From Cyanobacteria bacterium CG_2015-22_32_23 (GTDB lineage Bacteria > Cyanobacteriota > Cyanobacteriia > Cyanobacteriales > Cyanobacteriaceae): 57,762 nt of DNA. This document shows positions 1 through 57,762 of the stretch, in pieces. The number at the start of each line of letters is the position of its first letter. Within the stretch, counting starts at the first letter, position 1. The translations under genes were made by a program, and so were the position numbers. The stretch spans positions 1 to 57,762 of the forward strand of contig JAACUG010000067.1 in assembly GCA_009993045.1 (NCBI GenBank), written 5' to 3'. The notes under the pieces were generated by a model. That model made no database searches. It saw only the letters and a list, made by a program, of their open reading frames with translations, and had not been told where the DNA came from.

Positions 1-98
1 CCCCTAACCAGTCAATGGGGTGCAAGATATGAGTATCTATGATATTTTATCCTTAATGGAAAACCTGAGCTAAATAAAATACCACTAATAAAAAAACT

Positions 99-254
99 AT
101 GGAATGGACATCAGAAGCTGAAGCTAAATTAAAAGAAATCCCTTTTTTTGTACGCCCGGCTGCTAGGAAAAAAATTGAAAAATTTGTCAGCGATAAAGGT
201 GAAAATTTAATTACTGTCGAACTTTACTTAGAAGCTAAAGCAAAATTTAACTAA
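99..254 (+). CDS. Small PCP_red-domain protein (51 aa)
   Basis: Encodes 51 residues starting MEWTSEAEAKLKEIPFFVRP and ending EAKAKFN, too short for a standard ORF cutoff. The pattern W-T-x-E-A-E...I-P-F-F-V-R...A-R-x-x-I-E resembles the C-terminal PCP_red domain of ChlB, a subunit of the dark-operative protochlorophyllide reductase. Stand-alone small proteins with this domain are common in cyanobacteria, but I know of no established function. There is no ribosome-binding site as strong as that of rpmH downstream; the ATG is the first in-frame start. The first 98 bases of the window hold only a 14-codon reading frame that I do not recognise. Confidence 0.7.
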   Translation: MEWTSEAEAKLKEIPFFVRPAARKKIEKFVSDKGENLITVELYLEAKAKFN

Positions 255-436
255 ATTATCTCAATTCTCTATTTCTTTTTTGATTCCTATTAAGGGAGTG
301 AATGTCATTCCCCCCTATGGTATTCCCCGTTTTCTAACTCCTATCTTCTAATTAGATATAGACGTGGTTAGTAAATCTAGCATATAATGTATATTGCTGT
401 TTTTTTTATTAACTAAATTTAAGGAGGAAAAACCCG

Positions 437-574
437 TTGAGTAAACATACTTTAAATGGCACAAGACGCAAACAAAGACGCACCTCTGGTTTCCGTGCAC
501 GCATGAGAACCGAAAATGGTCGTAAAGTGATTCAGGCTCGTCGTAATAAAGGCAGAAAAAGATTATCTGTATAA
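437..574 (+). CDS. rpmH: 50S ribosomal protein L34
   Basis: A 45-residue, very basic protein with the L34 signature: [18 protein letters not shown] followed by an [11 protein letters not shown] tail. L34 is a late-assembling protein of the large ribosomal subunit. The start is TTG, chosen because AAGGAGG lies about nine bases upstream (421-427) and because the family begins with M-x-x-x-T-L. It heads the conserved rpmH-rnpA-PH domain-yidC-khpB order. The 255-436 stretch before it is AT-rich leader DNA with no gene that I can see. Confidence 0.95.
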
Positions 575-658
575 CTTGATTATCTCACAATTAAGTATCT
601 ATTTTATTTCTTTAGAATCACAATTTTTCGTTTTTTATTGTAATCACTATAAATTTAG

Positions 659-1027
659 GTGGGACTACCATCACGACATAGACTAAAACGGCGGTGGGAT
701 TTTCAATCTGTATATCAACAGGGTATTCGCCGCTCTAGTCGTCATTTAATTATTAGAGCTTTACCTGTAGCTGAAAATTCGGTTAATCAACTTATTGATA
801 CGAAAATAGGGATCTCTATTAGTCGCAAAGTTAGTAAAAAAGCCGTAGTGCGTAATCGCATTAAAAGACAAATCAGGTCAATCTTTCGGTGTTTATTGCC
901 GAAAATTTCCTCTGGTTGGCTTATTATTGTTATTGTTAAACCAGAAGCTCAAGAATGCAATTATGAACATTTTTTGAGAGAATTAGAACAGTTATTAATT
1001 AGAGCTGAAATAATCCATGGGCATTAG
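659..1027 (+). CDS. rnpA: Ribonuclease P protein component
   Basis: The 122-residue product begins [15 protein letters not shown] and contains the RNase P protein motif [13 protein letters not shown] around residues 61-73. The protein partners the RnpB RNA to trim the 5' ends of tRNA precursors. The start is GTG. Position directly after rpmH is conserved in most bacteria. Its 3' end overlaps the next gene by 11 bases, so the two are probably translationally coupled. Confidence 0.95.
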
Positions 1028-1409
1028 AGAAGACGTTTTTTATGAAGGTGGTCCTCATGTGGGGGATCTAATTTTCAATATTTTATTAGCTTTTACCGTT
1101 ATTTGTCTCCCTCTTACCGTTGGAGCGATCGTTCGTGCTATTTGGTTAAGATTTCGTATTACTGATCGCCGAATTTCTATTACAGGTGGTTGGCAGGGTA
1201 AAGATCGTACTGATATTATTTACTCAGAAATTGTTAAAGTGGTCAAAGTTCCCAGAGGTTTAGGTTTTTGGGGCGATATTGTGGTAACTCTCAAAGACAG
1301 AAGCCGTTTAGAAATGCGCGCTATTCCTCGTTTTCGTGAGATCTCTGATTATATCATCGAACGTACTGCTGATAAAACTGGTAAATCTAAAGAGGCGATC
1401 TCACAGTAA
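1017..1409 (+). CDS. PH domain-containing membrane-associated protein
   Basis: The 130-residue protein has a hydrophobic stretch at about residues 17-43 followed by a bacterial PH-like domain ([13 protein letters not shown]...I-I-Y-S-E-I-V-K-V...G-D-I-V-V-T-L). This bPH_2 type is regularly found between rnpA and yidC in cyanobacteria. The exact role is unknown; its place next to yidC suggests a membrane-related job. It starts inside the end of rnpA and stops just before a heptamer repeat array. Confidence 0.75.
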
Positions 1410-1462
1410 TAATGAGTAATGAGTAATGAGTAATGAGTAATTATTAATTATTAATTATTAAT
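1410..1462. repeat. Heptanucleotide tandem array (TAATGAG/TAATTAT)
   Basis: Four perfect copies of TAATGAG are followed by three copies of the related heptamer TAATTAT and a partial copy, all in one 7-base register. The array begins directly after the stop codon of the PH-domain gene. TAATGAG is the reverse complement of the CTCATTA unit in the array at 7032-7097. Short heptameric arrays are known in cyanobacteria. Confidence 0.9.
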
Positions 1463-1528
1463 CAAAAGCCCCCGTTATAAATTAATATCTAGTTAAAATT
1501 TAAAATATAGTAAATTAAAGAAACTACA

Positions 1529-2674
1529 ATGGATTTTGGTATAGGTTTTATATCAACTAATATAATGTTGCCAATCCTCGATTTTTTTTACGGGATTGTG
1601 CCTAGCTACGGTTTTGGAATTATTGCCCTTACTTTAGTGGTTAGATTTGCGGTTTATCCTCTGAGTGCTGGACAAATTCGCAACATGAGAAAAATGCGCA
1701 TTACTCAGCCTTTGATGAAACAAAGACAAGAAGAAGTACAAAAAAGATATAAAGATGATCCTAAAAGACAACAGGAAGAAATGGCAAAAATAATGCAGGA
1801 GTTTGGAAATCCCCTGGCAGGATGTCTTCCCTTGTTATTACAAATGCCTATTTTATTCGCTTTATTTGCAACCCTCAGAGGTTCGCCTTTTTCTGATATT
1901 AACTACACTGTCGATGTTCAGATTTTCCCTCAAGAACAAATTGAACGTATTGCACCTCAACCTTATAGTACTAAAACTCAAAATGTTTTTATTACCGATG
2001 GAAAGCATAGTAAAATTACAGCGATTTTACCCACTGGAAATAAATTAACCGTTGGCGAAAGTGAAAAAGTCGAGTTACAAACTATCGAAGGTAAATCATT
2101 ACAAGACTTAAATAATCAATATCCTGACACTAATATACAACCTCGTTGGAGCGTAACTAAAGGTGAAGAAAGAGTTACCGTCAATGAAAATGGTGAAATT
2201 ACTGCTTTAGGAGTAGGAGATGCTACCATTCAAATTACAATACCGGGTATCGCTGCTGATAAGGGATTTTTATTTATTAAAGCCCTAGGTAGAGTTGGTG
2301 CAACCAGTGCTGATGGTTCGATTAACTGGGATATTGTCGGTATGATTATCTTTTTTGGTTTAAGTATTTATCTTAACCAAGAATTATCAGGTACAGGGCA
2401 AAAAACTGGTGGTAATGATCAACAACAAAGCGTCAATAAAATTACTCCTGTTATCTTTTCGGGAATGTTTTTATTTTTCCCTCTTCCTGCTGGAGTTTTA
2501 ATGTATATCGTTCTTGCCAATGTTTTCCAAACTATTCAAACTCTCATTTTAACCCGTGAACCTTTGCCTGAGAATATTCAAAAAATATTAGATGAGCAAG
2601 AAAAAGCGGCTAGGGGTAGGGAAGAAATACCTTTTGAGAAAAAAAATCTGAAAAAGAAAGAAAAAACGTCATAA
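1529..2674 (+). CDS. yidC: Membrane protein insertase YidC/Oxa1/Alb3
   Basis: A 381-residue insertase that integrates proteins into the plasma and thylakoid membranes, alone or with SecYEG. The Oxa1 core is seen as two blocks: residues 25-125 ([13 protein letters not shown], a charged cytoplasmic loop, then [14 protein letters not shown]) and residues 265-365 ([20 protein letters not shown]). Between them, residues about 150-252 form a soluble insert resembling a bacterial Ig-like (Big_2) fold, a layout I recall for cyanobacterial YidC. The lysine-rich tail (K-K-N-L-K-K-K-E-K) fits ribosome contact. Confidence 0.93.
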
Positions 2675-2697
2675 TCAATTAGAATTTTATAGCAATT

Positions 2698-3189
2698 ATG
2701 GATGAACAAATCCAAAAAGGTCAAAAATGGTTGGAAACTCTCTTAAAATTAATGGCAGTTCCAGCTAATGTAAATGTAAATAGACTAGAGCAAAAGGGAG
2801 ATCAAATTATTTCCTCTTGGCTGACGATTGATGAAAGTACTTTAGATTTGAGCAAAATTGAAGCCTTAACGGGGAAAAAAGGTGAAACCATTGATGCTAT
2901 TCAATATTTAGCTAATGCTTTACTGAATATCGGTGTCGATGAAAATTCTCACCGTTTCTTTACTGTGGAATTAAATGGTTATCGTCTTCGCCGTCAAGCG
3001 GAATTAATGGCGATCGCCCAAAGAGCAGCGGAAAAAGTACGCCTGACGGGTGTACCAGAAGAAATACGCAATCTTTCTTCAGTAGAGCGTCGTCAAATTC
3101 ATAGTATTTTAGAGAAATCTGAAGATTTATCGACAGAAAGTCAAGGAAATGAGCCTGATCGTCGTTTACTGGTCAAATTAAGAGAATAA
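2698..3189 (+). CDS. khpB: KH/R3H RNA-binding protein (Jag/KhpB family)
   Basis: The 163-residue protein has a KH-type segment (residues about 35-85, containing I-E-A-L-T-G-K-K-G-E-T-I-D-A-I-Q-Y) and an R3H segment (residues about 85-150, with R-L-R-R-Q-A-E-L...L-S-S-V-E-R-R-Q-I-H). It lacks the N-terminal Jag domain of Firmicute homologues, as expected for cyanobacteria. The family binds RNA and is coupled to yidC; in Gram-positives it affects cell elongation. It starts 23 bases after yidC, so it is very likely in the same operon. Confidence 0.88.
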   Translation: MDEQIQKGQKWLETLLKLMAVPANVNVNRLEQKGDQIISSWLTIDESTLDLSKIEALTGKKGETIDAIQYLANALLNIGVDENSHRFFTVELNGYRLRRQAELMAIAQRAAEKVRLTGVPEEIRNLSSVERRQIHSILEKSEDLSTESQGNEPDRRLLVKLRE

Positions 3190-3212
3190 GCCTCCTTACC
3201 CTTGAAAGTAGG

Positions 3213-3227
3213 GTTGGCATTGTCCAC
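3213..3227. repeat. Degenerate copy of GTGGGCATTGCCCAC palindrome
   Basis: GTTGGCATTGTCCAC differs at two positions from the perfect palindrome at 26463-26477. Both copies are followed by A-rich DNA and lie just after a stop codon, so this looks like a dispersed short palindromic repeat. Confidence 0.6.
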
Positions 3228-3296
3228 AAAAAAACTTTGCCTCTTTATCCTCAATTTTGAGAAATAACCATAAAAATTCACGGAATTGGGGATTTA

Positions 3297-3827
3297 ATGG
3301 CAAAAATAATTATTCACAAGAAGTCTATGGAAAAAATTTATATCCCTCGATTGTTGAAAATGCCCGAACAAAAAGAGGAAATTAAGTTAAATCATCAAAT
3401 TTCGGGTTTAAATACTCTTACTCCCATTAAAGGTATTTTTCAGGTTGCTCATCGGGGAAATTTTTTAGAGTTACAGTTAGAAGCAAATACCATCTTAACT
3501 TTAACTTGCGATCGCTGTTTACAAACTTTTAATCATCGTTTAGAAGTAGATACTTCGGAAATTATTTTACTTCAAGAAAAAGAAGCCCATTTAGACTTAC
3601 CACTAGAAATGGAAATTTTGACAGAAGATTTATCAGAAACATTGCCTCCTGATGGTGAATTAATAGTAGAAGAATGGATTTATGAGCAAATGTCCTTAGC
3701 AATGCCGTTGCGCAATCTTTGTGGTAATAATTGTCAACCTCCTGCCATCGAGAATAAGGAAAATCTTACTATTAAAGATAGTCGTTGGTCTGCTTTATCT
3801 GATTTAAAATCTTTAATTAAGGAATAA
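3297..3827 (+). CDS. DUF177/YceD family protein
   Basis: The product matches the DUF177/YceD type associated with large-subunit rRNA accumulation. It has a Cys pair spaced C-D-R-C (T-L-T-C-D-R-C-L-Q-T-F) and a later C-G-N-N-C, which could bind a metal. An acidic stretch (E-I-L-T-E-D-L-S-E-T-L-P-P-D-G-E) is typical. The start is uncertain: family members usually begin close to M-E-K-I-Y-I-P-R-L-L, so the ATG at 3327 may be the true start, giving 166 residues. It follows khpB in the same direction and may be the last gene of that cluster. Confidence 0.8.
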   Translation: MAKIIIHKKSMEKIYIPRLLKMPEQKEEIKLNHQISGLNTLTPIKGIFQVAHRGNFLELQLEANTILTLTCDRCLQTFNHRLEVDTSEIILLQEKEAHLDLPLEMEILTEDLSETLPPDGELIVEEWIYEQMSLAMPLRNLCGNNCQPPAIENKENLTIKDSRWSALSDLKSLIKE

Positions 3828-3837
3828 TTTAATAAAA

Positions 3838-3957
3838 ATGCAATTTGATTGGGATGTTAATAAATATTAAATTAATCTCAAAAAACATAGAATCCCTTTT
3901 GAAAAAGCAACTATGGTATGGACTGATACTTTAGCATTAATTGCACAACAAAGATAA
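3838..3957 (+). pseudogene. Remnant of a BrnT-family toxin gene
   Basis: Reading from the ATG gives MQFDWDVNKY, a stop codon at 3868-3870, then INLKKHRIPFEKATMVW and a second stop at 3955-3957. BrnT ribonuclease toxins start with a pattern close to F-E-W-D-x-x-K...N-x-x-K-H-x-I-x-F-E-E-A, and this fragment follows it across the internal stop. Only the N-terminal third remains and no BrnA-like antitoxin follows. It lies just upstream of ycf46. I infer a decayed toxin-antitoxin module. Confidence 0.7.
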
Positions 3958-4004
3958 GATAATTGTTCTTGATAAAGTTATAAATATACATAACATAAAA
4001 AGTA

Positions 4005-5501
4005 ATGAATCATTTTAGTCAAGAATTTTCACTGTTATTAAGGGCGTGTTACCCTCTTATTTATATTCCAACTCAAGAAGAAGAAAGAGTGGAAAAAGCC
4101 ATCGCCACTATAGGAAAAAATATCAATAATCGTAATATTTATACATGGGATTTTGTTGACGGTTACAAAGATAATCCTAATAATGATAATTTCGCTAAAC
4201 GTAACCCTTTACAAGCCTTAGAATTTATTGAAAAATTATCCTCTAATATCTCTGGAATTTTTATTTTGCGTGATTTTCAAAGATTTTTAGAAGATATTTC
4301 TGTATCTCGAAAGTTGCGTAATTTAGCCCGTATTTTAAAAGCACAACCCAAAAATATTGTTATTGTTGCACCTGAAGTTAACATCCCCACAGAATTAAAA
4401 GAAGTCTTTACTATTGTTGAATTTGCTTTACCCCAAGCTGATGAAATTAAAACGGAAATTCAACGGTTAATCTCTTCTACAGGGCAAACTCTTAATGAGC
4501 AATTTTTAGGAGAATTAATCCGCTCGGCTCAAGGATTATCCCTAGAACGCATTAGAAGGGTGCTTACACGGGCGATCGCCAAAAATGGCAAATTAGAAGA
4601 AGAAGATGTCGAACTGATATTAGAAGAGAAGAAACAGTCCATACGGCAAACACAAATACTAGACTACTATCCAGCCAAAGAACAAATTACTGATATAGGG
4701 GGTTTAGACAACTTGAAAGAGTGGTTATTAAGACGGGGAGGGGCTTTCAGTGAATCGGCTAGGGCTTATGGTTTACCCTATCCTAGAGGATTACTATTAG
4801 TAGGTATTCAAGGTACAGGAAAATCTTTAACGGCAAAAGCCATCGCCCATCATTGGCATTTACCCTTACTCAGATTAGACGTAGGGCGATTATTTGGTGG
4901 TTTAGTGGGAGAATCAGAATCACGCACCCGTCAAATGATAACTTTAGCGGAGGCTTTGTCTCCTTGTATTTTATGGATTGACGAAATAGACAAAGGTTTT
5001 GGCGGCGTTGATAGTAAAGGAGATTCTGGCACATCTAGCCGAGTTTTTGGTACATTTATCACTTGGTTAGCAGAAAAGCAAAGCCCTGTTTTTGTGGTAG
5101 CAACCGCTAATAATATTCAAAATTTACCAGCCGAAGTATTGAGAAAAGGAAGATTTGACGAAATATTTTTTGTGGGATTACCAAATCAAGAGGAAAGAGA
5201 AGCTATTTTTAACGTACATTTAACCAGATTACGCCCTCATAACCTTAAAATTTATGACATAAAACGATTAGCTTACGAAACACCAGAATTTTCAGGAGCG
5301 GAAATTGAGCAAACTATCATCGAAGCCATGCACCTAGGTTTTAGTCAGAATCGAGACTTTACTAGCGAAGATATATTAAGTGCTGCTAGTCAGATTATAC
5401 CCTTAGCTCGTACTGCCAAAGAACAAATTGAATTTCTCCAAAATTGGGCAATTTCAGGAAAAGCGCGTTTAGCTTCTCGTAACTTCTTTAATTCCATTTA
5501 A
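4005..5501 (+). CDS. ycf46: AAA+ ATPase Ycf46
   Basis: A 498-residue protein of the Ycf46 family, found in cyanobacteria and some algal plastids. The N-terminal 220 residues are family specific. The AAA domain follows, with Walker A G-I-Q-G-T-G-K-S at about residues 267-274, Walker B C-I-L-W-I-D-E-I-D near 320, and an arginine-finger region L-R-K-G-R-F-D-E. It is FtsH-like in the ATPase but has no protease motif. Studies in Synechocystis link Ycf46 to inorganic carbon use; I cannot test that here. It runs towards psaK and ends 84 bases from it. Confidence 0.92.
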   Translation: MNHFSQEFSLLLRACYPLIYIPTQEEERVEKAIATIGKNINNRNIYTWDFVDGYKDNPNNDNFAKRNPLQALEFIEKLSSNISGIFILRDFQRFLEDISVSRKLRNLARILKAQPKNIVIVAPEVNIPTELKEVFTIVEFALPQADEIKTEIQRLISSTGQTLNEQFLGELIRSAQGLSLERIRRVLTRAIAKNGKLEEEDVELILEEKKQSIRQTQILDYYPAKEQITDIGGLDNLKEWLLRRGGAFSESARAYGLPYPRGLLLVGIQGTGKSLTAKAIAHHWHLPLLRLDVGRLFGGLVGESESRTRQMITLAEALSPCILWIDEIDKGFGGVDSKGDSGTSSRVFGTFITWLAEKQSPVFVVATANNIQNLPAEVLRKGRFDEIFFVGLPNQEEREAIFNVHLTRLRPHNLKIYDIKRLAYETPEFSGAEIEQTIIEAMHLGFSQNRDFTSEDILSAASQIIPLARTAKEQIEFLQNWAISGKARLASRNFFNSI

Positions 5502-5585
5502 AAAAAAGTTATAGGTATTAGGAAATAAGAATATTCGCTAAAACCTAAAAACCAGAGTCTTTTAACTCAAAGGTAATATTTTGAT

Positions 5586-5852
5586 TTAAAGTACACCAAA
5601 ATTAGATAAACCTAAGATTACTCCAGCACCTAATATATGACCAAAACTGGTAGTCGCTAATACAGCAGGTAATCCAAAACCGCCAAAAAATGAAGGACTA
5701 GGTAATTGAGGATCAGAATTAGGTTGTTGAATACTTAATTTACCAATGATGATGGCTATAATATTACAAACAATCATCGTAATTGCGACATTAAAATTCC
5801 ATTCGATAGTGGTAGGCATAGCAGTGGCTAATAAAGAGGTAAAATGTAACAT
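5586..5852 (-). CDS. psaK: Photosystem I subunit PsaK
   Basis: An 88-residue thylakoid protein with two transmembrane helices (about residues 21-40 and 62-84) and the PsaK features C-N-I-I-A-I-I-I-G-K, F-G-G-F-G-L-P-A-V-L-A-T-T-S-F-G-H and a C-terminal G-V-I-L-G-L. PsaK sits at the edge of photosystem I and helps dock antenna during state transitions. It is convergent with ycf46 and divergent from miaA, so the region 5853-6007 should hold both promoters. Confidence 0.95.
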   Translation of the reverse strand: MLHFTSLLATAMPTTIEWNFNVAITMIVCNIIAIIIGKLSIQQPNSDPQLPSPSFFGGFGLPAVLATTSFGHILGAGVILGLSNFGVL

Positions 5853-6007
5853 TAATTTTCTCCCATGATGATTAATGATGTTTTCAAAGTCTTAATTCTA
5901 ATTCTTCAAGGGGAAAAAACAACGATTTTGTTGCAATACTTTGCAATTTGGTAAATTATTGTAAAGCTATCCATTTTCAGAAGAAAAAATCTTCCATAAT
6001 AAACAGG

Positions 6008-6925
6008 ATGAAAAAAGGTTTAATTGTTATTTGTGGTGCAACGGCAAGTGGTAAGTCTTCTTTAGGGTTAAAGTTAGCCCAACGTTTAAATACAATCATT
6101 ATTAGTGGTGATTCTCGTCAAGTTTATCAAGAGTTTGACATTGGCACGGCTAAACCAAGTTTACAAGAACAAACTTTAGTACCTCATTATTTGATAGATA
6201 TTTGTCACCCCACAGAAACTTTAACCTTAGCAGATTATCAAGAAAAAGCCCAAACTATTATTAATTCTTTCCCCTCAATTCCTTTATTAGTAGGCGGTAC
6301 AGGTTTATATCTTGACTCGATTACCAAAGGGTTAAAAATTCCTAAAGTTTCTCCTCAACCTGAATTGCGACGACAGTTAGAGTATTATAGTCAACAAGAA
6401 AGATATAGTTTTTTACAACAAATTGATAGTAAATCCTGCGAAAAAATCCATCATAACGATGAATTCCGAACTATTAGGGCTTTAGAAGTTTATTATGTCA
6501 CAGGGAAGCCTATTTCTGAACAACAAGGAGAAAATCCTCCCTCTTATCCAATTTTACACATTGGTTTACATTGTGACAAAGATGCTATTTATCAACGTAT
6601 CGAACAACGTACACAAATAATGATCAAAATGGGTTTAGTAGAAGAAACAGAGAATTTAATCAATAAATATGGTGCAGATTTACCATTATTAAATACCCTT
6701 GGATACGCCGAAATTAAACAATATATAACAGGAGAAATTTCCCTAACTCAAGCAGAAGAATTAATCGTTATTCATACCCGTCAATTTGCCAAAAGACAAC
6801 GGACTTGGTTTAATGGAAATAAAAATATTACATGGTTTAATGCTAATTCTCCTGATTTATTAGAACAAGTATGGAATGTTGTAAAAAATCAATTTACTTT
6901 AGTTCAAGATAACGTAATAAATTGA
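6008..6925 (+). CDS. miaA: tRNA dimethylallyltransferase
   Basis: The enzyme transfers a dimethylallyl group to A37 of tRNAs that read codons starting with U. Visible motifs are the P-loop G-A-T-A-S-G-K-S-S near the N-terminus, I-I-S-G-D-S-R-Q-V-Y, G-G-T-G-L-Y and the C-terminal R-Q-F-A-K-R-Q-R-T-W-F. I chose the ATG at 6008 because the P-loop then begins around residue 10, as in the family; an upstream in-frame TTG at 5948 would add an unlikely 20-residue extension. Length with this start is 305 residues, typical for MiaA. Confidence 0.94.
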   Translation: MKKGLIVICGATASGKSSLGLKLAQRLNTIIISGDSRQVYQEFDIGTAKPSLQEQTLVPHYLIDICHPTETLTLADYQEKAQTIINSFPSIPLLVGGTGLYLDSITKGLKIPKVSPQPELRRQLEYYSQQERYSFLQQIDSKSCEKIHHNDEFRTIRALEVYYVTGKPISEQQGENPPSYPILHIGLHCDKDAIYQRIEQRTQIMIKMGLVEETENLINKYGADLPLLNTLGYAEIKQYITGEISLTQAEELIVIHTRQFAKRQRTWFNGNKNITWFNANSPDLLEQVWNVVKNQFTLVQDNVIN

Positions 6926-7031
6926 TAATAAACTTATTTTCATCACTGATACTTTTTCATTTTTTTCCTAATAGACCTCTTGCAAAATAAAAAGTAAAAT
7001 CTATTTTAGGATGGAAAACGTTAATTTCTTA

Positions 7032-7097
7032 ACTCATTACTCATTACTCATTACTCATTACTCGTTACTCATTACTCATTACTCATTACTCATTACT
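7032..7097. repeat. Heptanucleotide tandem array (ACTCATT)
   Basis: About nine copies of ACTCATT run in one register, with one variant unit (CTCGTTA). The array extends into the 3' end of the GntR-type gene on the minus strand. There the repeat reads TAATGAG and supplies the last codons (M-S-N-E) and the stop codon. Confidence 0.9.
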
Positions 7098-8074
7098 ATG
7101 CCTAATTCTCTTTTTAAAAGATTGATAGATTTTTTGGAAACATAATTTTTGCTACAAATAATTTCAGGAGGTCGTATTAAATTTTCTTTTAACTGTTGTA
7201 AGGTTTTTTTTACTGTTAAATAACTATTAGGATCACAAAGAATAGTATAAGCACTAAAGACTAAATTTGTTAATTTTTGTTGATCATTAGTTTGAGCCGT
7301 TAGAATACTAATATCATTGCCTCGCAAACTATGGGCTAATATTTCTGCTACTCTCAAAATACCACTACTTACACTGACGATACCGATAGAAGAATCTTTC
7401 GGCAATTTTTTGATTATTTGTAATTCTTCCTTATAATCATAAATATCAAGGGGAATAACTCTAATGGATTGAAGAGAAACAACATCTAAAACTTGATGAA
7501 TAAAATAACGACTGGTTACTACCGTTGCGGATTTTGTACTACTTAAGGCGAAACTTAATTCCTCTATGGGTACTAATTGTATTGGAATTAATAAAGTTTG
7601 CTCCAATTCTAACACCATAAGTTGCCCTGCTCCTAAATCTGCCATGGGTACTGTGACTAAAACCAAAGCGTTACAACGTAATCTCAAATCTATTTCTGCT
7701 AAAAATAAATGTTTGATCTGCTCTAAATTACAACCTTGTAATAATAACTCATCTAAACTGTGATTTATAATTTTTTCGGCGCTAGGATATGCTTTCAAAA
7801 AAGACGATGGTGATTTAATTACTACTTCATTACCTTGATGTTTAACGTATATTCCAGAACCTGCTAAAGATTCTACTAACCCTTTTTTTTCCAATTGTCG
7901 ATAAGCCTTACTAATCGTGTTGCGATGTAATCCCGTTATTAATGCTAGTTGTCTTGTACTTGGCAAACGATGTCCGGGTAAATATTGACCTGATGCGATC
8001 GCAAACTGAATTTGATCAATTAGCTGTTGAGAAGGAGAAATATCACCTTCACTTTGAATATTAAAGTTAAACAT
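7079..8074 (-). CDS. GntR-family transcriptional regulator
   Basis: The 331-residue protein has a GntR-type winged helix at residues about 10-80 (Q-L-I-D-Q-I-Q...L-P-S-T-R-Q-L-A...N-T-I-S-K-A-Y-R-Q-L-E-K-K-G-L-V). The remaining 250 residues are not an aminotransferase domain and I do not recognise a ligand pocket. Cyanobacteria have a related regulator, Sll1961 of Synechocystis, linked to photosystem stoichiometry; relatedness is a suggestion only. The C-terminus is set by a heptamer repeat, so a few terminal residues may vary between strains. Confidence 0.8.
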   Translation of the reverse strand: MFNFNIQSEGDISPSQQLIDQIQFAIASGQYLPGHRLPSTRQLALITGLHRNTISKAYRQLEKKGLVESLAGSGIYVKHQGNEVVIKSPSSFLKAYPSAEKIINHSLDELLLQGCNLEQIKHLFLAEIDLRLRCNALVLVTVPMADLGAGQLMVLELEQTLLIPIQLVPIEELSFALSSTKSATVVTSRYFIHQVLDVVSLQSIRVIPLDIYDYKEELQIIKKLPKDSSIGIVSVSSGILRVAEILAHSLRGNDISILTAQTNDQQKLTNLVFSAYTILCDPNSYLTVKKTLQQLKENLIRPPEIICSKNYVSKKSINLLKRELGIVMSNE

Positions 8075-8450
8075 AATCTGAGTAAACTATAAAATTTTCG
8101 GTGGTGTAAAGGTGTTAAAGGTAAGGATAAAAGGATTAAACCTGCTCTCATGAGATATTATTACATCTAACGGAGGAAACATCAGATAAACAATGACCTG
8201 AGTTTTACATAAAATTTTAAATAAGGAGAGGAGATAGGAGATAAAAGGAAACGGGGAGATAGTAAGAAGAATTGATTTAAACTTATGAAAAATTCATTTT
8301 TTGCTATTATTTACCTTTATTTAATTATGTTCTATACCTAAAATTTGAACACTTATTACGAACTAGCCTTTACTCTAAAAGGTTTTTAATCTCGAACTCA
8401 GGTAACAATTAAACTTTACTTTTTCTGATTTTAATTACCTGAATTTATAA
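8075..8450. other. Intergenic region upstream of the str operon
   Basis: No open reading frame of interest is present. It contains a purine-rich tract (about 8222-8263) on the plus strand and AT-rich DNA, and must hold the promoter of the minus-strand GntR gene. The likely str operon promoter lies at its right edge. Confidence 0.5.
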
Positions 8451-8480
8451 TTGACAAACCGTTGAAAAATGAGATATGAT
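8451..8480 (+). promoter_or_regulatory. Sigma-70 type promoter for rpsL operon
   Basis: TTGACA at 8451-8456 and TATGAT at 8475-8480 are separated by 18 bases, close to the bacterial consensus. Transcription would start near 8488, leaving a leader of about 70 bases before rpsL. Prediction from sequence only. Confidence 0.65.
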
Positions 8481-8560
8481 CATAGATTGTCACTGGTAAT
8501 ATATACTAGAGGCAAATTATATTTATATATACAGAAATGGTGTAAAAAAAACCATAGCTT

Positions 8561-8935
8561 ATGCCAACTATTCAACAACTAATTCGTAGCGAACGCACGT
8601 TAATCAAGAAAAAAACCAAATCACCAGCGCTTAAAGAATGCCCTCAGCGTCGTGGTGTTTGTACAAGAGTTTATACCACAACTCCTAAAAAACCTAACTC
8701 AGCTTTAAGAAAAGTAGCAAGGGTACGTTTAACTTCAGGATTTGAAGTTACAGCATATATTCCAGGGATTGGACACAACTTACAAGAACACTCAGTAGTA
8801 TTAATCAGAGGCGGAAGAGTCAAAGATTTACCCGGAGTCAGATACCACATCGTAAGAGGTACACTTGACGCTACAGGAGTTAAAGACAGAAAACAATCAA
8901 GATCCAAATACGGAGCAAAACGTCCTAAAGCCTAG
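8561..8935 (+). CDS. rpsL: 30S ribosomal protein S12
   Basis: The 124-residue S12 contains the conserved decoding-centre blocks [12 protein letters not shown] and [14 protein letters not shown]. The first block keeps the wild-type lysines at the sites known for streptomycin resistance changes. It is the first gene of the str operon and is followed by rpsG 51 bases later. Confidence 0.97.
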
Positions 8936-8986
8936 GATTATTTACTCTATATCAAAAAAAACAAATTAAATTAAGGGTATAAATAA

Positions 8987-9457
8987 ATGTCTCGTAGAAG
9001 CAAAGCTAAAGTGGTAGAATTACCACCAGATCCAGTTTATAACAGTCGTTTGGTTAGTATGACTATCAGAAGAATCATGAAAGATGGTAAAAAATCTCTC
9101 GCTTCTCGTATCTTATACGATGCCTTAAGTATTATTGCTGAAAGAACTGGTGCTGAACCCATGGAAACCTTTGAAAAAGCCATCAAAAATCTAACTCCCC
9201 TAGTAGAAGTCAAAGCTAGAAGAGTTGGTGGTGCGACTTATCAAGTACCCATGGAAGTTCGTACCTCTCGTGGTAGTAGTCTTGCATTGCGTTGGTTGAC
9301 CCAATTTTCTCGTAAAAGAAGCGGTAAAACCATGGCTATTAAATTAGCTAACGAAATTATGGATGCAGCTAACGAAACTGGTGGTGCAATCAAAAAAAGA
9401 GAAGAAACTCACAAAATGGCCGAAGCTAACAAGGCTTTCGCTCATTATCGCTACTAA
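8987..9457 (+). CDS. rpsG: 30S ribosomal protein S7
   Basis: The 156-residue protein begins [20 protein letters not shown] and contains [19 protein letters not shown], the S7 signature. S7 nucleates folding of the 16S rRNA head domain. A 290-base gap follows before fusA; I see no other gene in it. Confidence 0.97.
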
Positions 9458-9747
9458 GCTCAAATCTATCTAAATCTATCTCAAAAAAAGAACCTAATAT
9501 TAAGAAGTTTGTTATTTGTAGTTCAGATAGTTATGGACATTTGAAAAATCGATAATCACTATTTTGATCAGTTTTATCATTGTCCTTTCGGATAGTATTT
9601 CAAAATTATCTTAACCAATTCTACTTTTTTATAATTTACCTTTTTAAAAGTGGTAAGTTATGTAAAGAACCATGTAGAATAGTAAGCGGTGTCAATTTTT
9701 AGCAGAAATCACTTTGAAAGTATTGCTGTAAGTAAAAGGAGGTAACT

Positions 9748-11823
9748 GTGGCTCGTATAATTCCCCTAGAAAAAATCCGTAATATAGGTATTGCGGCTCA
9801 TATAGATGCGGGTAAAACTACAACAACAGAGAGAATACTTTTTTACTCTGGTATTGTCCATAAAATCGGGGAAGTCCATGATGGAAATGCAGTCACAGAC
9901 TGGATGGAGCAGGAAAGAGAGCGAGGAATCACCATCACTGCTGCCGCTATCAGTACTGATTGGCGAGGTCATCATATTAATATTATTGATACTCCCGGTC
10001 ACGTTGACTTTACCATTGAAGTAGAAAGATCTATGCGTGTACTCGATGGAGTTATCGCTGTATTTTGTTCTGTGGGTGGTGTTCAGCCTCAGTCAGAAAC
10101 CGTTTGGCGACAAGCTGATCGTTATCATGTACCTCGTATCGCTTTTGTCAATAAAATGGATCGTACTGGAGCAAATTTCTTCAAGGTATATAACCAAATA
10201 AAAGAGCGTCTTCGAGCTCCTGCTGTGGTGGTTCAAATCCCCATCGGTAGTGAAGAAAAATTCCAAGGCATCGTGGATATAATCACCATGAAAGCTCATA
10301 TTTATTTAGATGATTTAGGAGAAAAAGTCCAAATTACCGATATTCCTAAAGATATTTTAGAACTAGCTCAAGAATATCGAAACTATCTTGTAGAAGCGGT
10401 AGCGGAATCCGACGAAGATCTATTAGAGAAATATTTGGCCGAAGAAGAAATTACTCAATCAGAAATTAAATTAGCCCTGCGTCATGGCACTTTAAAAGGG
10501 ACTTTAATTCCAGTCTTGTGCGGTTCTGCTTTTAAAAATAAAGGGATACAACTTTTACTAGATGCGGTAGTAGATTATTTACCCTCCCCCACAGAAGTAC
10601 CTGCTATTAAAGGTATTTTACCGTCAGGAGAAGAAGCCATTAGGCATTCATCAGATGAAGAGCCTTTCTCGGCTTTAGCCTTCAAGATTGCATCTGATCC
10701 CTATGGTCGTTTAACATTCATTAGAGTTTATTCTGGGGTGTTAAGTAAAGGTAGTTATGCTTATAATGCCACCAAAGATAAGAAAGAGCGAATCTCTCGT
10801 TTAATCATCCTTAAAGCTAATGATCGCATTGAAGTGGATCATTTACGAGCAGGAGATTTAGGGGCAATTATTGGTTTAAAATTAACCACCACCGGGGATA
10901 CTTTATGTGATGACCAAAATCCGATTATTTTAGAGTCATTATATGTACCTGAACCTGTTATTTCCGTAGCGGTAGAACCAAAAACTACCCAAGATATGGA
11001 TAAGTTATCCAAAGCCTTACAATCTCTTTCCGATGAAGATCCTACCTTTAAGGTGAGTATTGATCCCGAAACGAATCAAACAGTGATCGCAGGAATGGGA
11101 GAATTACACCTAGAAATTCTAGTAGATAGAATGTTACGAGAATTTAAAGTGGAAGCCCATGTCGGACAACCTCAAGTATCTTATCGTGAAACTATCCGTA
11201 AATCTGTAACGGCTGAAGGTAAATTTATTCGTCAAAGTGGAGGTAAAGGTCAATATGGTCATGTAGTGATTGAAGTCGAACCCCAAGAAGAAGGAAAAGG
11301 CTTTGAATTTATCTCTAAAATTGTTGGTGGTACTATTCCTAAAGAATATATCCCTTCCATTGGTCAAGGCATAAAAGAAGCCTGTGAATCTGGTATAATT
11401 GCAGGTTATCCTGTTATTGACCTTAAAGTTAGTTTAGTTGACGGCTCATTCCATGATGTGGACTCATCAGAAATGGCTTTTAAGATCGCTGGTTCTATGG
11501 CAATTCGGGATGGTGTTGAAAAAGCAGCACCTGTGTTGTTAGAACCGATGATGAAGGTTGAAGTGGAAGTCCCAGAAAATTTCTTAGGAGATGTAATGGG
11601 AGATCTCAACTCTCGTCGTGGCACTATTGAAGGCATGAACTCAGAATATGGTTTAGCTAAAGTTACAGCCAAAGTTCCTTTGGGGGCGATGTTCGGATAT
11701 GCGACTGATATTCGCTCTAAGACCCAAGGACGTGGTATATTTACCATGGAGTTTAGCAATTATGCTGAAGTCCCTAGCAATGTGGCAAATACCATTATTG
11801 CTAAAAATAGAGGTTATCTATAG
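9748..11823 (+). CDS. fusA: Translation elongation factor G
   Basis: A 691-residue GTPase that drives ribosome translocation. G1 A-H-I-D-A-G-K-T-T, the switch-II segment [12 protein letters not shown] and the domain II-V blocks are all present. It starts at GTG, supported by the strong AAAGGAGGT just upstream. The short stretch after the gene (11842-11868) contains a C/G-rich inverted motif that may act as a weak terminator. Confidence 0.97.
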
Positions 11824-11943
11824 CAGAAGGCAAAAGACAACCCCTTAATCCCCTTGAATGGGGAAAGACAAAAAAGCTGATGTCTTCTACAATGTATTCT
11901 GTAATATTAATTTAATTCATTAAATAAAGGAAAAAACACAAAA

Positions 11944-13173
11944 ATGGCTCGGGAAAAATTTGAAAGAAATAAACCCCACGTTAATATTGGTACTATCGGT
12001 CACGTTGACCACGGTAAAACTACTCTTACCGCCGCAATTACCTTAACTTTATCTGCTATCGGTCAAGCAAAAGCTCGTAAATACGATGAAATTGATGCAG
12101 CACCTGAAGAAAAAGCTCGTGGTATTACCATCAACACCGCCCACGTTGAATATGAGTCCCCTGATCGTCACTATGCTCACGTTGACTGCCCTGGTCACGC
12201 TGACTATGTAAAAAACATGATTACTGGTGCCGCTCAAATGGACGGCGGTATTTTAGTAGTATCGGCTGCTGATGGTCCTATGCCTCAAACCCGTGAACAC
12301 ATCCTCTTAGCTAGACAAGTTGGAGTACCCAGCTTAGTTGTATTTTTAAACAAAGAAGATCAAGTTGACGATGCTGAATTATTAGAACTTGTTGAGTTAG
12401 AAGTTCGTGAGTTATTAACTGAGTATGGCTTCCCTGGGGATGATATTCCTATCGTGGCTGGTTCTGCTTTAAAAGCCGTAGAGCAAATGACTGCTAATCC
12501 TAAAACCCAAAAAGGTGAAAACGAGTGGACTGATAAAATTCACGCCCTCATGGATGCTGTAGATAGCTATATTCCTACTCCTGCCCGTGACATTGACAAG
12601 CCTTTCTTAATGGCTGTGGAAGATGTTTTCTCTATTACTGGTCGTGGTACTGTTGCTACTGGTCGTATTGAACGTGGAAAAGTTAGAATCCAAGAAACTG
12701 TTGAGTTAGTTGGTATTCGTGATACCCGTAGTACTACCGTTACTGGTGTTGAAATGTTCCAAAAAACCTTAGAAGAAGGTATGGCAGGAGACAACGTTGG
12801 TGTACTTCTTCGTGGTGTTCAAAAAGAAGATATTGAACGTGGTATGGTATTAGCCAAACCCGGTTCTATTACCCCTCACACCAAGTTTGAAGCTGAAGTT
12901 TACGTTCTCAAAAAAGAAGAAGGTGGTCGTCATACTCCTTTCTTCCCCGGCTATCGCCCTCAGTTTTATGTTCGTACAACTGACGTAACTGGAACTATCA
13001 GTGACTTTACCGCCGATGATGGTAGTGCTGCTGAAATGGTTATGCCCGGCGATCGCATTCAAATGACCGTTGAATTAATCAACCCCATTGCCATTGAGCA
13101 AGGTATGCGTTTTGCTATTCGTGAAGGTGGTCGTACCATTGGTGCGGGTGCTGTAGCTAAAATCTTAAAATAG
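11944..13173 (+). CDS. tuf: Translation elongation factor Tu
   Basis: A 409-residue GTPase that carries aminoacyl-tRNA to the ribosome. It contains [17 protein letters not shown] and N-K-E-D, the last in place of the usual N-K-x-D tetrad form. Codon use is the most biased in the window, as expected for a highly expressed gene. It lies 120 bases after fusA in the classic cyanobacterial order. Confidence 0.98.
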
Positions 13174-13188
13174 GCTAATGTAATTAAT

Positions 13189-13216
13189 GGGCGTACATCA
13201 ACTTTTTGATACGCCC
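13189..13216 (+). terminator. Hairpin between tuf and rpsJ
   Basis: GGGCGT at 13189-13194 pairs with ACGCCC at 13211-13216, and the inner ATCAA pairs with TTGAT around a short loop, followed by TAATTTTA. It lies 15 bases after the tuf stop. Probably a terminator or attenuator that separates most tuf transcripts from rpsJ. Confidence 0.7.
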
Positions 13217-13370
13217 TAATTTTATGGCAATTTAAACCCCTTTGATTTAACTTTGGGGAAAAGACAAAGCAAAGTTACTCTGAGTTATTACAACATATCA
13301 GCAGTAATAATTGATCATTATTCATTGTTTTCCGTACCTTGAAAATATACATACATAGGAAATTTTAATC

Positions 13371-13688
13371 ATGGCAACATTACAACAACAAAAAATTCGT
13401 ATTCGTCTTAAAGCATTTGATCGTCGTTTACTAGATACTTCTTGTACTAAAATTGTAGAAACTGCTAATCGTACTAACGCTACACCAGTTGGTCCTATTC
13501 CTCTCCCCACTAAGCGGAAAATCTACTGTGTATTGAGATCTCCTCACGTTGATAAAGACTCCAGAGAACATTTTGAAACCCGCACTCATCGCCGTGTTAT
13601 TGATATTTATCAGCCTTCCTCTAAAACTATCGATGCTTTGATGAAATTAGATTTACCTGCTGGAGTGGACATTGAAGTTAAATTGTAA
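13371..13688 (+). CDS. rpsJ: 30S ribosomal protein S10
   Basis: The 105-residue protein contains [14 protein letters not shown] and the signature G-P-I-P-L-P-T-K, then [10 protein letters not shown]10 (NusE) is part of the small-subunit head and also of antitermination complexes. In cyanobacteria it ends the str cluster after tuf, as here. Confidence 0.97.
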
Positions 13689-13790
13689 GTATTGTTATCA
13701 AAATAACTAACTGTCAATTGTTTATAGGGTAGCTCTGATACCTCAACCCTAAATGCTATAATAGTAAATTGTGTCAATTTAGATAAAACT

Positions 13791-13994
13791 ATGCCTAAAT
13801 TAAAAACTAAAAAGTCTGCGGCTAAGCGTTTTCGTATAACTGGAAGTGGTAAAAAAATTCTCCGCCGTAAAGCGAACAAAAACCATTTATTAGAACATAA
13901 AACTACAAAACAAAAACGTCGTCTAAGTAATCTTGTTTTAGTGGACGAAACTAACGAGAAAGAAGTTCGTTTAATGTTACCTTATGCCAAATAA
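13791..13994 (+). CDS. rpmI: 50S ribosomal protein L35
   Basis: The 67-residue basic protein begins [20 protein letters not shown], the L35 signature, and has [21 protein letters not shown]-like box lies about 30 bases upstream (13757-13762) without a clear -35. It is followed by rplT after 36 bases, the usual pair. Confidence 0.96.
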
Positions 13995-14030
13995 ATTTTC
14001 ACTATCTAAAAATATTTAATTGTAAAAAAA

Positions 14031-14378
14031 ATGACTAGAGTAAAAAGAGGTAACGTCGCCCGTAAAAGACGTAATAAAATTTTAAAGTTAGCTAAAGGCT
14101 TTCGTGGTTCACATTCTAAGCTGTTTCGTACTGCTAATCAACAGGTAATGAAAGCTCTCCGTAATGCTTACCGCGATCGCCGTAAGAAAAAAAGAGATTT
14201 TCGTCGTTTATGGATTACCCGTATTAATGCAGCAGCAAGAATTCATGGTATTAGCTATAGTCAATTAATCAATAAATTAGATCATGCTAATATTACTTTA
14301 AATCGTAAAATTTTAGCTCAATTAGCAATTCAAGACGCTGAAGCGTTTCAAAAAATAGTTGAATTAGCGATTAAATAA
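14031..14378 (+). CDS. rplT: 50S ribosomal protein L20
   Basis: The 115-residue protein begins [20 protein letters not shown] and continues A-K-G-F-R-G-S-H...[21 protein letters not shown], diagnostic for L20. L20 organises 23S rRNA early in assembly and often represses its own operon. A hairpin terminator follows. Confidence 0.97.
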
Positions 14379-14391
14379 AGATCTTTCCTAA

Positions 14392-14418
14392 CCTCCCTTA
14401 ATAAGGGGGGATTTTTTT
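14392..14418. terminator. Hairpin terminator after rplT, overlapping the zorC-like 3' end
   Basis: CCTCCC pairs with GGGGGG around TTAATAA, followed by a run of eight T. For rplT this is a standard intrinsic terminator. The minus-strand zorC-like gene reads its last codons (I-P-P-Y) and stop out of the same hairpin, so the convergent gene ends share these bases. Confidence 0.75.
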
Positions 14419-15912
14419 TGCTTCTTCTTCTAACTGTTGAATATCTTTTTTCCAATCAATTAATTGTCTATTTCTATCATTAATTTGTTTTTGTTTTAGA
14501 GGTGGCATTCCTGAATTAAAATCATAAGAAAATCCTTCCTGATGCTCTACAATTTTAAAATATCTAATACCTTGATTCGGTAAAATATTTTTACTTCTTA
14601 AAAGTCTTTCACAATCATTTTGCCAACAATATCGATGATCATGTACGTTATCTTTTATAATAGATAAACTTCTTAATTGTTTAAGAGAAATATGATCACT
14701 ATTAAAGAATAAATTTTCTAATTCATTACTTTTAGGAAAAATTCTGGTTTCGCTTCCTTTTCCTCTGAAAAATTCCACAATTAACCATTTATCAAAATCG
14801 AAAATACAAACTTCTGTAGCTTCACTACCATCATAAATTAATGAAGTTATATCTTCTCTATTAATATTATTTCCTAAAATTTGTGTAGAAGAAGCAGGTA
14901 ATAAAATTCTAATTCTATCAAATCTATCAGTATAATTAGCCCAAAAAACTTTTCTATTTCTTAATTGTCTTTTTTCCCACTCTTCTAAATTAAAACGATT
15001 AATTATTAAATCAACTAATTTTTCAAAATCACGATAATTTACTGCACCAATCCATTGTTTTAAAGATTTTTTCGCCTCAATAGATAATTGATTCCACCGA
15101 GAATTATTCCCTGTTAAACCATAGTTATTTTTAAGCCAATTTACTAATTTGGGATATTTACCCCCAATATCAGCAGAAATATTATTTAATAGATTTTCTA
15201 CTGCTTTTAATTGAGGATAAGGAGATAAAATATTTAAGGTTTCGATTAAAAAATTAATTTGTTTTTCATTAATATTTTTAACACTTTTTAAGGCTAAAGG
15301 AAAAGATAACTGTATTTTTTCTACTAAAGTTAAATTATTATCAATATTAATTCGATAGGGTAAAGAATATTGAGTTAATAATTTATTAGGTTGTATAAGT
15401 TTATTTAAGCAAATTTCTGCTAATTCTTCATAAGAATTTTGAAATAGTAAATTAACAATTTTAATTAATGATTTATCATCTTCGTTTTGTGGTTCAAAAC
15501 TAGGACAAGTATCAGCTAAAGAAAATGGTAAAATTTTTTCCTTGGGGTTAAAAGTATATAAAACTAAACGCCAAAATAACCGTAATTTAAGGGCATCAGA
15601 TTTTTTAGTAAATTTCCAAATTTTTTCAGAAGTTGATAAACTTTTATCAGGATTTTCTACATCCCAACTATGTTTACTAAATAGACAATAAACCCATTCT
15701 AATAAACTAATATTTTCTAAGTTATTTTTTTCTATATCATTAATAATTTGCTCAATATTTCGAGATTTTATTTTTTTATCAAATTCAATACCATTAGGTA
15801 ATTGAGGAGGTGTTATTATTTCTCCTTTGATACCATAACCTAATTTCCATAACTCTTTAGGCTCAGGTTTTTCAAATTTTAAAGGTTGAAATTTAGCAGT
15901 AAAAAATGTCAT
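14398..15912 (-). CDS. zorC: EH-signature domain protein, ZorC-like
   Basis: The 504-residue soluble protein is the last gene of a five-gene minus-strand operon. Its second half looks like the EH_Signature domain of Zorya ZorC: K-V-F-W-A-N-Y (about 321-327), W-L-I-V-E-F-F with the conserved Glu at about 380, and H-D-H-R-Y-C-W with candidate signature His at 424/426. The N-terminal half is helical and not recognised. In type I Zorya, ZorC acts with ZorD on invading DNA after the ZorAB motor signals. It begins two bases after the ZorB-like gene upstream, so it is translationally coupled. Assignment rests on motif recall and context; a search with PF15611 would settle it. Confidence 0.68.
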   Translation of the reverse strand: MTFFTAKFQPLKFEKPEPKELWKLGYGIKGEIITPPQLPNGIEFDKKIKSRNIEQIINDIEKNNLENISLLEWVYCLFSKHSWDVENPDKSLSTSEKIWKFTKKSDALKLRLFWRLVLYTFNPKEKILPFSLADTCPSFEPQNEDDKSLIKIVNLLFQNSYEELAEICLNKLIQPNKLLTQYSLPYRINIDNNLTLVEKIQLSFPLALKSVKNINEKQINFLIETLNILSPYPQLKAVENLLNNISADIGGKYPKLVNWLKNNYGLTGNNSRWNQLSIEAKKSLKQWIGAVNYRDFEKLVDLIINRFNLEEWEKRQLRNRKVFWANYTDRFDRIRILLPASSTQILGNNINREDITSLIYDGSEATEVCIFDFDKWLIVEFFRGKGSETRIFPKSNELENLFFNSDHISLKQLRSLSIIKDNVHDHRYCWQNDCERLLRSKNILPNQGIRYFKIVEHQEGFSYDFNSGMPPLKQKQINDRNRQLIDWKKDIQQLEEEAKKIPPY

Positions 15913-15914
15913 AA

Positions 15915-16574
15915 TTAATTATTAGTTTTATTCTTAAATACTTGTCCTAAATCTTCTCTTTTAAATTGAAATCTAAACATCACTTTCCTATCTTTTGGAT
16001 CATCAAATTCTTTATTCGCATCAATATTTCCTCTTCCTGCCGCTAATAATTTATTTCTGAATTTATCTTGATTAGAAAAATTAATTGTATCAATATATTC
16101 TGTCACTGCTAATGCCCGTTGAAAACTTAATTCCATGTTATCTTTTTTTGAACCTTTTAAGCTAGTATGCCCTTCTATAATTATCATACTAATATTATTA
16201 GCGATTAATTCATCAGCAAAAACAGCTTCACTAAAAGCAGGAATAAACTCTCTTAAAAAAGTTTTACCTTTTGGCTTCAATTGAAAACTACCTTCATCAA
16301 AAAGAATTTCATTTGGTAAGGTTATATCTCCTGTTTTTTCATCTCTTGTTAAGTTACCTTTATCACCAATTTTATTTTCAATAGCATTAATAATTCTTTC
16401 AGGTAAAGTTTTAATTATTTCTTCATATCTTACTAATTGTGCGGAAACAGCGATAAATAACAGAGCAAAAAACATTAATAATCCAGACATTAAATCCCCT
16501 ACTGATAACCATACCCCAGAATCTTGCTCTTCTAGTAATTCTTCTTGGGTTTCGTATTCTAAAAATTCGCTCAT
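15915..16574 (-). CDS. zorB: MotB/OmpA-type motor protein, ZorB-like, short-linker copy
   Basis: A 219-residue inner-membrane protein. Residues 22-46 form one transmembrane helix that begins W-L-S-V-G-D-L-M-S-G, with Asp27 at the proton-carrying position of MotB-type stators. The C-terminal OmpA-like peptidoglycan-binding domain (about 90-215) has I-I-I-E-G-H-T-S-L-K-G-S and N-M-E-L-S-F-Q-R-A-L-A-V. Only about 10 residues separate the helix from the L-P-E-R-I start of the periplasmic part. The first 47 residues are identical to the paralogue upstream except at residue 10, while the rest has diverged strongly. Confidence 0.75.
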   Translation of the reverse strand: MSEFLEYETQEELLEEQDSGVWLSVGDLMSGLLMFFALLFIAVSAQLVRYEEIIKTLPERIINAIENKIGDKGNLTRDEKTGDITLPNEILFDEGSFQLKPKGKTFLREFIPAFSEAVFADELIANNISMIIIEGHTSLKGSKKDNMELSFQRALAVTEYIDTINFSNQDKFRNKLLAAGRGNIDANKEFDDPKDRKVMFRFQFKREDLGQVFKNKTNN

Positions 16575-16627
16575 TTGTGTATTAATTTTAATATAGTTTA
16601 ATTTTAAAAATTTGTATTTTTCAAGAA

Positions 16628-17371
16628 TTATAATAAATCCGTAAAATCTTCTTTTTTTAACTGAAATTTAAAAATAACTTTTCTATCTTCCCCTGTGTCT
16701 TTTTCTTGATTAGCTTCAATTTCTCCTCTTCCAGCAGGTAATATTTTTTGTTTAAATTTATCTTTATCATTAAAATTAAGACTGAAAATATAATCATTTA
16801 CCGCTAATGCTCTTTTTAAACTTAATTCCATATTTAATTCTTCTGAACCTTTTGAACTTGTATGCCCTTCTATAATAATTCTTATAACTTTTTCTTCGAT
16901 TAATTGATCTGAAAAAATGGCATCACTATATACAGGAATAAATGATTTTAAAAATTCTTTTCCTTCAGGTTTAAGTTGTGTACTACCTTCATCAAATAAA
17001 ATTTGTTCTCCTAATTTTACATCCCCTGTTTTTGGATCAACTTCCATTTGTCCATTACTGAGTTTATTCTGTAAAGCATTAACAATTTTTGAAGGCAACT
17101 CATCAATAACTTTTTTATATTTAATTAGTTGTTCTTCTAATTGCTTTGCTTTATCAATTGTTTTTTGTAACACTTCTTCTTTTTCTAGTAATTCTTGTTC
17201 TTTTTGATTAATTTGAGTAATTTTTTCTTGCAATTGAGCAGAAACAGCAATAAATAAGAGAGCAAAAAACATTAATAATCCAGACATTAAATCCCCTACT
17301 GATAACCATACCCCAGAATCTTGCTCTTCTAGTAATTCTTCTTCAGTTTCGTATTCTAAAAATTCGCTCAT
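16628..17371 (-). CDS. zorB: MotB/OmpA-type motor protein, ZorB-like, long-linker copy
   Basis: The 247-residue paralogue has the same N-terminus, the same transmembrane helix with Asp27, and an OmpA-like domain with I-I-I-E-G-H-T-S-S-K-G-S and N-M-E-L-S-L-K-R-A-L-A-V. It differs by about 34 extra residues after the helix, a Glu/Lys/Gln-rich predicted coiled coil (residues about 48-88). In known Zorya, ZorB pairs with ZorA to form a peptidoglycan-anchored, proton-driven stator. It lies between the ZorA-like gene and the second ZorB-like gene, with short gaps (74 and 53 bases). Confidence 0.75.
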   Translation of the reverse strand: MSEFLEYETEEELLEEQDSGVWLSVGDLMSGLLMFFALLFIAVSAQLQEKITQINQKEQELLEKEEVLQKTIDKAKQLEEQLIKYKKVIDELPSKIVNALQNKLSNGQMEVDPKTGDVKLGEQILFDEGSTQLKPEGKEFLKSFIPVYSDAIFSDQLIEEKVIRIIIEGHTSSKGSEELNMELSLKRALAVNDYIFSLNFNDKDKFKQKILPAGRGEIEANQEKDTGEDRKVIFKFQLKKEDFTDLL

Positions 17372-17445
17372 TTTTCCTCTTTTATTAATGATAAGTTAGT
17401 CAATATTGTGGTTGAGTTTGTTTATTTACCCAACCGATAATCTTA

Positions 17446-19956
17446 TTAATTATTATTAATATTAGTTTGCTTTAAATCATTAGCGGAAGCGACTAAATAT
17501 TCAGCAACATTCATTAAACCGTGAGAAGTATCATTTAATTTACTGCAAATATTAGCCATGGCTTTATCTGCATCATTAAAACTCTCATTATAACTATGAC
17601 TAGCATTAGTCAAATAATCATTAATTTGAGTATTAGTGTTAGATGATAGTTGATTAAATTCTTCAACAATTTTCGTGATAGTTTCTTCAAATTTATTAGT
17701 CATTAACTCTACATTATTATTAACTTTTTCATTCATTTTTTGATAACTACTTTCAACTTTTTGGGCTTCATTACCGATGGTATAAGCTAACTCTTGAAGT
17801 TGGGCAAATCTTTCACTAGAATTCATGCCGACAACGTTAACTAAGTTATTAACTATTTTCACCGTTTCTTGAATTTTTCCTAAACTTTGATTGACTTCAT
17901 TACTTAATTCTTTTCTCGTTTCGGCTTCTTCTTTAAAAGTAGTTTGTAAATTATTAACAACTTCCGCTAAACCTTCTTTTTGTTTGCTTAAAGTTTCCTC
18001 TAATAAGTTATTTTGTTGGGTAAAAAATTCCGTTAAAGATACTTGATATTCTAGTCTAAATCTCTCTAATTCTTCCTGCAAAGTAATGCGAGTTTGATAT
18101 AAAATAGTATCAATATTTGTGAGAGTTTCAAGGAGATTTTCTTTTGCTTGATTCATTAATTGAGATGCTTCTTCTCCGACATTTTTAATGGTTTCTGTTT
18201 GTTGAGAAAAAGCAATAGTTGTTTTGTCTAAAATGCTTTCAGTAGAATTTTTCACCCCTTCTAACATTTCTTTTTGTTGGGTTGCCTGAGTAATTAAAGC
18301 CTCCTGTAAATCTTCTCGAATCCCCCTAAAAGTATTAGCCGCAGAATTAGCACTAATTTCAAAGGCTTGTCTTTGTGCCTCCATGCCAATTATACTTTGC
18401 GCAACGGCGTTATTGATTTCTTCGGCTACCTGTTGTAAAACTCCTTTAGTATCACCACTAAATTGATTTAAAATTTCCTGTAAACTTTGAGCAAATTCCT
18501 GCAATTTAATGAGAGTATCTCTTTGAAATTCTTGGATTGTTTGTACTGCACCAGATAAACTTTCGGTAATACCGCCTAACTCGTCTTTCAATTCTCTGAC
18601 GGCAAGGGATGCTTCTTCTGTGAGTTTAGCACTTTGATCCAATCTTTGCACTACTGGCTCAATTAATTCGTTGCGTAACTGTTTAATTAATGATTGTATG
18701 GTAGATTCTTGCGCTATTTGTATCTGTTTCAAAGCCGTTAATTCTTCCTGAATAGGAGTTACTAAAGGTTGAATTGCATTGGCGATGGCAAAAGGTGTAA
18801 GATTTTCTAAATAACGATTTTGTGCTTGTAATTCCTCGACAATAGCAACTTTTTCCGTAGCGATGGCATCTCTAACTACTTGTTGAATATTCGCAGGGGT
18901 AAGATGTTGTAAATAATTATTTTGTGCTTGTAATTCTTCTACAATAGCAACTTTTTCCGTAGCGATGGCATCTCTAACTACTTGTTGAATATTCGCAGGG
19001 GTAAGATGTTGTAAATAATTATTTTGTTTCTCTAATTCTGCAACAATAAATGATGTTTCTAAAGTAATAACTTTTTGCATAGCCGAAGCAATATTTGCAG
19101 GAGTTAAGTTACTTAAATCATCAAGACTTTTAGTTTGTAACTGTAATTGTTTGATTAAAATACTCTCATCAGAAATAATAGCTTTTTGAATTTCATTAGC
19201 AATATTTTCTGGTGTTAAACTACTTAAAAAACTAAGATTATTAGCTAAATTTTCTAAACTTTTAGACGTATCTTCTTTAGAAGAATTATCTAATCTTGAT
19301 AGTAACTTTTGAGGTGATTCAAGAAAAGCAATTTCACTCAGTTTTTTTCTTAAATTATTACGAGTATTTTGTCTTAATTTTGCCCCTCTTGCTAAATACC
19401 ACATCATAAAAATAGCACTACTCATTCCAGCTAAAGAAGTAGAAAAAGCTGTTTTCATTCCCTCTAATAATTTAGTGGAAGAATCTAATAATGATTGTGT
19501 GTTATCAATTCCGCTTATACCTATTTCTTGCAAACCTAAAAAGATGCCTAAAAAAGTGCCTAAAATGCCTAAAGCTGTTAATAAAGTTGGTGCATAATAA
19601 ACTGGGCTACGAGGTACAGAATTGCTTAATAAGCTAGGATAAGATGAGAGAATATAATCATTATTTTCTAACTCAGGAGAAAAAGTTAAATCTTGATTTG
19701 TTTTACCTTTTAAATGTTTTAATACCCACTTTCTAACATCTTCTCTAATATCTTTTTTATCACAATCATCAAAATTAATAGTTGTTTTATTTTTACTTTG
19801 CGTTAAAAAATCTATAGCATCATTAATTAATTTGAAATTGTTATCACTTTTATAGTTGTTTATATCTTGATTTTCTTGCCAAATAAAATAAATAGCAAAT
19901 ACAAGAATTAAAGCCAATCCTAAAATATTGGAAATAGTTAAGAAAAAATTAAGCAT
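17446..19956 (-). CDS. zorA: MotA/TolQ/ExbB-type channel with long tail, ZorA-like
   Basis: An 836-residue membrane protein. TM1 lies at residues 5-27; the MotA/ExbB core has P-T-L-L-T-A-L-G-I-L-G-T-F-L-G-I-F-L-G-L (124-143) and L-L-E-G-M-K-T-A-F-S-T-S-L-A-G-M (163-178). From about residue 200 to the end is a helical, Gln/Glu-rich cytoplasmic tail. Such a tail is the mark of ZorA rather than flagellar MotA. Residues 245-400 hold five copies of a 34-37 residue repeat built on L-T-P-x-N-I, two nearly identical in DNA. It is the second gene of the operon, 18 bases after the 118-residue gene. Alternatives: an ExbB-like protein with another role; the ZorB and ZorC-like neighbours argue against this. 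Confidence 0.75.
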   Translation of the reverse strand: MLNFFLTISNILGLALILVFAIYFIWQENQDINNYKSDNNFKLINDAIDFLTQSKNKTTINFDDCDKKDIREDVRKWVLKHLKGKTNQDLTFSPELENNDYILSSYPSLLSNSVPRSPVYYAPTLLTALGILGTFLGIFLGLQEIGISGIDNTQSLLDSSTKLLEGMKTAFSTSLAGMSSAIFMMWYLARGAKLRQNTRNNLRKKLSEIAFLESPQKLLSRLDNSSKEDTSKSLENLANNLSFLSSLTPENIANEIQKAIISDESILIKQLQLQTKSLDDLSNLTPANIASAMQKVITLETSFIVAELEKQNNYLQHLTPANIQQVVRDAIATEKVAIVEELQAQNNYLQHLTPANIQQVVRDAIATEKVAIVEELQAQNRYLENLTPFAIANAIQPLVTPIQEELTALKQIQIAQESTIQSLIKQLRNELIEPVVQRLDQSAKLTEEASLAVRELKDELGGITESLSGAVQTIQEFQRDTLIKLQEFAQSLQEILNQFSGDTKGVLQQVAEEINNAVAQSIIGMEAQRQAFEISANSAANTFRGIREDLQEALITQATQQKEMLEGVKNSTESILDKTTIAFSQQTETIKNVGEEASQLMNQAKENLLETLTNIDTILYQTRITLQEELERFRLEYQVSLTEFFTQQNNLLEETLSKQKEGLAEVVNNLQTTFKEEAETRKELSNEVNQSLGKIQETVKIVNNLVNVVGMNSSERFAQLQELAYTIGNEAQKVESSYQKMNEKVNNNVELMTNKFEETITKIVEEFNQLSSNTNTQINDYLTNASHSYNESFNDADKAMANICSKLNDTSHGLMNVAEYLVASANDLKQTNINNN
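18817..19020. repeat. 102-bp tandem duplication inside zorA-like gene
   Basis: Two consecutive 102-base units (18817-18918 and 18919-19020) differ at two positions by my reading. They encode two copies of a 34-residue repeat (L-Q-H-L-T-P-A-N-I-Q-Q-V-V-R-D-A-I). More diverged copies flank them. The frame is preserved. Confidence 0.93.
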
Positions 19957-19974
19957 AATTTGATATTTTATTCC

Positions 19975-20331
19975 CTAAAGTTGATATTTTTTTGAAAATT
20001 TGTTAATTTCTTCTAAAGATAAAACTTCTTTTGCCACTCTTATAGGTAAATGAGCAGCATCTTGATAATTATCCACATTAGAAATTAATTGTAAACTATA
20101 AAGTACTTCTTCCGAAACTATTTCTTTATCTTCAATTAAATAGACAAAATTAGGGGCATAATTCCTTAAAAGTTTAACTTGTAATCTTACTTTTAAATCT
20201 CTCAAAGATTTTGCTAAAAAATGTTCATTATTAAATATTTCATCGGCTGCTAATTTCCATGAATGATTAACGGCATGAATTTCTTTAACTAAACTTTCAA
20301 AAGGTGGTGTTAATAAAGTCTGTAAGTTCAT
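19975..20331 (-). CDS. Unknown 118-aa protein leading the Zorya-like operon
   Basis: A small soluble protein with no transmembrane segment or signal peptide and no domain I can name. It contains mixed charged and hydrophobic segments (L-R-D-L-K-V-R-L-Q-V-K-L-L-R-N-Y and I-E-D-K-E-I-V-S-E-E-V-L-Y). It is the first gene of the operon and ends 18 bases before the ZorA-like gene, so it should be co-transcribed with it. It is not one of the classical Zorya components as I recall them. The 196-base gap to cobN must contain the divergent promoters of both. Confidence 0.6.
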   Translation of the reverse strand: MNLQTLLTPPFESLVKEIHAVNHSWKLAADEIFNNEHFLAKSLRDLKVRLQVKLLRNYAPNFVYLIEDKEIVSEEVLYSLQLISNVDNYQDAAHLPIRVAKEVLSLEEINKFSKKYQL

Positions 20332-20527
20332 TTTAATTGATTGATTTCATAAAATTGTATTTATTATTTTTCTTGCCATCTACTTATCAGTCATGATTTT
20401 CTGTTTTATGCAAGTTATCGGATAAATTTATTTAAAATTTCTTTTATATAAGTTAAAAAACTGTAAATTATCGATATAGTAGCAAAAGAAAGAATCTAAT
20501 TCTCCTTATTCAAAGATAAATCTCTAA

Positions 20528-23500
20528 ATGCACAGAATTCAAGCAAACCCTAGCGGATGGAATCCTGATACCGATGGGGTAATTATTATTCAACAAAATC
20601 CAGCGCCTATTATCTTCTTAACTAGCGCAGATACGGATATTCAAACTATCGCTGCTTCTATGGAATATTTACCCGCAAATTTTCCTGATATTCGAGTGGT
20701 TAATTTACTGCAATTACAACAAGAATTGACGATTGATACTTATGCACAAGAAGTTTTATCACAAGCAAAAGTGATTATTTTACGATTATTAGGAGGAAGA
20801 AGTTATTGGAGTTATGGCTTAGAAGTTTGTAAAGAAATAGTTAGCCAAAATAACGCTCATTTAATCATTTTACCCGGAGATGATCGTCCTGATTTCGAGT
20901 TAATTAATCATTCTAATATTTCGTTATCTAACGTTAATCAATTTTGGCAATATTTAACAGAAGGAGGAGTGGAAAATTTTGTTAATGCTTTTAAGTTTAT
21001 AAGTGACAGTTTTTTTGATACTAAATTTAACTTTAATTCACCTCAAGTAATTTCTCGTTTAGGAATTTATAACAAAAATTCGACATCTTTTACTAAAGAG
21101 AATAATTCAGAGGGAGGAATGCCAATAAATAAAGTAAAAGAAAATAAATTAACCTCAGAAAATAAGATAATTAATTCAAATATTGACACTGCTATTATAT
21201 TTTATCGATCTCATTATTTATCAAGTAATCTTAAACCCATTGACGCATTATGTCAAAGTTTAGAAGAAGAAAATTTAACCAATATTGCTATTTATGTATC
21301 CTCCCTCCAAGAGATAGATATTCAAGAAGAATTAATAAAATTATTACAACATCATCAAGTAAGATTAATTTTAAATACCACTAGCTTTTCTGTGGCTAAA
21401 ATCGGTGATGAAATTAACGCTAAAATTTGGCAAATATTAGATATTCCCGTTTTACAAGTTATCTTAAGTGGTAGCACTCAACAGTATTGGGAAGATAACT
21501 TTCAAGGCTTATCGCCGAGAGACGTTGCTATGAATGTTGCTTTACCTGAAGTGGATGGAAGAATTATCACTCGTGCGATTTCCTTTAAATCTGTCGCAAC
21601 TTGGCATTCTCAATTAGAAACAGATATTATCGAATATAAACCTTTAATAAATCGAGTAAAATATATTGCTAAACTAGCAAAAAAATGGGTTAATTTAAGT
21701 AAGATTAATAACTCAGAAAAAAAAGTTGCTTTAATTTTAGCTAACTATCCCAATAAAGACGGAAGAATTGCTAATGGTGTTGGTTTAGATACTCCAGCTA
21801 GTTGCATTAATATTTTAAACTCTTTACTTAATAATGGTTATAAAATTAATGATATTCCAGCTAACGGTGATGACTTGATTTTTAAATTAATTGAAGGGGT
21901 AACTAATGATTTAGAAATGCAATCTAACCGAAAAATTAATCAATATTTATCTTTAGAAAACTATCAAAATTATTTTCAAACTTTACCCTTAGAAGTTCAA
22001 CAACAAATTATTAATAGATGGGGTGATTTTGATACCCCCCAGCCCTGCTTACTAAGGGGGGAGTCGAAGACGGGGGGATTGCCATTACTAAGAGAGGAGT
22101 CAAAGATAGGGGAAACATTTATCCCCATTTCTGGTTTACAATTAGGTAATATTTTTATTGGCATTCAACCCTCAAGAGGTTATGATTTAGATCCTAGTTT
22201 AAATTATCATGCACCAGATTTAGAGCCCACTCATCATTATTTAGCTTTTTATTATTGGGTGCGAGAAATTTTCAAAGCTGATGCTATTATTCATGTAGGA
22301 AAACATGGTAATTTAGAATGGTTGCCGGGTAAAAGTTTAGTTTTATCAGAGAATTGTTACCCTGAAATAACTTTAGATAATTTACCTAATTTTTATCCTT
22401 TTATTGTAAATGATCCGGGTGAAGGTTCACAAGCAAAACGTAGAGCAAATGCAGTCATTATTGATCATTTAACCCCACCTTTAACCCGTGCAGAATTATA
22501 TAATGAATTATTAGAATTAGAGGCTTTAATTGATGAATATTATCAAGCACAAAGTCTTAATCCTAGTCGTTTAAATATTATTGGCGATCGCATAGTAAAA
22601 TTAATAAAAGAAACTAACTTAAATGAAGATTTAGCCATTAAAAAGCTAAATAAAGATAGTTTTTCAGAATTTTTAACTACTACTGATAGTTATTTATGTG
22701 AATTAAAAGACGCTCAAATTAGGGATGGGTTGCATATTTTTGGAGAATGCCCCGAAGGAAGACAATTAAGAGATTTAATTATAGCAATTGCACGTTTTAG
22801 TAGTTATAATAACTTAGGTTTAATTGAAGCTATTAAACAAGATTTAGAAAATAATTTAACTGAATTAATAATAAATAATCAAGAAGATAAGCCATTATCT
22901 AATATTAAAGATAAACTAGAAGATAAAGAAAGCAAAGAATATATAGAAAATCTTGCTTGTCAATTAATTGATAATCTTATTCAAGGAAGAAATAATACTA
23001 ATTTATTTTTACAAAATATAGAATCAATTATTAATAATGATAAAGGTAAATCTGAGATAGCTGAATTATTAAACAAAAAAAATTATCAAAAAATTAGCTT
23101 AGGAAAACATACCGAAAAATCTCTTAATTGGATAGCGAATAATTTACTACCAAACTTGAGAAAAACTGATCAAGAAATCACCAATTTAATGAGAGGATTA
23201 GAAGGCAAATTTATCCCCAGTGGTTCATCAGGTGCACCTAGTCGAGGTAGGTCTGATGTATTACCCACGGGACGCAATTTTTATTCGGTGGATATAAGAG
23301 CAATTCCCAGTGAAACAGCTTGGGATGTAGGTAGAAAAGCAGCAGATGCAGTAATTGAACGATATACCCAAGAAAACGGCGAATATCCTCGCACATTAGC
23401 GATTTCCGTTTGGGGTACTTCCACTATGCGCACAGGAGGAGATGACATTGCTCAAATTATGGCATTAATGGGCATAAAACCTGTCTGGGATGGCGTTACT

Positions 23501-24475
23501 CGTAGGGTTGTGGATTATGAAATTATCCCTATTTCTGTATTAGGGCGACCTCGTATAGATGTAACTGTTAGAGTTTCGGGCTTTTTTCGTGACGGATTTC
23601 CCAATATACTGGAATTATTGCATAAAGCGATTGTAAATTTGTCAACCCTTAAAGAAGAAAAAGAAAATAATCCCCTTGCTTTACAAGTAGAAAAAGAGAC
23701 CAAATATTGGTTAAATCAAGGATTAGAAAATAATCAAGCAAAAGATAGAGCAAGTTATCGTTTATTTGGTTCAAAACCGGGTGCTTATGGTGCTGGTTTA
23801 CAAGGTTTAATGGAGTCACAAAATTGGGAAACAGATGCTGATTTAGCTAGGGCTTATTTAAACTGGAGTAGTTATGCTTATCAAGGCAGTAAAGGAGTTT
23901 CTATGCCAGAAGTTTTTGAGCAAAGATTGAAGGAATTGCAAATAGTTTTACACAACCAAGATAACCGTGAACATGATTTATTAGATTCCGATGATTATTA
24001 CCAATTTCAAGGAGGATTAACCGCAGCAGTCAGACATTTAAAAGGAGAAAATCCTGTTACTTATTTTGGGGATAATTCCCAACCTAATAACCCAAAAGTT
24101 AGGGCATTAAAAGAGGAAATTGCGAGGGTTTATCGCAGTCGAGTTATTAACCCTAAATGGATAGCAGGAGTTATGCGTCATGGTTATAAAGGCGCTTTTG
24201 AAATGAGTGCTACTGTGGACTATTTATTTGCCTATTCAGCTACTACGAAAAGTGTACCTAATTTTATGTTTGAAGGAGTAGCTAAAAGTTATTTATTCGA
24301 TGAAAAAATACAGCAATTTATTCAAGAAAAAAACCCTTGGGCATTAAGAGATATAGCCGAAAGATTAATCGAAGCATCTCAACGAAATTTATGGGAAAAT
24401 GTCTCTCAAGAAATGTTAGATAAACTCAGAAATATCGCCCATGAATCAGAGGCAATTATTGAAGGTAAAATATGA
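20528..24475 (+). CDS. cobN: Cobaltochelatase subunit CobN
   Basis: A 1315-residue large chelatase subunit that inserts cobalt into the corrin ring in the aerobic cobalamin route. It resembles ChlH, but the N-terminus (G-V-I-I-I-Q-Q-N-P-A-P-I-I-F-L-T-S-A-D-T) and R-L-L-G-G-R-S-Y-W-S-Y-G fit the CobN branch. H-V-G-K-H-G-N-L-E-W-L-P-G-K and the C-terminal G-V-M-R-H-G-Y-K-G-A-F-E-M are hallmark blocks. About residues 503-530 are an in-frame repeat insertion unlike the family. A low-complexity, Asn/Lys-rich region spans about 770-870. It is divergent from the Zorya-like operon. Confidence 0.92.
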   Translation: MHRIQANPSGWNPDTDGVIIIQQNPAPIIFLTSADTDIQTIAASMEYLPANFPDIRVVNLLQLQQELTIDTYAQEVLSQAKVIILRLLGGRSYWSYGLEVCKEIVSQNNAHLIILPGDDRPDFELINHSNISLSNVNQFWQYLTEGGVENFVNAFKFISDSFFDTKFNFNSPQVISRLGIYNKNSTSFTKENNSEGGMPINKVKENKLTSENKIINSNIDTAIIFYRSHYLSSNLKPIDALCQSLEEENLTNIAIYVSSLQEIDIQEELIKLLQHHQVRLILNTTSFSVAKIGDEINAKIWQILDIPVLQVILSGSTQQYWEDNFQGLSPRDVAMNVALPEVDGRIITRAISFKSVATWHSQLETDIIEYKPLINRVKYIAKLAKKWVNLSKINNSEKKVALILANYPNKDGRIANGVGLDTPASCINILNSLLNNGYKINDIPANGDDLIFKLIEGVTNDLEMQSNRKINQYLSLENYQNYFQTLPLEVQQQIINRWGDFDTPQPCLLRGESKTGGLPLLREESKIGETFIPISGLQLGNIFIGIQPSRGYDLDPSLNYHAPDLEPTHHYLAFYYWVREIFKADAIIHVGKHGNLEWLPGKSLVLSENCYPEITLDNLPNFYPFIVNDPGEGSQAKRRANAVIIDHLTPPLTRAELYNELLELEALIDEYYQAQSLNPSRLNIIGDRIVKLIKETNLNEDLAIKKLNKDSFSEFLTTTDSYLCELKDAQIRDGLHIFGECPEGRQLRDLIIAIARFSSYNNLGLIEAIKQDLENNLTELIINNQEDKPLSNIKDKLEDKESKEYIENLACQLIDNLIQGRNNTNLFLQNIESIINNDKGKSEIAELLNKKNYQKISLGKHTEKSLNWIANNLLPNLRKTDQEITNLMRGLEGKFIPSGSSGAPSRGRSDVLPTGRNFYSVDIRAIPSETAWDVGRKAADAVIERYTQENGEYPRTLAISVWGTSTMRTGGDDIAQIMALMGIKPVWDGVTRRVVDYEIIPISVLGRPRIDVTVRVSGFFRDGFPNILELLHKAIVNLSTLKEEKENNPLALQVEKETKYWLNQGLENNQAKDRASYRLFGSKPGAYGAGLQGLMESQNWETDADLARAYLNWSSYAYQGSKGVSMPEVFEQRLKELQIVLHNQDNREHDLLDSDDYYQFQGGLTAAVRHLKGENPVTYFGDNSQPNNPKVRALKEEIARVYRSRVINPKWIAGVMRHGYKGAFEMSATVDYLFAYSATTKSVPNFMFEGVAKSYLFDEKIQQFIQEKNPWALRDIAERLIEASQRNLWENVSQEMLDKLRNIAHESEAIIEGKI
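22035..22120. repeat. In-frame C/G-rich repeat insertion in cobN
   Basis: CCCCCC at 22035 faces GGGGGG at about 22056 around a short loop. Two degenerate 36-base units start at 22049 and 22085, each beginning TTACTAAG. They are translated as L-L-R-G-E-S-K-T-G-G-L-P and L-L-R-E-E-S-K-I-G-E-T-F. GC content is far above the surrounding gene, which points to an inserted repeat element. Confidence 0.8.
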
Positions 24476-24614
24476 TTTAATTTAGATAATTTTTGTAACA
24501 AGTTTAATCTTAAACTAACGAAGATAAAAAACTAATAATGACATTAAAGCCGTAATATTTTATGCTTTATAATAAATAATTAACCTTCATTTTATTAGTT
24601 ATTTAATGCTTTTA

Positions 24615-25400
24615 CTACTTTAATTTAGTGGTAAGTTGACGTGCTTTATAAAAAGTCTCTAAACTATGAGTATCCCCCACAAAACGCCAATGCCAAGGCT
24701 CATAATTGACACCCTGTAAGTTATCGGGAGTAAAAGACAACTCGAAACTATATTTCGCTGCATTATTTTTTAACCAGTTATAAGCAGAAGTTTGCTCAAA
24801 ATTAGTACTTAAATTAGTTGCAGGTACATTACCGTCACCAATATCGATGGCGTAGCCAGTATGATGTTCACTATATCCTGGCGGTGCACTTACTTCTGCC
24901 CTTTTTGAAGTGGGTTGTTTCCGTTGTTCTTTTACCTGAAAAAAGAGGTATTCTTGATCTTTAATGGATCTAAATCCTGATATTGGCATTAAAATTACAC
25001 CCTGAGTTTTCGCATCGGTTTGCATTTGTAAAAATTTATCTGCCGCCTTCTGTCTTAATTTGATTCCACCATCGTTGGTAATAGCTTTTAACTCGTTTTG
25101 GGGTGCTTCTTCATAGGGTAAATGCCCTAAAATATTATCAGGAATTTTCTCCTCTTGATTCAATGGTGGTGATGTCTGGTTTTGTGTCACCGTAGGTGTA
25201 TTATTTTCGACAGTTTCTACAGGTTGAGTTTGATTAACATTTACAGACTTTTGCGGAGAATTTCGGTTAAAAAAGAAGAAAGCCAGTGCTAAAAACGCAA
25301 CAGTACTCCCTACAATGACAATATTAACCTTATTTGTGGTGATATAACTTGATTTGATTGTTTTTTTCGCTTCCCTTAAAGCAACTGGAATTTCATCCAT
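24615..25400 (-). CDS. VanY-type D-alanyl-D-alanine carboxypeptidase
   Basis: A 261-residue protein with one N-terminal membrane anchor (about 24-43), a Pro/Gln/Thr-rich spacer, and an M15B peptidase domain (about 95-255). Zinc-site features are S-E-H-H-T-G-Y-A-I-D-I-G-D and E-P-W-H-W-R-F-V-G, which supply the His, Asp and His ligands and the catalytic Glu. It should trim the terminal D-Ala of peptidoglycan peptides in the periplasm. It is convergent with cobN. No vanR/vanS-like genes are nearby, so a vancomycin role is not suggested. Confidence 0.85.
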   Translation of the reverse strand: MDEIPVALREAKKTIKSSYITTNKVNIVIVGSTVAFLALAFFFFNRNSPQKSVNVNQTQPVETVENNTPTVTQNQTSPPLNQEEKIPDNILGHLPYEEAPQNELKAITNDGGIKLRQKAADKFLQMQTDAKTQGVILMPISGFRSIKDQEYLFFQVKEQRKQPTSKRAEVSAPPGYSEHHTGYAIDIGDGNVPATNLSTNFEQTSAYNWLKNNAAKYSFELSFTPDNLQGVNYEPWHWRFVGDTHSLETFYKARQLTTKLK

Positions 25401-25567
25401 AGATGTTATCTTTCTTGATTTGATATTAAATTATTTTAACTTTTTGTGACTCAATAATCATTACTTTCAGTTTATCTTCAGCTAAATTTCAGGTAAACTA
25501 GCTTTAATAGAACATAAACTAATAGATTCAAAACAATAATTAATCATTATTTCGAGATAAATTAACT

Positions 25568-26455
25568 ATGAGTTACGATATAGAAAAATCAGTTTTAGAA
25601 AGATACGAAGAAGGGGCAAAAAATCATCAACCTAGTTTATGTTGCCCGACAGAATATGACACTCAATTTCTGACAATTATTCCTGATGAAATTATAGCAA
25701 AAGATTACGGCTGTGGAGATCCTACTAAATATGTAAAGGAGGGTGAAATTGTCTTAGATTTAGGCTCAGGTGCAGGAAAAAATTGTTATATTATTGCTCA
25801 AAAAGTTGGTAAAAATGGACAGGTTATCGGGGTTGATTTTAATGATGAAATGCTTAATTTAGCTCGTAAATATCAATCAGAAATTAGTGATAAATTAGGC
25901 TATAATAATACTAACTTTATTAAGGCTAAAATTCAAGATTTAAAATTGCCTTTACACAAGGTTGAATTGTGGTTAAAAAATAATCCTATTAATAGTTTAG
26001 AACAATTACGCACTTTTGAAACAGAATGCGATCACCTTCGTCAAGAAGAAACCTTAATAAAAGATAATTCTATTGATATTGTGGTGTCTAATTGTGTTTT
26101 AAACTTAGTTAAACCTGATGATAAAAAACAATTATTTAACGAAATTTATCGAGTCTTAAAAAGTGAAGGAAAAGCAGTTATTTCTGATATAATATGTAAC
26201 GAAGATGTCCCATTAGAAATGGTAAAAGATCCTGAATTATGGAGTGGTTGTATATCTGGGGCTTTTCGGGAAGATAAATTTATCAAAATGTTTGAAAATG
26301 CAGGATTTAAACAAGTAGAAATTTTAGCAAAACAAAACGAACCTTGGCAAGTAGTAAATGGAATCGAATTTCGCTCATTAACTGTCAAAGCCTCTAAAGA
26401 AAAATCTGAGCAAATTAATAATAACTCTTGTTGCCCTCCAACATCTTGTTGCTAA
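25568..26455 (+). CDS. arsM: Arsenite S-adenosylmethionine methyltransferase
   Basis: The 295-residue protein has a SAM-binding motif V-L-D-L-G-S-G-A-G-K and the three cysteines expected of ArsM: D-Y-G-C-G-D-P (Cys49), V-S-N-C-V-L-N-L and S-G-C-I-S-G-A-F. It also has a C-terminal Cys-rich tail (C-C-P-P-T-S-C-C) that may gather arsenite. ArsM methylates arsenite to methylated arsenicals. The radical SAM gene arsS follows after 65 bases, so the pair should make arsenosugar precursors. No arsR-type repressor is visible in the window. Confidence 0.88.
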   Translation: MSYDIEKSVLERYEEGAKNHQPSLCCPTEYDTQFLTIIPDEIIAKDYGCGDPTKYVKEGEIVLDLGSGAGKNCYIIAQKVGKNGQVIGVDFNDEMLNLARKYQSEISDKLGYNNTNFIKAKIQDLKLPLHKVELWLKNNPINSLEQLRTFETECDHLRQEETLIKDNSIDIVVSNCVLNLVKPDDKKQLFNEIYRVLKSEGKAVISDIICNEDVPLEMVKDPELWSGCISGAFREDKFIKMFENAGFKQVEILAKQNEPWQVVNGIEFRSLTVKASKEKSEQINNNSCCPPTSCC

Positions 26456-26462
26456 AAATAGA

Positions 26463-26477
26463 GTGGGCATTGCCCAC
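26463..26477. repeat. Perfect palindrome GTGGGCATTGCCCAC
   Basis: A short palindrome follows the arsM stop codon. A related copy lies at 3213-3227. It may serve as a weak hairpin between arsM and arsS, or simply be a dispersed repeat. Confidence 0.6.
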
Positions 26478-26518
26478 AAAAATCATCAATATTAACTAAA
26501 TATTATTATCACTCAATA

Positions 26519-27514
26519 ATGCTAATTCAAGAAAAAATAACTAACTTTACAGATAAAATTAATCATAATTTACTCAAAGATAAAATAACAGTTTTGCAGA
26601 TAAATTTAGGTAGAAAATGTAACCTTTCTTGTCATCATTGTCATGTGGAAGCATCTCCAAAACGAAAAGAAGAATTAACCCCCGAAATCTGTGAACAATT
26701 AGTCACAATTATTAATAATTTTCCACAAATAAAAACTGTTGATTTGACAGGAGGTGCACCAGAAATGCACTATGGTTTTAAAGAATTAGTAAAAACAGCT
26801 AGAAATAATAATAAAGAGATAATAGTTAGATCAAATTTAACCATTTTTTTTGAGTTTAGTTATGAAGATTTACCACAATATTTTGCTCAAAATCAAATCA
26901 GAGTTGTCGCTTCTTTACCTTGTTATTTAGAAGATAATGTCGATAAACAAAGAGGTAACGGAGTTTATAATAAATCTATTCTTGCCTTACAAAAACTTAA
27001 TCAATTAGGCTATGGAATTAATCCAAATTTAGTTATTGATTTAGTCTATAATCCACCTTTACCAAAAGATAATAACTTTCAATTAACTCCCGATCAAAAA
27101 AACTTAGAAAAAGATTATAAACAATATTTATTAGATAATTTTAATATTAAATTTAATCAGCTATTAACTATTACTAATTTACCTATCGGTAGAACTAATT
27201 TTTATCTTGAAAAACATCATTTACAAGATAGTTATTTACACTTTTTAGCAGAACATTTTAATAGCAAAATATTAAATAATTTAATGTGTAAAAATCAATT
27301 ATCAGTGGATTATTTAGGCAATATTTATGACTGCGATTTTAATCAAATGGAGAATATTTATGCTTTAGATAATTTACAAAAAAAAGTAACTTTACAAAAA
27401 ATTATTGAAGAAAATAACTTAGATTTAATTAATCAGATACAAACTCGAAACTATTGCTATGGTTGCACTGCTGGTAATGGTTCTAGTTGCGGAGGTTCTT
27501 TAACTAATAAATAA
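26519..27514 (+). CDS. arsS: Arsenosugar biosynthesis radical SAM protein ArsS
   Basis: The 331-residue protein has the radical SAM cluster motif C-N-L-S-C-H-H-C at residues 34-41 (CX3CX2C) and L-T-G-G-A-P-E-M as the SAM-binding stretch. C-terminal cysteines in M-C-K-N, Y-D-C-D-F, Y-C-Y-G-C and S-C-G-G look like auxiliary iron-sulfur ligands. It belongs to the family that adds a 5'-deoxyadenosyl group to dimethylarsenite on the way to arsenosugars. Direct linkage to arsM is the usual cyanobacterial arrangement. Confidence 0.88.
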   Translation: MLIQEKITNFTDKINHNLLKDKITVLQINLGRKCNLSCHHCHVEASPKRKEELTPEICEQLVTIINNFPQIKTVDLTGGAPEMHYGFKELVKTARNNNKEIIVRSNLTIFFEFSYEDLPQYFAQNQIRVVASLPCYLEDNVDKQRGNGVYNKSILALQKLNQLGYGINPNLVIDLVYNPPLPKDNNFQLTPDQKNLEKDYKQYLLDNFNIKFNQLLTITNLPIGRTNFYLEKHHLQDSYLHFLAEHFNSKILNNLMCKNQLSVDYLGNIYDCDFNQMENIYALDNLQKKVTLQKIIEENNLDLINQIQTRNYCYGCTAGNGSSCGGSLTNK

Positions 27515-27573
27515 TTGATATTATGTTAACATAAAAATGTTTATTTAATTTTATTATTTTAACTAAATTTAAC

Positions 27574-28287
27574 ATGGTTTTAAAAGCGGTTTTATTTGAC
27601 TTTAGTGGAGTAATCATTAATGATGAAAAAATCCAAAAAAAATTGATTGATGATTTATTATTAGCAGAAAATTTACGCCCTTCAGGAAAAGAATATCAAG
27701 AAATTTGTCTAGGTAAAAATGATCGATCTTCTTTTCGTGATATTTTAGCAAAAAGAGGAAGAATTATCTCTGATGAATATTTAGATAAACTCATCAAAAA
27801 AAGAAGCGATGGTTACTATAAAATTGTTCAAGAAATGTCAGAATTACCTATTTATGACAAAGTAATTGAATTTATCCTTTCCCTTCAAACTCGTAATTTA
27901 TCACTGGCAATGGTGACAGGATTGTTTGAGCGAGAAGTAGAGTATATTTTGAATAGAATGAATATAAGACAATATTTTAATGTAATTGTAGCCGGAGAAG
28001 ACATCAAATTAGGAAAACCGTCACCTAGTTGTTACTTATGGGCAATTAAAAAATTAAATCAACAAAATCTGAATTTATACCTTGAAGCCTCTCAGTGTTT
28101 GGTTATTGAAGATACGCCCATAGGTATCAAAGCAGCAAAAAATGCGGGAATGTCAGTGGTAGGAGTAACTAATACCTATCCTTTTCATATCTTACATCGA
28201 CAAGCTAACTGGTGTGTAGATCATCTCATGGAGTTAGATTTAGATTGGATTGGTGACCAGACAGAAAAATCCCCCACTATGATATAA
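27574..28287 (+). CDS. HAD-superfamily hydrolase with altered first motif
   Basis: The 237-residue protein has the HAD fold of the beta-phosphoglucomutase/phosphoglycolate phosphatase type. Motif II is M-V-T-G, motif III lies near K-L-G-K-P-S-P-S-C-Y and motif IV is V-I-E-D-T-P-I-G-I-K-A-A. Motif I reads L-F-D-F-S-G-V, with Asp9 present but Ser11 where phosphatases have the second Asp. That change removes the usual general acid, so the reaction could differ or be lost. It lies 59 bases after arsS and may be in the same transcription unit. Substrate unknown. Confidence 0.8.
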   Translation: MVLKAVLFDFSGVIINDEKIQKKLIDDLLLAENLRPSGKEYQEICLGKNDRSSFRDILAKRGRIISDEYLDKLIKKRSDGYYKIVQEMSELPIYDKVIEFILSLQTRNLSLAMVTGLFEREVEYILNRMNIRQYFNVIVAGEDIKLGKPSPSCYLWAIKKLNQQNLNLYLEASQCLVIEDTPIGIKAAKNAGMSVVGVTNTYPFHILHRQANWCVDHLMELDLDWIGDQTEKSPTMI

Positions 28288-28301
28288 TTTAATCTTATCT
28301 C

Positions 28302-28374
28302 GGGGTATTAGCTCATTTGGTAGAGTGCTGCGATCGCACCGCAGAGGTAAGGGGTTCGATTCCCCTATACTCCA
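28302..28374 (+). tRNA. tRNA-Ala (anticodon CGC)
   Basis: All arms fold: acceptor GGGGTAT with ATACTCC, D arm, anticodon stem CTGCG/CGCAG with the loop ATCGCAC, a five-base variable loop, and T arm AGGGG/CCCCT. Anticodon CGC reads GCG (alanine). The anticodon arm contains the HIP1 octamer GCGATCGC. No CCA is encoded. Confidence 0.93.
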
Positions 28375-28383
28375 TAATACCCA

Positions 28384-28450
28384 TGTACAGTACCGAATTA
28401 GTTGTTGTCTGTGCCAAATTAAGTGTCGTGATAACAAATTTATGTCGTTG
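28384..28450 (+). mobile_element. Solitary Tn7-like (type V-K CAST-type) transposon end
   Basis: Begins TGTACAGT, the terminal motif I recall for type V-K CRISPR-associated transposons. Three spaced TnsB-like sites follow: ACCGAATTAGTTG at about 28391, GCCAAATTAAGTGTCG at about 28412 and AACAAATTTATGTCG at about 28433. It lies 10 bases past the 3' end of tRNA-Ala, the type of site these elements target. No tns, tniQ or cas12k gene and no second end are visible, so it seems to be a scar. Recognition from memory, not alignment. Confidence 0.55.
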
Positions 28451-28617
28451 AAGAAATCATACCGTATTCATTTAATTTATATTGTGATCGTAACTAATAT
28501 TTTCAATCAACCCTAGAGGAAAATTATGATTCATTCTATCCCATATTTAATTTTACAAGAGATTTAATTAATAAAAATAAGTAATAATTTTTGTTGTCTT
28601 TTACTTTTCATACTTTA

Positions 28618-29013
28618 TTAATTTTCATCCTCACAAACAAAAGAATAAAGCCAATATTTTTTACCCTTTTGACGAATTTGAGTAACTTTTTGAGTCAGGT
28701 AATATTTTTGTTTCTCAGAAAAATCTCCCCGTAAAATATAACTACTTTGCCACACTAAAACAGAAGTGGTAAAAGCAATACAAAAACTTAACCCTAAAGC
28801 CGCCCAAGGATTAAATTCTAAACCTAAACGTATCCCTGACCAAGTACAATATTCTTTACATAAAGAAATAGTTTCCCTTAATTCCCACAATCCCCAAGGA
28901 AGAATCAAAATCCACGATAAACAAACTAATATCCATCGCCCATAAATAGTTAATTGATATAACTTTTGTATCTCTTTTGGGGTAACTAATTCACTCTCAA
29001 TATTCTTATTCAT
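28618..29013 (-). CDS. Conserved membrane protein, unknown function
   Basis: The 131-residue protein has two hydrophobic segments, about residues 25-45 (G-R-W-I-L-V-C-L-S-W-I-L-I-L-P-W-G-L) and 70-88 (A-A-L-G-L-S-F-C-I-A-F-T-T-S-V-L-V). A basic, Gln/Lys-rich C-terminus follows. I do not recognise a family. It is divergent from the Crp-type regulator, sharing a 111-base upstream region. Confidence 0.6.
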   Translation of the reverse strand: MNKNIESELVTPKEIQKLYQLTIYGRWILVCLSWILILPWGLWELRETISLCKEYCTWSGIRLGLEFNPWAALGLSFCIAFTTSVLVWQSSYILRGDFSEKQKYYLTQKVTQIRQKGKKYWLYSFVCEDEN

Positions 29014-29124
29014 AATCTTTTCATGACATTAAAAAATAAAACTTAAACTTATCATTACCTTTTCTTAACTTTTACAAGATAGTCTATTGTTTAAATCAAT
29101 GTATTTTCAACTACCATAAATTCT

Positions 29125-29715
29125 ATGCTACTTAGCTACCCTTCTCATCATTTAACTATTTCTCCCACTGAAAGAAGGTTACATTTTTATGAGCGAGGAG
29201 AAGAAATACCCTTAGTTTCTCAAGGTATTTGGGAGGTTAATCGTGGAGTAGTACAATTACTTAAATTTAATCCTCAAGGAGAAGAAACTCTGTTAGGATG
29301 GGTACAATCCGATAATTTTTTTGGTCTTTGGTTAACTTCAGTAGATACTTTTCAAGCTAAAACCCTTTCTGATGTTTATTTAAAATGGTACTCTTTAGAA
29401 GAAATTGACAAAAATCCTCTTCTAGCCCATAAAATTCTTTCTCAAATAGCCAAACGTCTTCGACAAACTGAAGAATTACTAGCTATTGCGGGATTAAAAA
29501 AAGTAGAAGATAGATTACTCAAATTACTCAAACTTTTAGCGAAAGAAATTGGTGAAAAACAAGAATCTTTTACTAGAATTAAAGTTAGATTTACCCATCA
29601 AAATTTAGCCAACGCTATCGGTACAACTAGAGTTACCGTTACTCGAATATTAGGAGATTTACAAAAACAAGGATTAGTTTCTCTTGATCATACTCGTCAT
29701 TTATTATTGCATTAA
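29125..29715 (+). CDS. Crp/Fnr-family transcriptional regulator
   Basis: The 196-residue protein has a cyclic-nucleotide-binding-like N-terminal barrel (about 15-100), a dimerisation helix (about 105-140) and a Crp-type helix-turn-helix near the C-terminus (N-L-A-N-A-I-G-T-T-R-V-T-V-T-R-I-L-G-D-L). The recognition helix resembles that of NtcA. The barrel lacks a clear R-x-S-x cAMP pocket, so cAMP binding is doubtful. It is shorter than NtcA and I do not call it that. A strong terminator follows the gene. Confidence 0.8.
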   Translation: MLLSYPSHHLTISPTERRLHFYERGEEIPLVSQGIWEVNRGVVQLLKFNPQGEETLLGWVQSDNFFGLWLTSVDTFQAKTLSDVYLKWYSLEEIDKNPLLAHKILSQIAKRLRQTEELLAIAGLKKVEDRLLKLLKLLAKEIGEKQESFTRIKVRFTHQNLANAIGTTRVTVTRILGDLQKQGLVSLDHTRHLLLH

Positions 29716-29765
29716 TTAGCCTTTTTTTCAATTCTTGATGGTGTTTTAAGAAAAAAAATAAGCAC

Positions 29766-29810
29766 AAGCCACCCCTCCCCGACCGCAACGGGTCAAGAAA
29801 AGGTGGCTTT
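29766..29810 (+). terminator. Hairpin terminator after the Crp-type gene
   Basis: AAGCCACC at 29766-29773 pairs with GGTGGCTT at about 29802-29809, around a C/G-rich loop, followed by TTGTTTGTTACTT. Confidence 0.75.
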
Positions 29811-29964
29811 GTTTGTTACTTCTATTATAACAAATAAAAATATTTTTGGCAACATTTTAAAGAAAAAAATTAGATTTATTTTTTCAGATGAGAAATTGAA
29901 AATAATCATTGATTTAATATTTATTTACTTGATAAAATTTTAAGATCATAGCTACAATTAGTCA

Positions 29965-30882
29965 TTATTTTTTTTTTCCGTATTCATATACCAAATTAAA
30001 AAAATCTCGCACCGTAGGAATTTCAAAACGATCCTTTGTTGTAATTAAAACTACTTCTCTGGTTAATTGATTTTCAAGGGGATTTATTGATTCCATATCG
30101 ATAGGGATAATTGCTAAGGAAGAATCAGATTTTGATTCCTGTAAAGCTAATTCAGGAAGTAATGCAATCAAATTTCCTTGGCGAATTACTCCCCGAAAAG
30201 CATCTAAAGTATTTAACTCCATCGCTACTTCTAACCCAAATCCGTAACTAGCAAATACATCTTGAACTATTCTTTGCATTCCATAACCATCTTTAAAAAT
30301 TACTTGAGAATATTTTGCTAATTCGGAAATAGTCACGCTTTTTTGTGTTGCCAAAGGATGATTATTTGATACCATTACTTTAATAGGCTCATAGTATAGA
30401 TGCTTGACAATCATTTCCGATGTGGATGTCAAATATTTATTATTCATTACGATGGCTATATCTACTAAACCATCTCGTAATACTTTAAGAGTGCGATCGC
30501 TACCTAAAGCAGTTATTCTTAATTGTACATGAGGATGACATTGACAAAAAGTCTGTAAAATTGGCGGTAAATAATAAGCACAAACAGAATGAATTGCTGC
30601 TACACATAACTCTGGTTGTTTTCCCCCTAACAAATCTTGGATTTTTTCCTCGACTTTTTCCCACTCCTGACAAATACGCCTAGCATGAGGTAAAAGTTTT
30701 TCGCCGCTAACGGTTAATTTAGCTTGTGCTTGACGATGAAATAAAGTCGTTTTTAAATGATTTTCCAAACCTTGAACTTGACGACTAATAGTTGATTGTG
30801 TTACGTTGCATAATTTAGCCGCTTGTCCAAAACTTCCCGTTTCACTTACCGCTAGAAAAGCCTTGATTTGTTCAATTCTCAT
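29965..30882 (-). CDS. LysR-family transcriptional regulator
   Basis: With the ATG at 30882 the protein starts MRIEQIKAFLAVSETGSFGQ and has a classic LysR helix-turn-helix (A-A-K-L-C-N-V-T-Q-S-T-I-S-R-Q-V-Q-G-L-E). A periplasmic-binding-like effector domain follows (about 90-300). An in-frame TTG at 30894 would add four residues and is less likely. LysR proteins often control the divergent neighbour, here clpP, but there is no direct evidence. Effector and targets unknown. Confidence 0.85.
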   Translation of the reverse strand: MRIEQIKAFLAVSETGSFGQAAKLCNVTQSTISRQVQGLENHLKTTLFHRQAQAKLTVSGEKLLPHARRICQEWEKVEEKIQDLLGGKQPELCVAAIHSVCAYYLPPILQTFCQCHPHVQLRITALGSDRTLKVLRDGLVDIAIVMNNKYLTSTSEMIVKHLYYEPIKVMVSNNHPLATQKSVTISELAKYSQVIFKDGYGMQRIVQDVFASYGFGLEVAMELNTLDAFRGVIRQGNLIALLPELALQESKSDSSLAIIPIDMESINPLENQLTREVVLITTKDRFEIPTVRDFFNLVYEYGKKK

Positions 30883-31090
30883 AGATATTATCAATTTTCC
30901 TTATTTCTGCACATAACCTATTAGCCTATAGATTTTTCAAAAAAATATTCTGTAACTATTCATACCAAATAAATAGGAATTATCCACGATAAACAGTCAA
31001 TTATCATTGCCGATGTCGTAGTGGCAAGATTTAAGTATAATGAAATAGTGTAAAAACTAAATCGGGTCTTACTGTAACGGTTAAAAAGCT

Positions 31091-31807
31091 ATGCTAGAAT
31101 CACAATCATCTCAAATTTTATTCCACAATAGTTATCAACCTAATTTATATTCCGTGCAGGAAGTGAATATGATCAACAATTCTGTACCAATGGTAGTGGA
31201 ATCTACAGGTATGGGAGAAAAAGTTTTTGACGTTTATTCTCGTTTGTTGAGAGAAAGAATTATTTTTTTAGGCACTGCTATTGACGATAAATTAGCAGAT
31301 TCTATCGTAGCTCAACTATTATATTTAGAAGCAGAAGATCCCCATAAAGATATTTATATTTATATCAATTCCCCCGGCGGTTCAGTTTATTCTGGTTTAG
31401 CAATTTATGACACCATGCAACATATTCAACCAGATGTTTCTACAATCTGTTACGGTATTGCCGCTAGTATGGGAGCATTTTTACTCTCTGGTGGTGCAAA
31501 AGGAAAACGCTTAGGTTTACCTAATTCTAGGTTCATGATACATCAACCCCTCGGTGGCGCCCAAGGTCAAGCCAGTGAAATTGAAATTCAAGCCAAAGAA
31601 ATTCTTTATATCAAACAAAAATTAAATCAATTACTAGCAGATCATACTAATCAACCCATTGAAAAAATTAGTGAAGATACCGAAAGAGATTTTTATATGT
31701 CTTCTGCCGAAGCTAAAGATTATGGACTTATTGATGAAGTGATCATTCGAGACGGCATCGATCTTCCCCTAAGCCGTAAATCAATAGATGTAACCGAATT
31801 ATTCTAA
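31091..31807 (+). CDS. clpP: ATP-dependent Clp protease proteolytic subunit
   Basis: A 238-residue serine protease subunit. The catalytic triad is visible: Ser in I-A-A-S-M-G-A, His in [10 protein letters not shown] and Asp in D-T-E-R-D-F-Y-M-S. The leader is longer than usual; an internal ATG at 31169 would give [11 protein letters not shown], and processing may trim the N-terminus in any case. Linkage to clpX identifies it as the cyanobacterial ClpP2 type. A TATAAT box at 31036-31041 is a plausible -10. Confidence 0.94.
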
Positions 31808-31851
31808 TTATCTATTTTTTTTTACCAATTTTATTTCTTAATCTTAATCTT

Positions 31852-33198
31852 ATGGCTAAATATGACTCTCATTTAAAATGTTCTTTTTGTGGGAAATCCC
31901 AAGAACAAGTACGCAAATTAATCGCAGGCCCCGGTGTTTATATTTGCGATGAATGTGTCGAACTTTGCAACGAAATTTTAGAAGAAGAATTAATGCCCTC
32001 CCCCCCGAAAAATCATAACTCTCACATCTATGGGAATAATAAATCTTCTAAAAGTGGTGCAACTAATTATAAACCTCTCTCTTTCAATAAATTACCTAAA
32101 CCTAGAGAAATTAAACAACGTCTTGATCAATATGTAATAGGACAAGATGAAGCTAAAAAAGTATTGTCTGTTGCTGTTTATAATCATTACAAACGTTTAA
32201 CGGTTTCCGAAGATTCTGAACAAAGTCAAGTTAATAACGATGACTCTATAGAGTTACAAAAGTCGAATATTTTATTGATAGGCCCTACTGGTTCAGGTAA
32301 AACTCTATTAGCACAAACTTTAGCAAAAATCCTTGATGTACCTTTTGCCATCGCTGATGCTACCACTCTAACCGAAGCAGGTTATGTTGGGGAAGATGTG
32401 GAAAATATATTATTACGTTTATTACAAGTCGCTAATTTAGATTTAGAACAAGCCCAACGAGGTATTATTTATATTGACGAAATTGATAAAATTGCCCGTA
32501 AAAGCGAAAATCCTTCCATTACCAGAGATGTTTCAGGAGAAGGAGTACAACAAGCCTTATTAAAAATGTTAGAAGGTACAGTAGCAAATGTCCCACCCCA
32601 AGGTGGTAGAAAACATCCTTATCAAGACTGTATCACCATCGATACGAGCAAAATTTTATTTATCTGCGGTGGCGCTTTTGTGGGTTTAGATAAAATTATC
32701 GAACAAAATAAAGAGAAAAAAGTTCTCGGTTTTGAAATTGCCCCCGATGCCATCTCAAAAGAACAAAGAGTATCTGAAGCTGCTCGTCAATTACAGCCTG
32801 ATGATTTAGTCCGTTTTGGTTTAATTCCTGAATTTGCTGGACGTTTACCCGTTGTCGCTGTGTTAGATTCTTTAAATGAAGAAACTTTGATTTCTATTCT
32901 TACTCAACCTCGGAATGCTTTAGTTAAACAATTTCAAAAATTAATCGGCATGGATAATGTTACTTTAGACTTTGAACCTGATGCTATTCGTGCGATCGCT
33001 CAAGAAGCCTACAGACGTAAAACTGGAGCAAGGGCATTAAGAGGTATTGTGGAAGAAATCATGTTAGATGTGATGTATGAATTACCTTCTCGACAAGATG
33101 TTCAACATTGTATAATCACCAAAGAAATGGTAGAAAAACGCAGTACTGCTGAATTATTAGTTCTTCCTTCTCCTTTACCCAAATCAGAATCAGCTTAA
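31852..33198 (+). CDS. clpX: Clp protease ATPase subunit ClpX
   Basis: The 448-residue unfoldase feeds substrates to ClpP. It has the N-terminal zinc-binding domain (C-S-F-C-G-K-S...C-D-E-C-V-E-L-C), Walker A G-P-T-G-S-G-K-T, Walker [10 protein letters not shown], and the [14 protein letters not shown] sensor/pore region. The C-terminal R-K-T-G-A-R-A-L-R block is also present. It follows clpP by 44 bases as an operon. Confidence 0.96.
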
Positions 33199-33319
33199 TT
33201 CAGAAAAGAAGGAAAATAAGAAAATGAATAAACATAAATTTTTTGTAAATTCTTTAACCTAATACCCGATACCTAACCTCACCAGAATACTTTATTCAGT
33301 AACCCCTAATTATTAAGAA

Positions 33320-34162
33320 ATGAGTTCTAATACTGTTATTTCTACTACTAACCTAAAATCTCGTCGTGATAAGATTAAAAGTAAGCAGAGATGGGAAAAC
33401 TTTGTTTCTTTCAATCGTAGTTTAATGATTTTATCCCTCACAGTAGGAGTTTTTTGGGTTTTAACTTTACCTCATTGGGTAATTCGAGACAGTAAACAAA
33501 TTAATTTACAAGGTAATGATTTACTTACCGATGACGAACTTCGTAGCTTAATTCCTCTGAAATACCCTCAATCTCTATTAAAATTATCTACTTCTCAATT
33601 AACAGAAGATTTACAGAAAAAAGTCCCCCTAGCTAATATTATCGTTACCAGAGAATTATTCCCCCCTAGTCTGACTATTAAAGTAACCGAAAAAAAACCA
33701 GTAGCCATCGCTTTAGCTTCGGTGGTATCTCCAAAAACAAAAAAATTAGAACTAAAAAGAATCGGTTATGTTGATAAAGACGGGATTTTTGTTGACAATG
33801 AAGTTTATAAACAGTTACAAAAAAAGTCAGATCAACTTCCTTCCTTAAAAGTTCTCGGTACACCACAAATTTATTTATCTTATTGGCAAGATTTATACGA
33901 TTTAATCAGTCAATCTAATGTAAAAATAACAGAAATAGATTGGCAGAATCCCACAAATTTAATTTTAACCACTGAATTGGGTAAAGTTCATATTGGTGCT
34001 TATAACTCAAAATTTCCTCAACAATTAATGGCATTAGAAAAATTAAAATCCATTACCACAAAAATTCCTCGTGAAAGAATTATTTATATTGATTTAACCG
34101 ATGTAGAAATCCCCTCTATTAAAGAAAAAAAACCTCCGAAAGAGGTAAAAAAAGATTCCTGA
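33320..34162 (+). CDS. ftsQ: Cell division protein FtsQ/DivIB
   Basis: The 280-residue protein has a cytoplasmic basic leader, one transmembrane helix (about residues 33-53), a POTRA domain (I-N-L-Q-G-N-D-L-L-T-D-D-E-L-R-S-L-I) and the FtsQ beta domain (about 120-260), with a Lys/Pro-rich tail. It bridges early and late division proteins. ftsZ, its neighbour in many cyanobacteria, is not here. It may be co-transcribed with clpX, 121 bases upstream. Confidence 0.85.
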   Translation: MSSNTVISTTNLKSRRDKIKSKQRWENFVSFNRSLMILSLTVGVFWVLTLPHWVIRDSKQINLQGNDLLTDDELRSLIPLKYPQSLLKLSTSQLTEDLQKKVPLANIIVTRELFPPSLTIKVTEKKPVAIALASVVSPKTKKLELKRIGYVDKDGIFVDNEVYKQLQKKSDQLPSLKVLGTPQIYLSYWQDLYDLISQSNVKITEIDWQNPTNLILTTELGKVHIGAYNSKFPQQLMALEKLKSITTKIPRERIIYIDLTDVEIPSIKEKKPPKEVKKDS

Positions 34163-34165
34163 AAA

Positions 34166-35165
34166 TTAATTTACCATACTTTCATATTTACCATAAATAG
34201 TTAATCCGGGTATATCATCCCCAAAAAGAATCGGTTGTTTAAATTCTTCAGGAGGATATTCTTGGCGAATAGCAATCAAAGGATTATAAAATTTTTCCCA
34301 CTCTCTCAATAATCCTAATAATGATTGAAATTGATCATAGGATTTGCCGTGTCTATTTTTTAAAGCAATATACTGTAACATTAAAGCATAGGTTTCTGGG
34401 TTATTCTTAGGAGTTGGAACTTCAATAATTTGTCCTAATTTCAAGAAAACATCGGCATTTACCTGTACCATTACCATAAATTCTTTGATACTATCTAAAT
34501 TCTTATCATAAAAAGTATCTGCAATGTCACCTACGGTACGCAATAAAGCAAAATTACTCAAATCATATTGCTTAAATAAATAAAGTAATTTTAATCCTAA
34601 GTTATTTTTAGCCACAATTTCTAAAGAATTAACATAGGCTTGTATTGCTGTTTTTCCTTCATCACTTTTGATTTGAGGAATAATATCTGTTAATTTCCTT
34701 TCAATTAATTCCTTAAATTGTATTGCATCGTATTTTTTTTTGTAACAGATCTAAGACATACTCATAAAATTCCTGTTGTGCATAGCTACGATAACGGGTT
34801 TCGGTAGCTTCAATCTTTAAAAAACTTTCTTTGGTTTCTAAAGCTATTTTTAATAAATCAACACTATCTTTTAAACCTTCATAAGCACCAATATTTTGCT
34901 CAAACTGACGATTTATCATTAAAAATTTGACAAATTCTCCACTGTTAAATTTATTATCATCTATAGCTTTCGCCATAGTAGAGATATTTTTCAAAGAATT
35001 GAGACAATCACGATAAATAGCTTGAGTAGTTTCAGGAATTTCTTGTTTACTAGCAAAAAGGGATTGAAACCATGCTAAAAAAGATTGATTTCCCCATAAA
35101 GGGCGACTATACCATGATTCGGCACTAACTTGTTTTACATTTCTATCTTTAAGATTTGTATCCAT
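34166..35165 (-). pseudogene. Conserved hypothetical protein split by a frameshift in an A9 run
   Basis: Two minus-strand reading frames (about 35165-34713 and 34615-34166) are parts of one protein. At 34733-34741 the coding strand has nine A. Removing one A joins ...Y-V-L-D-L-L-Q-K-K to Y-D-A-I-Q-F-K-E-L-I-E-R-K-L and continues open through A-K-N-N-L-G-L-K-L-L to the final stop. The intact product would be about 333 residues, helical and soluble. I do not recognise the family. The ATG at 35165 (M-D-T-N-L-K) is preferred over an upstream TTG at 35186. It could be a real null, slippage-corrected, or a sequencing error. Confidence 0.8.
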
Positions 35166-35186
35166 GACTAAACTTCTCAGTGACAA

Positions 35187-35535
35187 TAATTAATATGTTA
35201 AAATTAACTTCAGTATTACACAGAATATAAAAAAAGACAACTTAATTTATATAACTGACGTGACGTACCAATTAAAATGTTAAGTTAAGGGAAGTTTTAG
35301 GTAGTAGATCTGAGGGGAAGACAATGAAGTTAAACAGACTATGCTGTAAGGAATTTAAGATGATAAAGGCATATCTAGTTACAAAAATAGATGAGTCATT
35401 TCCTTCGGAATCGAACATTTTTGCAAAAAGTTAAACAGAGTCAAAAAGAGTTTTTAGACTAAAAAATGAATTATAGACAGACTTTTATTAGGCAAAATAA
35501 TGATATAAACAAGTCAGCATAAAGATTACAGAGAA
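35187..35535. other. Intergenic region before tRNA-Pro
   Basis: About 350 bases between the frameshifted gene and tRNA-Pro. Apart from one short reading frame on the plus strand with a good ribosome-binding site (listed separately) I see only AT-rich DNA. Confidence 0.4.
35324..35434 (+). CDS. Possible 36-aa small protein
   Basis: The frame MKLNRLCCKEFKMIKAYLVT continues to ...N-I-F-A-K-S, preceded by GAGGGGA six bases upstream of ATG. The product is basic with a Cys pair near the start. No family is recognised and no conservation can be tested here, so it may be chance. Confidence 0.25.
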   Translation: MKLNRLCCKEFKMIKAYLVTKIDESFPSESNIFAKS

Positions 35536-35609
35536 TCGGGATGACAAGATTTGAACTTGCGACTTCTTCGTCCCGAACGAAGTGCGCTACCAAGCTGCGC
35601 TACATCCCG
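35536..35609 (-). tRNA. tRNA-Pro (anticodon CGG)
   Basis: On the minus strand the gene starts CGGGATG, pairing with CATCCCG at the 3' end, discriminator A. The D arm is GCGC/GCGC, the anticodon stem CTTCG/CGAAG with loop TTCGGGA (anticodon CGG, reading CCG), and the T arm GCAAG/CTTGT. 74 bases. Confidence 0.94.
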
Positions 35610-35700
35610 TTAATGACTTTAAATTATAACATACTTTGAGCAATTTTTTATAGAGTTACTAATAATTTTTTTCGGGTGTAATAAAATCAATGAATCAACT

Positions 35701-36441
35701 TTATAAATTAATTAAAGGTAATTTTTTATACTTTAAGAAATAACCTAATAAGACAAATAAAGTAATAGCCATTGTACCTAAACCAACATAATTAGGAAGC
35801 CAAAAAATAGCAGTAAGATCATTAATTTGTCCTGCTTCTAATTGAATAGTATATTGATTATTAGGGGTTTTCTCCCATTTAGGAAACTCGTTATTATTGA
35901 TTAATTTCGCACCCCAAGGAAAATTAAATTGTATTCGTAAATCAATTAAATCTCCCGAAGAAATAATAATTGTACCGTCATTAGAGATAACTCCTAAAGG
36001 ACTTAAATCAGCATTAAAATGAAGAGTATTTCTTTCTAATAAAAGTAAATTATTTTGTTTAATAGACATTTTTGCTTCTAATTCTAGTAAATTACTAGAG
36101 TTATTTTTAGCGAGATTTTTTTGAGATTTTTTACTAAGTTGAGGCACAAAAAATTGATTAAATTTATCTACTAATTCTTCACCATTATGAAAAGGAATAG
36201 TTACTACTAATTCTTCCCTAGAGATACGCTTAGTTTTTCCTTGTAATTGAATGGCTTTATTCTGAAGATTATTTAACCAAGCATTACCTTCACCATCGCT
36301 AAAACTGGTTAATTCTTCCCCTAATTTAATATGTTGAATCATTGTACCACTGTTAGCTTCAGGAAATTTAACCTCCACATCATAACGAACACAGCCTGTC
36401 AAAGTAATTATTAAACAGAGAAATAATATTAATTTTTTCAT
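35701..36441 (-). CDS. DUF3153-type lipoprotein
   Basis: A 246-residue protein with a lipoprotein signal (M-K-K-L-I-L-F-L-C-L-I-I-T-L-T-G-C, lipobox Cys17) and one C-terminal transmembrane helix (about 219-237) ending K-Y-K-K-L-P. The body is beta-rich. The start R-Y-D-V-E-V-K-F and overall layout fit the cyanobacterial DUF3153 family, of unknown function. It lies downstream of the RNase R-type gene on the same strand, separated by 127 bases. Confidence 0.75.
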   Translation of the reverse strand: MKKLILFLCLIITLTGCVRYDVEVKFPEANSGTMIQHIKLGEELTSFSDGEGNAWLNNLQNKAIQLQGKTKRISREELVVTIPFHNGEELVDKFNQFFVPQLSKKSQKNLAKNNSSNLLELEAKMSIKQNNLLLLERNTLHFNADLSPLGVISNDGTIIISSGDLIDLRIQFNFPWGAKLINNNEFPKWEKTPNNQYTIQLEAGQINDLTAIFWLPNYVGLGTMAITLFVLLGYFLKYKKLPLINL

Positions 36442-36568
36442 GATTTTTGTTGAATTAATATACTGAAATAAATTATTTAATAAAAGAAAGTTTTTAAGTA
36501 ATGGAGAATAAGTAATTTATTCAAATTTTAGAAATAAATTTATCCTTATTCCCTATTCCTAATTATTT

Positions 36569-38815
36569 TTAGTCTTCAAAATCTTCATCAACGGCATCAC
36601 TTCCGCCTCTGACAGTAACTAAATCAATTTGTTGGCGGTAATAATCAACGCTTTTAACTTCCACTTCTACTGTATCACCAAGACGATAAGCTGTACGATT
36701 TTTTCGCCCCACTAAACAAGTATGTCGTGAACGATATTCATACCAATCATCTTTTAATGAGCTAACATGGACTAATCCTTCTACTAAAGAATCTTCAATT
36801 TGTACAAAAAAACCATAGGATTGTACTCCAGTGATTAAACCACTAAAAACTTTTCCCGTACAATCTTTCATTTTTTCGGCTTTTTTTAATCCCGCCAAAT
36901 CAGATTCCGCATCTTGTGCAATTTTTTCTCTTTCGTTGAGATGGGTTATTAAAGAATGTAAATCACCTTCTAAATAAGTTTGAATTGCAGGGGGTAAAAC
37001 ATTCCAGTTAATTTCCCCGTAACAAGTACTACTGCGTAAATCAATGCCTTTACTAACTCGACTATGACGGCGATCGCGCCCATATTGAAATAAGGCTTTT
37101 AAAATGCGTTGTATTTGTAAATCAACATAGCGTTGTCCGGGGGAAACACAATGAGTATAAATAGGTAAAGCCAAGCCGAAATGAGAAGAAGGATGTTGAG
37201 TATATTTATCAGATTTGAGGGAGTTTAAAAGGAGATAATGAAGGACTTTTTCATAGTCAGATTTACCAAATTCTTGAATAAGATGATAATAGTCCACAGA
37301 TTGTAATTCATCTTCAGATTCTAAGTGAAAATCCAGTTTTAAATTAGCTACCAGTTTTAATAAATCTTCTAATTCATCCCAATCTGGTTTAGCTTGAGTA
37401 CAATAAATACTAGGTAATTGCAACTCTTTTAAGTGTTGAGCAACTACTTTCCCCACTAAAACCATTAATTCTGTCATCAAAGACAATACGGGTAAACTAG
37501 CATAAGAAGCAATAGCGCCAATACGTCCTTCATCTTTAAAATAAGAAGTGATTTGATCTAAAGTAATATCAAAACCGCCTCTTTGTAATCTTTGAGCTTT
37601 AACTAAGGGAGCTAATTCAAAGAAAAGATGACTGAGTAATTCTAAAGTAGTTTCTAATTCTGGTTTAGTACTACCTGTACCAATCATATTTTGTACTTCT
37701 TTATAGGTCAAGGAATGATCTACTCGAATAATGGAAGGTTGTATTTGAGATTCCATAACTTGCCCTTTTTCGTCAAAAATCAGAAAAACAGAAATAGTTA
37801 AGCGATCAACATCAGGAACGAGAGTACAATAATTTTGGACAATTTCGGGTAACATGGGGATAATTTTTTCACCGAGGTGAACTGTAGTACCACGTTTACG
37901 AGCTTCTCGATCTAAATGAGTTTCAGGTTCAACAAAATGAGCGACATCGACAATATGAATACCTAAACGCCAATGATTATCTTCGGTTTTGTCGAGAGTA
38001 AAAGCATTTTCGATGAATAAATTTAAGTCTTTACTAATTTCTTGTTCAATAGTAATAGTTAATAAATCTCGTAAATCTAAACGTTGTTGAATTTCAGCTT
38101 CGGTAATTTCAGCATTGATAACAGAGGCTTTTTGTAATACTCGTTCAGAAAATTCTTGAGGTAAATCATGTTTAGAAGAAACAATATCGGTATCTGCTGC
38201 GGCTTCTGCGTCACTGCCTAAAACTCTGATAACTTTACCTAAAGGAGGATTTTGACCGATAGGATAGCGAAGAACGTTAACATGAACTAAGTGATTAACC
38301 GCATCAATCAAAGAGTCATCATTATTTTTTAAATTCAACTCAAATAGTAAACGATCATCTAAAGGTACAGCATTATACTCTCCTTTTTCTTCTACCACTC
38401 TAGCTAATACCGAAGGATTTGCCCTTTCCACAATTAGTTTTACTTCCCCTTCAGGAGAACGACGACGAGTTCCTTCTTTAATGATTTTAACCAATACTCG
38501 ATCACTATTCCAAGCATTACTAAGATGACTTTCTCGAATATAAATATCGTCTGCGTCTTCTTCATCTTGAATAGCAAAACAGAAGCCTTTACTCGAACAA
38601 CGTAACTTTGCTTCTACTACATCTTCTTCCATTACTCGTCGGTATTTTCCGAACTCTTTAGTAACTACGCCGACTTTTTCTAACACATCGAGAGAAATTT
38701 GTAGTTTTTCGAGTTCTTCAGGTTCTTCACAACCTAGTTTTTTTTCGAGTACTTTACCCGGTACAAGTTTATCAGCACTTAAGTGAGAAAGTATTGTAGC
38801 GATTGAAAATTCCAT
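36569..38815 (-). CDS. rnr: RNB-domain 3'-5' exoribonuclease (RNase R/II type)
   Basis: A 748-residue nuclease. Residues about 60-215 are cold-shock/OB segments, about 240-590 the RNB domain with the catalytic acidic block G-I-H-I-V-D-V-A-H-F-V and H-L-D-R-E-A-R-K-R-G-T-T-V, and about 640-735 an S1 RNA-binding domain (G-L-I-T-G-V-Q-S-Y-G-F-F-V-Q-I). It degrades RNA processively from the 3' end. Cyanobacteria usually carry one such enzyme beside PNPase. Confidence 0.92.
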   Translation of the reverse strand: MEFSIATILSHLSADKLVPGKVLEKKLGCEEPEELEKLQISLDVLEKVGVVTKEFGKYRRVMEEDVVEAKLRCSSKGFCFAIQDEEDADDIYIRESHLSNAWNSDRVLVKIIKEGTRRRSPEGEVKLIVERANPSVLARVVEEKGEYNAVPLDDRLLFELNLKNNDDSLIDAVNHLVHVNVLRYPIGQNPPLGKVIRVLGSDAEAAADTDIVSSKHDLPQEFSERVLQKASVINAEITEAEIQQRLDLRDLLTITIEQEISKDLNLFIENAFTLDKTEDNHWRLGIHIVDVAHFVEPETHLDREARKRGTTVHLGEKIIPMLPEIVQNYCTLVPDVDRLTISVFLIFDEKGQVMESQIQPSIIRVDHSLTYKEVQNMIGTGSTKPELETTLELLSHLFFELAPLVKAQRLQRGGFDITLDQITSYFKDEGRIGAIASYASLPVLSLMTELMVLVGKVVAQHLKELQLPSIYCTQAKPDWDELEDLLKLVANLKLDFHLESEDELQSVDYYHLIQEFGKSDYEKVLHYLLLNSLKSDKYTQHPSSHFGLALPIYTHCVSPGQRYVDLQIQRILKALFQYGRDRRHSRVSKGIDLRSSTCYGEINWNVLPPAIQTYLEGDLHSLITHLNEREKIAQDAESDLAGLKKAEKMKDCTGKVFSGLITGVQSYGFFVQIEDSLVEGLVHVSSLKDDWYEYRSRHTCLVGRKNRTAYRLGDTVEVEVKSVDYYRQQIDLVTVRGGSDAVDEDFED

Positions 38816-39278
38816 TTCCTAATATCCTTTCAAATGTCTAAAATAATGTTGTTGAGTCAAATTGAATCCATTGATTTCTCATGAAGTAAAAATACTCATG
38901 GGATGATGTTTAAGAATAATAACCCTTGGTATTGTCCGCAAATTCAAGAATAAATAAAGCTATAAACATTTAAGTATCTATAACCCTGAAAAACTAATGA
39001 TTAGCCGTGAGAAATAGTTATTTTTCCAGAATTAATGGTTATGCTCAATTTAATTATTTGTCTTTTTCTGTGTGGACAAAAACTTAGAAATGTCGAAACG
39101 GTATTTTTAGGGATGTCAATTTATATTTAACTTGTTTAAAAACCAAGACTTCATTTCTTTTTTACCTAATAATTTTATTCTTAACCTAATAATATATCTT
39201 ATTCGGTGTTTATTATTTCAAATTCCTGATTTACATAGTAAAATTGTATTGATATTTTTTATTGTCTATTCTAAATTT
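38816..39278. other. Intergenic region between divergent genes
   Basis: 463 AT-rich bases separate the RNB nuclease from the next plus-strand gene. An upstream in-frame TTG at 39132 would extend that gene with a hydrophobic, family-unlike leader, which I reject. No RNA gene or array is seen. Confidence 0.4.
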
Positions 39279-40106
39279 ATGAGTATTAAGTCCTTAGTAT
39301 TAATTAGTGATTTCGTTATAGTAGATCATGGTAAATACATTGTCAAAGTTTCAGTTTATCGAGATGGTATCATTTTAGGTTGTGCCTTAGCTTCTGGGGA
39401 TACAGTGGAGAAAGCAGAAGATGAAGCAAGAAAAAGAGCGATTACTTTAGTAAATAGCAATATATCCCTAGAAATTCCTGAAAAAAGCATTTATATTCCT
39501 AAAATTGAACTTCCATCAAAAATTGAGTCAGAAAAAAAAGATCTTTCTTCCTTACCAAAAAAAGTAAAATCGACAAAACCAACCCCTGAAGTTGTCCCTC
39601 AAGATTTAATTTCAGTATCTGAAAATATGGCTTATTCTCCAGAAAATGAACTGAATATGGACATAAATCAAGATGAAATTGTAGCAGATAATTTTGTAGA
39701 TAACGATAATTCTACAGAAGAAAATATAATAGAAACTCCTTTAGAATTTACTTTCTCAGAAGATAATAAGACACTAAATCTTTCTGAAAGTAAAGCTATT
39801 TTAGACAGTAACGATCACTCAGAAGATAATTCAGAAGATAATTCGGAGAATAATTTAATTTTATTTCCTTCTTCCACTTCAGAAGATGACTCTTACTCAG
39901 AAACTACTTTACCTTTGCCTATAGACTTAAGTGATACGGTGGACTTTTCCCAGATTATAGATCAAACTAGCATCGAAATGAAACGATTAGGATGGACACA
40001 AGATCAAGGAAAAAAATATCTTCTCGAAACCTATGGCAAAAAATCTCGTCATCTACTTTCAGATAATGAGTTAATCGAATTTCTTAATTATCTTAAAACC
40101 CAGTAA
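39279..40106 (+). CDS. Hypothetical protein with dsRBD-like N-terminus and acidic linker
   Basis: With the ATG at 39279 the product is 275 residues starting MSIKSLVLISDFVIVDHGKY. Residues 5-60 (V-K-V-S-V-Y-R-D-G...A-L-A-S-G-D-T-V-E-K-A-E-D-E-A-R-K-R-A) resemble a double-stranded RNA-binding-like fold. Residues 70-225 are disordered, Asp/Glu/Ser/Asn-rich. The last 45 residues (L-G-W-T-Q-D-Q-G-K-K-Y-L-L-E-T-Y-G-K-K-S-R) form a compact conserved-looking motif that I have seen at the ends of other cyanobacterial proteins. Function unknown. Confidence 0.65.
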   Translation: MSIKSLVLISDFVIVDHGKYIVKVSVYRDGIILGCALASGDTVEKAEDEARKRAITLVNSNISLEIPEKSIYIPKIELPSKIESEKKDLSSLPKKVKSTKPTPEVVPQDLISVSENMAYSPENELNMDINQDEIVADNFVDNDNSTEENIIETPLEFTFSEDNKTLNLSESKAILDSNDHSEDNSEDNSENNLILFPSSTSEDDSYSETTLPLPIDLSDTVDFSQIIDQTSIEMKRLGWTQDQGKKYLLETYGKKSRHLLSDNELIEFLNYLKTQ

Positions 40107-40120
40107 TTAAGCTCATTTCA

Positions 40121-40396
40121 CTAAGATAATGGAGAGTTAGAAGTATTTGGCAAAGTACAACAGTTAATTTCATCAATGCAAATTTTTCCCCATTGTAACG
40201 CCCAACGAACCAATTCTACTCGGTTATCAGTTTTTGTTTTCGTGAGGATATTACTGATATGATTATCAACGGTTCTTTTGCTTATTTCTAACTTTTCAGA
40301 AATGTCTTGATTAGTTAAACCAGTGGCGACTAACTCTAATATTTCTATTTCTCGATGTGATAAATAAGTTGATTCGGATATTTTGCCACTACTCAT
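40121..40396 (-). CDS. pedR: Small LuxR-type regulator, PedR-like
   Basis: The 91-residue protein is a lone LuxR helix-turn-helix: L-S-H-R-E-I-E-I-L-E-L-V-A-T-G-L-T-N and S-K-R-T-V-D-N-H-I-S-N-I. No receiver domain is present, and the length and C-terminus (W-A-L-Q-W-G-K-I-C...C-C-T-L-P) match PedR, a regulator responding to photosynthetic electron transport. Cys73, Cys79 and Cys80 are visible; thioredoxin control of PedR has been reported to act through a Cys at position 80. It is convergent with the upstream hypothetical gene, 14 bases apart. Confidence 0.75.
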   Translation of the reverse strand: MSSGKISESTYLSHREIEILELVATGLTNQDISEKLEISKRTVDNHISNILTKTKTDNRVELVRWALQWGKICIDEINCCTLPNTSNSPLS

Positions 40397-40470
40397 AAAT
40401 ATTTTTTAACCAGTAATTTTGCCTATTCTATATTGTCTAATTCTAACCAAAAATTTCCGATCAAAGATCT

Positions 40471-41115
40471 TTAATTTTTACGAGCAAAAACTGCATAAAA
40501 AGGATCTTTACCTCCCATACCTAACATTTGTAAAATAGCTGGTAATTCAGGTTGTGTTGCCACTATTTTCGGTGTATTAAAATCAGATACTGATTGAAAA
40601 TAAGATTTAACTAAATGAATTCTTTGCCTATCCGTAGCGTCACGCCATGCAGAAATTGCTTTTTGATAAAACATTCGATTAGAAAAACTAAAAATAGCTA
40701 CCCCCTTTGGTTTTAAAATTCTAGCTATTTCACTGAAAATTGCTTCAGGATATTGTAAATATTGCACTGAAACTGAACATAAAACAGCGTCAAAATCTTC
40801 GTCATTTAGCGGTATTTTAGGATTTAAGTTTAAATTTTGCACAAAATAATGATTTAACTGCTTATTTCTCTTTAATTCTTCCTCATTCATCCCATGCCCT
40901 TCAACATGACTAAATTTCATCTCTTTCGGTAAATGAGATACCCAACTACTCATTAAATCTAAAATTCGGCTATTCGGTGCTAATTCTTGGCGATAAAGTT
41001 CTTTTAATTGATTGATATAGTTATCATCTACATGATTAACAAAACGAGGAAAAGAATAAAATAAGCTATCTTCACTATCATCTAATTTAGTGCGTTGATG
41101 AGGCTGTAATAACAT
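40471..41115 (-). CDS. Class I SAM-dependent methyltransferase
   Basis: The 214-residue protein has a SAM-binding-like motif (S-R-I-L-D-L-M-S-S-W-V-S) in which the usual glycines are replaced, followed by D-A-V-L-C-S-V-S-V-Q-Y-L and I-L-K-P-K-G-V-A-I-F-S-F. This is a methyltransferase fold with an unusual first motif, as seen in a conserved cyanobacterial group. Substrate unknown. Confidence 0.7.
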   Translation of the reverse strand: MLLQPHQRTKLDDSEDSLFYSFPRFVNHVDDNYINQLKELYRQELAPNSRILDLMSSWVSHLPKEMKFSHVEGHGMNEEELKRNKQLNHYFVQNLNLNPKIPLNDEDFDAVLCSVSVQYLQYPEAIFSEIARILKPKGVAIFSFSNRMFYQKAISAWRDATDRQRIHLVKSYFQSVSDFNTPKIVATQPELPAILQMLGMGGKDPFYAVFARKN

Positions 41116-41251
41116 TTTTCAAAGATATGGCGGATTAAATCAAGTTCAAATTAATTATAGTTACAGATTTAAAGATAGAAATTTTTTTTTCATGGCATAA
41201 AACCTCAAAACTGACTGGATAGATAAATAGAAACCATTAATTTAATCAATT

Positions 41252-42010
41252 ATGACTACTATCCAATCTAATCTACATAATCTTTTTACCTCTATTTTCC
41301 CCGATGAATCTCAATCACCTAGTTTAATCATTAAGTTTTTACTGGTTTTAGAGGCTGAAAATTTAATTCCTTTATTTAATGTTAATCAAGATCAAAATAA
41401 TTCCACTATTAACGCTTTCATTCATACTCAAAATAATGAAATTATCCCCGTTAATAACATTATTCTTCAGTGTTTAAAACAAAATCAATCACCTTTCTTT
41501 TTTGGCTCTAATTTTCTCCTAGAATTAACTTATTATTTAAACGATACTATAGCCTTTAATAGTTTTCTTATTTTCACTCAAGAAGGTTTACTGTTAGAGT
41601 TTCCTCCCTCGAAATTTAACCCTATTCAAAATCAGGAAAAATATCAACTAATTTCTTGGGATTATTGGGATAATGTTTCACTTTCCTTTGCTGAAAATCA
41701 GCCTAAATGTACATTAATTTTTAATAATAAAAAAGGAGATTCTTTAAAAATAAATAGTGTTTTAGAATATCAATCAGAAACAGAACAAATAGAGCAACAA
41801 TTACCTTTAATTTTTGTTTATTTTATTATGAAAAAATTTTGGAAATATGTTAAGAAATACCGTCATGAAAAGTTTTTCGTCTTTAATCCTCAAGATTTCC
41901 TTTATTTAGATAAAGACAGATTAACTTATTTCATTAAAAATATTTTGCACAATATTAACATTACCGAAACAGATTTAGATAATTTAATCCGTAAAATTCA
42001 ATTAACTTAA
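41252..42010 (+). CDS. Conserved hypothetical protein (252 aa)
   Basis: A soluble protein rich in Asn, Ile and Phe, with no signal peptide. No motif recognised. Segments such as L-I-I-K-F-L-L-V-L-E-A-E-N-L-I-P-L-F and D-F-L-Y-L-D-K-D-R-L-T-Y-F suggest a mixed alpha/beta fold. It is flanked by the divergent methyltransferase gene and convergent gmhA-like gene, so it stands alone. Confidence 0.55.
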   Translation: MTTIQSNLHNLFTSIFPDESQSPSLIIKFLLVLEAENLIPLFNVNQDQNNSTINAFIHTQNNEIIPVNNIILQCLKQNQSPFFFGSNFLLELTYYLNDTIAFNSFLIFTQEGLLLEFPPSKFNPIQNQEKYQLISWDYWDNVSLSFAENQPKCTLIFNNKKGDSLKINSVLEYQSETEQIEQQLPLIFVYFIMKKFWKYVKKYRHEKFFVFNPQDFLYLDKDRLTYFIKNILHNINITETDLDNLIRKIQLT

Positions 42011-42044
42011 ATTAGACAGTTGACAGTTAATTATTCTCTATTTT

Positions 42045-42653
42045 CTATGACACAGTTAAAGGTTTTTCTAATCTATGATGAGCAAATAATTGATTTTCTA
42101 CTTGTTCACAAATACGATGATAAGTAATTAAATGTATTTCTTGTATGTAAGGAGTATTTTTTTCACTGACAAATAAAGGATAATCAACTAAATTATTCAT
42201 CATTCCACCATTATTTCCTGCCATGCCGATGGTAATTAAACCTTTTTCTTTTGCCACTTTTAAAGCCTCAATGACATTGCGAGATTTGCCTGAAGTGGAT
42301 AATACCCACAACATATCTCCAGCCTTGCCAAAACATTCTACTTGACGAGAAAAAATAGTTTCAAATTCATGATCATTACTCCATGCTGTTAATGTAGCAG
42401 GATTTGTACCTAATGCCATAGCAGGTAAACCAGGGCGCTCAAGGTGAAAGCGTCCTACAAATTCCGCCGCAATATGTTGCGCATCGGCAGCCGAGCCTCC
42501 ATTACCGCAAATTAAAAGAGTATGCCCTTTTTGAAACCTTCCAGCGACAATATTACTGATTTTTTCTACCTCTTGACAGTATTTTTGATCAAAAGCCTGT
42601 TGTAAACACTGTAACCTTTCTTGTACCCAATAATCCAATTTTTCTCTCCTCAC
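42045..42653 (-). CDS. gmhA: Sedoheptulose-7-phosphate isomerase-type SIS protein
   Basis: The 202-residue SIS-domain protein has I-C-G-N-G-G-S-A-A-D-A-Q-H-I-A-A-E-F-V-G and L-S-T-S-G-K-S-R-N-V, both typical of GmhA. The enzyme makes D-glycero-heptose 7-phosphate for cell-surface heptose. DiaA-like proteins share this fold, so function is probable rather than certain. Confidence 0.82.
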   Translation of the reverse strand: MRREKLDYWVQERLQCLQQAFDQKYCQEVEKISNIVAGRFQKGHTLLICGNGGSAADAQHIAAEFVGRFHLERPGLPAMALGTNPATLTAWSNDHEFETIFSRQVECFGKAGDMLWVLSTSGKSRNVIEALKVAKEKGLITIGMAGNNGGMMNNLVDYPLFVSEKNTPYIQEIHLITYHRICEQVENQLFAHHRLEKPLTVS

Positions 42654-42771
42654 AATTAATTAATAACTATCGAAATATTGATATTTAAACTTTGTCAATT
42701 TCTAATTTTTTTATGGTTAATTATGTTATTTCAAAGTCAAACATTCATAACTAACCTTAAGATAATTCTAT

Positions 42772-43584
42772 TTAACGACAAACTTGTGCCACTAAAGCCA
42801 TAACATCATGACGAGTTAGTTTTGGTTTTCCTAAAATCAATACTTCTAAGGTAGCATGAGCGAGAGTTAAAGGTATTTGACAAAATTGTAAAGCTGGACC
42901 TTTTGGTAAAGATTTAGTGTAAGAATCCCCTAAACTAAGATTATAACGAGCATAGTTGTGCATATCTTCTAATTGCCAACCTTCAGGAATGAAACTAACA
43001 CCTCGAAGTTTATCTTCTTGATGATTACGCAAAATATTTATCGCTTGTAAACCTCTTCCAAAACCAATGGCTTCTTCTCTATTAGTTTGAGTGTTATCGT
43101 ACCATGCCCATAAATCTGACAATAATAAACCTACCGCCCCTGCTACACTAAAAGTATATTGATCTAAATTAGATTTAGTTTTAATTGTCCAGTTATTTTC
43201 AGCCCAATAAGCCATTCTATCTGCCATAGATGCTGTGGCATCCCAGATTCTAGCAGAAATACTAGGCGGTGCTAATAATGCCCATTCCGCAAAACGATAA
43301 CTAACTTCAGGAATTATATGTTGATATGATTTAATTACCTCCGTCATTTCGTCATGAGTAGTACTTTGATGACCTGCTTGTAATGCTAAACTAATATTTT
43401 TTAAAATTTTGACTTTCGTTATATTATCAAGCTGAGGATGATCTTCAATTTCATCTATAGCTCTCATACACAAGTAAGCAGATGTAACAGCTTCCTGTAA
43501 ACCATCAGGTAATCGACTAATGGGAATATAAAAAGTTCTACTGGTATCCTTGAGAGTTTTTAAGGCATCTTTTTTTAAATTCAT
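42772..43584 (-). CDS. Squalene/phytoene synthase-family protein
   Basis: A 270-residue trans-isoprenyl synthase fold. The first Asp-rich motif D-E-I-E-D is intact at residues 44-48; Y-T-F-S-V-A-G-A-V-G lies at 143-152. The second motif reads R-N-H-Q-E-D (186-191), with Asn187 where the standard enzymes have Asp. It lacks the long C-terminal anchor of squalene synthase. I cannot decide among a hydroxysqualene-type, phytoene-type or other condensing activity. Confidence 0.75.
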   Translation of the reverse strand: MNLKKDALKTLKDTSRTFYIPISRLPDGLQEAVTSAYLCMRAIDEIEDHPQLDNITKVKILKNISLALQAGHQSTTHDEMTEVIKSYQHIIPEVSYRFAEWALLAPPSISARIWDATASMADRMAYWAENNWTIKTKSNLDQYTFSVAGAVGLLLSDLWAWYDNTQTNREEAIGFGRGLQAINILRNHQEDKLRGVSFIPEGWQLEDMHNYARYNLSLGDSYTKSLPKGPALQFCQIPLTLAHATLEVLILGKPKLTRHDVMALVAQVCR

Positions 43585-43787
43585 TGATATTCACTCCTCA
43601 TGCCCACAAAATAGGACAATACTAACACTGTTTAGGTAATATTAACCGAATCTTCTCCAAATCGGATGAAAAATTTTTCAGATCTTACTTTGAATATTTT
43701 TAGGTTAAATTCTGATTTAAGATTAGAAATTGTGGATTATTTTACAATAAAAGGATACTTTTTGTTAATTTTAGTCTCCATGGGGGA

Positions 43788-44906
43788 TTATTTTTGTAAA
43801 AACAGTTTAAACCATCCTCTACGCCAAAAATAAAAAGTCATTCCTCCTGCTATTAATAACATTAAAAATAAAGTCCCAAAATATCCCCAACGCCATTTTA
43901 ATTCAGGCATATATTCAAAGTTCATGCCATAAAGTCCTGCTATAAATGTTAAAGGAATAAAAATACTAGAAATAATAGTTAATAGAGTAATTACTTCATT
44001 CATTTTGTTACTCATAGAAGATATTAAAACATCCATTAAACTCGATGCTAATTCTCGATAAGTTTCCAATATATCTAAAATTTGAATTGTATGATAATAA
44101 CAATCTCGAAAATAAACATAAACTTCTTTAGTAATTAAATTATTATCTTCTCTAGTTAGTTCATTAAAAAGATTCCGTAAAGGCCAAATTGAGCGTCTTA
44201 AGGCTAATAATTCTCTGCGAATATTATAAATTTCTTGTAAAGTTTTTTTGCTCGGATTTAGCACTATTTGATCTTCTAAATCTTCAATTCTTTCTCCATA
44301 GTCTTCTAATACAGGAAAGTAATTATCAATCAAAGTATCTAATAATAAATATGCTAAATAATCTGCTCCTAATTGTCTAACTTTTCCTTGATTAAGTCTA
44401 ATGCGGTCTATAATTCTAGTAAAATCCTCTATTTCATCTTCTTGAAAGGTTAATAAATAATTTTTTCCTAAAATAAAACTAATTTGTTCTGTGGTAAAAC
44501 CAATTTCATTTTTATTCGGTTTAATAGAATGTAAAATTATTAATAATTGATCTGGATAATCTTCTATTTTCGGTCTTTGTGGTACACTAACAACATCTTC
44601 TAAAATTAAAGGATGTAACTGAAAAACTTGTTCTACTTCTCGTAAAATATTTTCTGTACCTAATCCTTCTATATTTGCCCAAGAAATCAGATTATTAGTC
44701 AGACAAGAAACACAATCTTTTGGTTGAGTATTTACTCGACGATAAGCATTATTTTCATCATACTCAATCAACGTTAAACGAGAAGGTAACGCCAGAGGAT
44801 CAATCGTAATACTACCTGGTTCAGTCCCAGCTACATCATAAGAATAATCGAAATAATCTTCTTCTTCTTCTTCTTGTTCTTCTATAGAGAAATCAGAGGA
44901 AACCAT
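43788..44906 (-). CDS. corA: CorA-family magnesium/cobalt transporter
   Basis: The 372-residue protein has a long soluble N-terminal domain, an extended helix (about 200-300), and two C-terminal transmembrane helices with the signature Y-G-M-N-F between them. The very acidic N-terminus (E-E-Q-E-E-E-E-E-D) is longer than in most CorA. It conducts Mg2+ or Co2+ across the inner membrane. Confidence 0.93.
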   Translation of the reverse strand: MVSSDFSIEEQEEEEEDYFDYSYDVAGTEPGSITIDPLALPSRLTLIEYDENNAYRRVNTQPKDCVSCLTNNLISWANIEGLGTENILREVEQVFQLHPLILEDVVSVPQRPKIEDYPDQLLIILHSIKPNKNEIGFTTEQISFILGKNYLLTFQEDEIEDFTRIIDRIRLNQGKVRQLGADYLAYLLLDTLIDNYFPVLEDYGERIEDLEDQIVLNPSKKTLQEIYNIRRELLALRRSIWPLRNLFNELTREDNNLITKEVYVYFRDCYYHTIQILDILETYRELASSLMDVLISSMSNKMNEVITLLTIISSIFIPLTFIAGLYGMNFEYMPELKWRWGYFGTLFLMLLIAGGMTFYFWRRGWFKLFLQK

Positions 44907-45188
44907 AATTATTAATTAACTTAATTTTTCTTCAATAATCATACTCAATTTTACTTTGATAAGGGCGAAATCTCTAAAATTACTTTACCTTAATTCATCC
45001 ATCTATATTGACTAAGGGTTTTTATCATGACATATTCGCCAATAAACTCAACATTTTCTAAAGCAATCATTAATAATATAATTAATTCTAAAGTTAATTG
45101 AAATTGTAGGGACGAAGATAAAAACAAGATTAATGCTTTGTGAATAATAAGCAACAATCTCACGGCAAAATTATCAAATTAGTCAATT

Positions 45189-48100
45189 ATGTCAAAAACT
45201 CTTATCCATCAATATCGCCGAGATTTAGAAAACAGAAAAAAATATGGTGGTAGTAGCAACGAAGGCTCAATTCGTTACGCTTTTGCAACCTTACTTAATG
45301 GTTATTGTAAGCCTAAAGATTTTTTATTGGTGGAGGAGTTAACTATTAGCAGTCGTTTACAAAAGCCTATTCGTCTCGATGGTATTGTTAAGGATGCGTT
45401 ACGTCTTGATTGGGGATATTGGGAAGCCAAAGACGAAAAAGACTCTTTAGACGATGAAATTGAGGCAAAATTTAACAAAGGTTATCCTAACGATAATATT
45501 TTATTTGAGGATACTAAAACCGCCGTATTAATCCAAAATGGACAAGAATCTTTGCGGATTGAGATGGAAAATGATGACGATTTAGACAAGTTAATTAAGC
45601 AATTTTTAGACTATGAAAGAGCAGAAGTTAAAGATTTTCGTCAAGCTATTAATACTTTTAGTCAAGATTTGCCCACTATAATTGATACTCTCAGAAAACT
45701 GATTGATAGTCAATGCCTCCATCGCCCCCCTACCCCCAATTCTGGGAATCGCCCCCCTGCCCCCAATTCTGGCAATCGCCCCCCTACCCCCAATTCTGGC
45801 AATCGCCCCCATGCCCCCAATTCTGGGGGAGTAAGAGACGGTTTAGAAGTCCCCAATGTCGGAAAGGGGGCGAAAATCAGCCCCCCTGCCCCCAATTCTG
45901 GGGGAGTAAGAGACGGTTTAGAAGTCCCCAATGTCGGAAAGGGGGCAAATCAACAATTTATTGAGGCAAGGGATAAATTCTTAAAAGTATGTCAAGAATC
46001 CATTAATCCAGACATCACTATTGATGACATTAGAGAGATGATTATTCAGCATATTTTGACGGAAGATATATTTACAAATATTTTTAGTGATGCTCAATTT
46101 CACCAAGAAAATAATATCGCTAAACAATTAAATGAAGTCATTAAAACTTTTTTTACTGGTAGCGTTAAAAAGAATACTTTTAAAACTATTCAAAGTTATT
46201 ATAACGCCATTATTCGCACGGCTTCAAGTATAGTTAATCATCAAGAAAAACAGAAGTTTTTAAAAGTAGTTTATGAGAACTTTTATAAAGCCTATAATCC
46301 TAAAGAAGCAGACAGATTAGGTATAGTTTATACTCCTAATGAAATTGTTAAATTTATGGTAGAAAGTACTAATGATTTATTAGCAGAACATTTTACTAAA
46401 AATTTAGGGGATAAAGGAGTAGAAATACTTGATCCTTGTACCGGTACAGGTACATTTATTACAGAAATTTTATATTATTTATTAGATAGAGATATTGAGT
46501 ATAAATATAGAAATGAGATTCATTGTAACGAGATGTCAATTTTGCCTTATTATATAGCAAATCTGAATATTGAATATACTTATCAGCAAAAAAAAGGAGA
46601 ATATTTAGAGTTTAATAATATCTGTTTAGTGGATACTTTAAGTCATACTAATTTCGGGGGAAAACAGTTTGATTTGTTTGCGATGAGTCAAGAAAATACG
46701 GAAAGAATTAAGCGACAAAATGAGAGTAAAATATCGGTAATTATCGGTAATCCTCCTTATAATGCTAATCAAAAAAATGAGAATGATAATAATAAAAATC
46801 GCTCTTATCCTGATATAGATAAACGCATAAAAGAGACTTATGTTAAGGAAAGTACTGCCCAAAAAACAAAAGTATATGATATGTATTCTCGTTTTTATCG
46901 ATGGGCAAGTGATAGGTTAAATGATGAAGGAATTATTGCTTTTATTACTAATTCTTCTTTTATCAATGCAAGAGGTTTTGATGGTTTTCGTAAGAGTGTT
47001 AGTCAAGAATTTGATTTTATTTACATTATTGATTTAGGTGGTGATATTCAGGGAGAAAATTATACAGGAAATGTGTTTAATATTACTCTAGGGATTGCTA
47101 TTATGTTTATGATAAAAGTCAGTAATCAAGAGAAGAAAAAGTCTTGTAAAATTAATTATTTTACTCCTAAAAATGTTAACTCAGGAGAAGATAAATTAAA
47201 CTTTTTAAGTAAAAATAAGATAGATAATCTAAATTTTGAAAAAATCACTCCTGATGAAAGTAATAATTGGATTAATTTAACTGATAATGACTTTAATGAG
47301 TTATTGCCTGTTGTTAGTAAAAATAAAAATGAACAAACAATTTTTAGTATTTATTCTAACGGAGTTGCTACGAATAGAGATGAATGGGTATATGATTTTG
47401 ATTTAGATAATTTAAGTAACAAAAGTCAATTTTTTATTGATGAATATAACCATGAAGTTAATCGCTGGATTCAATATAAAGAAGATAATAATTATGAAGA
47501 TATAAGCAATGAATCGAATCCCGTTGTAGATAATTTTATTGCTGAAAGAAGTTTAATTAAATGGAGTAGCAGATTAAAAAGAGATAAATTAAGAAAACAT
47601 AAATTAGGTAATTTTGACATAGAAGATATTAGAAAAAGTCATTATAGACCATTTATTTTAACTAATATTTATTTTGGTTATATATCTATTGATATTAAAG
47701 GCTCACAGCATCTATTTTTTAGAGATAGAAATTCATTAAATAAAGTAATTTGTTTTGCTAATAACGAACAAACAGATATTCTTTTATTATCTATTAATAC
47801 TCTGTGTGATTTGAATTTTTGTGCAAGAGGTTCTACTTGTTTTGCACTATATAATTATGATAAAAATGGAGAGAGAATTGATAATATAACGGATTGGGGA
47901 TTAGAGCAATTTAGAGAATACTATCATAACGTAAAACGGGCTTCTAGCCCGTCGGAGGATAACAGGCAGGATGCCTGTTTTACGGATAAGGAGAGTATTT
48001 TTTATTATGTTTATGCTGTTTTACATAACCCTAAATATCGTCAAAAATATGAGTTAAATTTGAAAAGAGAATTTCCGAGAATACCTTTTTATAATGACTT

Positions 48101-48665
48101 TTGGCAGTGGGCAAATTGGGGTAAACAATTAATGGATTTACACTTAAATTATGAGATGATTAAACCTTATGAATTGAAAAGAATTGATGTGGATAAATCT
48201 CCCCCAGAATTGGGGGCAGGGGGGCGATTCCCAGAATTGGGGGCAGGGGGGCGATTCCCAGAATTGGGGGCAGGGGGGCGATTCCCAGAATTGGGGGCAG
48301 AGGAGCGATTCCCAGAATTGGGGGTAGGGGAGCGATTATCAGAATTGGGGGTAGGGGAGCGATTATCAGTTAAACCTAAACTAAAAGCCGATAAAATTAA
48401 CCATAAAATTATTATTGATGAAGTTACAACTTTAACAGAAATTCCGCCTTTGGCATGGGAATATAAACTAGGAAATCGTAGCGCTTTAGAGTGGATTTTA
48501 GATCAATATAAGGAGAAAAAACCAAAGGATAAAACTATAGCCCAAAAGTTCAATAATTATCGATTTGCTGACTATAAAGAGCAAGTAATTGATTTATTAA
48601 TGAGGGTTACGACTGTTAGTGTGGAGACAATGAAAATCATTAATGAAATGAATAAATTAAGCTAA
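45189..48665 (+). CDS. Single-chain type ISP/IIG-like restriction-modification enzyme
   Basis: A 1158-residue protein. An N-terminal nuclease-like region (about 1-150) has R-L-D-G-I-V...Y-W-E-A-K-D, a PD-(D/E)XK pattern. The methylase core (about 330-650) has D-P-C-T-G-T-G-T-F and the catalytic I-G-N-P-P-Y for adenine-N6 methylation. The C-terminal region resembles the LlaBIII-type specificity domain of type ISP enzymes. No helicase motif is evident, so it behaves more like a type IIG enzyme. Three in-frame repeat insertions lie at about residues 178-253, 915-932 and 1006-1060. It stands alone, with no separate methylase or specificity gene. Confidence 0.82.
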   Translation: MSKTLIHQYRRDLENRKKYGGSSNEGSIRYAFATLLNGYCKPKDFLLVEELTISSRLQKPIRLDGIVKDALRLDWGYWEAKDEKDSLDDEIEAKFNKGYPNDNILFEDTKTAVLIQNGQESLRIEMENDDDLDKLIKQFLDYERAEVKDFRQAINTFSQDLPTIIDTLRKLIDSQCLHRPPTPNSGNRPPAPNSGNRPPTPNSGNRPHAPNSGGVRDGLEVPNVGKGAKISPPAPNSGGVRDGLEVPNVGKGANQQFIEARDKFLKVCQESINPDITIDDIREMIIQHILTEDIFTNIFSDAQFHQENNIAKQLNEVIKTFFTGSVKKNTFKTIQSYYNAIIRTASSIVNHQEKQKFLKVVYENFYKAYNPKEADRLGIVYTPNEIVKFMVESTNDLLAEHFTKNLGDKGVEILDPCTGTGTFITEILYYLLDRDIEYKYRNEIHCNEMSILPYYIANLNIEYTYQQKKGEYLEFNNICLVDTLSHTNFGGKQFDLFAMSQENTERIKRQNESKISVIIGNPPYNANQKNENDNNKNRSYPDIDKRIKETYVKESTAQKTKVYDMYSRFYRWASDRLNDEGIIAFITNSSFINARGFDGFRKSVSQEFDFIYIIDLGGDIQGENYTGNVFNITLGIAIMFMIKVSNQEKKKSCKINYFTPKNVNSGEDKLNFLSKNKIDNLNFEKITPDESNNWINLTDNDFNELLPVVSKNKNEQTIFSIYSNGVATNRDEWVYDFDLDNLSNKSQFFIDEYNHEVNRWIQYKEDNNYEDISNESNPVVDNFIAERSLIKWSSRLKRDKLRKHKLGNFDIEDIRKSHYRPFILTNIYFGYISIDIKGSQHLFFRDRNSLNKVICFANNEQTDILLLSINTLCDLNFCARGSTCFALYNYDKNGERIDNITDWGLEQFREYYHNVKRASSPSEDNRQDACFTDKESIFYYVYAVLHNPKYRQKYELNLKREFPRIPFYNDFWQWANWGKQLMDLHLNYEMIKPYELKRIDVDKSPPELGAGGRFPELGAGGRFPELGAGGRFPELGAEERFPELGVGERLSELGVGERLSVKPKLKADKINHKIIIDEVTTLTEIPPLAWEYKLGNRSALEWILDQYKEKKPKDKTIAQKFNNYRFADYKEQVIDLLMRVTTVSVETMKIINEMNKLS
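45721..45947. repeat. 27-bp and 75-bp tandem repeats inside the R-M gene (N-proximal)
   Basis: Four 27-base units starting at 45721, each containing CCCCCAATTCTGG, encode N-R-P-P-T-P-N-S-G-type repeats. They run into two 75-base units (period from about 45812 to 45887) that contain G-V-R-D-G-L-E-V-P-N-V-G-K-G-A. All periods are multiples of three. Confidence 0.92.
47931..47983. repeat. Two-hairpin palindromic element inside the R-M gene
   Basis: The ends GTAAAAC and GTTTTAC are inverted. Inside, ACGGGCTTCTAGCCCGT and ACAGGCAGGATGCCTGT are each self-complementary. The 53-base element is read through as N-V-K-R-A-S-S-P-S-E-D-N-R-Q-D-A-C-F. GC content is far above the gene. Confidence 0.85.
48204..48367. 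repeat. 27-bp tandem repeats inside the R-M gene (C-proximal, inverted copy)
   Basis: Six 27-base units containing CCAGAATTGGGGGCAGGGG encode R-F-P-E-L-G-A-G-G repeats. The unit is the reverse complement of the N-proximal 27-base unit at 45721. The last two units are more diverged. The G-runs could form G-quadruplexes in the mRNA. Confidence 0.92.
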
Positions 48666-48671
48666 AAAAAA

Positions 48672-48686
48672 TCCCCCAAAAGGGGG
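48672..48686. terminator. Bidirectional terminator between R-M gene and petH
   Basis: CCCCC and GGGGG around an AAAA loop, flanked by A-runs on the left and right (T-run on the minus strand). It should end transcription of both convergent genes. Confidence 0.7.
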
Positions 48687-48701
48687 TAAAAAACAAGATA
48701 A

Positions 48702-49907
<1,206 letters not shown>

Positions 49908-49926
49908 CTAAATAACTCCTTTTGTT

Positions 49927-50196
49927 TTACCCTTGAGTTTGAGCGGCAGCCACTAAAGGAGTCACAACACCGATAGGGGAAATATTGATAATGTTGCCAC
50001 CTAAACGGTTAATACGATTCATTTCGTAGTTCATACGAGAATAAGGTACAGCAATAAAAGTATTACCACTTTGACGAATAGGATAATCTAAGTTATTATC
50101 CCCTTGTTGTGCGATACCTGTCACTTCAAATAAGAAACGACGTTCATCCACAGAAAGATTATTAGCAAAAGTTTTGACAGCTTTTGAATTTCTCAT
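49927..50196 (-). CDS. CpcD-like phycobilisome rod linker, in operon with petH
   Basis: The 89-residue protein is a single CpcD-type linker domain (R-R-F-L-F-E-V-T-G-I-A...N-T-F-I-A-V-P-Y-S-R-M-N-Y-E-M-N-R-I). It aligns without gaps with residues 1-80 of the downstream petH product; by eye about 55 of 80 positions are identical, including the shared leader V-K-T-F-A-N-N. It could be the rod-capping CpcD of this organism or a duplicate of the petH domain. Only 22 bases separate it from petH, so co-transcription is very likely. Confidence 0.88.
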   Translation of the reverse strand: MRNSKAVKTFANNLSVDERRFLFEVTGIAQQGDNNLDYPIRQSGNTFIAVPYSRMNYEMNRINRLGGNIINISPIGVVTPLVAAAQTQG

Positions 50197-50398
50197 ATCC
50201 TTAATATACTCCTGATTTTATGAAATTAAAGTAAAGTTTGTCTTAAAATGCTTATCATGTCAAGTTTTCACCACATAAATCTTATCGGTGAAGCAACAAA
50301 ATATTAGCTTAATGTCAATCTTACCAAAATGAGGGGTCAAAACATTTTTCTATGGTAAAGTTTAACCTTCTCTTTGATGATTCTTTTATTTTTGTACT

Positions 50399-50839
50399 CT
50401 AACTATGGGTTATTTTTCCGACAATTAAAATAATAATAATGCTTGGAATTAACCAAATAAAAAATTCTTTAATTCTTGATTTAATTTTGAGTTTAATGGA
50501 TTTCGTTTCCTTGAAAATAACTTGACGATAAAGATAATTTAAAGAATAAGTAAATAAAATTACCATTAATTTGGCTATTAAATCATAAGATTGATCATAA
50601 TTGAAAAAATAAATTGATAATGATTCAATAATTATTCCTAGACAAAAGAAACTAGCTAAAGGTAAATTCAATGCCATAGGCAAAAAGATTAATTCTGGTT
50701 GAATAAAAGCACAAATAGCATAAATTAACATCCAAAATATAAACCACAATAAACTAATAATAAAAATTTTTACCTTCGATTTTTTAAGAGTAATTAATTC
50801 TTTTTTCTGAAAATGTTTGAACAAATGATGAGAATTCAT
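50399..50839 (-). CDS. GtrA-like small membrane protein
   Basis: The 146-residue protein has four hydrophobic segments (about 27-47, 52-72, 82-101 and 125-142) in the GtrA/flippase-like layout, with a basic N-terminus. GtrA-like proteins help move lipid-linked sugars. Its ATG overlaps the stop of the glycosyltransferase gene by four bases (50836-50839), so the two are coupled. Confidence 0.6.
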   Translation of the reverse strand: MNSHHLFKHFQKKELITLKKSKVKIFIISLLWFIFWMLIYAICAFIQPELIFLPMALNLPLASFFCLGIIIESLSIYFFNYDQSYDLIAKLMVILFTYSLNYLYRQVIFKETKSIKLKIKSRIKEFFIWLIPSIIIILIVGKITHS

Positions 50840-52500
50840 TGCATTGGTTTTAATAAAATAAATTGGGATTCAGGAATAAATATATTTTCAAAACAATGAG
50901 ATAATTTACTAGAATTTTCTTCTAGGTAGCAATAATGATTATTTTTTTCGATTAAATTAAGTTGAGATAAAGTTTCTGGGTTTACTAATAAATAAAAAGA
51001 AGATTTAATTAAATTTTGCATTTCTTCTAGGTTAGCAGGTATCACTTGATGTTCACTATAAAAATTCATCGAAGGGCGTTCGTAATCAAAAGAAATATAA
51101 ACATTCTCCTTAAATTTAACTTCTTTTTTTACTATGGCGGCTACGGGTTTTACTGGGTATGCTTCGTTTAATTCCCATAACCAATAATCAGAACTAAAAA
51201 ACACCATTAAAGACACATACATTCCCCAAAATAACACAGGAATAAATTGTTGATCTTTTTTGAATAAAAGAATTGTGGTTACGGAAAAAGTAATCAATAA
51301 TAATCCTAAAACTGTTAAAAGATTTTGGTTATATGGTTGAGTTAAAAGAAAATAGAAAAATCCCCCCGTTATGGCAATACTTAACAACAAAAAAAACTCT
51401 TTCCATAGAGGAGGATAAGATTTAAAAGAGGGTAAAGATTTTATTTTTCCCAAGGCAACCCCCGCCGCTATAGATAACACAGGATATATGGGCATGATAT
51501 ACCAAGGTAACTTTGTTCCCATTATGGAAATAGCTAGTAAATAAGCACTACTCCAAACGATAATAAATTTTGCCCAACTCCAATTACGTTTTCCCCAAGC
51601 GATGGCCAACCCTGTAATGGAGATAAAAAGCCAAGGATGGGGATATTTTAATAATTCTAACAAATAATACCAAATCGGTCCTTGATGGCCTTCTACGGCG
51701 GTAAAAACACGATTTACCGATTGATTTTTAATAGACGTATTGATAAAATTTTCACCATAATATTGATATTGAGCCCATTGCCACGCCACCACAGGAAAAG
51801 CGCCTAAAAGTAAACCTATCCACAAATAAACCGAAGAAACTAATCGAGGAGTATCCCAAAATAAGAATAAAAAAGTAATAGCAATAAATAAAATACCCAT
51901 CAGCCATCCTTTACTAAGGCAAATTAAAGCAAAACTCAAACCAGCAGGTAAACACCAACGTAAATCTCGTCTAGCTTTTAAAATACATAACATCAATAAA
52001 ATTTGAAAACATAATACCCCACCATCAAGCATTGCTAATCTTCCGTGACGAACCACAGGCATGGTGGTAAGATAAACTAAAGCCGAAAAGATGCCATAAT
52101 AACGAGGTAAAAATAACTCCCTAGTTAAAGAATAAAGCAAAGGCACAGATAAAGCCGTTAAAGAAGCGCCCACAATACGAGTAGTAAACTCATTAATGCC
52201 GCCAAAACTATAGACTAAAGCCGTCAAACTATGAATTAAAGGAGGTTTATTGAAATACGGTTCATTCCAAATAGTAGGAAAAAGCCAATGTAAATCTGAA
52301 AAAGAAGATTGATAAATTTCCTTAGCAACCTGAGCAAAAGTACCCTCATCCCAATCTCTTAACGGTAAATCACCTAAATGAAAAGAGTATAAAATTATCG
52401 CAGCAATAAAAAGACTAAAAAAAGAAAAAAACTCTAACCAACGCTCTTGAGATTTTACCCTATATTTAGAAATATCTGATGTAAAAAGATGACGATTCAT
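50836..52500 (-). CDS. ArnT/PMT-type (GT39/GT83) glycosyltransferase
   Basis: The 554-residue protein has about a dozen transmembrane helices. The first periplasmic loop has the catalytic-type acidic motif L-R-D-W-D-E-G-T-F-A and N-K-P-P-L-I-H, as in ArnT-like transferases. A periplasmic domain occupies the last 120 residues. It should transfer a sugar from a polyprenyl phosphate carrier in the outer leaflet. The acceptor is unknown. A GtrA-like gene follows it. Confidence 0.82.
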   Translation of the reverse strand: MNRHLFTSDISKYRVKSQERWLEFFSFFSLFIAAIILYSFHLGDLPLRDWDEGTFAQVAKEIYQSSFSDLHWLFPTIWNEPYFNKPPLIHSLTALVYSFGGINEFTTRIVGASLTALSVPLLYSLTRELFLPRYYGIFSALVYLTTMPVVRHGRLAMLDGGVLCFQILLMLCILKARRDLRWCLPAGLSFALICLSKGWLMGILFIAITFLFLFWDTPRLVSSVYLWIGLLLGAFPVVAWQWAQYQYYGENFINTSIKNQSVNRVFTAVEGHQGPIWYYLLELLKYPHPWLFISITGLAIAWGKRNWSWAKFIIVWSSAYLLAISIMGTKLPWYIMPIYPVLSIAAGVALGKIKSLPSFKSYPPLWKEFFLLLSIAITGGFFYFLLTQPYNQNLLTVLGLLLITFSVTTILLFKKDQQFIPVLFWGMYVSLMVFFSSDYWLWELNEAYPVKPVAAIVKKEVKFKENVYISFDYERPSMNFYSEHQVIPANLEEMQNLIKSSFYLLVNPETLSQLNLIEKNNHYCYLEENSSKLSHCFENIFIPESQFILLKPMQ

Positions 52501-52646
52501 AATGTGATAATCGATAATTGATAATCTTCTATTAGTTAATGGGATAACATATATTTTAAGTTGATAATTGAGAATTGATAATTGATAATGAATAACTACT
52601 GATTTGTGATGCCTTTAAACCTTTTAAATTAGATAAAAAAATTATC

Positions 52647-54533
52647 ATGGATGAATCGTCTGCTCTTACCATACAGATTATCATAACCGTTGTAGCAGGA
52701 ATTAGCGCTCAAGTATTAGGAGAATATCTAAAAATACCAAGCATAGTTTTTTTGCTCATCTTTGGTGTTGCTTTAGGTAGAGATGGGTTAGAAATATTAC
52801 ATCCAGAATTATTAGGAATTGGTTTAGAAGTTTTAGTGGCTTTAGCTGTGGCAATTATTCTTTTTGAAGGAGGATTAAACCTAGAATTAAAAGAATTAGG
52901 GCAAGTTTCAGGAAGTATCCGTAATTTAGTCACTATCGGCACATTAATCACCTTTTTAGGAGGGGGAATGGCAGCCCATTGGTTAGCAGAATTTCCTTGG
53001 CAAATAGCTTTTTTATACGCCTCCTTAGTGGTAGTAACAGGGCCGACAGTCGTAGGGCCACTTTTAAAACAGGTAGCAGTAGATAGAAGAGTTGCCACAT
53101 TATTAGAAAGCGAAGGAGTTTTAATCGATCCTGTAGGGGCAATTTTAGCAGTCGTAGTATTAGATACCATTCTCAATCAATCTCCTAATTCCTTAGAAAT
53201 TATCTCAGGGTTATTATTTCGCTTAGGAGTCGGTGCTATTATTGGTGGAGTTAGTGGTTGGCTACTAGGCACATTTCAGAAAAAAGCCAATTTTGTTGCT
53301 GATGATTTAAAAAATTTAGTGGTATTAGCCGGAGTTTGGGGTACATTTGGACTATCACAGACCATTATTAGCGAATCAGGATTAATGGCAACGGTAATCG
53401 CAGGTATCGTTTTAAGAGCCTTTGGTATTCCAGAAGAAAGATTATTATTACGTTTTAAAGGACAATTAACCGTATTAGGAGTTTCTGTTTTATTTATTCT
53501 TTTAGCCGCAGATTTATCTATTGCCAGTATTTTTGCCCTTGGTTGGCGAAGTGTTTTAACAGTATTAATTTTAATGTTACTCATTCGCCCTTTAAGTATC
53601 TTAATTTGTACTTGGGGAAATGGCATGAATTGGCGACAAAAATGCTTTTTAGCTTGGATTGCACCCCGTGGCATAGTTTCTGCTTCCGTGGCTTCTTTAT
53701 TCTCCATTTTACTCACCCAAAATGGCATTAATGGCGGTGATTCCATCAAAGGATTAGTTTTCCTTACCATTATGATGACAGTATTTATTCAAGGTTTAAG
53801 CGCTGGTAAAGTAGCGAATCTGTTGAAAATAACCTCCGCCCAAGCTACAGGAGTAATGATTGTCGGCTGTAATCCTTTAGGGCGATTAATTGGTAAATTA
53901 TTTCAAGCTCAAGGAGAAACCGTTGTATTAATTGATACAGATAAATCAGCCTGTGAAAAAGCCAAAGAAGATAATTTACCTGTATTTATAAGTAGTGCTT
54001 TAGATCCTCAACTATTAGAAGAAGCCCAAATCGACTCTATGGGTACTTTAATTACCCTTACAAGCAACGGAGATGTTAATTTAATGATTGCACAAAGGGC
54101 ATTAGAAGAATTTTCTCCTCCAAAAGTTTTAGCTATATTCCCCAACAATAATGAAGAAAATAATCTTAAAACCAATAAACAAAAAATTAATCAGGCTTTT
54201 GTCGCTGAATTTTCCCTCAAAACATGGAATCAATATCTCGTGGATGGCCAATTTAAGTTAGGTAAAACTATTATTAAATCCAATACCCTAGATTTACAAC
54301 AAATTCATTTACAAACTATGATTAATAGTGGTGAATTATTACCTTTATTAATGAAAAGAAAAGGCAAATTAGAAATATTAACCGCAGGAGAAGAATGGAC
54401 AATTGGTGATGAAATTATTTACTTATTACACGATTCTCGCCCAGACTTATTAAAACGTTTATCTGGCACAATGCAATCTTCTCGTTTTTCTTTAAATCAA
54501 TTACCAGAAGTAGAAGAAATACCTCTAATATGA
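52647..54533 (+). CDS. Monovalent cation:proton antiporter with TrkA-N/RCK domain
   Basis: A 628-residue protein. Residues 1-400 are the CPA-type membrane domain (about 12 helices) with T-G-P-T-V-V-G-P-L-L and E-S-E-G-V-L-I-D-P-V-G-A; the Asp-Pro is the likely ion site. Residues 415-535 are a TrkA-N nucleotide-binding domain (M-I-V-G-C-N-P-L-G-R-L-I-G). A C-terminal regulatory part follows. It probably exchanges Na+ or K+ for H+ under nucleotide control. Confidence 0.87.
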   Translation: MDESSALTIQIIITVVAGISAQVLGEYLKIPSIVFLLIFGVALGRDGLEILHPELLGIGLEVLVALAVAIILFEGGLNLELKELGQVSGSIRNLVTIGTLITFLGGGMAAHWLAEFPWQIAFLYASLVVVTGPTVVGPLLKQVAVDRRVATLLESEGVLIDPVGAILAVVVLDTILNQSPNSLEIISGLLFRLGVGAIIGGVSGWLLGTFQKKANFVADDLKNLVVLAGVWGTFGLSQTIISESGLMATVIAGIVLRAFGIPEERLLLRFKGQLTVLGVSVLFILLAADLSIASIFALGWRSVLTVLILMLLIRPLSILICTWGNGMNWRQKCFLAWIAPRGIVSASVASLFSILLTQNGINGGDSIKGLVFLTIMMTVFIQGLSAGKVANLLKITSAQATGVMIVGCNPLGRLIGKLFQAQGETVVLIDTDKSACEKAKEDNLPVFISSALDPQLLEEAQIDSMGTLITLTSNGDVNLMIAQRALEEFSPPKVLAIFPNNNEENNLKTNKQKINQAFVAEFSLKTWNQYLVDGQFKLGKTIIKSNTLDLQQIHLQTMINSGELLPLLMKRKGKLEILTAGEEWTIGDEIIYLLHDSRPDLLKRLSGTMQSSRFSLNQLPEVEEIPLI

Positions 54534-54564
54534 GGAATCAGAGATGAGGAATGAGGAATTAATT

Positions 54565-54641
54565 ACTCCTAACTCCTAACTCCTAACTCCTAACTCCTAA
54601 CTCCTAACTCCTAACTCCTAACTCCTATCTCCTAACTCCTA
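54565..54641. repeat. Heptanucleotide tandem array (ACTCCTA)
   Basis: Eleven consecutive copies of ACTCCTA, one with a T at the first position. It fills most of the gap between the antiporter and pflB and ends eight bases from the pflB stop codon. Confidence 0.93.
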
Positions 54642-54648
54642 TCCCCTC

Positions 54649-56925
54649 TTATAATTGTGCGTGGAAAGTACGATTAACTACATCTAACTGTTGCTCTCTG
54701 GTTAGTTTAATGAAGTTTACCGCATAACCTGAAACACGAATGGTTAATTGTGGATATTGTTCTGGATGATCCATGGCATCTAATAAGGTTTCTCGGTTAA
54801 AAACGTTAACATTAATATGATGTCCTGTATCGTGAAAATAACCATCTAACATTCCTGCTAGGTTATTAATTCGTGCTTCTGGAGTTTTACCTAAAGCATT
54901 GGGTACAATGGAGAAAGTATATGATATACCATCTTGAGCGTGCTCGTAAGGTAATTTTGCCACAGATTCCATAGATGCGATCGCCCCTTTTGTATCCCGC
55001 CCGTGCATAGGGTTAGCACCCGGTGCGAAAGGATCACCAGCTTTACGTCCATCAGGAGTACTACCAGTTTTTTTGCCATAAACCACATTAGAAGTGATGG
55101 TTAAAATAGATTGGGTAGGCGTAGCATTACGATAAGTTTTATGTTTACGAATTTCGTTCATGAATTTTTTGACTAATTCACAAGCAATGGTATCCACACG
55201 ATCATCATTATTACCAAATTTAGGATAATCTCCCTCTACTTGATAATCTACCGCTAAACCATCATCATTACGAATTACTTTTACTCGACTATACTTAATA
55301 GCAGATAAAGCATCAGCAACTACCGATAAACCAGCAATACCACAAGCCATTGTACGGTAAACATCTCGATCATGTAAAGCCATTTCGATGCGTTCATAAC
55401 TATATTTGTCGTGCATATAGTGAATGACGTTGAGGGTATTTACATATAATTTTGCTAACCACTCCATCAAAACATCTAACTTAGCGGTTACTTCCTCATA
55501 TTCAAGATATTCTGAGGTAATAGGAATATAATGAGGTGCGACTTGTACACCACTATACTCATCAATACCACCGTTAATAGCATATAACAAGGCTTTAGCT
55601 AAGTTTACCCTTGCACCGAAAAACTGCATTTGTTTACCGATTTTCATGACAGAAACACAACAAGCAATGGCATAATCATCACCATAATCGGGGCGCATCA
55701 AATCATCATTTTCGTATTGAATCGAACTTGTATCAATAGACACTTTCGCACAATAACGTTTAAAACTAATCGGTAATCTTTCTGACCATAATACCGTTAA
55801 GTTTGGTTCTGGTGCAGCTCCTAGGGTGTATAATGTGTGTAAAAAGCGGAAACTATTTTTAGTTACTAATGCTTTTCCATCAGCACTCATACCTCCAATT
55901 ACTTCCGTAACCCAAACAGGATCACCTGAAAATAGTTGATTATACTCTGGCGCTCGTAAAAAACGAACCATCCGCAACTTAATTACAAATTGATCTATCA
56001 ATTCTTGGGCTTGAGTTTCAGTAATAACACCGTTGTGTAAATCTCTTTCAAAATAAACATCAAGGAAAGTTGAAACACGACCAAGAGACATTGCTGCTCC
56101 ATTTTGTTCTTTAATGGCTGCAAGATAAGCAAAATATGTCCATTGCACAGCTTCTTGAGCGTTATTAGCAGGTTGACTGATGTCAAAACCATAACTCAAA
56201 GCCATTTCTTTTAACTCATTTAAGGCTTTAATTTGCTCGGTAATTTCTTCCCGAAGGCGAATTATATCCTCGTCGATAACATCATTCTCCAGAGAAATTA
56301 ATTGCGCTTGTTTATCTTTAATGAGAAAATCAACACCGTATAAAGCCACTCGACGATAATCGCCAATAATACGCCCTCTACCATAAGCATCAGGTAAACC
56401 CGTAATAATTCCAGATTTACGCGCTTTTTTCATGTCGGTAGTATAAGCAGAGAAAACACCGTCATTATGAGTTTTACGATATTTAGTGAAAATTTCTTCC
56501 GTTTCAGGATTGATTTCATAACCGTAAGATTTCAATGATGTAGCTACAACTCGGATGCCACCAAAAGGCATAATTCCTCGTTTAAGCGGTTTATCGGTTT
56601 GTAAACCAACAATTTTTTCTAAATCTTGATTAATATAACCTGCAGAATAAGCCGTAATAGTAGAAGGAATTTTGGTTTCCACATCTAAAACGCCTTTTTC
56701 CCTTTCTTCTTTCATTAATAACTTAACTTCTGTCCATAAATTATTAGTCATAGAAGTCGCTTCTGTCAAAAAAGATTCATCGCCATCATAGGGTGTATAA
56801 TTTTTTTGAATAAAATCCCTGACATTAATTTCCGTTGTCCATTTACCGAGAGTAAAGCCTTGCCAAGCTATATTTGAAGTGTCTTGTTTAGCTTTGACGG
56901 TGGTTTTTTCTGTGACATTAACCAT
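54649..56925 (-). CDS. pflB: Pyruvate formate-lyase (formate C-acetyltransferase)
   Basis: The 758-residue glycyl radical enzyme converts pyruvate and CoA to acetyl-CoA and formate under anoxia. The catalytic pair Cys422-Cys423 (A-C-C-V-S-V-M-K-I) and the C-terminal glycyl radical loop R-V-S-G-Y-A-V with Gly733 are in the expected places (E. coli: Cys418-Cys419, Gly734). Its activating enzyme is not adjacent in this window. PFL occurs in only some cyanobacteria and is linked to dark fermentation. Confidence 0.95.
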
Positions 56926-57073
56926 AAGTTATGATCTAGTATTTTGTTTTGATGTACTAGGCCTCCTTTACTTCTTATTATACTCTATTCCTCTAGGGCA
57001 AATCTTTAAATTATTTGAAGATTTTAACCCAAACTTGCTAGGATGAATAAAACTTCAATCTTTGTTTATTATT

Positions 57074-57490
57074 ATGGCATCAGCGACAGAGGTGAAAAAA
57101 TATCTAGCATATTGGCTTCAACTAGGGAAAAAAATTTTGATTCCTAGTCGTAATCTGTCTTTATTGCCTTCTAAAATTATCTGTGGCGATGACTATAGTA
57201 TAGAATTTGAACAATGCTGGGAATTAGTAGCGGATAAAAAAACAGGAGATTGTTATTTAGAAGGTACAAAACAGACTATTCAACAACTATTATCATCAAA
57301 ATGGGAAATAAGTAATTGCGCTCGTTGTGCCATGCCAGTACCAATTATACAATTAGGAATACAAGATGCTGATTGTGTTTGTAGTGACATAAAAAATTGG
57401 CCTAATAATGAATTACCTAAACCACGAGAGCCCATTAATAGTAAAAATAAGTTAAAAAATATTCAACAATCTTTAAAAAACAATCTCTAA
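57074..57490 (+). CDS. Conserved hypothetical protein with Cys motifs
   Basis: With the ATG at 57074 the product is 138 residues (MASATEVKKYLAYWLQLGKK). C-A-R-C-A-M-P and C-V-C in the second half may form a zinc-binding site. The N-terminal half (G-K-K-I-L-I-P-S-R-N-L-S-L-L-P) looks like a beta-rich domain. Function unknown. A TTG at 57062 is a less likely start. It is divergent from pflB. Confidence 0.65.
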   Translation: MASATEVKKYLAYWLQLGKKILIPSRNLSLLPSKIICGDDYSIEFEQCWELVADKKTGDCYLEGTKQTIQQLLSSKWEISNCARCAMPVPIIQLGIQDADCVCSDIKNWPNNELPKPREPINSKNKLKNIQQSLKNNL

Positions 57491-57569
57491 AAAATCAAAA
57501 TGGACAATAGAGATAAAATTAGAAGATAAAAAAATATTTATGAATTAAACTTTATACTCGTTATTTTTT

Positions 57570-57762
57570 TTGAATATCAAGGGTATGGTTCGTAATCACA
57601 AGTTAGCAAAAGCTATATCTGATGTGGGATGGGGAACGTTTATCAATTTCCTAGATTACAAACTCAAAGAAAAAGGTGGGTTATTAGTGGAGATTGATAG
57701 ATGGTTTCCTAGCTCTAAAACCTGTTCTAATTGCTTATATCAAATGTCTGAAATGCCATTAG
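57570..57762 (+). pseudogene. tnpB: TnpB fragment (IS200/IS605 type), 5'-truncated, runs off window
   Basis: Reading from the TTG at 57570 gives L-N-I-K-G-M-V-R-N-H-K-L-A-K-A-I-S-D-V-G-W-G, then D-R-W-F-P-S-S-K-T-C-S-N-C-L-Y. This is the RuvC-like/zinc-finger half of TnpB, the RNA-guided nuclease of IS200/IS605. The N-terminal half is missing: the frame is closed by a stop at 57546-57548. The 3' end is beyond the window, so its completeness there is unknown. Confidence 0.8.

What the first reader, a model, noticed from the sequence alone, without database searches (positions are those of the whole stretch)
14398..20331. Zorya-like defence module without a ZorD/ZorE effector
Five co-directed minus-strand genes: an unknown 118-residue protein, a long-tailed MotA-type protein, two MotB/OmpA-type proteins and an EH-signature protein. 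Known type I Zorya is ZorABCD and type II is ZorABE. Here the cluster is bounded by cobN and rplT with no helicase or nuclease gene, so either an effector acts in trans, the EH-signature protein is the sole effector, or this is a separate Zorya subtype.
Basis: partly seen in the sequence, partly recalled or inferred. Interest (0 to 1): 0.88.

Follow-up and report, generated by a model that had tools for sequence, protein, structure and literature searches.

The report
Zorya variant lacking its nuclease gene
This cyanobacterial gene cluster is an anti-phage "Zorya" membrane-motor system that, in about a hundred sampled loci from cyanobacteria and Vibrio relatives, lacks the usual DNA-cutting helicase and instead almost always carries a small, uncharacterised, well-conserved protein, so it probably defends by a route not yet described.

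Summary
Minus-strand genes at 14398-20331 encode a 118-residue protein (orf118), ZorA, two ZorBs and ZorC. PADLOC ZorA/ZorB/ZorC models match at E 3e-277, 9e-73 / 9e-71 and 9e-208, and the ZorC model's best fold match is solved ZorC (8r68, Z 10.9). No ZorD or ZorE is linked. The genome's one ZorD-like helicase is a housekeeping gene found in 60 of 60 relatives, and no full ZorE was found.

The absence is a lineage trait, not a local loss. The same orf118-ZorA-ZorB-ZorC module, without ZorD, recurs across Cyanobacteriota and in 19 of 296 Vibrionaceae. Of 94 orf118 genes examined, 81 lie directly before zorA and 8 directly after zorC. Orf118 has no Pfam, PADLOC or PHROG family and no solved-structure match; its predicted fold is confident (pLDDT 92.7).

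Best reading: a distinct ZorD-less Zorya subtype in which ZorC, usually with orf118, is the terminal module. That it defends, and how, is inferred. The ZorB pair shares a near-identical membrane segment, suggesting heterodimeric stators. PADLOC already recognises A, B and C, so this is a new variant, not a new kind.

The parts
19975..20331 (-). orf118: uncharacterised 118-aa protein, first gene of the module; predicted compact alpha-alpha-beta-beta-beta-alpha-alpha fold with invariant N22, W25, K26, K47, Q51, P60, H94, P96
   Evidence: No PADLOC, NCBIfam or PHROG family and no Pfam family above cut-off; alignment A3 of 28 sequences from two phyla; AlphaFold2 pLDDT 92.7, pTM 0.84; no PDB or viral fold match; dN/dS 0.16; 81 of 94 copies directly 5' of zorA and 8 directly 3' of zorC
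17446..19956 (-). ZorA: MotA/ExbB-type pentamer subunit (membrane part about residues 1-190) with a long helical cytoplasmic tail
   Evidence: PADLOC PDLC00597 ZorA1 E 3e-277; aligned with solved ZorA 8vvn_C over residues 109-238, E 6e-8
18793..19048 (-). In-frame tandem repeat in the ZorA tail: 102-bp (34-codon) unit, 2.5 copies, 91% matches; lengthens the tail
   Evidence: ZorA is 836 aa here, 797 aa in G001 and 719 aa in G008
16628..17371 (-). ZorB-long (247 aa): MotB-type stator helix with D27, extra helical linker, OmpA-like peptidoglycan-binding domain
   Evidence: PDLC00609 E 9e-73; PF00691 E 2.7e-13; D27 invariant in 47 of 47 ZorBs; aligned with 8vvi, 8qyd and 8vvn
15915..16574 (-). 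ZorB-short (219 aa): second ZorB, orthologous to the single ZorB of the nearest relatives; membrane segment nearly identical to ZorB-long
   Evidence: PDLC00609 E 9e-71; tree; first 141 bp 134/141 identical to ZorB-long, rest about 65-75%
14398..15912 (-). ZorC: helical-repeat protein with C-terminal EH_Signature domain (PF15611 match at residues 255-436; invariant E380, D425, H426)
   Evidence: PDLC00618 E 9e-208; PF15611 76.6 bits; alignment A5; predicted model's best fold match is solved ZorC 8r68, Z 10.9, 339 residues

Best explanation
A distinct, ZorD-less subtype of the Zorya anti-phage system: orf118-ZorA-ZorB(-ZorB')-ZorC. Shown by sequence or fold: the ZorA/ZorB motor parts, ZorC, the lack of a linked ZorD or ZorE, and recurrent linkage of orf118. 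Inferred mechanism: five ZorAs surround two ZorBs in the inner membrane. Damage to or compression of the envelope by an injecting phage lets the ZorB OmpA-like domains grip peptidoglycan. Ion flow past the ZorB aspartate then turns the motor and moves the long ZorA tail. The tail recruits ZorC to the entering DNA, and ZorC, usually with orf118 bound to it or to the ZorA tail, blocks or destroys that DNA without the ZorD helicase-nuclease. Orf118 is more likely a regulator or adaptor than an indispensable enzyme, because one clade keeps A-B-C without it. In the window the two ZorBs probably pair as a heterodimer in one ZorA5 ring: their membrane helices match, while their linkers and wall-binding domains differ. 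Separate confidences: Zorya-family membership about 0.95; distinct ZorD-less subtype about 0.85; the ZorC/orf118 effector mechanism about 0.4; ZorB heterodimer about 0.5. The confidence field is for identity plus mechanism together.
For: ZorA, ZorB and ZorC models at E 3e-277, 9e-73 / 9e-71 and 9e-208. ZorC model's best fold match is solved ZorC 8r68, Z 10.9, next best 6.9. ZorB D27 plus an EG pair and an R in the OmpA-like domain invariant in 47 of 47. Module order conserved. Of 94 orf118 ORFs, 81 directly 5' of zorA and 8 directly 3' of zorC; the other five are at contig ends or in fragmentary loci. After zorC the next gene is on the opposite strand in 44 of 77 cyanobacterial-set loci, over 150 bp away in 16 and closer in 16, with no recurrent helicase or nuclease. 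The genome's SNF2 protein is universal, so not a dedicated ZorD. Purifying selection on all four genes tested. Patchy, mobile-looking distribution: ZorC in 36 of 149 order relatives and absent from two of four congeners; orf118 in 24 of 386 Cyanobacteriota; one copy on a Nostoc plasmid; in Vibrionaceae among type I R-M, Druantia and Zorya II genes. ZorB pair homogenised in its membrane segment.
Against: No functional test. In the studied type I system ZorABC without ZorD does not protect (PMC11890865), so ZorC alone is not known to suffice; the systems studied there are only distantly related, though. An effector elsewhere in the genome cannot be excluded. Orf118 is absent from whole genomes of a supported clade that keeps A-B-C, so it is not strictly required. 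In the window's own genome the module lies between housekeeping genes, not in a defence island.
Confidence: 0.55

Rival explanations
1. Effector in trans: the motor plus ZorC and orf118 recruits a separately encoded helicase or nuclease of the host.
For: The genome has several SNF2-type helicases, one of which matches ZorD models over its helicase part (480 bits). In most Vibrionaceae loci a type II Zorya with the ZorE nuclease lies directly upstream.
Against: The ZorD-like helicase is in 60 of 60 relatives irrespective of ZorC and does not match the ZorD N-terminal part. A DpdE-like helicase shows no association: 4 of 36 ZorC-positive against 11 of 113 ZorC-negative genomes. ZorE hits in the own genome are only short HNH fragments. 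Other Vibrio loci (L134, L161, L163) show no upstream ZorE in the stretch read.
Confidence: 0.2
2. Decayed type I Zorya: ZorD was lost recently and the rest is a relic.
For: ZorC is truncated, split or orphaned in some relatives (L056, L060, L061, L062, L069).
Against: ZorD is absent from the whole lineage, in two phyla; all genes here are intact and under purifying selection; orf118 is retained in tight linkage.
Confidence: 0.05
3. Not defence: a Tol/Exb-like envelope motor with a housekeeping role that happens to resemble Zorya.
For: In the window it lies between housekeeping genes, and no protection has been tested.
Against: Closest to Zorya, not Tol/Exb, models; ZorC fold match; patchy presence and a plasmid copy; in Vibrionaceae it sits among type I R-M, Druantia and Zorya II genes.
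Confidence: 0.1
4. Orf118 is itself the effector that replaces ZorD (for example a small nuclease or DNA-end binder with an H-x-P motif).
For: Invariant polar residues K47, Q51 and H94; linkage with zorA; takes the place of ZorD in the gene set.
Against: No known nuclease fold found; one clade has A-B-C without orf118; its position before zorA and its small size suit a regulator.
Confidence: 0.25

Closest known systems
Zorya type I (ZorABCD; E. coli, Shewanella, Serratia)
   Same: ZorA and ZorB motor components, long ZorA tail, ZorC with EH_Signature domain; ZorC predicted fold matches the solved ZorC 8r68
   Different: No ZorD; an extra orf118; sequences fall in their own PADLOC clades (ZorC 689 bits with PDLC00618 against 24 bits with PDLC00616); sometimes two ZorBs
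Zorya type II (ZorABE)
   Same: ZorA and ZorB; after their own models, the second-best PADLOC models for both are type II (ZorA2 60 bits, ZorB2 78-87 bits); lies directly upstream in many vibrios
   Different: No ZorE; has ZorC and orf118
Zorya type III (ZorABFG)
   Same: ZorA and ZorB core with accessory proteins in place of a linked nuclease
   Different: Its accessories are DUF3348 and DUF2894 proteins (PMC8565338); orf118 matches neither Pfam family and ZorC is present instead
ExbBD / TolQR / MotAB stators
   Same: 5:2 ion-driven motor design by analogy, invariant ZorB aspartate
   Different: Generic MotA_ExbB score below cut-off; ZorC and orf118 have no counterpart there

Membership tests
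Zorya (any type) | ZorA: MotA-type membrane domain with long cytoplasmic tail | tested here: met
   PDLC00597 E 3e-277; aligned with 8vvn ZorA
Zorya (any type) | ZorB: single membrane helix with motor Asp and C-terminal OmpA-like peptidoglycan-binding domain | tested here: met
   Two copies, PDLC00609 E 9e-71 and 9e-73; OmpA above cut-off; D27 invariant
Zorya (any type) | Protects against phage | not testable with these tools
   needs experiment
Zorya type I | ZorC with EH_Signature domain | tested here: met
   PDLC00618 E 9e-208; PF15611; fold match 8r68 Z 10.9
Zorya type I | Linked ZorD (SNF2 helicase with nuclease domain) | tested here: not met
   None in the window cluster, none recurrent after zorC in 77 loci; SNF2 ORFs seen in the flanks are two strong ones (L080, L099) and two weak ones (L105, L049); own-genome SNF2 is housekeeping
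Zorya type II | ZorE HNH nuclease | tested here: not met
   Absent from the cluster; own genome gives only a 94-aa HNH frame, profile positions 188-253 of 375
Zorya type III | ZorF (DUF3348) and ZorG (DUF2894) | tested here: not met
   None of the five window proteins matches either Pfam family at E <= 1
Proposed orf118-ZorABC subtype | orf118 directly linked to zorA-zorB-zorC without zorD | tested here: met
   exception: one clade lacks orf118

The most novel reading that the evidence does not exclude
Orf118 founds a new family of Zorya effector or adaptor with an undescribed fold that replaces the ZorD helicase-nuclease, and some of these systems run on an asymmetric motor with two different ZorBs whose membrane helices are kept alike by gene conversion.
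Probability: 0.3. Interest if true: 0.8.

Novelty: new variant of a known kind. Interest (0 to 1): 0.62.

Why it matters
Zorya is understood as a motor that recruits a DNA-cutting effector, and in the studied type I system removing ZorD abolishes protection. A ZorD-less version kept across two phyla asks what ZorC does by itself and what the unknown small partner adds; both are directly testable with a four-gene construct. The paired ZorBs offer a natural test of asymmetric stators. Current classification tools can recognise A, B and C but have no model for orf118, so such systems risk being read as broken type I.

Tried and rejected
- ZorD in trans: own-genome SNF2 proteins scanned. The best one is universal in relatives.
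- DpdE-like helicase as partner (the own genome has one, and one lies about 420 bp after zorC on the Nostoc HK-01 plasmid): no association with ZorC presence, so dropped.
- ZorE in trans: only generic HNH fragments.
- Orf118 function by family or fold: Pfam, NCBIfam, PADLOC, PHROGs, PDB sequence and fold, and viral fold gave nothing beyond generic helical hairpins. That is not proof that the fold is new.
- Orf118 in viral contigs or phages: none found.
- Orf118 elsewhere in Pseudomonadota: the 398-genome sample gave only genomes already found in the Vibrionaceae scan plus one weak hit, G807 (E 7.5e-4), not pursued.
- ZorC by sequence against the PDB found nothing, and plain Foldseek did not rank 8r68 among the rows shown. 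Only the second aligner did.
- Recurrent gene conversion in every ZorB pair: seen in the window and L097, not in L081 or L084, so the claim is limited.
- Empty-site comparison: the genes after rplT differ between the congeners, so no clean insertion boundary could be drawn.
- Promoter scan: no more sites than in shuffled sequence.
- Hu et al. 2025 (Zorya structure) is not held in the library. Literature searches found no description of a ZorD-less orf118 type, but most subscription papers are missing.

Full report
Observation. The five minus-strand genes at 14398-20331 are real, intact and closely spaced. PADLOC models of ZorA (PDLC00597, E 3e-277), ZorB (PDLC00609, E 9e-73 and 9e-71) and ZorC (PDLC00618, E 9e-208) match at nearly full length, and PF15611 is above its cut-off. 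The 118-residue protein has no family in PADLOC, NCBIfam or PHROGs and none above cut-off in Pfam. CobN and ribosomal protein L20 flank the cluster. No helicase or nuclease is present.

Independent checks on ZorA, ZorB and ZorC. ZorA aligns with solved Shewanella ZorA 8vvn (E 6e-8). Both ZorBs keep the motor aspartate D27, invariant in 47 of 47 ZorBs, with a Glu-Gly pair, a Leu and an Arg of the OmpA-like domain also invariant. The ZorC model (pLDDT 84.9) has solved ZorC 8r68 as its best structural match, Z 10.9 over 339 residues, with the next chain at 6.9. That alignment's rmsd is high (8.7 A), so domain orientation differs or is mis-modelled.

Spread. ZorC occurs in 36 of 149 genomes of the same order. 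Flanking regions show orf118-zorA-zorB-zorC again and again. A scan of GTDB representatives with the orf118 profile gave 57 loci, nearly all cyanobacterial and nearly all beside zorA. One was Vibrio superstes. Searching Vibrionaceae then gave orf118 in 19 of 296 genomes, with zorA following in all 19 and zorB and zorC wherever the contig reaches that far. In total 94 orf118 ORFs were placed: 81 directly before zorA (median gap 18 bp), 8 directly after zorC, and 5 at contig ends or in fragments. Some genomes occur in more than one of these sets, so the 94 are not all independent. Within Cyanobacteriota as sampled, 24 of 386 genomes have orf118; in a Pseudomonadota-wide sample only 5 of 398 matched, four of them already known from the Vibrionaceae search and one weak.

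No linked effector. After zorC the next gene is on the opposite strand in 44 of 77 loci of the cyanobacterial sets, co-directed but over 150 bp away in 16, and closer in 16. Those 16 are housekeeping-looking genes or doubtful ORFs with no recurrent helicase or nuclease, except L134, where a second ZorA follows. A housekeeping-type SNF2 query finds strong relatives in the flanks only in L080 and L099. The own genome's SNF2 protein that scores with ZorD models matches them only over the helicase part and is present in 60 of 60 relatives. A second candidate helicase is no commoner in ZorC-positive than ZorC-negative genomes (4 of 36 against 11 of 113). ZorE is not found beyond short HNH domains.

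Vibrionaceae layouts. (i) ZorB2 (PDLC00641, E 1e-104) and ZorE (PDLC00645, E 6e-161), then 22 bp in L173, then orf118-ZorA-ZorB-ZorC (ZorC 584-798 aa in most), then type I R-M genes. (ii) orf118-ZorA-ZorB-ZorC, then a second ZorA-ZorB, an unknown 306-331-aa protein and another ZorB. So the module travels as a unit and can be joined to a second Zorya motor.

Orf118. Eight positions are invariant across both phyla: N22, W25, K26, K47, Q51, P60, H94 and P96. The predicted structure is confident (pLDDT 92.7, pTM 0.84): a two-helix hairpin, a three-stranded sheet and two short helices. No PDB chain or viral model matches below E 0.05; only generic helical hairpins appear at Z 5.4 or less. It is not universal. 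A ZorB clade of five loci (L053, L054, L055, L063, L064; support 99/92) keeps A, B and C but has no orf118 anywhere in those genomes. This argues that orf118 tunes or assists the system and is not its only effector.

Two ZorBs. The window has a long and a short ZorB. The tree puts the short one with the single ZorB of the nearest relatives, and the long one as their sister. A second, separate long-plus-short pair occurs in Oscillatoria, Laspinema and allies. In the window the first 40 codons, covering the membrane helix, are 97-98% identical in DNA, including 95% of third positions, while the remainder is about 65-75%. Around the aspartate the two copies are closer to each other (96%) than either is to the congener (91-92%). 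L097 also shows this (third positions 91% within the genome against 70-73% to orthologues in L081), but L081 and L084 do not. The simplest reading is gene conversion in some lineages under a need for both helices to fit the same ZorA ring, while wall-binding parts diverge. A heterodimer is inferred, not shown.

Selection and mobility. Against the nearest relative, dN/dS is 0.16 for orf118, 0.28 for ZorA, 0.39 for ZorB and 0.23 for ZorC, with rplT at 0.04 as a yardstick. Two of four congeners lack the module. In the congeners G001 and G003 it lies elsewhere relative to rplT, and one copy is on a mobilizable Nostoc plasmid. The ZorA tail has a 34-codon tandem repeat, and tail length varies between close relatives.

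Interpretation. In studied Zorya, ZorA and ZorB form a 5:2 ion-driven motor, ZorB's peptidoglycan-binding domain and the ZorA tail are required, and the motor is thought to recruit the nuclease module (PMC11890865). ZorABC without ZorD did not protect there. A ZorD-less lineage must therefore have another way to finish the job. The best-supported idea is that this clade's ZorC, usually with orf118, does it; an unlinked host nuclease is the main rival. None of this was tested by experiment.

Novelty. PADLOC models already cover this clade's ZorA, ZorB and ZorC under type I labels, so recognition of those three is not new. The library searched holds no account of a ZorD-less type or of orf118, but it lacks most subscription papers and the main Zorya structure paper. 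I rate it a new variant of a known kind.

Noticed in passing
L134:15021-19621 (Vibrio superstes); also L159, L161, L163-L165: Directly after orf118-A-B-C: a second ZorA, a ZorB, an unknown 306-331-aa protein without any family, then another ZorB; possibly a further Zorya variant.
   Followed up: partly
L173:181-7110 and similar Vibrionaceae loci (L160, L162, L166-L177): ZorB2-ZorE of a type II Zorya, then 22 bp in L173, then orf118-ZorABC, upstream of type I R-M genes: two Zorya systems in one array.
   Followed up: partly
L053, L054, L055, L063, L064: A supported ZorB clade with ZorA-ZorB-ZorC but no orf118 anywhere in the genomes; perhaps the minimal form.
   Followed up: partly
L061, L062: Orphan zorC without zorA, zorB or orf118 nearby.
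   Followed up: no
L093, L106, L108, L124, L132, L067, L071: Rearranged order: orf118 lies after zorC instead of before zorA, mostly in Anabaena/Dolichospermum relatives.
   Followed up: no
L160:7658-8872: CARF/Csx1-like 404-aa protein (PDLC01904) directly after zorC in one Vibrionaceae locus, followed by a split type I restriction subunit gene.
   Followed up: no
window:18793-19048: 102-bp in-frame tandem repeat in the ZorA tail, a ready source of tail-length variation.
   Followed up: partly
window:14392-14410: Terminator-like hairpin on the + strand (for rplT) that overlaps the stop of zorC in the convergent gene end.
   Followed up: no
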